Positions 1 to 64,000 of a DNA stretch of 64,000 nt are shown one piece after another. The DNA is from Polytrichum commune (taxonomy: Eukaryota; Streptophyta; Polytrichopsida; Polytrichales; Polytrichaceae), in assembly GCA_950295325.1 (NCBI GenBank), contig OX485803.1, positions 17,112,001 through 17,176,000 on the forward strand, read 5' to 3'. Positions within the stretch are counted from its first letter, which is position 1. Every line of letters begins with the position of its first letter. A program made the position numbers and the translations under genes. The notes under the pieces were generated by a model that did no database searches, was not told the DNA's origin, and saw only the letters and a list, made by a program, of their open reading frames with translations.

Positions 1-2500
1 CTACAAGGTCTTACATTTGTACAACCCGATGTGTAGCAAACTATCGCATTTGAGGTTGAATTGTTTGTAGAATTAGTTTGCAGAATTTGCCATTTATTCT
101 AAAGCATAAGCTATTATCAACCAACAAGAACCCTTGTTGAAAAACGAAATCAAGTGTAGTTCCAATTCAAGTTCGTAGTTCAAGTCTAGTGCTTTGTTTC
201 TCTCTCTCTAGTTGGATACTTCCCTAGATGCTTGGCTTCGTTGCATGTATTTCATAGTTCAAGGTCAAGTGGCATAGGTCAAATTGAATCCATGGTGTAT
301 GGATGTACATTACTAGCTTGTACATGTGGCACCCCAACTCATTGCACATGTGCATATGAATCAATATCTTGACAAACCTAAGTCCAACTCATCCCGTTGT
401 ATCTATGCATATAGATTAATATTATGGGAATTCTATGTCCATCCCGCCCAGTTGCACCTATGCATATGAATCAATATCCCATGCCAAATCAGCTATGTAC
501 ACCCATGTAATTATATGCCAATATGCCATACGTACCTATCACATGTCCATGTCATGTCACCACCTTGGCTTCATGCCCAGACCCCCCCCCCCCAACCCAC
601 CCACCCTAGTTTATCCCACCATACCCACCTTTTGCACTTGTAGTCACCCCACCTTCCCACGTTTGTTTCCTCTCTTTTTTGTCTTATGTTTGTTTTGGGA
701 GGAACAAACCCTTTGGCATATGTGACTTTTTTTCTTTGGGAAGAGTTCTATATGTACAATGTGCTTGGAATCAAATGCAATGTACAACATGTTAAAAAAA
801 CATATCAAACACATGTACAATGTGCTTTAAACTCCTTACCCCCTCCCTTCTCATATTATATGTAATTATATCAACAATGTTTCAATTATTTGCATTTATA
901 GATGTAAGTTTCTACCGTCCTTGTTGATACACTAAATGTCTTAGGAGGCGTTTAGTGTATTTTACAAAACAACATGTGGCATAATACATGGAGGATTAAA
1001 TTTGTTTGAAATACAATTTGCAATAGAATTCCAAAGAACGAAGTGTCAATTAAAAGCACACAATCCTATTACAACTAAAGCAGATATGTATAAAATGTGG
1101 GCTATCACTTTTAAGTGAAATTAATATAGAGGCTGGATCCTAGGAATTTTTTTAAACAATCACATTATTATCATTTTTGTACATAAGCTCATACTTTTGC
1201 AATTCATATGACGGATGACATTTTAGTTGCTAATATGGTTGTGTATGATATATAGATGTGGTATGGTTGTGTTTTGTTTGATGTATTAGAATGATATATT
1301 TGCAAGTGTTTGTTTTCTTTATGCTTTAGTTTCAACCGATTGCAAGGATGAATATGTAGTCTTCAAGGTTAAAATAATCTATTAGGTCTAATGTATAAAC
1401 ACGCCATAGATAAAACTTCTCCATTACAATCATCCGCTGCGACTTGGCCATTGTGACCTGTGGCAAGAAATTGCATAAATATACCATTATGGTGATCAAC
1501 CAAAGGGTTTTGGATTGGCAATTGTCCAAAACTGCAACCAAAAACCTTTAATTTACAACCATAATGAATTGTTTATGTAATTTCTTGCTTTGAGTTGTAA
1601 TGGCCAAGTTGCGACAAGTGGTTGTAATGAACAAATTTTCTTCTAGTGACATGGGAGTCATTGTTTTTGTTCTAGGATGGTATTATGTGTTTGACTAGTG
1701 TTGTTGTATTTTTGTAATATGATCCTCAAGCTAAATTTTTCTGCAATGGCTTGTATAGAACCGTGTGTGCAATAATATGTATGGATACAAATTATTTTTT
1801 ATTACTTAAAATAATATGTACTACAATAATTTGCAGTTACATGGGAAATATAAGTATAGTAGGGTGCAAACAAATAGCTCGTCTTAGAGAATTAAGTAGT
1901 TATAAGGAACCTTTGATTCATGCGTTGGAAGTATATAGCCCCTAAACAAATATCCCTGCACCACATGTGGTGCACAAGAATCCTATTGAATGTCCCACCC
2001 ATGCTAAATGTAGTGTTCATTGTGGACCGCACAAAAACCATAAATAGGAACATAAAATCTAAGTCTCACATGATTAGTTTCTTTATTCACACTTGAATCC
2101 AACTAATAAAGTGAAGTTCTTTGAGTCTCGTTTTGTATAATCTTCAACTTTTGAAGAAAGACTCAAATTTCTACATCTAAATGCATTTGGAAGCTCAACA
2201 ACAACAACAACAATAACTACTACTACAACTACAACAACAAGCTCACAATACTCACAATACTTTTTCTTTTTAGTTTAAATTTTTATTTTTACTTGGATTT
2301 AAGACTATTTGGTTGTGGACTTCAAGAGCATGTCATTTGTCATGATGTACATTCCATAATACTTGAACTAGATTTGGAAACTTTACACAATTATCACTAT
2401 ATGCACTAGGCAATCATCCTACGTCACCTAATATGTTGTGAATCTAGCATTGGGATAGATTTGTGTTTTTTCCTTTCGTCGACAACGATTCTCTAAGATT
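1..2500. other. AT-rich sequence without recognisable gene
   Basis: No reading frame here looks conserved; the short ORFs are chance. There is a CAA/CTA-type simple repeat near 2195-2250 and a C-run near 582-593. Nothing else stands out. Confidence 0.6.
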
Positions 2501-3700
2501 CATATGTTGATAGTGAGTTGGTAACTACAAGTTCATAAACTCGCACTGATTTCAAAGATACCCAGAAAAAAAAACGACAAAATCTTTCGTTGAATGGATG
2601 TGGTTGTAATAACTGATGAAATCGTACCTGAACATTGCCATAACAAATTGGAAGTTTGGCCACAAGATAATGTTGGTCGGTGGCGTTGAGGCCCAGGTAA
2701 CTTAACGGTTAGATAAGGGTTAAGTTCCATGTAGGCCGCTCGGCCCACCAAATTTGATTCGACATGTAGATGCGGCCAAATGGAATCCACATTTCCACTA
2801 ACCCTAAGTGAACCCGGTGTTGAGCCACAACTAACACGCACCCATAGAGTCCGAATTATCTCCTCCATGGTCCTTTTTGTCGTTGCATCCACCATAATAC
2901 GGTTGGTAGGACAGGCAGCCAGCTTATGCAAGGGCCAACTAACTTATAGTGGGGTGCACTAAGCGAGGTGTAAGTACGTTCCTTACCTCCGCCGTTCATC
3001 TCCAAGTGGAGAGAAGCAAAAGTCGACTAGCCATCCTTTTGAGCTGGCCGGCCCCTTGTTGCCATTCCCATATAGCTTAGCTTATCTTTAGAGGATAGGC
3101 CCCCTTACGACACCATTGCATTTCCCATGTGGGCCTCCTTTTGTCAACCTACGTGATAGAGTGGATGTAAGAACCTTTTCGGCATCCCCTAAGCACCCCT
3201 CTAAACATTAGGCACAAGGATTGACCTAGAATCATTGGCACACACACCTAGAATACCACTCTATGAAGGATATGGATTAACTCCTAACAATAAAAGGACC
3301 ACATTCATCCCCAAGCTCTCTACCTCCATTATTGGGAACTTGGAGACATGTTCACTTACGTTTCATTTTAAGAATGCATTTCTAGACATTCTTTAGGTTT
3401 CAAGAACTTCTTAATCTTGTTAAGCAACTAGATGACGGTTTCTTTCTAAAGGAAGAGGTTGCGCTTTGAAAGACCGGGTAATTTATAGTTGTTTATTGGA
3501 AACTCTTCAATTTGTAATATGAGTGCTCGCCATAAACGGGGAATCCCGAAATGGAAGGAGAATATGCATGCCTTCCTACAGAGTCCCACAGAATGCAACC
3601 CGGGAGCTAAGTAATGTTAGGTTGTACTGGGAATTTCAATATATTTTACCGTGTTTTAGATCTTTTATGCTTTGTTACAAAAGGATAGCATGCTTCTAGA
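2500..3700. other. Unassigned sequence, moderately GC-rich 2.6-3.6 kb
   Basis: The base composition rises compared with its surroundings and there is a 132-codon minus-strand frame (2533-2931). That frame has no motif I recognise and is matched by an open frame on the other strand, which is typical of non-coding sequence. It is probably an old transposon remnant, but I cannot name its class. Confidence 0.35.
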
Positions 3701-3789
3701 AGATGAAGAAGAAGAAGCATAACCATCATAACTTTTTGTTATTGGTCAGACAAGTTTGATGAAAAACTGTGTTAATTTTTGTGGCCATA

Positions 3790-4430
3790 GTATTTTATTC
3801 ATCATATCTCAAGTTTCAAATATTTGGATTTCATGTGAATTTGTATGAAAGGAGCTTGGACCTCTCTCCTCCCCTCCCCCTTGCGAGGGAATCCATGGAA
3901 AATTCAAAACATAACAAGGTGCAAGCACGGTAAATTGGACAACTCTTGATACTTGTACGGGTTTAGGTGAAAAAAACAAATACAAAGCCAAGCAATTTAT
4001 GTTGACAAAGATTATCTCAAAAAAATCCCCCATATTTTAGAAAAGAATGCAAGTGGTGATATTAAATAATCAATTGTCAAATCTATCTATCTATATCATA
4101 GAATTACATTGAATTAATGACATTTTGCAAAAATATTTCATAATACCTCAAGTGTATAATGGATTCAAGAAAAACAAAAAAATAAATGAAGTTCGATATA
4201 GTTAAGGTCATGAAACTTACATCTAAAACCAAATCTAGCCATTTACTTTTGAGCATTACTTGTAATGGTATATTTTGAAGAACTCATCTTGGTATTCTAC
4301 ATTTGACTTAACACACTAGTACAAGTCACCATGAAAAAAAATTCAAGGTAAACAACCTTTTGCTACTACTTTTAGGCATTTGACCAAAAAAACTACGGTT
4401 CTAAGATATGAGAGCATTTTTTGGTCCACT
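3790..4430. repeat. Dispersed repeat, partner of 31.4-32.0 kb in inverted orientation
   Basis: Read on the minus strand, this stretch can be matched by eye to 31,390-31,990 in the same order. Shared words include a segment on not-quite-identical T-rich flanks around 'aaattgcttggctttgta', 'gtgcttgcacc' and 'tcatgacctt', plus the phrase 'ggtcaaatgcctaaaagtag'. Copies are diverged with many small indels. It encodes nothing recognisable, so it is a non-autonomous or decayed element present at least twice in the window. Confidence 0.6.
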
Positions 4431-4439
4431 TTATCATGC

Positions 4440-5640
4440 TTGTACCCAAAAAGGAAAGCCCAACCAAAGCCAAGTTAAGAGAAGGCAAAGGCAATCAAAA
4501 AGTCAATAGGGATGCAAGCGGATGGCCGTGACTCAATTGCTGTTGCGAATGCATTGTGGTTCATGCTTGGTGTGTTGTAGAGTGGGCAGCGGGTTTGATT
4601 GTAGATACCAATGGTAGGATTAGTGTACATCTGAATATGAGCATACAGAAGGAGTGATTTAGATTGAGCGGAGCTAACACTAGGTTCGGTGATTTGCTTT
4701 GAGATCTGGATTTCGGTCAAGTGAAGAATAGCAGTATCAGATCCATCAAGCTTCAGAACATGGGGATTAGGTATGTGCCCACAGAAGAAGAAATATAAGA
4801 TTCATAAGAGCTAGATCAGTAGGAATGCTTTCAACACATTCTTCGTGTGCTAGGAGGTAAGAGTTCTTGAAAATCCTTGGTGTTGACATGGTAAGGTTCT
4901 TGTCCATTGCAACCAGCGGAGCCCTGCTCCGATCTAAAACACATCGAAGTTTGCGCCTTAATGCTAGATTAGTTTTAGATCTGCTTGGATCTATGATTGC
5001 TATCAAATGTCGGACCAACTTAGCAACCAACCGTAGCAGCAACAAGCTCGAAGATTCTACAGGCATTCGCCAATACAAACGAAAGGAGAGACGACTTTCA
5101 AAGGAATAGATCCAAGGAGAGACATCAAGGGAGCATCCCACCCGCCCGGACCCAACACTTCTATATCCACTAATTAGAGGACCGACATCAGCAACAAACG
5201 CAAAGAGACACAACATGGATACTGGAACGGAAAATCCACTCAAAGATATGCATAGGAGCACAGGACAAACCACACTCTCAACGTGCTGGCGCAACATATG
5301 GATTGCGATGAAGAGAGACAAAGCAAGATCTACAAGCAAGCGACAAGAACATAAGATGGGGAGATCTGTAACACCGGAGCACGCATGTTACTCATATTGT
5401 TCATCATTATAATAAGTGCTCTCAGCATTACCTTCCAATGCCATCAAAAATGTCCACCAATACTCACATCAAATCCTACCATATTATCATCAATATGCTA
5501 ATCTCATACTCTTTCAAAAGCTTTCCACAAAAGCCCCCTTAAGGACTACATTTGTCCCTCTCTTCTCTATATTCAACCCATTGGTCCGCCTAAAGATCCA
5601 CACAAATCATCTCACCAGAACCCTCGCTTGAGCTTTGCCA
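4440..5640. other. Unassigned sequence upstream of LINE copy A
   Basis: It contains opposed open frames of 190 codons (minus, 4767-5339) and 80 and 65 codons (plus). None shows a motif I recognise. From about 5.4 kb the plus strand turns C/A-rich in the same way as the LINE copies downstream, so part of this could be a decayed 5' portion of that element. I could not confirm this from protein similarity. Confidence 0.3.
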
Positions 5641-6790
5641 TCGTCACCACCGCGGTGTGCACCTCCCAAAAGCGATCTAAAATCCTTCACATTTTAAACT
5701 CAAATTCGACCACAATCCCACATATGCTCATCAATATACCAATCCCAAGCCCCTTTCCTAACCACTACATCTACCTCTTACCACTTGACCTAATCCACCG
5801 ATGTACACAACCCTCTTATCAAAACTTTCACTAAAGCCGTGCCAACGCCAATCCTCATATGTGCACCTTCCAAAAGCAACCCAAAACCCTCCACCAAACT
5901 TCATATTATCATAATCAATCTCAACAACCACCAAGGCGAGCCACTTCATTCAACAAGAATATTGCCCAACCCTAATACCACTGACCATCTCAAAGTATTG
6001 CCACCAACATCAGCAAAGAGAGACTAAACCTCTCAAAAAGTGACCTCAATGGATACACAACTCTCCAACAAATATATCTGAGAAACTCCAAAAAAATCAC
6101 CTCACGCCCTAGCCAAGCACTCACCAATCATGCACCAAACACCAATAAGATTAATATACACACACATCCCCACACACCACCCAATACCTCACAACTATCC
6201 AAACCCCACAAAACAACATGAAAAAACTTACTTGGCATTAAAGCAACCACGCTAATACATCCACGTCTACCTCCCAATAACTTCACGGTACCCATTGCAA
6301 ACCCACAAGCCAACCCTTACAAATGACACCCTTCAACACATTCAAGTCATTCACATTGGAATCCACATCCCAAAATCACAAATACAACCACACAAACAAA
6401 CTCTTCATAACCCAAATAATAAATACATTAAAAAACTCTCCTCACAATGTCACCATCCACAAAGGTAGAGCTTACACAAACATCGTTGGAAATGACAAGG
6501 TTGATAAATTGGCCAAATAAGAAGCGGAACAACCCCGCATTTTGGACATCCCCTTCCACCTCAAATACCATATTAGCCATCTATCCCCTAGATCTCCACA
6601 CAACATGATAGCTTAGTTGGCAACCTCAAAAGCTACATAGATAAAGAGTATGTAAGTGCACTCATCTCACATACAAAAAATATGTTGCCCTATATAGACA
6701 AATGGCTCTCTAACACCAATATACACATAAAATGGTCACACCTCTTATGGGATGCCCCAAAGATAAAGAAAAAGAAAAAATAACACCAGT
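5640..6790 (+). mobile_element. LINE fragment, copy A (RNase H end), decayed
   Basis: This is a plus-strand remnant of a non-LTR retrotransposon. Around 6,400-6,520 the frame reads as the C-terminal part of an RNase H domain, with a 'TIHKGRAYTNIVGNDKVDKLAK' type signature spanning 6,451-6,516; the HxxR.HxGxxGNxxAD pattern is recognisable although the second His is a Tyr. About 170 bp on, 'LPYIDKWLSN' (near 6,685-6,715) matches a segment of copy B on the opposite strand. Stops and frameshifts are everywhere. It ends in an A-rich run at 6,757-6,781, without the zinc-knuckle and nuclease-like regions seen in copies B and C. It faces copy B tail to tail. The 5' limit is uncertain. Confidence 0.65.
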
Positions 6791-9350
6791 AATAAGGTAC
6801 CAGCATGAATACGAGCTCTTTAGCCATTTGCTGATCACGGGTGTCCCGTGATGCAGTACATAGGGTGTTATGCCTCCTTTGGGAGGTGGGCTCTGGTGTT
6901 GTACAAGTTAATTCATTTCATTAGGGTGGGGGGACAGGGGTTTGTTTATTATCTAATTTTCTTTTGTTTAGGACGAGGTATGTGAGGTATTTGATGGCAT
7001 TCTGGTGTATATTTTTCATGAGGATTTTAATAATGGTTTCTGGGACTTTCAGTTTGTTTAGTTGATCAATGGAGTGTTCGTGTATAGCACCTCTTTCTCT
7101 GACGGTGATGGTAATAAGGGGGTTTAATAAACCATCCCTTGTTTTGTATAGTGTTGATTAGTAGGTCGTATTTGGTGTGTTTGTATGTGAGGGCTTGTTA
7201 TGGGAATCTATCGTGGCAATATGTGAATTCGATGAATTGGATTGTGTGTTTGGGGAAGGTAATATAGGTGTTTGTGTTTGGTTGGGGGCTTTGATGATGC
7301 ACAATATGTCTAGTCTTGATTTGGCTTGGCATTGACATATTTGTTGTGGGCATGTGCATGCAAGGAGCCATTATGGGATTGTTTGGTATGGGGGTTGGTT
7401 GTTTAGATTACATGCATTGGTCAAAGTGAAGAACCTAGTGTGTTTGTTGACTTGTAGTGTTTGAGTAATGAGGTGGATTGCTTTGTTGTGCCTTGTGTGA
7501 TTCATAGTCCTTTTAATTTTGGTGTTTGCATGTTGATAATAAGTGGGGCCATATGTCTCTATCGTTGTTCTAACATAGTGTAAAATCGAGGATTTGGTAT
7601 TTCAGGGGCCAGAAGATATTTTTTCTATGATTACCCATGTATTGGACATATCTAAATTTTAGAGTTTGGGTAATTTGCGAATCTGGCACGTGGTTCTTCT
7701 TCCAGAAGTGGTTAGACAACTTCTGGTTTATTTGTTAATTTGATAGCCATTTGTTTACATATGAGAATTTTCTTTTGGTTGATTCAGTTTCATGGTTTTC
7801 ATGTTCTTTTGTCATGAATGTGCGGAGGTTGCGGATGGCTCCATCGTGTGTGGTTGTTGGGCAGCTTGCCAACCAGAAGGGGGTAGGGTGGGGTATGTGT
7901 ATATGCGGTGTATTGTTTGGTTTTTCTTTTAATGTCCCCTCATTGGTTACTTTACCTGCTATTTCATTACCACTAATGCATGTGTGTGCTCGCACTTTGT
8001 GTATGTGGATCATATGTGGGTTCCAATATATTTGATGTACCATGCCTTCGGTGAGTAGTTTTATATGGATGGTGGTGTTGGGATGTTGAGTGTTGTATGT
8101 GGTTGTTGATTAAGTATATGCTATCAAGGTTTTATGTGAATATGTGTGTGTCTCTTTGGGTGGTTTGTACGTTTTTGATAGCTATGAGTATTGCATTTAA
8201 CTTTGCTCATAAAATATTTTGGCATCTTGGTAGTCTTTCTGATATTTGGGTGTTATTGTTGGGGCTATATACCCCTGAGCCTGCGGTGTTGCCCTTTATT
8301 TGACCTTCAGGGTTTTTGAAGGGTGGGATAAATGACCCATCCATGTATATGCATTTTTGTGGATTATATTTAAGGGGGTGGATATGGTTATACGTGGGAG
8401 GTAGGGGTGTTGTGACAATGTTATTGGGGGGGTGTTTATTTTGGGGGTGTTTTCCATTTATTGGAGAATTTATCGTTGTAGTGTGTGAGGGTGTGTTTGA
8501 TGGGATAGGTTTCGGTGTGTGTGTTCGTTATTCTTTTTAGGACTCTTTGTAATTCTTGTGGGGTTTGTAGGTTCTTTGTTGGGATTGCTTGGTTGTGTAT
8601 GCATATGATGGATGTAAGTGATGGTTTTGTGTACACATAGTATTTCGGCCATTCTCGCATGGGGTCGTAGTGTATAGTATGTGGTGGGATGCTTACTATT
8701 GTGTGTATGTTTGCATTTGCGTTGAGTGGGAGTTTTTGTGATGTCCAGTCGGTGTGGTTGACTATTAGTATGGTGATTGTTTGTGCATCTTCCTTGGCAG
8801 CCATTCTAGCCCAATGTATGGCTTCTAAGGTTGTATTGTGGTCCATGGGGAATGCTAGGCCTATTCCATTTTTATTTGGAAGATTGTGCATGTCCTAGTG
8901 AGCCAAATAGTATGTCTCGGTTATGTGGTGAGTTATATTGTGTAAGTTGGATGGGGCAAGTTAGGGGGGATGAGTAGTATGAGTGTGTAATTTTAAACAA
9001 GTCTATGAGTAGTTTGGTAATATCCGGGTGTAGTGTGTGGTGTCAATTATTTGGTTGTAAACTTTTTGGTTTTTTCTTGGGGAGTATGGTTATGTATCTT
9101 TGGATAAGCTATAATATTTCAGTCTCAAAGTCTTGTGGAGGTGGGTGTAGGAAGTTGGTTAGGTGTGGGTGGTTGTTGTGGGAGAAGCAATTCCATAACC
9201 AGTGTAGTCTTTCTATAGTGATTGTGGTTATATATTTATTGTTGTGGTCACATATGTTGGATTCTAAACTTGTATTTGTACATGGTTGGTTTGTTGGTAA
9301 GAATGTCTTTACACATTCTCACCAACAACTTATACAAACCCTTAAATTTT
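6782..9350 (-). mobile_element. LINE fragment, copy B: RNase H, zinc-knuckle and nuclease-like region, decayed
   Basis: Read from 9,350 down to 6,782 this is the longest LINE remnant. In order on the minus strand there is a segment of about 150 codons (8,891-8,436) discussed separately. Next is an RNase H domain opening with 'YMDGS' near 8,345 and ending with 'VRAHTCISGNEIAG' near 7,990. Then comes the segment 'VNKWLSN' (7,740), a zinc-knuckle-like stretch ending in 'TRHNKAIHLI' (about 7,480), and a region with 'RLDIL' and 'IEFTYCHDRFP' (7,310-7,190) like a PD-(D/E)xK nuclease. A conserved tail comes last and ends near 6,930. RNase H plus a C-terminal restriction-like endonuclease is the arrangement of Dualen/RandI-type LINEs. 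Three of four catalytic RNase H positions are lost (Glu to Lys, Asp to stop, last Asp to Gly), so it is dead. No reverse transcriptase is visible; the copy is 5' truncated. Confidence 0.75.
6834..6852. other. Perfect 8-bp stem-loop in the 3' tail of LINE copy B
   Basis: The sequence reads ATCACGGG, then TGT, then CCCGTGAT. It lies downstream of the last coding similarity of copy B. LINE reverse transcriptases often recognise a structured 3' UTR, so this is a candidate recognition hairpin. Role is inferred from position only. Confidence 0.5.
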
Positions 9351-10200
9351 GATATGGAAGATACCTAGGGAACTACCAGAAAAACCACATCCTTAACCTT
9401 TAATGTCTTATGCAACCATAATATGGTTGTGAATAGTTCACTCTGACCCCTTGGACACCATTACGGATGGTTTCCGGATTGTTCCTTTTGTTCATGTCTA
9501 GGTTTGCTATGTCATGCCATGTGGATAATTTTGATTCAACAAATTTAGCTATTTTTATATCAATTCAAGTATGGGAGTGTGCTCTCAACTAATTTACAAT
9601 GGAAGCAGTCCATGAACACTTGCTTGACATTTATCACCTCCATGGTGTAAGGGCAATATATCCTAAACATGTGTTTTGTTGATTTTCATGTTCAAATGAT
9701 TCCCAATCAATCTAAAAAATTCTATGACACTCAAACACAACATATCTTAAACACTTCCCATTGGGATATTTAGTTGAACATGTGTTGGTGGGTGTAAATC
9801 CATGTGGGAGGTGTGTTATTGTGGCAACACTACTTCAAATTGCAAAGATTTCCCAAAAAATCCTCAAACTAATGGTTTTAAGATTTGTGAGCTAATTTGA
9901 ATAGGTGTATTGCCCTAATTGTGACATAATCTTCTAAATGAGGGTTACATTTTGTCATTTGGGGAAGATTTGAGTGGAGGTTCAATCAAAAAGCCAACTC
10001 CGATTTAATTTCTAAATTATTGCCCCTGAAGACCACTATTAACATTTCTATTGTAATCTCCTACATAACAAAGCTTCAGTTTTTAAAATTTGGATAGTGA
10101 GTAGTCACATCTAACTTGCAAACATCTATACATATGGATTTGTCAAAAAAAGCATTAGATCTTCAGCTATGGTTGTTGAATTGATGACATATTTTCTAGG
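9351..10200. other. Spacer between LINE copies B and C
   Basis: AT-rich, with no open frame worth naming. I see no target-site duplication that would date or bound the neighbouring LINE fragments. Confidence 0.45.
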
Positions 10201-11085
10201 CAAATTTGAGGGAGATTGGTCGTGATAAGCTAGGGTTGGACAAGAAATGTCCCCAACATGTAATCTATGCACATCCCTCCAAAATGACACATGCCCACCT
10301 ATTATTATGTTGCACAAATAAGCACATAAACAACCTAAGGATAAACCGACACAATAAAGCAATACACATACTAGCAAACGCATTGCTTGCCCACCCCACA
10401 ACTCATTGCTTTATCCTAATTAACGCAAGCAAAACTAAGGACCACATACATGACAACACCATCCCCTCATGGCTATTCTCATGCATACGTTACCTATCAA
10501 GATGTAATTGCCCAAGCCGACTTTGACCAAATACACTATGTCTCTTAGGAGCCCCACCTACGGCTAAACCACCCTTCACACCCAGCGTAAACCTCAAAAT
10601 ACAATCATTTGAATGCAGTTACTGCAATGATAGATTCCCCATTAAAGCTTCGTACAAAAAAACTAGATAAGTATGCTATTCTACACCCACTCTTATCCCT
10701 ACTAGGGTGGATAGTACCACCAGCCATTATAATCATGGTAGGAATACGAGGCACAATGCACACAACAACTACTAAATACCTTGAAGACCTACATATCCTC
10801 AACTCCAAAAAATCCACAAACTAATGGAATCCTTCTCACAAATTGTACCTAGCAAACATTATTCTAACCAAAAGAAAATTAGACAAGAAACTAGCCATGG
10901 TCCCACTCAACTAAACTACCCAATACTGTTAGAATTGGAGACTGACATAAAACACATAGACCTAACACTAACCACACAACCACCCTTGAAATTAGGCACT
11001 AAGCCACGTCCGCTCCCATGCCCATGCGGACATGGGAAGGAGCCGGTGCATAGACATCGCATGTCAATGTAAAAACATTGACATA
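10200..11085 (+). mobile_element. LINE fragment, copy C: zinc-knuckle and PD-(D/E)xK-like end
   Basis: This is a plus-strand 3' end of the same LINE family. The frame from 10,206 contains a Cys/His-rich stretch (starting 'KCPQH', then 'THAHLLLCCTNKHI') followed by 'INRHNKAIHIL', which aligns with the 'TRHNKAIHLI' of copy B. Next come 'SCIRYLSRCNCPSRL' and, after a stop, the region equivalent to the nuclease core of copy B (10,560-10,660). The frame at 10,609-10,824 ('DKYAILHPLLSLLGW', 'VGIRGTMH') then corresponds to 'TKYDLLINTIQNKGW' in copy B. The conserved tail follows ('KKIRQE', about 10,875). Several stops and frame breaks show it is inactive. It ends with structured 3' sequence at 11,010-11,085. 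Confidence 0.7.
11008..11084. other. Two foldbacks at the 3' end of LINE copy C
   Basis: The first is a stem built on CCCATG...CATGGG (about 11,017-11,038). The second is a perfect 9-bp stem, ATGTCAATG (11,061-11,069), loop TAAAAA, CATTGACAT (11,076-11,084). As with copy B, a hairpin lies in the 3' UTR, but the stem sequences differ between the two copies. Confidence 0.5.
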
Positions 11086-11089
11086 CCTT

Positions 11090-13340
11090 TTCTTTTCTTT
11101 CTAAGTTAAGAGATATTGATTTCATCACAAAATTTGAACCATGAAAAGTACACATATGTGGGGCAATTTTATAATATGAACATAGAATTCCTTCCCAAAA
11201 AAACTAGGGCTGGAATTCCAACTACGTATAGTTGTCATACTCGTCTCACAAATAAACACATCTATACAAAACAATTACATTAGGCTTCCTCTATGCCATT
11301 CTTATAGGTTTACTTTTTTGGTACAAATCGAACATGTTCAGTTGCAAGAGAAAACTTTCAATGCAACCATGAAGGGAAACCTCCCACCACGGGACCCCAA
11401 GGGGAATCACGTAGCAATGCCCACCCATGACCCCACTTTTCAAGTGACCACTAATTTGGCCCAAACTAATTAGGACCACCTACATTTGATTCATTTCACT
11501 AATTAATGAGTCAAATGGCTTAAATGGAAGGAAAAAAATTATCATAAAAATCTAAAAATCAAGAAATTTCTCAACGCTCAATAATCTTTCATCCTTGTCA
11601 ATGGGGTGAAACATATGACTGATTTGCCATGCTTGCAAATTCTCAAACAACCTTTATTGAACATGAGCACAAAATGATAAAAATAGACTATTCACAACCC
11701 TAATTAGCACACTAGAAAGACACAAATTAAAATCTAGAGGTTAACATTGCATACTTAGCCGCCATGAATGAGAAATAAGTTACAAACATGGATTTGTACA
11801 TAGGACATGTTATGTGCTGATTATTGCTCCAAACTCAACAAACCACAATAGGGGGCCACATAACATTATCGAGATCCATAACAATGTCATGCGGGACTGA
11901 CAACCAGTATTCCACAAACTATTCTTGAATAATTCAAACTAAACGTGGGGAATATCCCAGAATATTCCATAGAATATCGTCCATCCCACACAAACAACAA
12001 CATAGTTATGAATCTCAATAATGTTATCCACTTGTATCCACCTCGACATAGTCTGTCCTTGCCATTTGTTAACCACAAACGCTTGCGGAAGAACCAACCA
12101 AAGGAAAAACAACACGACTTCTTTCTTAGCTCCCTCCGTGTATGAGGGAGGGCTCGAGGACGGAATGAGGCTTTGTTGGCAATTGGTTTAGCAAGCTCGC
12201 ATTCCTGTTGTCATCCACTTCGGCCCCAGCTCAGCCAAGTATCAGGAAGGAAGGATATGTCCAACCACCACCAATGGACCAGGCTGGATCAAACTAAAGG
12301 CTCATTGAGTTTCCCAAAGACTAAAGTGACGTATAGTCGACGCGCACATTCCCAATCGCAACCCCATCAGCGGTGCCGTTAGGGTACCGGAATTTTGACC
12401 ACGCTGGACTCAATAGTGTCATGACACATGTCTTGGTTCTGAGTGCTCGAACGAGCGGTTACGGCAAACTCCAGACATCGGTAGCCATGTTTGGGCCAAC
12501 TTTTGGCATCAAAAATTCACCGTATTTTCGATTCAAAGAATCAAATTACCCATAAATTTTTTACAATCCTCGCGTGTTCTCTATTGCACCACCTCATACT
12601 TCTCCAGATCCGGCACAAAATCTCTTCCGTGATCGGTTACGGGTGCCTCTCTACTCGAAGTCTGAAGCAGTTCCACCAGTCAGCATGTCCTCTCGAATCT
12701 GAGTCACCCAACCTTGAGATTCCACCGGTCACAAAAGGCGTGCCCCAAATTTGGCCGGAGCTCGGAGAGAGTCACGTATTGAATCCCCACTCAACATTTA
12801 GGAATACTTACAACCCACGAAGTGGGCACTATGATAAACCAACCTGTCCAAACTAGAAATTCGACATGCATCGTGCTCTCACAAACCCACTATAACTACT
12901 GAGATGGGATCCGAGGCCAAGCTATACTAGCCACTAAACCCTAACACCCACTTCTCCAATGCCCCCTTCCCACCTGACTTTGGCTAAGACTAAAAGTATT
13001 TCTTTAAAACCGGGTAAAGCTCCCTCGGTTATAGAGGACACGAGGAGTTCCATTAACAAAAATTGATGATAAAGTGTCGCTTCCTGCCCTAAAAAACAAC
13101 CAATCACAAGGGCGGGAGGTGACACTTTTAAAAGTCTTGTAATCTTGCCTCATGTGTTAGGTACCAATGGGAGGGAGGGAGGGTCGGTGCTTGAGGCTTA
13201 AAACCTCCACTTTTAAGCCGTGCCACATCATTTGCCAACTAGTCTGGGCACTAGATAATGTCGATGGTGTGAAGGCCGGGTTGTTAGAACCAACTGTTAG
13301 GCTTAGCTAAAGTCGGGTGGGAAGGAGGCACAAGCATCTT
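11090..13340. other. Unassigned sequence; GC-richer block 12.1-13.1 kb
   Basis: No protein similarity that I can name. The 12.15-12.9 kb block has a 121-codon frame (12,491-12,856) with no recognised motif. Purine-rich 'gggagggagggaggg' lies near 13,171. Confidence 0.35.
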
Positions 13341-13362
13341 AACTTGGAAGAATCACATAGTA

Positions 13363-13556
13363 TTCCAACCACTACTGGGGACTTCATGAGAATCACCGAT
13401 CATCGTAGAGGAATCTATGAAAGAATATACCTCACATGAATGAAAGCAAAACCGAAAGATGATGTCCACATGTAACCAATTGGATTTAACATCACTAGGA
13501 TCTTGACCGACTATATGTGCCCTAAAACTTCGCGGGCAGTGGTTCATTCAATAATG
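13363..13556. repeat. Dispersed repeat, copy 1 (partner at 15.54-15.72 kb)
   Basis: It shares with 15,540-15,720 the ordered words 'gaatatacctcacatgaatg', 'gaaagcaaaacc', 'ggatcttgaccgactat' and a closing 'gggcaNtggttca'. Identity by eye is high over about 180 bp with a few indels. The two copies have the same orientation and lie about 2.2 kb apart. Coding content is not evident. Confidence 0.65.
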
Positions 13557-14784
13557 TCGCCCAAAAATCTTGACAAGTTTGTGTAAGGGAGACTTTCTGG
13601 GCAAGGAAATATCCTAAATATCCTACATATGATTCTTTAATCCTTTCTTGTACATAACGAAGGCTCTGTCCATGATGAAGGATACTAGATTTTAGACCTT
13701 GGTAATCCATAGTCCACCAAAGATTGAGTCGGAGGATGTTGAGAAGGTGGAAGAATCATCATCGTGTCATCACAAAAGGCGTCTCTTCTCATGTAAATAC
13801 CTCCAAAGAAAGCTCCTCCATATGTAATTGGTGGACTACAATTTTTCATTTCTTTCCTTATATAGATATGATGGCAAAAGCATGTCGATCTACCTAACAA
13901 AACTCGCATAGCATATGATAAGCAAGAGTATTTTGAGGCACTGGTGGGCACGCTCTCAACATATAGGTGGGCATGTTTCGGTCATTCAATTTTAACTTTC
14001 CTACACCTATAGTGATTAAACTCGTACATTGGAAGTCAAGAATCCACAATTTGAGAGGACCTAGACGTTCATTCGAGAAGATAGAGAATCTTCACTTTGA
14101 CAATGTTCATATGAGCTCCAAATATTATGAGAAGAATGGCTACGGACAATGTTCAAGATTGAAGCCCTCGTATGAGTTTCATTTTTGAAGGGTTCTCAAA
14201 TTTCAACTCTTCCAGTTGAAGGGCTAGTTCAAATCCAAGACATCAATCTAAGAATGTAGAAATGAAATACAAAACTAATATTAAACTTGTGCATGAATTA
14301 CTGTATATGGTACATGTTTCTAGTACAATATGAAGAATTAAGAATCAACCATCTAACTCCACTTCTTGTAGTGACAATGCCCTACGCTTGGTGATTCTTG
14401 TGGTGGGCAGATTACACTAAGAACTTCGAGTGACGTCTTCATTTTCAATATGGGGTTGCGTTTTGAAGGGTTGTTTCGAGAGAGGTATATTTTGAAGGGC
14501 CAAATCGCGTTTGAAGGGCATTGAAGACTTCAATCTCGAACACTAGCTACGGGCACAATTTTAGATTTCCAACTCTAACTGCACCGTTTTTTGTGTTATG
14601 TGAGAAGTGGGTGCAGAGCTAAGGTCCCTCGCATTGAAAAGAGGGTATATCTAACTTAAAGGGGCCGATTTGAGGTAAGGATCACGGGTAAGTGTAGTTA
14701 TTAGCATAACAACTTCTATGAAAGGTGACCTTGCAAAGTAGTTCTTGTAAAATGTGCTCAACAACACATGGCGCGTTTGACAAA

Positions 14785-14835
14785 TGACACGTGGCACACT
14801 TCATGCACATAACAACGACACATGACACGTGGCAT
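14785..14835. promoter_or_regulatory. Duplicated G-box-like motif
   Basis: TGACACGTGGCA occurs at 14,785-14,796 and TGACACGTGGCA again at 14,823-14,834, 38 bp apart. ACACGTGGC is the plant G-box/ABRE core bound by bZIP factors. No gene start is visible nearby, so a regulatory role is unproven; it may be a chance or repeat-borne duplication. Confidence 0.3.
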
Positions 14836-15317
14836 GCATCAAACACAACTCACTTTGCCAACAACTTAGATTTGTCAAGATGGTGATGTTGCAAAGGGAA
14901 AAGTTGTTTTTTAAAAAGACACAGTTGTTTTAAATGACATCTCAAGGGGTCCACTCTTCATATCACGTACATATTAACTTGAATGTGAAAAGGGTCATTG
15001 TTTGAGGCATCATCTTACATTGTATAGATAAGGGGGAGGTATTGTCTTTCTCCCGTGTATACATATGAAAAGGCTACTGAAAGAAAAAAAAGAAAAAAGA
15101 TTAGATGTACAAATGGGGATAATAAAGGTTTGAGATTTTTTTATTTTTTTACCATAGACATATGTTGTAGGGTCAAATTACCACGAGTTGCGTCCTATGA
15201 ATAAATAAAAGGAATGGCAAGTGGAAGCAGAATTTATGGGTGATAATGAGTTAGTTTTTCATGATAACGATTTTGTGTATGTAGTGGAGGCCATTATCGC
15301 ATCAAAATGAAAAACCT

Positions 15318-15352
15318 TCTAATGTATGTATGTATGTATGTATGTATTTGTA
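15318..15352. repeat. (TATG)n microsatellite
   Basis: About six tandem units of a 4-bp motif. Confidence 0.85.
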
Positions 15353-15369
15353 CAAATTATCCCAATGAG

Positions 15370-15840
15370 TGTGTTTTATTATTTGGAATTACACATGGCA
15401 AGAACGTTTTACTTAGGGAGTTCCTCTTTTACTAACAAAAAGTTCAGTAGGTTGTTCAAACCTATACTCTTACAGTTGTGGTGAAGACAAATGAACCGGT
15501 GGTTAGTTACAAATGAACCGGTTGAGTTTGAGAAATAACCGGTTGAAGTTGGAGACTTTAAAAAAATTACCAGTCATTTTAGAAGAATATATGGAATATA
15601 CCTCAAGTGAATGAAAGCAAAACCATAAGATGCCAACATGAATCCGGTTGGATTTATAAACATTAGGATCTTGACCGACTATGCCCAAACACTTCCAGGG
15701 CACTGGTTCAAATGTTATAGAACACAAATGACTTTGGTTGGTAAAATATTACATTCCCAATAAATAGTTATAGCACTACATAACTCCGAATAGCAGTACA
15801 CACTAATTGGGGGACACAATGTAGTGAATTCCAATATCTA
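15370..15840. repeat. Dispersed repeat family copy (relatives at 13.4, 25.9 and 36.4 kb)
   Basis: 15,540-15,720 matches 13,363-13,556. The flanking parts (15,370-15,470 and 15,710-15,830) match 25,925-26,130 and, more weakly, 36,445-36,615. Shared phrases include a 'tt(t/c)ggaNttac' start, 'ctaacaaaaa', 'atgactttg(g/c)ttggta' and 'tagttatNgcac...actccgaatag'. The element is non-coding as far as I can see. Confidence 0.55.
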
Positions 15841-17600
15841 GGATATGTGTTACAACAACTTAGCATAATCAATGTTGTCATAATTGGTGTTGCATTTTTT
15901 TAATTCTAGAGGTCAGAGGTGGCATTACAAAATGTTTTTTATGTTTTTTTAATTGAAAATCATCAATTACATCAATCCATGAGGTCCTCTATGGCAAATC
16001 ATTGTTGAAAATATCCCCCTCTTTTAAGATTAGTTCTTCGAGCTCTTATCTGCCCAAGTATTGATCCAAGAATGAAGACATTGCGAATGCAAACCACCAT
16101 TCACGACTTGTCCAGTGTGCCATGTGGTGCATTATGTATTCCAATATTTGTTAGTTTGTGTGGCAATACTCAAGGCTCAGACACTGCCATGATTAAGTTT
16201 GAATGTACTAAAACTATATGGTAATATGAAATAATTGATAAAGTTGAGCGTGTCTATATTTGCCCTACTGAGTTGGACTAACCATAGTCATAAATTTACA
16301 ATAAGAAAACATAAAAGAATGCCTCAAAATTTGCCAAGTATTTTAAAATACATTTTAAAATGAAATGCACCACTAGTCATAACACTTGAAAACATCTAAG
16401 GTTCTCTTATTTTTAGTGCAACCATCAGCCATTGAAAATGTAGGTGATGAAAACAGTAAAGTTCAAAAGAGTATTTTTATTTAAAAAATACTCACACAAC
16501 TTAGAAATTTTTAACTAACTTATATAGTAAGTGTAAAAAATACATCAAAACTTGATTCTACTCAAAAAGTACCTTGAGTAGACAGTGGCAAATGGCTTAA
16601 GTGGGCATGGGTGTTGCGGCCATGAAGGACTAAGAGGTAAATGGTCCTAGACGCCACTTTAAGCTCCAAGTGTAGATATTGTTATTTGATTGAAAAAACT
16701 ACATTATTGTTAACAGTTGAAAGGGGATTCCAACGCACCAAAGTTTGTCTTATTTGGATTTATACGTAAACCCATCACATGAGCATGATGCCAATGTGTT
16801 GGACTTTCTCCAAGTCAATATGTACTTACTATGCAAGATTTCAGGGTGTTGATTTTGGGTGGGATAATTATTTAGACATGCTCTCCCTGAAAACTTGACA
16901 CGGGTCATCATCTTTCTACTATCCACTCATGGGAGTTCATATCCCACATAACATTACACAGCTCCTTGGTTGCATTCCGTGGGACCAAGTATCACATGAC
17001 CATAATACTTCTTTGATTCTTGGATTCCCCATTTATGGGGAGCATTAAGGTACAGTACATATTGTGAAGTTCTCATATGTGTTATACACTATCAAGTTTT
17101 TTTTAATCGCAACTTTCTTTAGAAAGAGAATATCATGTAGCTGCTTAGTAATGCACCACATCAAAATCCTTGTTTTTTTTTTTGTGAACATTCACAATAA
17201 AAATGGACCAACTTCCATGTGAGCAAGTGTGCACGCAACACCACGTGACACAAAGGTGAACAAGATAAGTAAGTCCACACAAAATTCTTCTAGAAGGGAG
17301 ACAAGGTGAGAAGAATGAGGAAGAACCCTCCACAAAACAATTCTTGTTTAATTTTGTATTCTTCCTTAAAAAGTAACTCTCTCCTACAACTCCTAAACAA
17401 ATAAAATTCCCCTAGTCCTTATGTTGGAAGTTGGCCAAATACGTTATTTAGGATCCACTCGAATCCCACGTTTGTCATGGATGTAGTAATATAACATACT
17501 TACAAATTGAGGATTGAAACGTACTACACCGTTCATGCTATTTAGTGTCACATGCGTAATAGTGTCACTTACCCTATTTTTAGGCATAGGGTTTAGGGTT
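15841..17600. other. AT-rich unassigned sequence
   Basis: No gene recognised. A telomere-like double unit (GGGTTTAGGGTT at 17,589-17,600) abuts the TIR element that follows; two units are too few to call interstitial telomeric sequence. Confidence 0.45.
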
Positions 17601-18055
17601 ACGTCAGGGGCGGTTTACACTATGGACCATGAAGTTGGACCAGGGCTCTGCAAGGCAGCTGATTGGTTGTTGAAGTTCTCCCGGGACAACTTCGGTTTAC
17701 ACTAAGGAAAAAATGGCAGAGGGACCATGGAGGTTGAGGTCCCCAAAATATAAATTTTAAGGCCTAATAAATGCAGTGACATGGTCCAACGGGTTTTACG
17801 TTGAGAGAGGCAAGAGAGGTGGTCTGGTAGGAAAAGGCAAAGGCCCATGTCAGAGAAATACCATTTCAATAAAATTTTAATAAATTTACCTTTTAAGCGC
17901 CTTAATTATACCATAGCCCATGAGACATACCAGCACTACCTTGCCCTACCCCTTAAACCGGCTCACACGTGTTTCACCAAACAACGCGGGACATCTAGAA
18001 CTCAAGAATTCAAGTGCAGATTTGTTTTTTTGGTCTACCAAATGTAATGTTTGGA

Positions 18056-18130
18056 ATTTTGGGGTGTGCAATATACCGTTGGAAAGGTCTTGAAAATACC
18101 TTTCCAACGGTATATTACACACCCCAATAT
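18056..18130. repeat. 33-bp foldback inside the TIR element
   Basis: The left arm 18,056-18,088 and right arm 18,098-18,130 are complementary at 31 of 33 positions around a 9-nt loop (CTTGAAAAT). The core of the arm is ACCGTTGGAAAGGT. If transcribed it would form a miRNA-precursor-sized hairpin. Confidence 0.9.
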
Positions 18131-18654
18131 TATTACAAAATGTAGTTGAAAAACAAAAAACAAAAATCTGTAGTGGTTTAGTGATTGTAGATCAGGGTAG
18201 TCAAAAGAAGTGCAATGGGAAATCTTCTAACATTAATTATCAAAGAATTGAAAATTAGTGTTGAGCAAGATAGGGTGGTAACAACATTAAATATAATCAA
18301 ACACTAAATATCCTATTTCGTGTAGTGACAACACAAGGTACATGTCACATGTAAATTACATTGAGCATGTACAAATTAAATTGCTCATTTTATTTTATTT
18401 AAAAAAAATTGTTGTGAGAAGATTTGCAAGCCGCATCTTCGACACATTTAACAAGAAGTGAAGACAAGTGAAGCCCAAGAGAAGACAAGGAATGATCAAA
18501 CTTAATTTTTTTTCAAAATTGCCCTTTTTGGGCATGTATTAAAAAAATCAGCACCTCCACTTTTTGGTGCATGGTCATTCTTCATGGTCCACATTCGGTT
18601 TACACCTAGTGAAGGGCCCATGAACCATGAAAACTAATATTTTAGTAACTCGGA

Positions 18655-18712
18655 CCATGGAAGTCGTCCCACGCAAAATAGGCCTCTTACGTGGGACGAC
18701 TTCATGGTCCAC
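18655..18712. repeat. Subterminal foldback of the TIR element
   Basis: GTCGTCCCACG (18,663-18,673) is perfectly complementary to CGTGGGACGAC (18,690-18,700). The pairing extends outward through the GGACCATG words with one bulge, about 21 bp in all. It lies just inside the right TIR. Confidence 0.8.
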
Positions 18713-18868
18713 AGTGTAAACCGCCCCTCAATGATCAACAACTTCAAGAGTAATGTCGCTTCATGACACTTGGCGTTAAAGTGTGCTTACTATCTTGGTT
18801 AAGTATGCTCAATACATAGTACTATGAGTGTATGCCTATGTTACACAATGGTTTACAAGTCGACGAAA

Positions 18869-19772
18869 GCGTACACAAATAATAGTTGACATTAGTATGC
18901 TAAGAAATATCTTCCTCTTGCATATAAACATATGAACACATGGTGCTTGACATCAATATGCTTAATCCTGTCTTTTTTTCCCCTGCATGCAAAAACACAA
19001 ACCTATCATCACAAGTATTGCACTGTCCAATGCTTAATGTCATACTGTAAATACTTTTTCACTTACTTATGTTAGTGTATGGTTTTGTATTGGCAATTAG
19101 TGTATGTGACACTTTGAGACCTCTAGGCATCTAGTGCAAGCCTTTCACAAATTGGGTACATGACACTAAGCGTACACAAATAACAGTTGACATTAGTATG
19201 CTAAGAAATATCTTCCTCTTGCATATAAACATATGAACACATGGTGCTTGACATCAATATGCTTAATCCTGTCTTTTTTTCCCTTGCATGCAAAAACACA
19301 AACCTATCATCACAAGTATTGCACTGTCCAATGCTTAATGTCATACTGTAAATATTTTTTCACTTACTTATGTTAGTGTATGGTTTTGTATTGGCAATTA
19401 GTGGATGTGACACTTTGAGACCTCTAGGCATCTAGTGCAAGCCTTTCACAAATTGGGTACATGACACTAAGCGTACACAAATAACACTTGACATTAGTAT
19501 GCTAAGAAATATCTTTCTCTTACATATAAACATATGAACACATGGAACTTGACATCAGTATGCTCAACACTATCTTTCTTCCCCCCCTTACATACGAAAA
19601 CACAAACCTATCATCTCAAGTATTGCAATGCCCAATACTAAATGTCATACTATAAATATTTTTTCACTTACTTATGTTAGTGCATAGTCTTGTATTGGCA
19701 ATTAGTGAATGTGACACTTTGAGACCTCTAGGCATCTAGTGCAAGCCTTTCACAAATAGGGTACATGACAAT
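18869..19772. repeat. Three tandem copies of a 301-bp unit
   Basis: Copies begin at 18,869, 19,170 and 19,471 with GCGTACACAAATAA. Copies 1 and 2 are almost identical; copy 3 has about 20-30 differences, so it is older or its own source. A degenerate trailing piece upstream (about 18,757-18,868) may be the end of a fourth copy. There is no open frame. It could be a satellite seed or internal repeats of a larger element. Confidence 0.92.
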
Positions 19773-20095
19773 AACTACCGTAAACAATGTACTACTATCA
19801 TCCTCGTGCCAAGCAAGTTACAAGAATCCCCTTTCCATGGAGGAATCGTCACTCGACAAGATGGGAAACATAGAATACAAATAGGCATGGGTGTGGGCTT
19901 GTCATCATTCCCTAGCCGAAACTTTTGGCCTATCTTTTGAAGCCCACCGAGAAAGTGCACTTCTGTGCTTATCTTGGGTACACTTGGGCCGTGGTATGTA
20001 TTCAAAGGCCTCCCAATGCCACTCCATCACTAGTGCAAGTTAGCCAGTACATCTAAGCTTATTAGTGTACACTACTTTAGTTATGTGGATCATAA

Positions 20096-20495
20096 TACCC
20101 CACTACTACACTAAATATGGTATTTAGTGCCATATGTTATTTAGTGTCACTTTTTGGATGACACTGCTTATGAAGAAGTGGAAAAATATGGTCGTGGATG
20201 ATGCACGAGGAAATCATCCGTTGGTCGAAACCCTACCTTCTCTTGTTAGCAACTTGTGATGAATTGTTGTCATGGATGATTGGAACCTAGATGAAAAAAA
20301 TCACTTGGTAAGTGACAATAACTGCAACACTTTAAACCTAAAATCCCCCCAAAAAATTAACAAGGAATGACAAAAGATGTTGGGTTAACGATTAGTGTTG
20401 GTGACACTCTACCACAGTCTACAATTAGTTTTGAGCAAGATGATTAGAGTTGGTGACACTAAATATCATCATTGAATACTAAATATCAATCACAT
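20096..20495. mobile_element. Candidate MITE with TTTAGTG-type ends
   Basis: It begins CTACTACACTAAATATGG and closes with inverted matter around GACACTAAATATCATCA, so the ends are loosely inverted. Its 3' part (20,255-20,490) is also present at 18,180-18,330 and 23,170-23,372, which shows a mobile family ('tggatgattg', 'attagtNttgagcaagat', 'ttggtgacact'). I see no target duplication, so the borders are approximate. Confidence 0.4.
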
Positions 20496-20499
20496 GTAT

Positions 20500-23165
20500 T
20501 GATTAGTCATAAGGTATTTTGTGGTTTACGTTGGCTTGGGTTTTGTGGCGTTTATGTAAATTCATTTAATCATGGATGAAGGCTTTACTGTAATCATAAG
20601 CCTTCTACGAGGTTCTAATCCATAAATTTTTATGACATTATTGTAGTTGCATAGTTAAAAATAAAAATAAAAAATCAACTTTAGGTTATAGACTTGTTTG
20701 TTGTCTTTTTGCCTTCTTAATGCACAAGTTTCATGGAGATCAAATAAATTTATTCATTTTGGATGAAAGAAGGGACATGCCCTTGTCCTCTATATGTATG
20801 TGGTAAACTCATTTCAACCCGATTATAAACTTACAATTTGGATGTTAGATGTCGAGGTCAAATAGAAAAAAATATTCAAGATGAAAAATAATGTGTTGGG
20901 TCATCTCCTAAATGAATGAATTTTAGGGTCTATGAAAAACTATAATCACATGGGCTAAATTTTCATGGTGTCTATGTAAACTCATCCATTGGAAAAGTGG
21001 AAACGTCACTGAACCATTCTAAAGTCTTAAATGTTGTATTCTCAAATAACTAACTCCCATAATTTGGACACAAGTCACCATAAACTAATCTAGAGCATAG
21101 TAGTTTGGAACACATTCAAAAAACACACTCGTAAAACCTCAAAACACAATGATTATGACAAGGAACACTACCAGAGGTAAACGTTTGTGTTCTTGTTGTC
21201 GATGATAAGATTGATTAAATTTGATTATTTAGTGAAGAGCTTAACCCTAAACGCCAAAGCGACTATTATTGGTCGTCCGTTACACAAGGTGGTTTCTTAG
21301 TGTACACCGGTTCACTATTTCCATAGAGGGATTTATTTGCAAATGGGGTTTGGACAAGGGGGTAACCCTAAACTTTTGAGGTGGGAAGAATCACGAGACA
21401 TGTTCAATGTTGCCTTGGATGGGGATGATGCCCCATTGCTCCGGGCTACCAAGTCCGTCCAAATGCCTTGTGTCTAATTGGAACAATCCCACATCCAAAG
21501 AGGTAATTGCCCAAAAAAGGCCTTGCAAAAATGACGACGATGGAGTTCGAGGGGAGTTGCGAGCGAGCAATGTTATAAGCAATCGAGCTAAACTTTTGAG
21601 TGGCAAGGGCATTGTCCCCATTTGATGTGAATTTTTTCTCAAATGATAGCGTGCACAAAGATTAAACATACATTTGCACACTTCTCGTTGCAATTGCACG
21701 AATTTCCAACACTTTGGGTATCACCGACTCCCAACAATTTGACAATGGATAGAGATGTCAATGCTAAACTAGACATCTTAATAACAATTTACAAGGTGGA
21801 TGAAATCCTATCTAAAGGCCACGTGTTCATAAATCAAACAGGCCCTCAAGCTTCTTGTGGGGATTAAATATATCCTCTTCTCTTGCATGTGTGAATTCAT
21901 ATTTGTATTATAGACACATAGTTCAAATTACGGGGGCGGGGGCGGGGGGGGGGGGGAGGGCATTCTACAAGCACTTGGGATCAAAGAGTGGTAATCTAAT
22001 GCAAATGGAAGAAGAGTGCATGTGATATGCTACACCTCTACAATCATTATCTAGGCCGAGATTGGGACCAACCAATTTTTTTTACTACATAACCAACTTC
22101 AATTCAATCGGAAACTTTGATACACTCAATTTTGGTCTCATAATACCAAGAGACTAATAGGGAATGAGGGCAATATGTGTGCGTGCGGGTGACACGATGT
22201 TGCACCTACGGACAACTTTTTCTTGGCAATCAAGTTGTTCATGAAGTTGCATGAGGTTGACATTGAAGCCACCATTATAATCCAACATATGTCTCCGAAA
22301 ACCATTAGTTAATAAGCATGCATGGGAGAAGGGGGTGCAAAGGACATTGTGAGTGGCAAATGCATAGCACGACGAAGATGGCATGTGTGTTGTGGGTTGA
22401 TACAAAGAGCATTGTTATTATTTTCTACCCAAAAACATTATGTGCCATCTGAGGCTTGTATGTGTTCCACGTCATGTAGGGCCCAAGCATGACAAGATAC
22501 CCACATGACCCGTGCATAATGAATACACATTGTACATACTTTGATGTCGCGTACCACCTAAAAGATATGTACTCTTGTCAAGTGCGCACACACAAGTGAT
22601 ATCATCGACTCTTTTGTGTTGGCTAGACAATAAATTGATGAACATGTGTATTCTCTACCAAGTGGACTACAACAAGAGGGGGACAAAGGCAAAGACTCAG
22701 TCAGAGTTTCGTTTGTCTATGGTGAGGGTGTTGCTTTGACATGGGTAAGGAGGGTGTCATGGTCATTTGTCCATAGATAAAAACATGTTGTGACCTTAAA
22801 ATGGGTTTACACCCATCCTGCAATTCCATCTCCTACTTGGATGAAGCTCTTGTGCACTCCACTAATGTGGTTTACATGAGCTAGGTGTACAACGTGTGAA
22901 TGGGTGTAGGGAGTAGGGCTTGGGGTACACAAAATCCACTTAAATGAGTCCATCATGGATGAAGGGGCTCCAATAAAGCAAGTCCTCTACAAGATTGGGT
23001 CATTGAGTGTATTTTGTGAGTTGTTCGCTAAGTGTATAGGCATATCTTGGGAGTAGGGAGAATGCTTCAATGCTGAACGTTTCGCAGGGTGCCTAGTTGG
23101 ACCTCACTAGATTAATTCAAGACCTTTGCTGAGGACCTTTTGGTATCCTCTACGCCCTAACAAAT
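20500..23165. other. Unassigned AT-rich sequence
   Basis: No gene recognised. Overlapping opposed frames around 21,390-21,700 have no motif. A G-run tract lies at 21,932-21,960. Confidence 0.45.
21932..21960. repeat. G-rich tract, quadruplex-capable
   Basis: The tract has GGGGG, C, GGGGG, C and then a run of 13 or more G followed by AGGG. At least four G-runs of three or more lie within 29 bp, enough for an intramolecular G-quadruplex. Confidence 0.85.
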
Positions 23166-23373
23166 ATGCAATGAAATATTGTTATGGATGATTGAAATTT
23201 GGATGAAAATCCAACTTGGTTAGTGACAGTAATTGCCACACTATAAATCTATAATGCCCAAATGTCTTTATAAGGAGCAACAAATAATGCTAGGGATACA
23301 TTTAGGGTTGGTGACACTACACGGCCGGTTTACAATTAGTATTGAGCAAGACGAAGAGGATTGGTGATACTAA

Positions 23374-23906
23374 GGGCCGCTTTACACCTAGAGGCCGGGC
23401 CAATTTCCCTTGAGGCCGATTGCACAAAATTTCAGCCTTTTTTGGGTTGGAGGCCGGCCTCTACTACACATTATAATAAGATTATACCGGGGGCCAATTT
23501 TCCCATATGTAAAGGCCCTCGGGCCAAGAAGCCAAGCTGATTCAAAAAAATTAGCCTAATCCAACGGATGTAGCATAATCTAAGATAGAGCCTTTAGATT
23601 CCACATAATCCAATGGATCTAGTTCACTTTAAAAAATTATACTTTATTTAACAAGATTTTTTTAGTGGAATATGACATTGGCCTCTAGGCCAAGAATTGG
23701 CCTTCCATTTTGGGTGCACCCAATTCAACGAGCTCGGGCCGTGTCATAACATACATTTTTTAATTTAAAAAATCATACCACCAAATCGGCCCGGCCTCTA
23801 GATGTAAAGGGGTTGGGGCCGATTTGAGCCTTTTGACCAATCACAAATGAGGATTTCAAGCCTCTTACACAACGAATTGGCCCGGCCTCTAAGTGTAAAG
23901 CGGCCC
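23374..23906. mobile_element. PIF/Harbinger-like MITE 1 (533 bp, TAA duplication)
   Basis: The left TIR GGGCCGCTTTACACCTAGAG and the right TIR, read on the other strand, agree at 31-32 of 32 positions. TAA flanks it at 23,371-23,373 and 23,907-23,909, the canonical TWA-type target of this superfamily. There is no transposase. An internal, inverted copy of the TIR-like sequence lies at about 23,787-23,812. The insertion sits in a copy of the 20.3-kb repeat family. Confidence 0.85.
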
Positions 23907-23909
23907 TAA

Positions 23910-24415
23910 GGGCCACTCCACACACGAGACTGAGAGCCCGTGACCATTACACTTCAAGCACTCTCATTTGGTGGAAAAGGCGGAGCCGGTCCAAGTTCAC
24001 TTCACACTATGCTTGAGGGACCAACGGAGTATGTGAATGCAAGATGGATGTAAAGTCTACATGGATTCCTACATGGCATTGAATGGATCATGCTTCATGA
24101 TCACTTGGATTATTTTCAAAACACACCTCTTGGAGGTAGGCCTAACACAAAACCAAACCAGGAGACCACGACACTCCGAACACTCACAACCGTTGATTTA
24201 TTCTATTCTATCATGGGCGAGGATCCGCATGAATAGAAATTCATTGAAATAGCATTCGGTCGAAGGCCCGGTCACATATGGCTTCACACTACACTTGAGA
24301 ACCCATGACCACACTACATGAGTTCGGAAGTATCTTGGAACAAGCCTTTATACACTTTCTTTTAGGCTCTCACAATTTCGTGGTCACGGCTCTTGGCTCG
24401 TGTGTGACGTGGCCC
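23910..24415. mobile_element. PIF/Harbinger-like MITE 2 (506 bp), abutting MITE 1
   Basis: It starts GGGCCACTCCACACACGAG and ends, inverted, GGGCCACGTCACACACGAG. The TIR similarity runs about 38 bp with a few mismatches, into GAGAGC(C)CGTGACCA. It is flanked by TAA at 23,907-23,909 (shared with MITE 1) and at 24,416-24,418. Internal sequence is unlike MITE 1 and is non-coding. Confidence 0.8.
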
Positions 24416-24418
24416 TAA

Positions 24419-25925
24419 ACACAACATTTCATGTGAGTTAGTATTTGAGACCTCACAATCGTGTATTCATGAGTTATAATAGAGTTGACATAGGGTTTTG
24501 ACCTTGAGGTAAGAAGGGGAAAAGTGGGGGGGGGGGTTTCCAACTAGGTTAATTAGTAGAGCTCCAAGAGCAACAACAAGACATGTAGGCCTGGCAAGGG
24601 GAGGATCTAAATAGTGTGGCAGCAGCTGCCAAGCCCAAGGCGGCGTCACGCTTCCCAAGAAAGCTTCCAAACCAGGTTCCCACTAAACTAGCCCCTCTAA
24701 ACTTAGCTGAACTGTCAGCAGCAGCAGCAGCCCTACTAAACCCCACACCCACATACACCCCCCTCACTTCAACGTAGCTTAAACCGCACTTGTTGTTAGT
24801 AGACCCTCCACCTAGCCCACTAATGTCTCCTTGTCATATCCTCTACCACTATGTACCCTCCAACCTCCCTAATATCACCACCAACGTGCACGAGATATGA
24901 AGGAGGTTTGGAGTGTTCACATGGATGTGTCATAATAGAGAATCAGTGTAGCAGCTCGTGACACAATGAAATTATACAAAGTCAACATGTCTTGCAGTAA
25001 TGACAACGTGATGTTGTGTGCAAGCGTGTGGTTTTGGGTTTTTGAGTGGTTTTTTTTTTTTTTAGTGTCAAGACATGTGGTGTATGGGAGGGAAGTGTGA
25101 CATTAAGGAGGGAGATTCAACCTGAGCGTTTTTGTTCCCTAGGGTTTTGGGATATAAGAAAGGGGTGGCATTACGGAGGTCAGGGGGTGTACTGCCTGAA
25201 GGTAGACATGCCTTATGCGCTTACTTGTTTTGATTGGACAACTATGGTTGAGTGGAATGTTGTTAGGCGGGGCTTCAAGAACGGATACCAAAAAGACGTG
25301 CATTTGGAAGAGGTTGAATCACGTGTTTAGATTGTGATATAATCTAGACATAAATTTGGGGGACTTTTATGGCGGATTCAATGAGCTTGAGAATAGGAAT
25401 TTGATAATGAATAAGATATTCGTACGAGCTTCGAAAAATCACGAGGAACGCCACTACGGTCTCAATTTGGATTTGCTAACCATCTTGTACCGAATGCTTG
25501 TTTCAAATTCTAGTAGAAGTGGGCTAGTCGGAAACAATAACCATTCAACTGTGCATCTAACTTGGAGGACATGTTTATAGTAGGGTCCAATACCAAAGAA
25601 GCTCCCGAAATCGACCAATCGTATTGGTTGAGAGCAAAGTTTGGACCCAAGGAGTTTACACTAGGGTCCAAGTCCAAGGTAATGAAAAAAAATGAAGTGG
25701 CATTCATGTGGTGTCACATTCCTGTCATAATGTTGGCGATCCCCATTCCAAGAGGGTTTGCCTCCTAGGTTGAGAAACCAATCTTCGAGTTTGGGTCTAG
25801 TCTTGAACATCTTGAATAGTAAGGTCCATTAAAAGATGGTAAGAGATGTTTTGAACCCAGAGTTCGAATCCCAATATGAATACATGAGTGTTGCTAACTC
25901 TTGCTTCCTACATCGACCATCCCAA
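24419..25925. other. Unassigned sequence
   Basis: A G-run lies at 24,526-24,536 and a GC-richer block at 24,540-24,800. Around 25,270-25,600 the sequence resembles 36,390-36,740 ('ctcaatttggattNgctaaccatct', 'gaagNgggct'), so it belongs to a dispersed repeat. No gene is recognised. Confidence 0.4.
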
Positions 25926-26150
25926 GTAGTGCGTGTTATTATTCGGAGCTACGCAACGCAATGACATCTTCATCAAGAGTTCAATTTCTACTAACGAAAA
26001 TTCAACATGTCGTTCAAACATTATAGACCATGAATGACTTTGCTTGGTAACATACGACATTCTCAATCAATAGTTATGGCACCGCGTGACTCCGAATAGT
26101 AACACGCGCTAAACGGGGACAATCAATGTAGGTCCCAAGTTCGGTGCCTA
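25925..26150. repeat. Dispersed repeat copy (relatives at 15.4 and 36.4 kb)
   Basis: Ordered similarity to 15,370-15,830 and 36,445-36,615, see the 15.4-kb entry. Same orientation in all three. Confidence 0.55.
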
Positions 26151-27280
26151 CCCTCTATATATGTACACGATACTATACTACCCTTTCATGTTCATGTACT
26201 GTGTGGCTTGTCTACTGATCCTCCTCAATGGCTCATGTCCTCGGGCCCCCCTTTCACTCTTAATCTTAGGCCAAGGACGGAGATGTACTCCTTATACCGA
26301 GAAAGGAGATTCGAAGCACGTGATGGAAACTTGGGCCCCGGACATGGGGGTGCGTGTTCCGCTTGATTTAGTAGTAGCTATGTGGACTACTAGTGGGGTT
26401 GGGACATGGGGATGGGGGGGGGGGGTTAGTGTTTCCGCTTGATTTAGTAGTAGCCATGCCACATGGATGGTGGATGCTCGAGGTTGGGGGTGAGAGGCCC
26501 CCTATGTAAATGTAGTCCGCCGTCCTACTTAGCGGATAGTTATTTGGTCCGGCGGAGCTTCAAAGTAGCTATGTAGGAGGGTTATAAGTCGCCTCATATG
26601 TAGCCGCCTTTTGACCCAATTGAGAGGATAAAGGTGCCCTAAAAGCACGGGGAGAATTATCTAGGCTATGCTTCCGAGGCGGGAGGAGGGGGGAATGAAG
26701 TGTTATTAAGCTAGTGGCCGACCGCGTTCACATCGCCAAGCCGGGTCGCCCGTTCTTGCTTTGGCCGAGAGGGTGATTCCCATGAACTTGGGAAGATAAA
26801 TTGGAGGTCATGCCCAATACGGAACGTACGTTGGTGTCCCCACGTAGTTTTCTTTTACAAACAATGCACCAGTATGAACACGTTGCTTGCAATTGTTCGA
26901 ATGCTCCAGTTTCATGTCCTCGATTGTTGATTGCACGTGAAAGACCACTTGGGCCAATGTGCTATCCTATACATAAAATTCCAATCGAATCTTTAATGAG
27001 CTAAATGTTCTCATGTGTTTGTCGGAGTTGGATCATGCTATCTCGAGATTGTAAACTAGAGGGAATTGATCACCTAGATGATGTCTAAAACGTACAAGTG
27101 AAGGAAGACATTGTGACCAATCAAGTTCAGTTTACATCAAGAGGAGGAGGAGGAGAATAAGAAGATGAATTTCCGTCTCCGTAGGAGGTTGGAGTGAATA
27201 GAGTGTATGTTCATAGAATATCCTAAGCCATGTCCTAATGGACAATGATATTAGACCTAAAATTACTTTACCCTTTGCAA
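26151..27280. other. GC-richer unassigned block
   Basis: A direct repeat of TTCCGCTTGATTTAGTAGTAG occurs at about 26,357 and 26,429, 72 bp apart, with a G-run (26,414-26,425) just upstream of the second copy. No protein motif is recognised. Confidence 0.45.
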
Positions 27281-27755
27281 GAAGTAGACACTACATTAGT
27301 ATCTAGTAACTAATAACCGGTAACAATGAGAACCAACCTGCAAGCATGGTTGTTGGATTAATGCAGTTTATTACTCACAAATTGTGAGATTTTAAGAGTG
27401 TGTTTTGGTACCAAATGGACACCGGGTCATTAGCTCCCTACTAGTTGGAAATGAGTGTTTGGTCCACCTTATTTTAGTCCAGGTTTGATTCATGTGTAGC
27501 TTGTTTCAGTTGATGTGGAAGTAGACACTATATTAGTATCTAGTAACCAATAACCGGTAACAATGAGAAGCAACCTGCAAGCATGGTTGTTGGATTAATG
27601 CAGTATATTAGTCATAAATTGTAGGATTTTAAGAGTGTGTTTTGGTACCAAATGGACACCTTAGCTCCCTACTGGTTGGAAATGAGTGTTTGTTCCATCT
27701 TATTTTAGTCCATGTTCAATTCATGTGTATCTTGTTTCAGTGGATGTGGATGTGG
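27281..27755. repeat. Tandem duplication, 237-bp unit
   Basis: GAAGTAGACACTA starts copies at 27,281 and 27,518. The copies match along their full length with scattered substitutions and one small deletion in copy 2. Copy 2 runs into a short (GTGGAT)n tract. Confidence 0.9.
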
Positions 27756-28039
27756 ATGTGGATGTACAATGAACCAATGCTACTATGTGAGCACATGCAA
27801 AAAATGTAATATTGACCTATCCTTGAACAATTGTTAATTGAGCTAAGACAATGGTTCGTGCCACTATCAAGAGGAGTTACCACATGGGTTTGAAATAACA
27901 TGGAACCCACATGGAGCTCACATCAAACAATAGTTCTCATGGTTTTTGTGTTTATATTCTTATTTTACAAATTGAAGCATAAACCTAGTGGACTACGAGA
28001 TGAATGTAATGATCCCATTGGGGTACAAATTAAGTCTCA

Positions 28040-28070
<31 letters not shown>

Positions 28071-31000
28071 CCAAACATAGTTGTTGTTTTTCACTGAGCC
28101 CCATATCTTTGGATGTGCCCAACTAAAAGTATGGGAGGCTTAGGGTTGGTTTAGACTACAATGAAGAAGTGCATCAATCATTCAAGAATTTCAACCCAAG
28201 ACAAGGTTATTTGAGGCAATGGTTGGTGTGGTGGACAAGAGGGAATAAACAACAAATAAATAATAAAAGCCTCAAGTTGGAGTTCTCTGGAGGGTGCCAA
28301 AGAAACTTGACCTCCAAAGGACTCCCCTAGCAAAAAGTATTGCCATGTTGGCAACCAATCCAATTTTACATCCATGCTCGAAGTTCTCCACCAGAGAAGG
28401 CTTGGCCGTAGTGGAAACCATGGCCGGTGAAGAACCCATTTTATGGCCAACCACATTGCTTTATACCCCTAGAATTCTTGACCGGTGGACTTCTTGACTG
28501 TAGTCCAAAGCAACACTTAATATTCAAATGGGTTGATTGGCATGTCCAACATGTGCATCATATGACATCTAAATCCGTGACATTTAAGCAAATACAACAA
28601 GTATTCAATTTCTAAAGCTCAAACATTTTTCACGTGCCTAGTAACACACATTGCATGTTCTTCTAAAATGTGAAGGTTGTAAGGCTAGAAAGTATGAACA
28701 ATATGAAGCAAAGTTGTTTGATTTGATGAACATACCTATTCATATGATTGTTGTCTTCAAATAACTTGGCAAACTTCTTGTAAGTATTGTTGGGTTTTGA
28801 AATAACTGAACTCTATAGAATTAAGGGTACATAGCCTTTAAATTGGACTTTGTGAGGTGTGTTGAGTACATGCAGGTTTATGACATACCAAGTTATGAGA
28901 GATTCAAAATAATTGAAATGCTTATGGATGTCATGTTAAGAATTGGCAGTTGAATGCTAGACGACATTAGTTTTCAATATTCATGTGTGAATATGGTATG
29001 TGGTGTTGACAAGTCAAGTTTCATTGAACGGTGACTTAATGTGAGTTTCCCATGAAATATGGGTGTCTAAATTTATAGCAATCGAAATTGAATATAATAG
29101 GAACCAAACAATGTAGAAATTGCATGAAAAACTTGCATGAACAACATTCATAATGTATATGGAAAATACAAGAGAATATTCTATAGAAATATTGTCAGTC
29201 TCATGGAACATTGTTATGAATATGAATAATGCTATGTGTATGTGAGCTTATTTGTAATGTTGAAAGATGATAGTTGGACATGAGAACTACCTTTCACAAG
29301 AATTCAATGCTTTTCTTCCAATCAAACTATGGAAAGTGTGCACAAGTTGCACACAATTTATGAAACTTTAGATTTGGTTTTGTTTCTCACAAGTAGTTAC
29401 ATACACAATCTCTTGCCACACAAAAAAATTGTACAAGTGTCATGTGATTTGCATCTCCATCTATCCTTCTAGAATTTCTCATTGTCCCCAAAAAAGGTCC
29501 CAATGCTTATTGCACACAAATGGTTGAGACTTGCCATGTGATGATATTCTATTTGGTAGAAAATGTTGGGCCAAGGATTTGTGGTGTCTACATTAACTTG
29601 TTTATTGAAAAGGTGAAAATGCAATACACTTTCTACATAGCTTGAAAAATCATATTTTACAATTTCCAAATGGTTCAACGGGGTTCAACTCCAAAATAGC
29701 ATAAGAGACCCCCAATCAGTTTAGGTGGCATGATTGGAATGAAGCGGCCCTCAATCTTAGAGGAGATTTATTTTTAATATTACCTCTTCATTGATGATGG
29801 ATGAGTTTACATATATGTCACAAAGTCCAACCCTAAAGCATTGTAAGGTGGAACAACGTACTCAAGAAATGGTCCATGTAGTAGTGTGGTAAACAATTAT
29901 GGAATCACAAGTGGATTAATCACGAGTTCACCACACATCTCTGTGGAGTTGATATAACATGGAAAACGATATTACAAATCTCATACATGATTTCATGTGT
30001 TCTTCCAAATAGTTGGGGTTCATGGTGTCTATATAAAATCATAAATCATGGATGAAGGGGTTACAATATTAGCAAAACCCCTACAAGGTGTAGGGATTCT
30101 TCATTCCAACTAGACCCCACAATACCAATTATGGAGTTGAATATTTGAGGAATACTCACCCCATGCTATATAAAGTTCATTAGATTTTTACATTCCTAAT
30201 GGACAAATTAACACGTATATCATGAATCCTTGACGCTTCCAACCCTCCACACGGACTTGGGGGGGGGGGAGGGGGGCACTACATGAGAGCAAGGAATGAG
30301 CTTGTTTTATTCCCATAAAAAAGAAAGAAAGAAGAAGAAGAAGTGAAATTTCAACAACTCATACAAACAAGAAGTTTGAAAGCATTTTCGTATAAAATAT
30401 ATTGGACGAATTTTATTGAAAAGAAAAAGAAAAAGAAGTGTTAGAACCATGACAAGGGTTTCTAGTAGTAGAGGTACCATTCATTTGCAAAATAGGAATG
30501 TTGGAGAAGGCTAAAAGTGGACAGTTGGATTGAGTTCACTTTAATTGATTCTCAAAGGGGGGGGGGGGGGAGGGGTAAGACATGACACCATTGTTACAAC
30601 AATCTCGATGACTTGCTCAAAAGCTATATTTATCACATGTTGACAACTTTACTAGGATGCAAGAGTTTGTAGAGAATCAACATTAAGAAATTTTGAGGTT
30701 TTTCAACCTCTAGTGTTATTTAGTGATTTAAATATAAAGCTCTAAGCTTGAGACATTTGTTTTCTCTTTATTTGTTTATAATTGAAGGAGCATATGGTGC
30801 TATACTGTCATGCGGTCTTTGCCATGTGGACTATATGCTTGAGGCTAGTGACATGCTTGTGTTTTTTTGCAATGATAGATGTTGAGTTTTCATAGCCCTT
30901 TGAAACTTGTATTGTTTGTTTCAATGTTGTGATTTTTTTGTAATATTTGGAGGGTTGAAGTGCTTGTTGGCACCCTGTTGGTGCCATGTTACAAAATCAT

Positions 31001-31385
31001 GTTTTGTTGTTTTCTAAGAATCTAATTGAAATAATTTTTGTATGCAATATACAATATGATAAAACAAATGCACCATCATTCATAATAAAATCAACCCGTG
31101 TATAAAAGCCACGATGTGACAATAATATAATTGAAGGGTCCCCAAAAAATCTATTGAAAAAAAACCCCACTAAATACCTCTTGCTAACACGCATGTTCAT
31201 AATTCTACACAATGTGCAGCCCCCGTCCCGTCCACACATATTCAGTTACCCAACACCTACCAAGCGGATGGTAAAAACTTGTCTCTTCTCATACACGGCA
31301 TAATACATCCCAAGTAAAATGGGTCGGAAGAATCATGAGCATGTGGAATGTTGCATATAAACACTATTGCAAGGAGCAAACACGG
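27756..31385. other. AT-rich unassigned sequence
   Basis: (TA)n lies at 28,041-28,068. G-runs lie at 30,259-30,276 and 30,557-30,575. Opposed frames around 28,180-28,615 carry no motif I know. No gene recognised. Confidence 0.5.
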
Positions 31386-31389
31386 TCAA

Positions 31390-31990
31390 GTTTACAAAGG
31401 AAATGCTATGGTATACTAACCATAATTCTTTTGGTCAAATGCCTAAAAGTAGTAGGAAAGTGTTGTTTATTGAAATTGAAGTTTTTATCAGGATTCCCTC
31501 TATTGTTGTGTTAGATACCCAAATATAGAATATCAAGATGAGATCTTCAAAACTTATCATCAAAAATATTGCTCAAAAGGTAATGGTTGAATATGGTTTT
31601 GGACATAGATTTCATGACCTTCAATATTTTATAGTTGGATTTTTTTTCATATTCCTTGAATTTGTTATAAACTTGAGGGCACCATTACAAAAATTTGTAG
31701 AAAAAACATCAATTTTATGTAATTTTATCATTTTTTAAAAATTAGACAAATTACTTGTTCAACACATCTACTTGCACCATCTTCTAGAATATGTAGACTT
31801 TTTCTTGGAATTGGTTTTGTCAACATAAATTGCTTGGCTTTGTAGATTAATGTGTTTATGATTCTTTCCTTCACAAAACTCAAAATTAGTATATATTTCT
31901 AGATCACTTTCACGTAAACCTATACGGGGAAATGGAGTTGTGTAGTTGACCGTGCTTGCACCCTCAATGCTCCAACGATTGATTGAATAA
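31390..31990. repeat. Dispersed repeat, inverted partner of 3.8-4.4 kb
   Basis: It matches the reverse complement of 3,790-4,430 along about 600 bp, diverged. No coding capacity. Confidence 0.6.
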
Positions 31991-33345
31991 GTCGCCTTGG
32001 GTATAGCAACATTTACACTAAACTATGTTATTAATGTCACCAATTAATTTAGACAAAATAATGACACTTGTGATGTGCATTGTGAAATTTCAACACATCT
32101 TAAAAGATGCAACAAATTCCATGAGTCGGCACCACTAATGTTGTTGCGTGAGACTAACAATAGATACTAGGGTATTTCTTACTTAAATTTTGAAATTTAT
32201 TCAAGAATGTGTGTGGAAATTACCATATAGTGATGTTTGGATTGATACAAAAAAATTCTAAATCCGAAGGAATTTGTCACTTGTATCACTTGTATCCACA
32301 TTGGCAAAGACACTATGAAATCCTCCATGGATACTACCTTGGACGCTTGAAGTCCTAGACCAAGCATCAATCTATAGGGACTTGTGTGTGAGCATTGTGA
32401 AAAATAGGAAGTCCAAAAGAATCGATACATGAAGTTGAATTACCAACATGTGCTTTCCAAGAACTATGGGAATGAAGTGGGGTCTTACCATTAGATGACT
32501 AAAAATAATATGAATCTTGTTTGAAATTTAAGGCCATAAAACCATCTAGTGCCCGTTAACAAGTGGTAGATCACACAATCCATGTATTGCATCCAATGGA
32601 TGCTTCCTCCAACCAATTTCACTAGAGTTCTACCAATCCACCACACGTGCACATAAGTGTTGAATCCAAGTTATGAATCCTCCGACCAATTTCCTTTGAA
32701 CGTTCCAAAAACGATCCACCAATCTCATGAACTTGTAGGTAACAACCACAATTCATTCAATACTAGGCGTTATAGTGGGGCCATATCTTGTTCAAAACCA
32801 TGGCATTGGTAGAATGTTCTTGTGATAGGTTGGAACGTTCATCAATTTCCGTAGCTTGGAAGTTAGAGCCACTTCACATTAGAGATTGAGGGTCCATGAC
32901 CTTTGAATTTTTAATCTTTTAGTAATGGAATAGCTTGCAAAGGTCAAACATATGTATGACATCAAATGGATAGTGTTTCATGGTCCTCTAAAGTTTATTA
33001 TACTATCTTGGGGTAAGTCTACCGAATGACAAGACTTTGCCAATCCCTGGAATGAGTTATTGCATTTCATCAAGTGGATATCAATGAAGTAGCATTTTGG
33101 TGAGGGCCCAATTATCTATGACTATATACTGCTCTTGTAAGCATGTGCCCTCACCACAATGGTCTTGGAATTTAAAGCTTGGGACAAACTTTGGTTGGTT
33201 TTGTTGGCCTCCATAACCTTTTATTCATGGCCTTTGATTTTACTACATGAACTTAGTCCACTTAATAATTGCAATTTCAAACTTCAAAAGCTCATAAATT
33301 AACTCCAAATCTATAACCTATATTTGGTATCACAAGGTACTAGGT
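31991..33345. other. AT-rich unassigned sequence
   Basis: No gene, array or recognisable element. Confidence 0.45.
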
Positions 33346-33361
33346 TCAAGTGTGCTCACCA

Positions 33362-33430
33362 ACTAGTGAAAGTCTAGTTGGTAGCGCATCCACTTCTTTA
33401 AGGCGTGACATGGAGGTCATATTGCCATCA
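33362..33430 (+). repeat. tRNA-like sequence, possible SINE remnant
   Basis: The stretch AGTCTAGTTGGTAGCGCATC has the spacing and composition of a tRNA D-arm with A box, and it is followed by a variable part that could be an anticodon arm. A GGTTCAAGT-like B box occurs upstream, not downstream, so it is not a working tRNA gene. A SINE head or tRNA pseudogene is the best reading. Confidence 0.35.
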
Positions 33431-36400
33431 AAGGCTTGTTATAACAAGAAGTTGTCTAAGTTGGGTTTACAATTAGGTCTCACTCCAATCCACATGGATG
33501 AGATAGTCCACTTGGAAAGTTACACGGCCAAAGCTACATGTAACATTCTCCCCGTTTTAGGATGGTTATTCTTGACCACTTTTTTGACATAGGCCTAGTG
33601 GGATTTTTCAAGACATTCATGCCTTAAATCTTACAATTGGCAATTCTATCTATTAATCCATCTTGCAAATCATATTGTTGATATATAGGTAAATAAACAT
33701 AATCTCTTGCTATAGCCCCTTTTGGATTTGCACCGAGACCATGCAAATTACAATTGCATTCTTGTTTTGTTTGGAACCCATGGTTTCCATGGTCAAATCA
33801 ACAAATTGGTTTGAAGCGGTCCATCTCTATGGTCTTGGTGTACAATTGGTAACACGTATATATCTATATATCTATATATATCTATATATCTATATCTATA
33901 TATATAGAGTGGTTACATATATTATTATACTGATATTCCAATTTGATATCATTTGAGTCCATATACAACACAAAAATCTTCGTGCCTACGTAAAATTATC
34001 CTAGTATCAACATGGTACTAGAATGTTACGTATTGACCCAAATAACAATTGGTATGAAAAGATTGTTTCCTATTACGATACCCATAAAGTATCAATGTTT
34101 TATCTATATTACAAAGTTGATACCTATAATGTAGGTTCTTTAATATCATTATTAATAGTGTGTATTACATCATTCAAATCTATACTAGTCCAATTGGTTT
34201 AGACCACCCCTAGGTCCAGTAGTATGTGTCAAGGTGTCAAGGTTTTTTTGATAAAATTATGATAATTTGTGATAGTTTATTTGAATTTTTAATTTAATAA
34301 CTTATCTAGATATACTAATTAAATTATTAATTATAAAAATTTGGTAGGTACAAGATCTAGGCCTCAAATTTTGAAATATTGCAAGAGAGTGTGCCTTGTG
34401 TCTGACATCAAATATCCATATAGAGATGCATTTCTCACCTAGAATTCAACTTAACATACCAATACTCGTACCGTTATGTTTGCATATTCTTTGTGACATT
34501 ATTATACGATATACATATCTTACACTAAACATTCCCAAGAACACGAGTCTCAAGAAGAATCTTCAAATGTAGTGCTCATGTAGAGAATATATGGGTTTCA
34601 GGGAGGATCCAAAGGTGATCTTTGGTCAAACAATGTAGCACTATATTGTGTGGAGGGGGTCAATTGGGATAATAAACACGAATAAAATTTGGCTCCATAA
34701 TGTTAGGGATTGTTATCCACCAATGTTGTAGTAAAAATCACACAAATACAATCCCCTTGATATACATAGACATCCCTCAATAGATGTGGTCATGTTGTGG
34801 GCCCTAGTGCAATTTTGGATGTTAGATCAATTTGAGAAATGATTTAGTATATAGTTAGCAATTGCTTATCACAAAGGGTTCCATTTGAAGATCTTAAATT
34901 GACATTGGGATGCAAACATTATATTATGCACGAGGGGTGAGTGCGGATTTTTTTCTTCACACAATATTTTGACCGTGTCAACTGTCAAGGGTTATTGAAC
35001 CACTAATGGTATGTGCATTTTGAGCAAGGAGTCCCATCTCATCAAAACACTTAGACATTATGGTGTAAGTTTGGTACTCGAAGATTCCAAGCTCCATTGA
35101 ATGGTTTGTGTAATAGTTTGTATAATCCCCTAACAAGTATTGAAGCCAAATTTCACTTTGTCTATGAGGTTGAAACCACATATAACACATCGGCCTAATA
35201 CAAAGAGGAAGTAAAACTAAGGCTATCTATGCGTAACAATGGTGATCATGTATGCACGGTATATATATATATATATATATATATTTATTTATTTAATCTA
35301 GATCATTGAAACAAACCCAAACCTATCTAAATTTCATTCTCTCACCCAAAGTGGTACGATTAAGAGAATACAATCATTTATAGATTGTATTCAAGAGATA
35401 GTCACTTTTTGAGTCATCTTAAAATAAAACAAAATGTCCTTAAACACTTCCGTATGACATTTGTTCAATATCTACATCACATACAACCTGCTTGTGCATT
35501 AGATTTGTTATTTGGGTGGTGAAAAATAGGTAGTAGGCATTGTGGGGGTGGAAACAAAGCATGTAACAAGCTCCAAGCTCCCCTCACGCCCGTCATCATC
35601 TTTTGAAACCCTTTCATATTTACAATTTTTATTAGGTAACACGTTAGACTATTTTGGAATTTCTAAGCTTATTTCAATTTCATTTCTAGAAGAAAAAACA
35701 CTACGGGTTGTAGACTATTTGCAGAGATTTTGTGATGGTTGAATGAGAAGTATGCTTATATACGATGATTCCCTCCCTCTAGCATGGGACATGTTTTCAA
35801 TATGAATGGATGAAAGAGTATGGATGCCATGCAATTTCCTCTCGTTGAAACCCTAAATGGCTGAGGGCTGAGATACAATGACTTGAGAAATAATTGTGCT
35901 AAAATGGAACATCCCTCAGGTTGTTGTGCATCGTGAAATTTTGAAGGCACTCCCTTGGGGGTAGTGCCCGAAAATTTCAAAATTCATGACCAAGGAGCAT
36001 TCTCCTTGAGTAAAGCCCTTTCTATTTTTTTATAAGTAAACACCATACAACATGCCCTTTTTCTATGTATGAAGGGCACTTTGTGTAAAACATCATTTGG
36101 GGAAATATTCTGCACTGACATTTTGCCCTCCGTTTTTAAATGAATGCATTTTGCTCTATAATGGCAAACATTGACCAAAGTAGAAATGTCTAATTCAAGT
36201 ACTTATCTTAATCATATACCTATATTTCAACGGTATGTGGTTTTATGCGACCTCAAGAACATACCCTAAAAAGATATGTGTTTACAAGATATTAGGTCGT
36301 GTGCTCAAAATGTGATAGCCATTTATCTAAGTTCAGTAATTAACTTAAGCGGGGGGGGGGGAACCTATGACCATTTAATAAGCATGAAAATCTTCACTTT

Positions 36401-36440
36401 GAGAATGAACATGACATTTATACAAGCTTAAAAAATTACC
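33431..36440. other. AT-rich unassigned sequence with AT microsatellites
   Basis: TATATC/TA repeats lie at 33,858-33,907 and (TA)n at 35,261-35,284. A G-run lies at 36,351-36,360. No gene recognised. Confidence 0.5.
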
Positions 36441-36444
36441 AAGA

Positions 36445-36740
36445 AAGTACTTATTATTTGGAATTATGCAATGTTATATCTATTTATTTCACATCTCATA
36501 TTTTACCAACAAATGTCAAATTGGTTGTTTGGACATTATAAAACATGAACAAATTTATTTGGTAAAAAAAGTACATTGATAATAAAAGATATAGCACTGT
36601 GTGAATCCAAATAGGAAGTGACACTAAATATCATAATTTAGTGTAGCTACGGCCTCAAATTGGATTCGCTAACCATCTCGTAATAGTATTGTGGTTCACA
36701 TCCTAGAAGAAGCGGGCTTGTTAGGAAACATAACCATATA
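36445..36740. repeat. Dispersed repeat copy (relatives at 15.4, 25.3-26.1 kb)
   Basis: 36,445-36,615 resembles 25,925-26,130. 36,650-36,740 resembles 25,460-25,560, but the two blocks are in the reverse order, so a rearrangement separates the copies. Contains the word GACACTAAATATCATAATTTAGTGTAG at 36,621-36,647, itself a near palindrome like the ends of the 20.1-kb candidate MITE. Confidence 0.45.
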
Positions 36741-36999
36741 GGACATATCTACATGAACCCAAAACAAAGAAGGTCTTTGGTAGTATGTGCATTATTAGAT
36801 TGCTATGAATGCAAAACTTGGAGATTAATCATAAGTTATGTGGATGTTATTTGGTTTGTTTTTCATGTTCTCCAACTTCCACCAATTGTATTTACACAAC
36901 AATGCTCATGTTGCATTAGTAAATCTACAATGAAACATTTTCACAAATACGGGATTGAAATCCGGATCTCCCCTTATTTAGTTAAGCTTAACGGAAGTC

Positions 37000-37602
37000 C
37001 ATGTTTGTCGATTTCTTACATGGATACATAGGTCCTCCCAATTATGTTCATTATTGAGTGTAGAGTGGTTTATCATATTCGAAGACGTAGGCCAATCACT
37101 TTCAAACATACGTCTTTACGATGTTTGCTCTTTGATCCCTCACCGAACCCACATACCAATCAAATGTAGGGGTCCGACTACTACTTAAGAAATGGGCCGC
37201 TTATCAAGAAAACGCATGTTTGTGGATTTCTTACATGGATACGTAGGCCCTCCCAGTTTTGTTCACTATTGAGTGTAGAGTAGTTATTCAGTATTTGAAG
37301 ACGCAATCCAATCTCTTTCAAACATGCGTCTTTACGATGTTTGCTCTTCGATCCACACCAAACCCACATACCAATCAAATGTAGGGGCCCGATTGCTACT
37401 TAAGAAATGGACCGCTTATCAAGAAAACGCATGTTTGTCGATTTCTTACATGGATACATAGGGCCCTCCCAGTTTTGTTCACTATTGAGTGTAGAGTAGT
37501 TTATCATATTTGAAGACGCAGTCCAATCTCTTTCAAACATGCGTCTTTACGATGTTTGCTCTTTGATCCCTCACCGAACCCACATACCAATCAAATGTAA
37601 GG
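37000..37602. repeat. Tandem array, 215-bp unit, about 2.8 copies
   Basis: CATGTTTGTCGATTTCTTAC (third base from the end varies) begins units at about 37,000, 37,215 and 37,430, exactly 215 bp apart. The last copy stops near 37,602, about 110 bp before the open region of the dCTP pyrophosphatase locus. Substitution differences are few, so the expansion is recent. Confidence 0.92.
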
Positions 37603-37715
37603 AAGGGGTGTGAGCGCTACATATGTAAGAAAGGGGGGGGGGGCAACTTGTGAAGAAAACGAGTTACGTAATTAGGTGTCTAGCAAGCGAGTTTCTTAGT
37701 ATTATTGAGGGGTGA

Positions 37716-38150
37716 TTGGTGGGGGAGAGTGTTGTAGAGTGTAGGGGAGGGAGAGGGGAGTTGGCGATTGGAAGGCAGCGGCGGCGGTTGGCTGCTTACG
37801 TCGACCCAACCAACCAACAAACGTCCTCGCACATACAAAGACCCACCATGCGCCCTGCCATTCTCAACTCTCCACCCGCCCCTCATATTAACCTTAACTT
37901 CCTTCCTTGCTTCCCCGCTCCCCTCGCCTGCCTTCTTTCAATCGTGGGATCTGCCTCCCTTCCTCTCTCTCTCTCAGCCGCTGAATCTGCTTCAGGAGAG
38001 GAGAGGAGAGTAGAGTTGAGTGAGGATCGGAGAGAACCGTTTGGGGGTGGGAATCATTCTGGGGAACAGTTTGGGCTGCGAGTGGCTGTGAGGGTGGGAT
38101 TGCGGAAGATTGGTTGTGGGGAGACGGCCTTGGTGAAGGCGGAGGGAGGC
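37716..38150 (+). promoter_or_regulatory. GC-rich 5' leader of the dCTP pyrophosphatase gene, open in frame
   Basis: This stretch is free of stop codons in the frame of the downstream CDS from an ATG at 37,716; another in-frame ATG lies at 37,848 with ACCACC before it. It would encode 145 extra residues with low complexity. From the 37,848 ATG the peptide is Ser/Pro/Leu-rich with few acidic residues at first, somewhat like an organelle-targeting segment. It also holds CT-rich (37,960-37,977) and GAGAG-rich (37,995-38,015) stretches typical of plant 5' UTRs. Most likely it is 5' UTR; an N-terminally extended isoform is possible. Confidence 0.5.
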
Positions 38151-38932
38151 ATGGCCGGGAAGGAGAACGGGGCTGTGAGCAACAAGGTGATGTTGGGGCA
38201 GCCGCAGCCGCAGCAACAACAGCAGCAGCAGCAGGGTGAGGTGACACTGAATCACTTGTCGCGCAGAATGGCGGAGTTCGCCGCTGATCGCGAGTGGGAC
38301 CAGTTTCATAGCCCCCGCAACCTCCTGCTCGCTCTCGTAATTTTCTTCTCCCTGCCTTTCTTCTTCTTCTTTTATTCGTCCCCTTGTTATGTATCCAGTG
38401 CCAACTAACAGTCGGTGGGTGGTTGCTTGCTTGAGCGCACGGGTCCTTCTGGTTTTGGTGTGTTGTTGTTGCCAGTGGACTTGGATTTGTCGTTGTGGTG
38501 TGGAAATCGTATTGGCCGCCCACGCTTTTTGTTAAATGAATCTTGGTGTTTCGGGGGGTCTCGGTCGATCCTTGGCTGAATGAAAGAATGTGCGGTCGGT
38601 TGGTTCGTTGGATGTAGGTGGGCGAGGTGGGCGAGCTCTCAGAGATTTTCCAGTGGAAGGGGGAGGTGGCGCGAGGCCTGGGAGACTGGAATGAAGCCGA
38701 GAAGGAGCATCTGGGCGAGGAGCTGTCGGACGTGTTGTTGTACCTGGTGCGCCTGGCGGACGTGTGCAATGTGGACCTCGGGGATTCCGCGCTCAAGAAG
38801 CTGCAAAAGAACGCCATCAAATATCCAGTGGAGCTTTGCAAGGGGAATTCCAGGAAGTACCGGGACCTCTCATCCAAAGGCTATCGGCGGAACGCGCACA
38901 CCACCGAAAACAAAGTGTTCAACAGGGTTTAG
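38151..38932 (+). CDS. dCTP pyrophosphatase 1-like (MazG-like NTP pyrophosphohydrolase), two exons
   Basis: The family hydrolyses dCTP and modified dCTPs to the monophosphate and pyrophosphate, cleaning the nucleotide pool. Exon 1 is 38,151-38,336 and exon 2 is 38,618-38,932, giving 166 aa, close to the 170 aa of the human enzyme. The intron begins GTAATT and ends GTAG. Joining the exons creates the conserved 'LLLALVGEVGELSEIFQWK'. The Mg-binding acidic set of the all-alpha fold is present: E65 and E68 (GEVGE) and E97 and D100 (EELSD). 'EWDQFHSPRN' (residues 48-57) is the usual N-terminal segment. A Gln run occupies residues 19-28, before the fold. The ATG at 38,151 has a strong context (GGCATGGCC), but the frame is open upstream to 37,716. 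Base composition is GC-rich, unlike everything around it. I see no broken motif, so it is probably functional, and cytosolic or nuclear unless the extension is used. Confidence 0.93.
38202..38234 (+). repeat. CAG/CAA repeat coding for polyglutamine
   Basis: Codons for Gln, mostly CAG mixed with CAA, lie in exon 1 of the dCTP pyrophosphatase gene, encoding eight consecutive Gln after QPQP. Mixed codons suggest moderate stability. Confidence 0.9.
38337..38617 (+). other. Intron of the dCTP pyrophosphatase gene
   Basis: 281 bp, GT...AG. It begins with a pyrimidine-rich part (TTCTTCTTCTT) and is GT-rich before the acceptor TGGATGTAG. The phase is 0 (between codons). Confidence 0.9.
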
Positions 38933-39480
38933 GCATCAAGTCCCTCTTCTCTTCGCTTCAGAAAGTGCTGCTGCTTAATACCCTATGTTGCATGTTGCAC
39001 AGATGTTGGCCAGATTCGCAATCGCCTCCAATACACCATATGATCATCCTTGTAAGTTAGAGACTGCTCACCGCCACCCCCCAAAATCTTCTCCCAAGGC
39101 AGGCTGGCCCCTTCCAAATAGAGAACGAAACGGGGAGGGACAGCAGCATTCCGTCTCATCGTCCACCGATGAACAAAGGTGTTGCACATTTTATTCGACC
39201 GTATTTGGGGCCTCCGAGGCTGCTGTGATTCCTGGAATTGGGTGCGGTGGTCGAGAGACATCTTCATAGGAATCTTCCATAGTCGGCATTTTTCTTCAAT
39301 TCTTACGGTTTGGCCTATGATTGCGAGTTTCGGTCTTGTAGCCAAGTACATAGTAATCATGCTGCGAAACCATGTACAGTGCAGCTCGTCCAAAACTAAC
39401 AGGAAGTTTGCGATGAAAGGTAAAGGAGATAGTAGGCTTGGACAAGTAGGAATTCATCTGGTTGTACAAGAGTGAACACA
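38933..39480 (+). other. GC-rich 3' flank / likely 3' UTR of the dCTP pyrophosphatase gene
   Basis: The composition stays gene-like after the stop codon and then relaxes to AT-rich near 39,480. I see no second coding exon and no clear AATAAA signal. Opposed ORFs here are shadows. Confidence 0.45.
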
Positions 39481-40875
39481 AACATTACATTGCATTTATA
39501 CGTATGTGTACCAGAACTTGTAGCTTTTGTTGCAATCTTTGTTCTCCATCAATGTCATCTCGTTTGGTTATATCATCTTGTCCGATATAAATGTTGGATG
39601 GTTGGCACCTACGGTAATTAAGTAGGTACCTGATGGATTTCCAGGATCAGCAGAACACATTCTCTAGCTACTCTTTTTACTCAATTCTCTTGCTCATCTT
39701 TAGCCATTTTAGTGACTACTTTCAAACGGCTTCGGCCATTGCAAATGCGGAATCTTCGGCCTGACATGGATCTGAAATCCTGCCTGACAATTGACGTCAC
39801 AACGAATTTCAGAATCCTGGCATCACTAATTCGGTCGTGCCCGGCGAGAATTCTTGTAATCCGTTAATACAATATCCCACTGAATATATTATATTGACAC
39901 GTGTATGTACGCTGTTGTGGGGCGCTCCACAAAATACATCTACACCTAAGCTGAGCTTACTCACCGTTAGCTGCGATTTCTGTCGACATGGTGTGGGGGA
40001 CTGATTTGTTAAGATTAAAAAGAGACTGGATTTCTTTCAATCCTCTGATTGATTATATACCCAGTGATTGTCGAGGATGTTGCCTGGCCAGTATCAACCG
40101 TGTCTCAGACAAAGGATTAAAGTTGCAACCGGACGAGGAAAAACAATGCAGTCTAACTTGGCTTGGGCAGTGTGCATGAACGCTTCAATGAGAAATACTG
40201 GGATAGTAAGCAAGAACAGTTGGAAGATACTTTTGAAACATGCCATATCTTGCCATTGGAACCACTGGTGAAGAAACGTGCAATTGTATCATACTTATCT
40301 TACTCTGAAATAATTTCAGGAACTTCAATCCCAAAAAAATTTACACTTAACATCTCATCATCGACCCACATTTATTGTCTTCCAATCCTTAGTACATTTA
40401 TATGATCTGCAATTTATTCTATTTTTTAATTTTATTTTACCATGTTTAAGCCAATCATGCATACCGCTAATCTGACTAAACTCCAAAAATAGGCTAAATT
40501 ATGTAAAGTGTTGGTTTAAGCATCTCTAACTTAGATGGCAGCTAGAGAGGATGTAACATGTCACTTGACGTTGCATGACAAGTCACAAACAAATTCTTAA
40601 GCATGCAAGAGGCAACTCCCATGACCTATAAAATTATTCTAGAATGTCAAACTCTTTGATTGAAGTTGACAAGAGCGAGACATCTCACCTACTAATATGG
40701 ATGTGCAATTCTCGCATACTATGTGTTCCTCTTGTACTTGAGAATGGTATGATATCCAAACTTGACACTTGATATTTTTGGGGACAATTTTGACACAAAA
40801 ACCCGTACAACCCATTATTTGTTTTTGGATGAGTTCATTTGCTTTACTATGGGAATTTGTAAGTAGATAACATAA
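39481..40875. other. Transition from gene island to repeat-rich DNA
   Basis: Fairly complex sequence, not obviously repetitive. Frames at 39,988-40,179 and 40,163-40,405 have gene-like amino-acid composition (for example 'HERFNEKYWDSKQEQLEDTFE'), but I cannot assign a family and see no convincing splice structure joining them. This may be a small unrecognised exon or unique spacer. Confidence 0.3.
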
Positions 40876-40879
40876 AGTA

Positions 40880-41310
40880 TGCTCGCTGAAAGAATTTTGA
40901 ATCTTCACATTTATAAAGCCCAAATAATGTCCACACATAAACTGGTACACCACATTAAGCCCCCACCATCGAACATAAACTACCCACACAAAATTCTCAT
41001 TGGATCATTTATTAACCTACTCAAATGGATTGAGCACCATAGTATCACAATACAAAAGATCTCAACCCCCTCCAAGATTCTGGGTAATGAGTTAGCACAC
41101 ACCTTTGACAATCAAAGCTGACTAAAAGATAGAAAGACTTGTCAAACTCCATGTATTCACATAGTCCATAGAACCCCTTTTGGTACGAATGGACCCCCCA
41201 CAACCACCCATACCAACTTCCATATCCGTAAGCACTCAATATGTATATCCATAGTCATGGAGGCGAATAACAAATTAACATTTGAACAAATAGGTCTTCA
41301 TGATTGAAAC
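40880..41310 (+). mobile_element. LINE fragment, copy D (RNase H end)
   Basis: The plus frame 40,879-41,121 reads as the C-terminal half of an RNase H domain ('LLKWIEHHSITIQK', then 'ILGNELAHTFDNQ'), with the GNE.A(D/H) signature where the catalytic Asp is His. Beyond a stop, 'HIVHRTPFGTNGPPTTTH' (about 41,157-41,210) corresponds to 'HIPHPTPFWLASCPTTTH' of copy B, which ties this fragment to the 7-9 kb elements. The rest of the element is absent. Inactive. Confidence 0.65.
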
Positions 41311-44300
41311 AAACCCCATATCTCAAATGCACAAAGACGAAAGTTTTCAAATTTAAATATGCACAATATACATGGGAAATCATAGTAACTCAAACATAAA
41401 AATTTAGTTGACACTATTCATAAGCCCAACTTGTACACCGTGTACAACGCTTGACAAGGATACACGGTACCATCTTCTAACCCCTTTTGCTACTCACCAT
41501 CTTGAAAGCATTAGGTCACTGAAACACAATATAGCAAAATTTCAAAATCTTGCAAAGTTACAAAATTATTCTCCATGATTGATGATGGCAAACTAAATGG
41601 CAACCCACCAGACAACACAATTCTCTTGTTGTTGGCATTGTCATTGCTCCATCATCCCCCCCCCCTACGGATGTGTATTGGTTGAAACTAGTACATTTAT
41701 TGTCAATTTGTTTCTCCAAACTTCAAGGTCCCCTTTAATATTCTTAATAATCTTTTTAAATGTACACACTAGAGAAAAATAATACCACTTCCTTTTGTAC
41801 ATTATGTACGCTAATATCTCAAATAATACCCCTTCTTACACTCATATTAGTTCATACGTACTATGAAAAGTCCACCCCATGCCCCCCCCCCAAAAAAAAC
41901 CATCTATTTTATAGTGAATAAATGAAAATACTTAGCAAGGTTAACAACAAATCAATCATGGTTGAAGATGCATCGTTGAAAAACTATAATGAAGCCAACA
42001 ATGTTAACATGGTCTCAGAATTTAACACTTCAATAAGATTATTCACGTAATAAGCACAATCCTTTACGAGGGCTAGAAGCTAAAAGTAGAAAAATGTATC
42101 TCATAAAAGTTCTTAAAGTACGAGGCATGCTCACCACCCATAATTAAACTATGAACAAGCTTGAAAATCTCAAAATATCTTCTACTTTCATTAAATAAAA
42201 AAAACCTATTGAAAATAATATGTGACATCTCCCTTAAATACCAGCTATGGCTTGTCCTTAATAAACGATGTCCGTACAAGAAGCAATCCACTCTCCTCCC
42301 CTCACAAAAGTGGTGGGGGCGAAAATTTGCACACACAAGTGATATAAAATCATTGTAATATAATCAAATCCGATTGTAAGACTACAAGGAGGGCAACATA
42401 GTCTTACACCCACAATGATGAAGTCAAGTGGATTGACCAAGTTTTTCCAAAGAATGTGGTTGTCAAGAGTATATGCCGTTGGCAATCTAAGATGCATGTT
42501 GTGTGGTCTAAGATACCGCATGTGGTTGTGCAAATGCACATTGCATGTGACCTTTACAGACAGTTTGAAACATGATTGGCTTGAAAGCATACAAAAGCTC
42601 CTTGTACATCACAAAATCCATACAAGAAGGTGGAGGACAACACTCCTATGATGTTATAGCAAAATTTAGATAATTCAAGCATGAAAATGTTTGCATATAA
42701 TATGCAAACATTTTTCATGTGAAATTGTTTTCATCTAAGGAATGTAGATCAACAGTGAGCACTTTAAATTCCATGAAGAGTTTTGATAGTTTGATTGAAT
42801 TGTGGATTGTCTCTTCAAATTAACAATTGCGAATCATGTGAACCGTCAATTCAAGTCTTAGAATTGAAATTCAGATGTTGAGATAAAAATTATTACCTTT
42901 CTCTTTAACCAATCACGTAGACACTCCCGATTGTGTTAACGATCGGACCAATAGAATGGCGTCTCTATATATATTGGGCACATCATCTAATCAACTCTAC
43001 ATGTCCAAGTGTATGAAGCGTGGCCACATAAGGCCCACGTAAGTTGCCTTACATCATGCCAACCTCGTTGGTAAAACTCCATCCAACTGCAAGGAACTGA
43101 ATTTTCATAGTAACTCGAAAGTACTCCATGATTTGACAATTTTTGTTGGAGTCGACTGAATGTGACGATGGGGTCAGGTACTTAGCAACAACAAGATATT
43201 TTGCTCTGCTCCAAATTGGATTCTGTACAATGAGACTTTGGTGGATGTGACCTCAAAGACGAGACCTGTGCATGCAGGCTGAGGTGAAAAAATCAACTTT
43301 ATTAACACCGCAAGCAGCACAAGTGCTGTTTTCTATATACAATGCATATTGTACGGCCAAGGATTCGTGGTTTCTATTGTAAATTCGTCCGCTATGGAAG
43401 TGAAACACAACGAGCCATTCTTTTAGTCTGTAAGATGGCCATTTTTAGAGGAGTTGACATTGAAAATGGTACGAAAGACCCCAAATTACTCTAGTGGGGT
43501 CGACTTGGAAGGAAATGGCCATCAACCTTTACATGGATGCCACGAAATCAAAGCACCTAGTGTACCACAAAGTAACACGTGGACGATACAATTTTTCTTT
43601 TTTGTTCGTCCGTACACTAAGGTTTGCGTCTCTATAACGAATTCTTCACATGATGATCGCCGTACAAAAGAAAAAAAATCATTTTCAACTTTCATCAAAT
43701 GTCGAATCCACAGGAATCCAATTGCAATTGAGTCACTTGTGTCCATTAAGCCTTATCCCCTAAGTGCTTAAGCCCTTGAAAGTACACGTAGTTGTTGGTT
43801 GGATGCATGTTGAACAATAGGGTCAAAGTGCCGACTAAGGTTTAAAGTGGTACAAATTGAACATTCAATACAACAATATCACAAGAAGCGTTAGTGCCTA
43901 TTGAATTCAGGTGTAGCGTACGACATAGCATTGTTTGTGTACCCATCGTGGAAAACGCGGGGGACCAATCTAGTCTAGGTTATGAGGTCATAAGCTAAAA
44001 CATGTTTTCTAAAATATATTAGAAAACAACATTCTCAAGGAGTTCTTGAGAACCATCATAACAAAGAGGTTTTGAGGCACCATTGAAGGATCATATCCAT
44101 ACAGTTAAAAATATGCTTTTGCTCACCGTATGATGAAATTGGAAGTAACAAATCCAAGAAAAGTTAAACATATCTCATTAACTAACATATCACATTACAA
44201 TAAGAAACATGATAGCATTATTGGTTGAGAATATACATATACAAATTAGTGGCAAGTTGCAAGCATAATAAACAATCTTGAAATTCTCAAACTCTCAAAT

Positions 44301-45600
44301 TGTCTCTTGGGTAAGAACACTTGATGATATGTACGGGATGACCATGCATTAGGTTTTATAATAAAGCTTTTAAGAGGGGGTCCAATGTGATCCAATGAGG
44401 TAATGTGACCTTTTAAAGTGAAGTACACTTGTGGGAGAAGTGTTTGACATAACATTATTCAACTGCTTTAAGATCTTCCATTCTGATGATATTAGTACAT
44501 TGCTTCACCCGCATTTTTTAGCATGAATCTACTAGTGCAATGCTCCGGTGGCAAAATCAGCAGCATGCATAGTATCTCGGTTATTCCCGGCCCCATCCAT
44601 TGCACATAGTCAATTGAATAACGTTATCGAAGGGCTGAAATCAGTTGAAACACTGGATGTTCTAACCAAGTTTAGTTATTGAGCTCACTTACATCTATTA
44701 TATTGCAACTACGAAAATTTCATGGAAAAACATCTTTGTCTCCAAATGAAATTTTTGAAAGATAACACGATATTCAAATGTACAGGTTTTCTACACTAAC
44801 GTAGTATCACAAATGCATAATAAATGATTGAATAAGATCTAAGTAGTGTTATCACTCCTTATCAATCCAAAGATGCGTACGAATCAAGATATTTCATAGA
44901 TTTAAAACAAGAACCCCTCCCTGAATCCACTACATATTCTAGATTTTCTTATCCTTGGCATAGGGATACAAGTAAAAACCCAAGGAACATATCTCGTTGT
45001 CTATGATAGAAAGTCAATCCCGTGATTATAAATTGAAATTATTTACCCCATGATTTCTCAAAGGCATATGCAAATCCCTCAAATGGCAAGACCTTCATAT
45101 TCATACATAGTGCGATTGCAGACAAATGTGGACTATGTCAAATGTAGGAAATATGAGTTCTAAGAGATTTGAGAGGGATGGAATTGCTTTGCAATACACA
45201 AGCATTGTGAAGATTTCCACAATTTTGTGATACATGCGATCTTCATCGCCATACTCTTGTGCTTCTACGGATCCTCACGACACTGACCGTCATCTCCCCA
45301 ACATTCTATGTGTACCAAATACTACTTCATCAACAAACCTCCCTGCGTCATCTCCACCTTTGAATAATTAAGGAGAAGTTATGCTCCACATGAAGCTGAT
45401 ACTATTTGCTTCAAAGAGCCTCACTGTATCTCTCCTCCCTTGACAATTAACCTTATTTGCAAAAGTCCGAAGGCCGAGTACAAAGCAGTAGCCCATCTCC
45501 CAGTATGGCTTTTAATCTCCAATAGTTACATAGAGCAAATCTCACATTGGGACACCTACAAGGACTACTTCACCTATTCATGCCTTCATCAACTCTGCCA
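41311..45600. other. AT-rich unassigned sequence
   Basis: No gene recognised. C-runs lie at 41,657-41,666 and 41,882-41,890. A 20-bp foldback lies at 42,680-42,719. A TATATATATTGG element at 42,968 sits in GC-richer sequence and could be a core promoter of an LTR or lost gene, but no coding frame follows. Confidence 0.45.
42680..42719. repeat. Near-perfect palindrome
   Basis: CATGAAAATGTTTGCATAT and its inverse (ending TTTTTCATG) meet with almost no loop, with one bulged base. Such AT-rich palindromes can extrude as cruciforms. Confidence 0.85.
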
Positions 45601-46900
45601 AGACTGTTGGCATTGAGATACGCACCATATTGACTTTGCCTTGCTTGCTCGCATACATAAGTTTCAAGCATTGCAAACTACGGGTAATATATATAATTTT
45701 TTTGATTTACTCTACTACCAACAAGGCCTACATCTACATAACTTGCTCCAACATGGTTTTTTAGATGAAATCCTATCACCCTCCTTACAAACAACATACT
45801 TCTATTCACTTACAAAGCAACATTTCACCACACCTTCCCAACAAACCACATCACAACATATTTTGTAATAATCAACTCATATTGTTGGCCTCAGCTAAAT
45901 TGCATTGGTAATCTTTACTTCCTTCAACAATACATTCCAGTCTCCCAAGTCTATTATTTTATTACCGCTCCTTCTTGACCCAAACTCTAATTTCCCAGGC
46001 CTTGGTTCTTAAACCAATGTGGCCTAACATTGTCTACAATAGTCTCTTCATTTCTCAACATTATTCCCACAATCACCACTGCTAGTCTTCCCCCCTTCAA
46101 TTGCACTTGTTTCTTTCTCCCGCCATACACATTACAACACCTTAAGACCACAATTTAGTATGCCACCCCATTGTTGCTCCTCCTACATAACCAACACCCA
46201 CCAACTTTAGCAATTCTCCTACATACACAAGACACATACTAAATAACAACCACCACCCTCCATCACACCTACATTTCACCAAATATTGTACAAGCGTCCA
46301 TATATGACTTCACACAAGTTTTAATGTAGCAGAGCCTCAAGATACCCACCTAACTTTGGTTCATGCTTTACATTAAAACCATCTTCCTCCCTCCAACTTT
46401 CTCACTCATCACCACTCACTTTCTTTATACATCCCCATAAAACACTCTCACCATATCCTCCACTCTCATCTTAACCACTCCACAAATCTTTCCAAATATA
46501 TTTTCTAGTTCTTTTCCACATTGTCCCCTCACCCCCCCCCCCTCCCATTACTAATTAATCCTCCTACCTTCCCTTCACATCAATCAAAAGTATTTATTCT
46601 GTGAACCAACCTTTCAACCTATTCTCAACCTTACACAATGCAACCTCCTACTTTATTCCAACCCCCTTCTCATTCACTACTATTTGCATGATCCACCCAC
46701 TCTGGTAATCTCAAGACCATTGGATTTAAGAGTTCCTAGGAAGTGTAGAGTTGACCGTAAATGCTAATTGTTAGATCTATAGTCGGTAGGTATTATGGTC
46801 AGAAGGGGGTGGTCCGCAAAGGTTATCACTGGGCTTACTCTCACTCTTACTATTTTTCTCTCCCCCCCCCCCACCTGTCTCTATGTAAATAGAGACACAA
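45600..46900. other. C-rich, G-poor block, unassigned
   Basis: Strand asymmetry (many C, few G on the plus strand) is like that of the LINE fragments at 5.4-6.8 and 10.2-11.0 kb, and a 75-codon frame lies at 45,641-45,868. I could not find RNase H or nuclease-like motifs, so membership in that family is only a possibility. C-runs lie at 46,531-46,542 and 46,863-46,872. Confidence 0.3.
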
Positions 46901-48700
46901 AATTTCTAGAAAGCTAGCAAAATGAATGTTGAACAAAAGGATTTTGATCCAAATTGGATAATTGTTGTACAAATATATGTTTGCTGGAGTGAATTGTTGT
47001 TGGATATGTGGTTGCTAGAGTGAAGGCTGCAGCCGGTTGCAGTTCCATGTTGTATTGTTGTTGATTGCACAAGTTTATTGTTACATTAACTTCTGGTGTT
47101 TGAAGCTTAAAGACATGAAGTATAAATAGAGTTAGTAGTTAGAGATAAGGTTAAAGACAAAAGTTAAAGGATAAAGCTAAAGTGATTACTCTAGTCTTAA
47201 TTGGAGTGTTGGCTTGGAGGGTAGCAATAAGTCAACCATCCAAATATTATTCCTCATAAAGGTGGCTTAACCCTCAATCTTCTTATTACTCAGCCAACCT
47301 AACCAAAGGTGGGCGGTGAAGAAATCGGTGGAAGTTAGGTACCTCAAGCAACTCCCCCTCCCCTTTGTGGTAGCAACTACTAGGTACGACGAATGAATTC
47401 TAAATAACACTAAGGTGATTTAGGTTGGATGAAGAGCGATTCATTGAGGGATAAAATGATGGACTTATGATGAACTTAAGTGGTTTGCCTGAATGAATAT
47501 TATGCATTTGGATGATTGTAGGATATAAGAGGTCATTGTTTGGAGGCACTAAATAGGTCACCCATCCAGACAATCTTGTGGGTTGTTACTTTGATTAAAG
47601 TAGCAATTGTTACCACACCATGCAAATGGACAACTAACACCTTGTTCTCATATGTAAAGTATGTCATTAAGTATATACATCGTTCAATGCTCCCATGTCT
47701 AAATTGCACCCTTGCTTATTATAAAGTTAGACTATATGTGGAATCAAACTTCACATGTGTCGTGACCCTTGTTAGTTACCCTTATCTTATCTTCACCATT
47801 TCAAAACTCTAGCAAGTGTCACGAGCACTAACCTTGCACATCCCACATACGCGCATAGTTAGTTCCCCATACCAACCTTTAAGCTCATAGACTAGTGACC
47901 AAACCCTCTTACACATGCATTCGGGACTCTCCTCTTAGTGAGTAGACAATGGTAAGGTGCGTTCAATCTTGAGTTGATCATTGCGTTGCCGGAGCAACAC
48001 TGCATCAACCCAAAGCATATTTGGCAACTTTGCTCCCACGTTGGGCCAATGCCCGTGAAGGCCACGCAGTTCTGCCACGAGCGGGGTCGGTCAGCAACGC
48101 CGCCTCTCCATATAAGCCTCTAGGACTTTGGATAGGGTCCCTACCCCATCATCAAGTAACATTTTGTCTTTTTCCTAAGAGTTGGGGCTATGTAGACATT
48201 TTCCCTTAGCCACTGGGGCCGAAGTCCCCTAGCAACTTCAAACCTCCATAACTTTGGTGTTTGATCTCCAATGATATCAAGCAACCAATCCATCGACATC
48301 TACTCTTTGGTTACATGTTGATAGACTGCTCCTTTGCCTCATTCGGGCAAGTATTGTTGAAGTTATGGTTGTTCTAACCTTGGCAATATTGGGCGCCACT
48401 CCCAGATCACTACTGTCCCACCATAGCAACCCCTGGAATGTTGGGCATTGTCCCTACGTAGCGCCTCAGTTAAATTGTCATATCTCCTAGCTCACACCTT
48501 TGATTGGGAGTTTTTGAGCATTCTAGAATCCGGACGCCCAATTCTCATGGCCTTATCTTTATGGTTCCTAGTCTCCATGGGTGGCAGACATTTTCAACGC
48601 TTCCACACTAGGATCACTTGGGCCCTCTCACCTATGGCATCACAAGTCATGGGTGTCACTCTGGAGTCCCCCTTGTGCCCATGGTGTTGCGGGAACTCCT
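46901..48700. other. Unassigned sequence upstream of gypsy fragment
   Basis: No motif recognised. 47,900-48,700 is GC-richer and may be an earlier part of the same decayed gypsy polyprotein, but I could not place reverse transcriptase or protease motifs. Confidence 0.35.
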
Positions 48701-49265
48701 CATGGAGAGGTGCGTGATAACATGACCCTTGTCTGCGACCAACGCCATAATAAATATATCTTTGTAATGGTTAATCGTTTTCCAAATAGATTGAACTAAT
48801 CACCTATGCATTTCTCGATCATGTCTTAAGTCGATTAAGGGGTCCTGCAAAGGTATTGATGGACCAAGATAGAGGATTCTTCATCAAATTCCAAACCTTC
48901 ATATGCAAACAAACCTTCATAGAACATCGGACGACACTTTGGGATAATCTTGAAGTGGATGGGTTGGTCGAACGCATGGTGCAGACTATCAAGTAAGGCC
49001 TTCGAAAGTATGGGCTACAACATGGTCATCACAAAGATTGGGCCTTCCACTACCTTGGCTAGCCATGGGATATCGCTTCAACAAACAAGTTTCCATGTCC
49101 ACTTTCTCACCTTATTTTTCATTATATGGATGAACCCATGTTACCAATACCCACTCGATAGGCCATACAAAGAATGTTCAAGATGGATGATCATGAGGCA
49201 TTGTTAGCTGCATGTCAAGCATGTGCCAAGTGATTCCAATGCATCGTGCCCCAACGACGCTAGGA
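48700..49265 (+). mobile_element. Ty3/gypsy integrase fragment, frameshifted
   Basis: Pieces in three plus frames read in order as a gypsy integrase core. They are 'HNKYIFVMVNRFPNR' (about 48,745-48,790), 'AFLDHVLSRLRGPAKVLMDQ' (from about 48,808) with the core Asp, 'DGLVERMVQTIK' (from 48,958) with the catalytic Glu context, 'LRKYGLQHGHHKDWAF' (from about 49,000), then 'AMGYRFNKQVSMSTFSPYF' (49,064 on). The last motif is typical of plant chromodomain-type or related gypsy elements. Stops and at least two frame breaks make it a pseudogene. No LTRs were found. Confidence 0.75.
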
Positions 49266-49770
49266 TATGAGCATGCAAGCGTGAGCCTAAGAGCGGTGAG
49301 CCGGGATTGTGTGAGCCCACAATCTCAAAATTTTCAAAATGATGTAATTTTTTTATTTTTTTTGGTTAACGAATCAAAGATTGATGTTTTTTAATTAAAA
49401 AATACCAAATCTTTAAAATAACTATTACCACATGACCCATGACTATGGATTTTAGATTAAATAAACCTTGCGAGGTGATTCTATTGCATGTTTTAAAATT
49501 TATATAATGTTCAGGGAGGCCATCCCAAAGTGGGTTGACCAAGTCAGAGTACAAATAATTTAAAGGCAATTTTGAGGATAAGAGAGAGCAAATGTTGTGA
49601 AAACACCATAGGATGTGGAACATCGTATACATAATAAATTATTATTATATTATAGCAAGGGATACATATTGGATTATAAACATAATATTTGGCTTTTGGA
49701 TTTTAGGTATTTGAATATAATATATCGGTATAATTTATCTACTTGATTGCAGTCTAATATCTATCAACTA
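49266..49770. other. AT-rich spacer
   Basis: Nothing recognised. Confidence 0.5.
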
Positions 49771-49776
49771 ACTTGC

Positions 49777-50465
49777 TCACTCACATGTCTTGATGATTCC
49801 AACAGCAACAAACACTTGCTTAACTTCATCCCAACTGAGGATAGGAGCGTGAATGAATGTGTCTTTCTTGTAATCTAATTTGCATAAGTAACGGACTATG
49901 TAATAGAAGTGTTTGCAGTTTATGTACATGCCACGCTTTCCAATGAATGTGCCGTTCATACTTCCATAATGGGGACAAGTACAAGATGGAAAATTACAAA
50001 GTGTGATGTTATAAACTTTCTCGTTAGAGGCGGTATTGGACGAAAGCGTGATAATAACACCAAGTTGTGTAAGAACATAGGAACACTTAGGTCCCATGAT
50101 GCAACGCACAATTTGGTCTAGACAAAACCAAAACTCCTCGATTTCAATAGTTGTACCCTTGTACTCACACTTATGCCCCTTGTAAATAGGGGTAGCAGTG
50201 GGTTTCCCATGCCTAATAACCAACAACTTGCATTTGGCTTGTGTGTGTTTTTGAATGGCGTGACATTGTTTCTTTAATTTGTGTAAGATTCTTGCTATGT
50301 GTCATTCCGATGTATCACAATCCATTTCCACCACTATTTGGATACCTTCGTAATCATTAGATGATAACTCTATCAGAAGTTCTAGGGACTCACATTTAGT
50401 ACCTTGGATATTGATGATGATAGTATTATCAGAACAAACACTTGATGGAGACTTCACTCGTACCA
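49777..50465 (-). pseudogene. SWIM zinc-finger-like protein fragment
   Basis: A 149-codon minus-strand frame (50,226-49,777) holds 'PSCTCPHYG...INCKHFYYIVRYLCKL', with the SWIM pattern CxC...CxH at residues 82, 84, 104 and 106. SWIM fingers bind zinc and occur in plant FAR1/MULE-type and in several lineage-specific proteins. Upstream the same frame continues for about 75 more codons to near 50,460, broken by a single TGA at about 50,302 that a C-to-T change in CGA would explain. Further upstream frames are broken. No start codon with context and no neighbouring exon are evident, so I call it a decayed gene or transposon-derived fragment. It could also be an exon of a gene with introns. Confidence 0.55.
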
Positions 50466-51155
50466 GATGTAACAATGGGTATTTAACATTAGACGTATGA
50501 GAAACGGAAGTTAGTATTTTGGTCGAAATTGCGAAGATCTATGAGGAGATACCATAAACTTTATAGCATCATGTATGAAGAAGCCAGTAGAAGCCTTCAT
50601 GATCGTTGTATCTTGATTGGAAGATAGACTCTTTGAGAACACTAGAGTGACATGACATTTCTTCCTCTACGACAATAGAAGAAGGGGAGAATCCAAAATG
50701 GACATAAAAGACATGGGCATGCACGTATACAAAGCCTCTAGTACCCAATGGTTAAACGATGGGACCTTATGACTTATTGGAACAACAATATCCATAGGGA
50801 AAGGTTTAAAAAAGATAACCGAAAACTATGGACAAGCCTCATGAACGCAAAGACATGAGAAGAAACAAATGATAGTAATGGCGAATGGAAAAGTTGTGAA
50901 TTTAAAGAATGAGAAATTAGAGGGGTTGAACCAAATGAAAGGAAATTGTATGATATTAAATATTATACAATATTTGGTATAGAAAAATATATTGTAATAT
51001 CATTAGAAAGTAGAAGTTATGCAGCGTGAAGATATATTAATAAAATATAATGGTTGTATTAAATACAATACACAACCTTTCATTTGCAAGTAGTGGGCCA
51101 AATGAGGGATGTGACATAGTTCATATATTATGGAAGCTATTTATTTATGCAAGAT
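50466..51155. other. Unassigned AT-rich sequence
   Basis: Nothing recognised beyond short broken frames in line with the SWIM fragment. Confidence 0.4.
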
Positions 51156-51157
51156 TT

Positions 51158-51445
51158 ACAATTGGCACTGACAACTATTACAAGTAACAATATTTCATTT
51201 GACAATATTACAAATGGGAATATTACAATTGGCACCATTATAAATGACAATATTACAAATGACAATATTAAAACGGGTACTATTAGAATTGGAAAATAGA
51301 AATATTATAATTGGTAATATTAAATTGGCACTATCACAACTGGCACTATTACAACTGACAAATTTAAACTGGCATTATTACAACTTGCACTATTACAATT
51401 GGCAATATTAGAATTACACTATTACAACTGGCATTAACAATTTAT
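51158..51445. repeat. Degenerate minisatellite, 14-16-bp unit
   Basis: Some 17-19 units approximating AATATTACAA(A/T/C)TGGC follow each other with variable spacing. The strand is A-rich and units differ by one to three bases. Confidence 0.85.
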
Positions 51446-52415
51446 AATGTATGTTGACCTAATATGTGCATGTATACATGCACATAACTTAGGAATATTA
51501 AATAAACTAAGTGTAGTTGTTAACGACTATATTTTTACAACTATTAATCATGCGATGAGGTAGTTAGTGATGAAGACCATCATGTAATATAAAAGTTCAC
51601 AAACGGAAGTGAATCAGTATAGAGAAATGCATGTTGTTGAGAGTGGATGATGTAGTGGAGAGGGGAGATGAATGTGTTTAGATGCAACAGAACGTCATTT
51701 GTCCATTGTTAGCAATGGTCACTTCAGTGGAGGGTAGGAAAAAAAATAGGAAGAGAAGTAGCTTTCGTTTTTCAAGTAAGAAATAATTGTCAAGGGCTAG
51801 AATGAATAAACACGTTCCTCAAATGATAGGAGTGGACCTATCAAGCACAAAATAATTTAAAGTACGAAGATATTATAGCATGTGAAGTAATAAAGGAAGA
51901 TATTTTCGAACATGAAACCACTACATATGAAGTTCAACAACATATTATCTCTGAATGTAATGAGGATGAAAAGGAGGAAGATGATGATAAAGACATCAAC
52001 GGAGAGAAAACGACTCAATATGAAGAAGAATAACAACCATATGAGCCGGAGATGAAGGCATGAAGTACAAACAAAATGATAGGAGAATAACCATGAAATG
52101 AAAATAAATTTGAAGGTACATGATGTACATCGTGTTATGTACACCAAAAATACAATTCCAACAGTATCTAATAAAAAAAACAATGATTATATTTTAATGT
52201 TTTAGAACCAAAAAACAATCGCAAAATCTTAGAGGAAATCTAACCATATTAATTTTAGTAGAATTTGGCGATTTATATAAAATTGAAATTATGTCCAAAA
52301 ATTCCGAAAACAATTGGAGTGAATTGTAAAGAATATAATGCATAAAAATTTTATTTTAGGAAATATGTATGAATTTTAAAAAAATATAAAGATTATATTT
52401 TTTTTCATCCTGTTC
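51446..52415. other. AT-rich unassigned sequence
   Basis: Purine-rich block at 51,960-52,060. The 108-codon minus-strand frame across it is a low-complexity Phe/Ile/Leu shadow, not a credible gene. Confidence 0.5.
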
Positions 52416-52419
52416 AAAA

Positions 52420-53700
52420 GGATGCCGTTAATGGCCACCCTTTTTTTTTAATTCCAATTCTTGTCTTCTCGTTCGGGGCGGCCGTTGATGGCCTCCCTTA
52501 CTAAAGGTTCAGTCTTCATTTAACAACATGATTTTTTTTGAAATAATCTCACACAAATGAGTCATTTTCTTTCCTTCCTAGAGAATGGCCGTTAAACAAC
52601 CACTATTTTTTTCCTTTCAATTTGTTTTACAAATATAGTTTTATTCTACATATAAACACCCACTTTTATAAAAATCATTTCCTCCATACGGGTGGCCGTT
52701 AACGGCCATCCTTTTTTCATTTCACTTGTTTTGCATATGTGGTTTTTGTTTTACATATAACACTCACTTAAGGAAAAATTCCTTTCAAAAGGTTGGCCTT
52801 TAATGGCCACTCTTTTTCCATGTCATTTTGTTTTATATATGTGGTTTCTTTCACATATAAACACTCACTCCACAAAAACATTTGACTTCCTAGAGGGTGG
52901 CCGTTAATGGTCACATGGTTTATATTTCACTCTGTTTTACATATGTGGTTTCTTCCACATATAAACATTCACTTCAACAAAAAGAAATTTGTTCCATAAG
53001 GATGGCCTTTAATGGCCACCTGTTTTTTATTTCACTTTATTTTGCATATGTGATTTTTATACATATAAACACTCACTCTTATAAAAAGAAAACATTCCTT
53101 CCATATAGGTGGTCGGTAACGGCCACCCTTTTTTCATTTCATTTTCGTTTGCATATGTGGTCTCTTCCATGTACAAACTCACTTATTCAAAATTTTCTTC
53201 TTCTTAAAGGTGGTTGTTAATGGCTAGCATTTTTTTATTTCACATGTACAAACCCACTTTCATAAGAAAACAATTCCTTCGATAAAAGTGGTCGTTAATT
53301 TTTATTTTGTTTCTTTTGCATATATAGTTTCTTTACCTGTAAACATTGACATTCATCATTTTTGGTATCCTTATTTATATTTCAATTTGCTTCACATATA
53401 TACTATCTTTTATATCTGAACACTCATATTCATCATTTTTTTCTCCTTCTATAAGGGTGACCGTTAGCGGCCATTATTTTTAGGTTTCATTTTGCTTTAT
53501 ATATGTGATTTCTTACATATGTATACACTTATTTTTTCTTCTTATTATTATAATATATTCTTTAATTTTTTTTATAAGGGTGGCTCTTAACAACCACCCT
53601 ATTTTGCATTTCATTTTACTTTGCATATGTGATTTCTTTCATATGTAAACATTTTTGTTAAATTTGGTTTTCTTTTTATATGGGTGGCACTTTTTGTGCT
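52420..53700. repeat. Tandem array, about 105-bp unit with palindromic core
   Basis: About 12 diverged units, each with a core near GTGGCCGTTAACGGCCAC. Examples lie near 52,425, 52,480, 52,583, 52,690, 52,790, 52,893, 52,999, 53,107, 53,209, 53,458 and 53,578. Each core is followed by CTTTTTTCATTTCA, then TTGCATATGTGGTTTCTT and CACATATAAACACTCACT. The core is a self-complementary 16-18-mer that stays largely paired despite divergence. The unit holds no fixed open frame. It ends just before the first exon of the ParB-like pseudogene. Confidence 0.88.
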
Positions 53701-56278
53701 TTAGATATGAAAGTTCTACCTTATTCTAAAGATTAATTGGAGTTGCAATTACAAGCATGTTTTACGAAAGAAATTGTTAAGACCTCTTTCATTCTTGAAC
53801 GGTTGTGGTATCAACTAAGGACAAAATCAAAATTTAATATTCCACTATATCAAATGGTTTCATTGCCAGTTGTTAGGCCTTTCTTGAAAAATGATGTTAT
53901 GAATTTGGCCACACATTTTGTTGCTTGTGGTTATGTGAAGGAAATATGATTTTTTATGTGGCCTTGGAGAACAATGAGGGCCATACAATAGATGTTTAAG
54001 ATATTATAATTGAATCATGAAGTGATAATTAGGTGTGGACAAATGCTATTTTTGAGAAAATATTGCAAAATAATGGAAACCTCAAAATTTTGTCTGGCAA
54101 AATATTGATGATTTGGGACGGCAACCATCGTTTGCAAGCTTGGTTGTTCATTATTAATCGAGATCACACATATGATTCCACTTGACATTGTGATGTTGAA
54201 AATATTATTATGGACGTCAAGGACTATATTGCAATTATGTTGGCAGCTTTGCATAAAGTCAATTGGTGATTTCTTCATTTTTGTCTTTTTGTATGTTCTT
54301 TCATTTGTTTTTTTTAATGTTTACTTTCTAGAATTTTTTTTAAAAATTTTTGTCATAAAGAACCAAAAATCTCATGTTTCTACAAATGTTGTTCATAAGT
54401 TGTTTCGCATTCAAAGCATTGTTAGGCAATCACTTTCATATTTTGAAAGACTTGTCTTTAAAGAAGACATTTTTACTACTAATGCCAAAAAATCCAAACA
54501 TAGAACTTGGTTTACTTTGGTTGTTGAGGCTCGTAATGGATTTCTATACCTAGTTATTTTCTCTAAAATATCAATTTCCTTTATATATTTTTTCTACTTC
54601 TTGTATATTTCCTTTGTTCTTGTTGTTCATTTGGATTTCTACTATCATATTTTTTATTGCATCTTCATTTTTTATTATGTGTAATTTTTCATATTCTTCT
54701 ATGTTATTTTCCTTGTGTAGCTAGAATTGGGGGATGTTGTTGTTGCTGCTCAAATTTTTTTTTATGAAAAGTACTTGGATCATGCACATTGGATTTTAAG
54801 TGCAGTTGATGAATGAGTTTCCAAAATTGTTGATAGGGTGAAATTAACTTCCCATTCGGAACTGAATAAACAACTTTATATTGCATATCCTAAATCTACT
54901 ATTTTGATCTTAGAGCATGTGAATTCTTATTATGAAACTCACGATGAGAGTCCTGAGATGACTAAAAAAAAAACTTTGGATGTTGGCAACTTCAACTATG
55001 GACACTTCTATGAAAATTAAGTGACTTAAGAGGTAGAACAACTCACCTACTCTTTGTGAGGCTCTCAATTTTTCAAAACCAAAGTTCAATGATATAGCGT
55101 TACATTAATCACCCCCCCCTCCATGTACATGGCCCATCACGTGGGCAACGTTTCTTTTCAACCCGTCCCTGAGTCAGCACGAGCTGACCAGCAACCGGTT
55201 TAGCCGGTCATGGTAGTTCGCCATGGCAGGGTAGTTTGTCATCGTTGCAGTTGCTTGGTACTTCTCCGTCGGGCGAGCTAGGTAATGAATTCTGACTTTG
55301 GTCCTGCGATAGCATAGATCTTGTCCTGCGATTAGAGTGTTGTGTTTGTGCATTTCCCGCCATTCTTGTTTTGCATGATGTGTGCCTTGCTTGCACTGTG
55401 TTTGGAGTGGATTTTGGGTTGTGGGTTTTCGAGATGCTTAGGGTTTAGGTTGAATCTTCTTCAGTCAGTGAGTGAAAATGGTCGGGATTTGGAGTTTAAG
55501 CCTTCAACCGAGTGAAGCTACAACCAAATTCATCTTCTTCGGTTAATATCATCTTTCACTTCAAAATTTGAACGGTATGAAAAAGAAAAGTCTGGTGAAA
55601 TGTTTGGGTGTCGTCCCGACATTCTTTGCATACTTACTTGAATTTGCTTGGACATGCTCTAGTGCATCCCATATGGCTACCGATAAGGCTAACCAAGCCA
55701 AGGATGCCGCCGGGAGTGTCCTTTAGCAGATAGATTCAGCAATTGTTTCGATTGCACCATAGTTCAGAGTTATGCTTGAATCTTCTTCTGTCAGTGTGAA
55801 AATTCTTGGGTGTCGGAATTGAATTTACCTTCATCTTGGAAAATTCCAAAGTCTGTTGGGAAATCGGTCTTCGTCTTTGAACTCTAAAATCTGAACATTC
55901 CTAATTGCTTTAACTTGTGGGGGATTCAATTCTTTCTTAGGCATCTTGAGATTTGCGTTGTCTGAACATAGAGCTTTACTTCTTTGAATCTTATCTAGGG
56001 CGTACTACTGATATATTTTGTGTGCTCACTTGAAGTTGTGAGGGTTACATTCATTCTTGGCCATTGCTGAGATTTGGGTGGGGTGAATGTTTGGGTATTA
56101 TAAGATTCTGGTACTCTTGACGTCATTGCCTGAATTTGTGAGGGGTTTGTTCTTTCATGGTGATGATACTTGCTAATATATTCGTGTTGTCTGTAACCAT
56201 GGTTTATAAATTCACAAGAAGCACACAGAAGTGATTTTAAAACAATTGGTCTAAAAGGGAGGGTTGCCATCATGCAGG

Positions 56279-56578
56279 CAAGGGAGAGAGCGTATGAGGA
56301 ACTGTTGCAAAAGGCGAGCGAGTATCAAAAGACAAATAAATTGGAATCTATGTTCCTTCCACCCAGACCACGTTTTGGGAATGTGGTGGTTGAAGCTCAA
56401 GCTATTGAAATCAAATTTTTTGCATTTCAATTTTTTTGCATTTTAGTTAAGTGGACGAACATTATATGTAGGTTGTGTTCTTGTTGTTGATAAGTTGGAT
56501 CAACTTGCAGGTATTGTTGGGGTCATTGGAGGAAATGGGGCAGGGAAAACCACTCTTTTCCATATGATAATGGGCCAG
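56279..56578 (+). pseudogene. EttA-like ABC-F ATPase, two captured exons
   Basis: The first piece (from 56,279, after acceptor ATGCAG) reads 'ARERAYEELLQKASEYQKTN' and continues to 'RFGNVVVEAQAI' (ending about 56,410). This is the linker between the two ATPase domains in EttA-type ABC-F proteins. The second (about 56,478-56,578) reads '[20 protein letters not shown]' then '[10 protein letters not shown]', the Walker A of the second nucleotide-binding domain, with Pro to Gly in GPNGAGK. It ends at donor GTACGG. ABC-F proteins act on ribosomes, not membranes. Flanking intron sequence and splice signals are present, so the capture was from genomic DNA. No other ABC motifs (signature, Walker B) follow. 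It cannot encode a working ATPase. Confidence 0.75.
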
Positions 56579-57303
56579 GTACGGCAATTTCTTCACTTTG
56601 GTTCTTTCATATGCAAAAATGGTGTTCACTTCAACAACCAGGTCATAGAAAGTGGAATGCACATGCTTTAATGTTGTGCACGAGCTGACTGTCACCTGAC
56701 CAACTGGTGCAAGCATGGCAAGCAATGAGAACTACAAGAGGAATGCAATCTGGACAGACATAGGATTAACATCTGACACACAAACGGATTCTGGCAGTAT
56801 AAGAGCAACACCCTCCTCGTCCCTATTTTAGATTATGATCATTGGACTCTTATTGTGCTCTCTAAACGCCAGTTCCTGAAATTCGACTCAGTTTATGATG
56901 GGTCCTGGCATGGAACAGAGAGACTCCATACACTTCTGGGAAGACTCTGGGCATTGCATGTTGGTGTGGAGGAGTTTGAAGAACGGGAGATTGCCGGCAA
57001 TATGCGGTCGTGGAGCCATGCTGCATGTTTGCAACAAATTGGCAAAACTGAGTGCGGTTGGATGACGATGTGGAACCACAACCTACACCACAAATTGCAA
57101 CCAAAGTACATAAACAAGACATGAAAAACAAACAAACCCTAATTCAAGAAACACAACAACACATAACTAGTCACTTCCAAGGTAAGCCCCCAACCAGCGC
57201 CCCCAAACCCTAAATTGTTGAGCCTCCGACCCTGAACCCTAAGTCAACACTTTTCAGATCCACAATTTCCGACAGGACAAGATCAGTCTTGCAGCACAAC
57301 AAA

Positions 57304-57395
57304 AATTTCGTCGACGGATGGCACTGAATTGTCGTCAACGGAGGCTTGGGAACGTTGTCGACGGAGGGCGGGGAACGTTGTCGACGGGAGCAAGG
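57304..57395. repeat. Subterminal GTCGACGG repeats of the MULE-like element
   Basis: About four units of 22-26 bp: TCGTCGACGGATGG, TGTCGTCAACGGAGG, TTGTCGACGGAGGGCGG and TTGTCGACGGGAGC. MULEs often have such subterminal repeats as transposase-binding sites. Confidence 0.65.
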
Positions 57396-58118
57396 GAAGC
57401 GGGCAGTTGGAAAAGACCAAGCTGCCCGACGTCGCCAAAATTCCTCGATTTCGGGCAGATTTTGCCGGGCAGCGGCCTGACGTCATACGGTGGAAAGGGG
57501 GTGATTAATGTGAGCCAATGATATAGAGTTTCCTAAGTGGCTTTATAAAGCTACTTGATGAGCTCATTTTATTATTTTTATTTTTATTTGTTTTGGTTCA
57601 TTCATTTCTTTTTTCAATCATTAAAACATATTGACTTTTATTTTGTATATAGCAATTGCTTATTGAAACCGATAAGCTCTTTGATGCTATTGTGGATAAT
57701 CTGGATATGTCCATCAGTTATCTTCCAGATGGTATGGACCTTTTGCCCATTATTATTTTTATTATGTGGAGACAATGCGCATATCGTTATAGGATACTGC
57801 ATTTTTTGTTAATTTGTTGTTGATAAGGGAGTTCACAAAACCAAAACATTGACAAACAACTCAACTTCAAACCAGTCATGCAAAGGGCATTTAACAGGTA
57901 CTTCAAATATCATATTCTGTACTTAAGCCATCTCCAAATCTCCTAGTTTTTTTGATATAGAAAATGAATAGTGTATGTTCACAGAAGAGATCATGAAATC
58001 TTGGGATCTTATGCATTTTGAAAAATGTGGATTGTATTTGGATTGTGTTCTTGAAACACCTCCCACTTTTGATAATGCCCTTCGAGATTCAATTCAACCC
58101 GCCCTCAAGGATGCGAAG

Positions 58119-60940
58119 GTATTTCAAAGGCATTCAAATTCATCACTTAATCATTCTAAGTCATTATTCATATTTAAGTACTTACAATGCTTGCAGACTT
58201 TGCCTTTAACCCAATTTATATAAGCTATTATGTTTACAACCCGCTTTATGTCTACAACCTACTTTTGTTGTTCTTTGTGTTTTGGACTTTGTAAATGTCA
58301 CCCTTACGATGGTGTTATGATGTATTCAAATTTTACATTGATGTACATTGTAATGAGACATCCTAACATGCTACACTTATTTTCAACATAAATTTGTTTA
58401 CACATTATATCCAATAACATTATTATTATCTCAACATTTAAACGTAAATTAGTTCATTTTTTGGTACAAAATTGGCATAGCAACATTTTCTTTTGATGTT
58501 CATTTGGACCCTTACATATAATTCCATGGTCATAGGCCCCCAACGGATTTGCAAATCATGACCGGGAAAAATTAGAAGGCTTACATGCTCACAAGCTCAT
58601 GCTCGCATGCTTGCATACTAGCATCCCCACATCGTGCCCATGACATTGGAGAATCTTAGCATTGCACAACATGGGGATACACTCCAATACGGAACCATTC
58701 CGAGAGGAGGCTATAGATCTCAAGCATGCACATTCATGCCCAAAGACTTCATGTATTTACACCAATTGTTTATACAAATTTTAATGTCATTAGTAGTCAA
58801 CTTACCTTAAGAGTCGAGGTTGTTTTATCAAGCATAACACTAGAATTGGTCGGAATATGTGGAAAAATTTGGAAGGACCACGGATGCAATTGTGCACCGT
58901 GCCACAAACCTAACATTGATGAGGAAATTAAACCTATCTCGAGTTTCATCAATGTTTGCTTGAAGTGTTTGCTATGTGGCTGAGCCCAAGGTGTCACTAT
59001 CATGATTTTGTGTCACACTTGTTCTATAGGATGACACATGTGATGCCTTACCCCTTGACGAGATCTGTATTAGAGTGTGATTTGTCCAAAGTGTTCTGCC
59101 AACAAGGGCATTCATAATGTACACTAGCCTAAACAAGGCTTCAGTGTTCATGCAGGGGCCGAATAAGCGGGGTTGGATATATGTAGTTTAGATTTCAAAT
59201 AAACCTAAACCCAAGGAAACTCTCATAGAAGGCTTTAAAAATGATTATTTTATCATCTAGGTGTTTTAAATAACTTTAGTTAGGACATACACAAATTATT
59301 TAGGATTTAGACTCATAATTCATATAATTATTCCGGGGGAAAAGGTTCAAAGTCCCTCAACAACAACATATGTATTCATGGCAATCACTCAAGCTCACAT
59401 TATTCACCCATGTAATAGTATCGCAATGAATTCATTGAAGTTGGACCTTACCTAGTGCACAAGCATAGGCATGTCCGTTGTCAATAATCCTGCATGAAGT
59501 AATTTAGGTAGTTGGCACTTTGGTACGATCAATAAGTTAGTCTTGTGTTCATTAGCCTTTTTAGTGTAACTTGAATTGTCAGTGCAATCGCATGTCCAAG
59601 GGTTCTACATTTCCTAATTAATTCTTAATTTGATTTTGTTTTCAAATAATATTTTTTTCACCTCAACTCTAGTTTAAATTATTGGGTGTCCACCGCATAG
59701 AACAAGAGGCCATACCATAATACTTTGGGTTTCGTTATTCACCAATATTTAGGCAATGGTCTCGGTTGTCAGCATTGCCATTATATTTGAGATACATCTT
59801 TTTTCAATGTTAAACTCTAATTACACCTCAAGAAATTACTCTTGTTGGTACAAGTCCAAATGATCAATGGCCACATTTACAAACCAACAATGGTAATTTT
59901 GAACTTGCTTTTGAATTGCTCAAAAAATATGATGCATCCAAATCCACTCAAATTGGGCAACCATAGCTTCTAAGAGAGACACTATTGTCTATACTCAGTC
60001 ATTGAAACAAATTTCTCAAAGGTAGAAAAAATAATCCTTTTCTAAGGTAAGTTAATTTCAATGCCAAGATCCCAATCCAATTTGTCAACAAGGTTTCTCA
60101 ACTCCATGACTAATGCCGATTGCGTGGATTGATTAAGAGTTCTAAATGAACAACTTGATAATAGCCAACCTAGGATTGAGGAGTGTCCACTCCTATTTCT
60201 TTCTAGAAATTAATGAACCATAATATATTCTGACACACACAACTGTGATTGAAAGACTTGAGAATCTCCTTATCAAATTTCATGCAATAAGACCATTGCT
60301 TAAGTTGGGATTTCAGCAAGCCACAACACTTTCAACTATCAACACTCAAGGCCAAGATATCACACCGTAACGGGTTAAAGACTCCAATCACAATCAAACT
60401 TAACCATGGAGGTTGAGATAAAAAATGTGCAATTCAATACAATCAACTTGGACGCAATCTAATCATTAATCAATATCATATGAGAGACTAATTGCAATGA
60501 ATCCTACATAGACTATTCAAGATAAGACATGTATTGAATATTCAATTTAAGATAAAATTTTGCAAAGTTCTTATACTATCAAAAGTGGATCCTTCATTGC
60601 TTAACAAATTAAACCATAACTATACTAGAAATCCAAATTGAACTATGATATTGCCAATCCAAGAGAAACATCCAAAATGTCCTTGAATTACTCAAACCTT
60701 TAAAACATACGTCCTTAAGGAAATAAAAACCAAGACACCAAGGAAGTCCTAAACTTAGGAAGTAGTTAAAGGAAACTACTTAACCACCCAATGTCAATGG
60801 AAAATAAATATTAAAAAAGGTTAGACTCTAATCTTATAAAAGTATTTCATTCATGCTAAACATAGGCGACATATACATACCAAGGACATATTTAGTAAAT
60901 CCAAAATATAAACAATTAGAACAATTCTAAAATTCCAAAG
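58119..60940. other. Unassigned AT-rich sequence downstream of ParB-like pseudogene
   Basis: I cannot find a further exon with confidence. 58,540-59,100 is somewhat GC-richer, with ATGC-rich words (GCTCATGCTCGCATGCTTGC). Confidence 0.4.
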
Positions 60941-61014
60941 AATATATTGAGGGGATTAAGAAACCCTATTAGACTTCATTTGGCCCCGTACATCATACAT
61001 GAGTGTCACCTTGC

Positions 61015-61525
61015 TCCGAGCTCTCCTCATCATTTAAAGACTTCACTTGGAACTTGGAGTGTCACTTTGATATCTCATAATTAGTGCTTAAAACTTTTAC
61101 TTAGGACATTTGAAGAAACTTTAGGATTTGAAGACTTGGACATTTGAGACCTTCACTTGGATAGTGATAAATTACCTAGAAATTGTAAATTTGTGACATG
61201 ATACTTGGCATGCTTGAATGCTCAATACACTTGGATACATGAGACTTTACTTGGAACTTGACGAACTTGAGGACTTGAAAACTTGTTACAATTACTTGGA
61301 TACTTAAGATATTTGGAACTTGGAGAGTTGAGCTACTTGGACACTTGTGATTCAGAAGACATGGATTGCTTAGAACAATTTGGAATGGATACTTGAGTTA
61401 CTTAGACGTAAATGATACTTGGATATTTGAAATGCAAAGAGTTGAAAACTTGGATAATTAAGACACTTGATACTTGAATCATTTGGAAATTTACATGCCT
61501 TTAGAACTTAGATTTTGATACTTGG
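61015..61525. repeat. Cryptic repeat region of ACTTGGA-type words
   Basis: ACTTGGA or ACTTGA(A/G) recurs more than 20 times with spacing of about 10-30 bp, often with (T/A)ACTTGAG or ATTTGAA in between. No strict period. Likely a slipped, much-decayed minisatellite. Confidence 0.6.
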
Positions 61526-63560
61526 ACTACGCATTGTGACATTAAATGCTTAGCCAAATTAGAAAGAGATGCATAAACAAAAGCAAGATACATAGCGCAA
61601 GGCAAGAGGTTTAAAGAGGCTAAGGTTTGGAATGACTCACCATGGTTAGCATTTGCATAGGATTAGGCGTGCAACCTCATCAAGCATACTCAAAGGAAGT
61701 TACAAGGGTTCTAATCGACACGGAGGAAGGTCATCATACTTAAAGATATTCTAAATGAGATCATGGCAAGCCCTTGAGTAAGTCAAATACCCCACCTCGC
61801 CATACTTGAGCACAACTTAGAATTTCACTTCAATAAGGAATATCATATCAACTAGGTATGTTTAAATTTGATTATTTGAGGATATAAACCTTCAAATCAT
61901 GTTCAAAAACTCATGAGAAATTCTTTAATCATTAACTTCTTTAATAAGCAGACTTAAAATTTAATTGGAAGAAAATCTTAACTTCTAAGATTTTGAAGGG
62001 AATAAAAATACTTACAATTAATAAATTCATGTCAAGAATGATGTTGGATATGCAAGAATTCTTCCTAATTCTAAAGTCAACTTAACTTTGACACTAGGGT
62101 CTTCGAGAATAATTCTGAAACATTTGAGCACCTAATCCATGTGGATTCCTATAGGGTTCTTTGAACTAGAATCTCAATGAACTATAATTCTAGAAGTAAA
62201 ACCCCTTGCTCTTATAAATATGAACTTCACTATCTCATAAAGCACGTTATAAGTCATAAAAAATTTAAGATAGGAAATTCCAAAGACACTTTTGAGACCA
62301 TATTAAAGTATAGAAGTGTAATCGATGGGTCAATGTATAGAGGAGTATTTTGAGGCCTACAAGAGTTCAAGGCATACCTGGAAGATACCATACCATCACT
62401 TCAAAAAACTATGTCCACAGGAATTCGAGGCATCGATGTTTTAAAGGTAACCTAATCCCTAAAGTAATGAGATTTGTGTCAACCAGTCAATAGCGGGTTA
62501 CATCGTCTAAGGCAAAGGAAACCTACCGGCCAAACGACGACCTCAATACACCCCCCCCCCCAAAGGGCCCTTATCAACAAGTTGGCCCCATGTCCTAGCC
62601 AACTACAACTAGGTATCTTCAATGGCCTTGAACACACCTGACAACTCCTACTCTCCCATCACCACACTAGATGAAACCGGGGTCATAGGTTGATCTCTTT
62701 GTAACACATGGCTCATTCCAAACCCACATAAAATTTTCCACACAACTCCACCACAATCATCAAACTCCAATATAATAATTCACCTACTATCATTATTCTT
62801 GCCCGTAACCATATGTATAATGGAAAATTGACAAGTACACCCAATACATTGCCACCATCACCACTAGAGGTTAGCAAATTCATTCATTTACTGTCCTTAC
62901 AGTTGGTAAAAAAGGAGGAATCCACATTCTCACCTTCATAACTATGAGGCCAAATCCACCACCCTTAAGCGTCTTAGTCCGGGTGATGGTTTTGGGGATC
63001 ACATGTGTGGTATTACAACGTGTAGTACCATGAGATGTGAGTTCCACATCAATAATCTTGCTTCAAGTCACTATGCTTTATTAATGTGATCCTCTTGAAT
63101 GAGTGAATCCTTGGCCTTCTCAAGAGTCCACCCCACAGCCTTGGCTACACATGCCCTCAAAGATTTTCCTCTTGAAACTTTGGTCCTGGTTGATGATTCT
63201 TCGCTAGTGCTTGTTACTTCGTGGAAGCTATGGCTTGTCGGCTCCATGAGGCACGTACGTCTAGTGTGCTAATTCCCAATCGTCCACATCATGTCACTTC
63301 ACTTGTGTGGAGCTAACAACCCACCTTGGTGTTTTACATTAGCATGTCATTTCATTCCGTGATAAGTGCGCAAGTGTTAAGAAACACTTGTGTCTCGCAT
63401 CGCTTAGCATTACCTCCTCTTCCACAAGTTCCTCACAACTTATTCCCACGTAACTCCTTAATACAATCTCCACCCTAGCTAGCCTAACCAATTACCCTAG
63501 TTAGCTAGCCTACTAACTAACCACTATTCCTGCTCAACCCCAGCCTAACCCAGCTTAAAC
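61526..63560. other. Unassigned, GC-richer from 62.5 kb
   Basis: A C-run (62,551-62,561) splits the region. 62,570-62,700 read on the minus strand has a gag-like flavour ('GVFKAIEDT', 'LARTWGQLVDKGPLGG'), too weak to call. 63,100-63,450 could be LTR-like sequence, but I find no paired LTR. Confidence 0.3.
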
Positions 63561-63566
63561 TAGCTT

Positions 63567-63655
63567 ACCCCCTGACTGCAGCTTAACCAGTTACCCAGCT
63601 GACTACAACTTAACCAGTTACCCCCTGACTGCAGCTTAACCAGTTACCCAGCTGA
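63567..63655. repeat. Tandem repeat, 26-27-bp unit
   Basis: Three copies of CTGACTGCAGCTTAACCAG followed by TTACCC(C/AG). The middle copy has CTACAAC in place of CTGCAGC. A preceding stretch (63,470-63,566) is rich in related CTAGC/AACC words. Confidence 0.88.
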
Positions 63656-63737
63656 ATGAGCCAACCAGCTGGGTCTTCAATCTCGGATTCTAGCAGTCTC
63701 CTCCAAATGCTAAACCACTAAATCGAGTGCTCCTATC

Positions 63738-63850
63738 CAATATAAATCCAAACACTATAAATCTAAACATCACAAGTCCAAACACTATAAAAGTGAATAC
63801 TACAAGTCTAAATACTATAATTCTAAATACTAAAAGTCTAAATACTAGAG
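63738..63850. repeat. Tandem repeat, about 15-17-bp unit
   Basis: About seven units of AA(A/T)ACTATAA(A/G)TCTAA with substitutions. Confidence 0.8.
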
Positions 63851-64000
63851 TTATGCACTTGTTTATGAATGCCTTAAATCTAAAACCACATCTAACAATG
63901 TAAAGCTAACTTCAAGACTAATTGGTCTTGGCTCTTCACCTTAAAATCTTGCACACACACGTGTCTTTATCTTACTCCCCACACACCCACACTTATAACA

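Follow-up and report, generated by a model that had tools for sequence, protein, structure and literature searches.

Pack-MULEs, Mutator-like elements (MULEs) bearing Ulp1 genes and organelle-type EttA of plants are all already known. The Pack-MULEs of rice usually have long terminal inverted repeats (TIRs) of about 100 bp or more. A Ulp1-like protease is carried as a further gene by the Kaonashi/KIU elements of Arabidopsis and by MULEs of melon, rice and grapevine, and the grapevine elements occur both with and without TIRs, according to two sources (PMC13317346, PMC2528002). Since MULEs without TIRs exist, as these sources indicate, long TIRs are taken here as typical of Pack-MULEs but not as defining them. 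For EttA, a further source places cpEttA in plants and diverse algae (PMC6723617). Judged by titles, the papers listed include none on Pack-MULEs in bryophytes, and no paper joining Mutator-like elements and Ulp1 in gymnosperms was found.

The window analysed here is the whole 64-kb stretch C1:17112001-17176000, and the segment under study is its positions 55098-57515 (2418 bp, also numbered q1-2418). Very probably this is a non-autonomous Mutator-like element (a Pack-MULE), the capture history proposed below included. The genome also contains its larger relatives, its donor genes and uninterrupted copies of its target site, which makes it a well-documented element, though one of an ordinary kind, and one assembly thereby offers a near-complete record of the making of a single Pack-MULE, with the parent family, the donors, a sister with other cargo and the empty targets. 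Like the Pack-MULEs of rice and other angiosperms, it is non-autonomous, has MULE ends and a 9-11 bp duplication, and holds several intron-bearing host fragments from unlinked loci with short overlaps at the junctions. In contrast to them, it has no TIR of about 100 bp or more, only 15 bp being perfect, few copies were found (at least five left ends), and the same captured EttA piece recurs on contig C6, where the family ends around it also enclose a transposase. The family may resemble the Ulp1-carrying MULEs in having a putative Ulp1-like protease domain, but it has a short TIR where KIU is non-TIR, and its protease is divergent (no Pfam match), with half the domain left in the element. The EttA fragment, like the cpEttA/mEttA of plants and algae, derives from a nuclear, intron-bearing gene; it differs in the loss of about 18 residues, and its donor is a putative organelle-type gene. 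The parts of the mosaic run in the order left end, LEA-like intron, EttA exons with introns, 61-bp piece, half of a Ulp1-like domain and right end, and are given below by window position and strand:

55087-55097, unstranded: left copy of the target-site direct repeat CAATGATATAG, from the exact repeat and the empty-site paralogues (probable true duplication 9-11 bp)
55098-55448 (q1-351), plus: MULE left-end module, at least five genome copies
55102-55116, plus: left terminal inverted repeat, 15 bp long; elsewhere most left ends have GCGTCACATTAATCACC
55449-56204 (q352-1107), plus: piece captured from an intron in a LEA-like gene, with its donor at C1:15993852-15994597 (95%), exon limits set by eye
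56206-56727 (q1109-1630), plus: EttA fragment captured as genomic DNA, introns included, and with an internal deletion; donor C3:18647173-18648039 on the minus strand
56279-56412, plus: truncated EttA exon (ARERAYEELL..VVVEAQAIE), from the PDB match and donor alignment
56511-56578, plus: EttA Walker A exon of 23 residues, with AG and GT alongside as in the native gene
56725-56785 (q1628-1688), plus: 61-bp piece, matching C1:36637670 (98%) and, over 59 bp, C1:41257470 (86%)
56783-57076 (q1686-1979), plus: Ulp1-like cysteine protease domain, its C-terminal half only (96% identity with the C6 copy)
57078-57515 (q1981-2418), minus: module of the MULE right end, near which transposase-like frames begin in larger relatives and read inward
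57497-57511, minus: right terminal inverted repeat, 15 bp long; most right ends have (G)GCTCACATTAATCACC
57516-57526, unstranded: right copy of the direct repeat CAATGATATAG, from the exact repeat and the empty-site paralogues

A preliminary description of the window had proposed a gene-capturing Mutator element here, with perfect 11-bp direct repeats, inverted ends and no transposase. The direct repeats are indeed exact, with two copies of CAATGATATAG in the 64-kb window (55087-55097 and 57516-57526). The inverted ends are likewise exact, ACATTAATCACCCCC lying at 55102-55116 and its reverse complement at 57497-57511 with one occurrence each in the window, although this perfect 15-bp repeat is set 4 bp inside the direct repeat at either side, a spacing that the description needs to have corrected. 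The outermost 4 bases are unlike between left and right and the perfect TIR is just 15 bp long, both of which count against the proposal. When perfect inverted repeats of at least 12 bp, 0.5-10 kb apart and with a perfect direct repeat of at least 8 bp within 6 bp, were scanned for, the real window gave two matches, the element itself (15-bp and 11-bp repeats) and 17623-18591 (12-bp and 10-bp), and 60 first-order Markov windows gave three in total, each with a direct repeat of 8 bp. As described, no transposase was found within the element: its longest stop-free frame has 115 codons, and none of its 11 frames of at least 75 codons (ten searched whole, the eleventh as 74 residues) gave a Pfam transposase match.

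The right flank of the element belongs to a high-copy repeat with 101 candidates in the genome; 40 were scored and 40/40 match, the window itself included. In each of the next 15 target paralogues in rank after the window, both flanks align with 77-83% identity, and where they join, the site or a sequence close to it stands just once. The direct repeats, on this comparison of sequences, thus behave as a target-site duplication, and the prospect that they might be no duplication finds no support in these 15 single-copy paralogues. The length given earlier is less secure: at the target, C precedes AATGATATA and G follows it, and since the family ends mostly bear the same letters, a duplication of 9, 10 or 11 bp would fit. 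The frame across the joined flanks has 30 codons and no Pfam match, and is too short to weigh as evidence.

A search of the 407.8-Mb assembly (64 contigs) with the element returned 21 matches, which divide it into modules. Searched for singly, the left end was found at least five times and the right end at least five times, with one further 34-bp piece of the latter, these counts being lower bounds. The preliminary description had suggested looking for copies that share both ends and differ in cargo, and one was found on the same contig at C1:20244889-20247633, its cargo partly different. This sister has q1-1215 and q1981-2418, and between them 921 bp foreign to the element, matching C3:28122978-28123195 (99%) and C5:18583583-18584289 (96%) in two donor matches that overlap by 4 bp. 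The frames around the C5 donor piece give an FHA domain (E=2.7e-5 for the first alone, 9e-12 for both linked by X, no FHA match for the second alone), and the piece, being located between these two frames, looks like an intron. By eye, the sister is flanked by a 9-10 bp duplication that has a single mismatch; the member at C3:28058441 gave no clean empty site for it. A C5 member (11476433-11522021) has 45.6 kb between its ends and, also by eye, a perfect 9-bp duplication, ACAAATGTA. On C6, a left and a right end lie 24.1 kb apart and show no matching duplication, so that they may not belong to one element. Between these two ends lies a nearly fresh LTR retrotransposon (L093/L094, C6:5170398-5181938), with LTRs 99.95% identical. 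For the right end at C6:5139302 and the left end at C3:28058765, no partner ends were found in the stretches fetched.

The ABC-F exons reported earlier are real, and an EttA gene containing them, as sought elsewhere in the genome, exists: the best PDB matches of 56279-56412 joined to 56511-56578 are EttA chains (E about 1e-12), and a multi-exon gene on C3 (about 18644070-18652488) holds the same exons and introns. The description of these exons as bearing their splice sites holds in part, the first being truncated at its 3' end with its 5' splice site lost. With a bacterial EttA as tblastn query, the exons of the donor gene cover residues 13-76 and 106-556, with a gap at residues 352-373 that corresponds to the Walker A exon visible in the DNA alignment; on C3 no match was found for residues 77-105, nor was a start or a targeting peptide located there. 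A scan of bacterial EttA gave, among the best 80 of 458 confirmed stretches, mostly gammaproteobacterial ones (36-45% identity), from which no firm conclusion about origin follows. The alignment of element and donor spans exons and introns, and because the two are held together in the element, the source of the capture was genomic DNA. With about 18 residues and one splice site gone, the piece is, on its sequence, a pseudogene fragment that cannot be a working factor.

The same piece also matches C6:5167864-5168373. Both copies lack the same roughly 360 bp, which take in the last part of one exon with its 5' splice site and the greater part of an intron, and in 506 columns compared with native EttA they differ from it alike at 11, the element alone at 13 and the C6 copy alone at 4. 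Because this deletion and these 11 bases are common to both, EttA was probably captured once, before the element arose. A fresh capture by the element from the native gene, independent of the C6 copy, would accord with its 95-96% identity to that gene over two blocks, which is near its 96.6% identity to the C6 copy; it is nevertheless improbable, in view of the shared deletion and bases and since the native stretch present in the element lies wholly within the longer one of the C6 copy, which covers 2917-4137 of the native EttA locus L096.

Near the right ends of the MULE family, inward-running frames were found twice on C6 and once on C5. Beside one C6 right end, the MULE transposase domain PF10551 was matched (E=3.3e-7, 31.1 bits against a cut-off of 27.6) only after the frame pieces had been joined by X, and one frame beside the same end matches a SWIM finger just above its cut-off (20.2 against 19.6). 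The remaining transposase-like frames tested, including that on C5, gave no Pfam match at E 0.01. The C6 transposase lies in interrupted frames whose breaks could be introns, frameshifts or stops. Its two regions, L090 (C6:5142162-5145487) and L095 (C6:5186110-5189440), are 99.8% identical over 3331 bp and lie in opposite orientation about 41 kb apart, which suggests recent duplication or movement. Membership of the Mutator superfamily, as first proposed, is supported by PF10551 and the SWIM finger near the same right end. The short inverted repeats of the element could also suit a TIR element from outside the Mutator superfamily (hAT, CACTA, PIF/Harbinger) that had filled up with gene fragments, such Pack elements being reported (PMC8903248) in several rice and maize superfamilies. 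Against this stand the lengths of the duplications, which are 9-11 bp in the element itself and, in two other members, a perfect 9 bp (C5) and 9-10 bp with a single mismatch (the sister), together with the MULE transposase domain adjoining the C6 right end, so that such an assignment is highly improbable. Elsewhere in the window, a 174-aa frame at 49780-50301 (minus strand) has a CTCP...CKH pattern like a SWIM finger and by eye resembles a frame in the C5 locus (L097:5015-6175); neither frame gave a Pfam match.

The content of the element is wider than the EttA exons that were recognised at first, the LEA and Ulp1-like parts having been overlooked. In the LEA donor, the exon before the intron carries LEA-type repeats and the one after it is short and the last (limits by eye); the LEA_4 match of the repeat-bearing exon (E=7.1e-5, 23 bits) falls under the curated cut-off of 51.1. 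The frame of 115 residues at 56777-57121 shows the Ulp1 order of H, D, Q and C (H-D 15, D-C 56, Q-C 6); a regular expression for this motif, composed after the frame had been seen, matched once in the window and in 1/100 second-order Markov windows. A Ulp1-like SUMO protease is the single PDB chain matched, at E=0.22 by the piece in the element and at E=0.0014 by the longer C6 frame, which matched no other chain; Pfam gave no C48 match for either frame, and AlphaFold modelled the 115-aa fragment alone with a mean pLDDT of 41. The segment also matches C6:5185062 and C5:11517449, the latter, in the C5 member, at 81% and with stops. Since the C5 member contains it too and another copy lies between the C6 ends, the simplest reading is that of a gene belonging to the family and not of fresh cargo. 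At two junctions of the element the donor matches overlap by 3 bp, and at the other three they show no overlap, abutting or standing 1 bp apart; for animal Pack-TIRs, a median overlap of 2 bp is reported (PMC8277862).

That a decayed native ABC-F gene lies here and not a mobile element, as EttA exons with splice sites in order might suggest, is scarcely conceivable given a multi-exon EttA gene on C3, the joining of unrelated donors, the family ends and the empty paralogous target sites; nor is the segment colinear with a native ABC-F locus, because its pieces match C1, C3/C6 and the MULE itself.

For the Pack-MULE, a history in four steps may be proposed. First, a MULE still equipped with a transposase, and bearing a Ulp1-like gene, would have taken about 1.2 kb of nuclear EttA, within which about 360 bp were lost. 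Second, a descendant would have lost the transposase and most of the interior and gained a piece of the LEA-gene intron beside the one from EttA, template switching during gap repair being the probable means, as the 3-bp overlaps at two junctions suggest. Third, the element and its sister would have taken or kept differing middles. Finally, because the element has no transposase, that of a larger relative would have moved it in trans, leaving the 9-11 bp duplication. The likely order is capture first and shrinking later, because the shared EttA deletion appears to put the piece in an ancestor common with the C6 copy, whose flanking family ends also enclose a transposase, with the caveat that these ends are without a matching duplication and have a nearly fresh LTR retrotransposon between them. 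More broadly, we consider it an evenly balanced question whether this is a short-TIR MULE family, possibly of a non-seed plant, one member of which still bore a transposase when it captured an organelle-type EttA piece and was cut down to Pack-MULEs only afterwards, in an order readable from the shared deletion. Such an order would bear on the question of which elements do the capturing, those of full size or those that have been shortened beforehand.

The window holds several other features. Two elements at 17607-18727 and 23374-23906, which resemble the PIF/Harbinger type, have the inverted ends GGGGCGGTTTACAC and GGGCCGCTTTACAC and the flanks TCA and TAA. A plus-strand frame at 38618-38929 matches a MazG-like nucleotide pyrophosphohydrolase (PF12643, E=7.1e-11) and is probably an ordinary plant gene. 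Tandem arrays occupy 18867-19774 (period 301 bp), 37000-37599 (215 bp) and 52607-53247 (104 bp).
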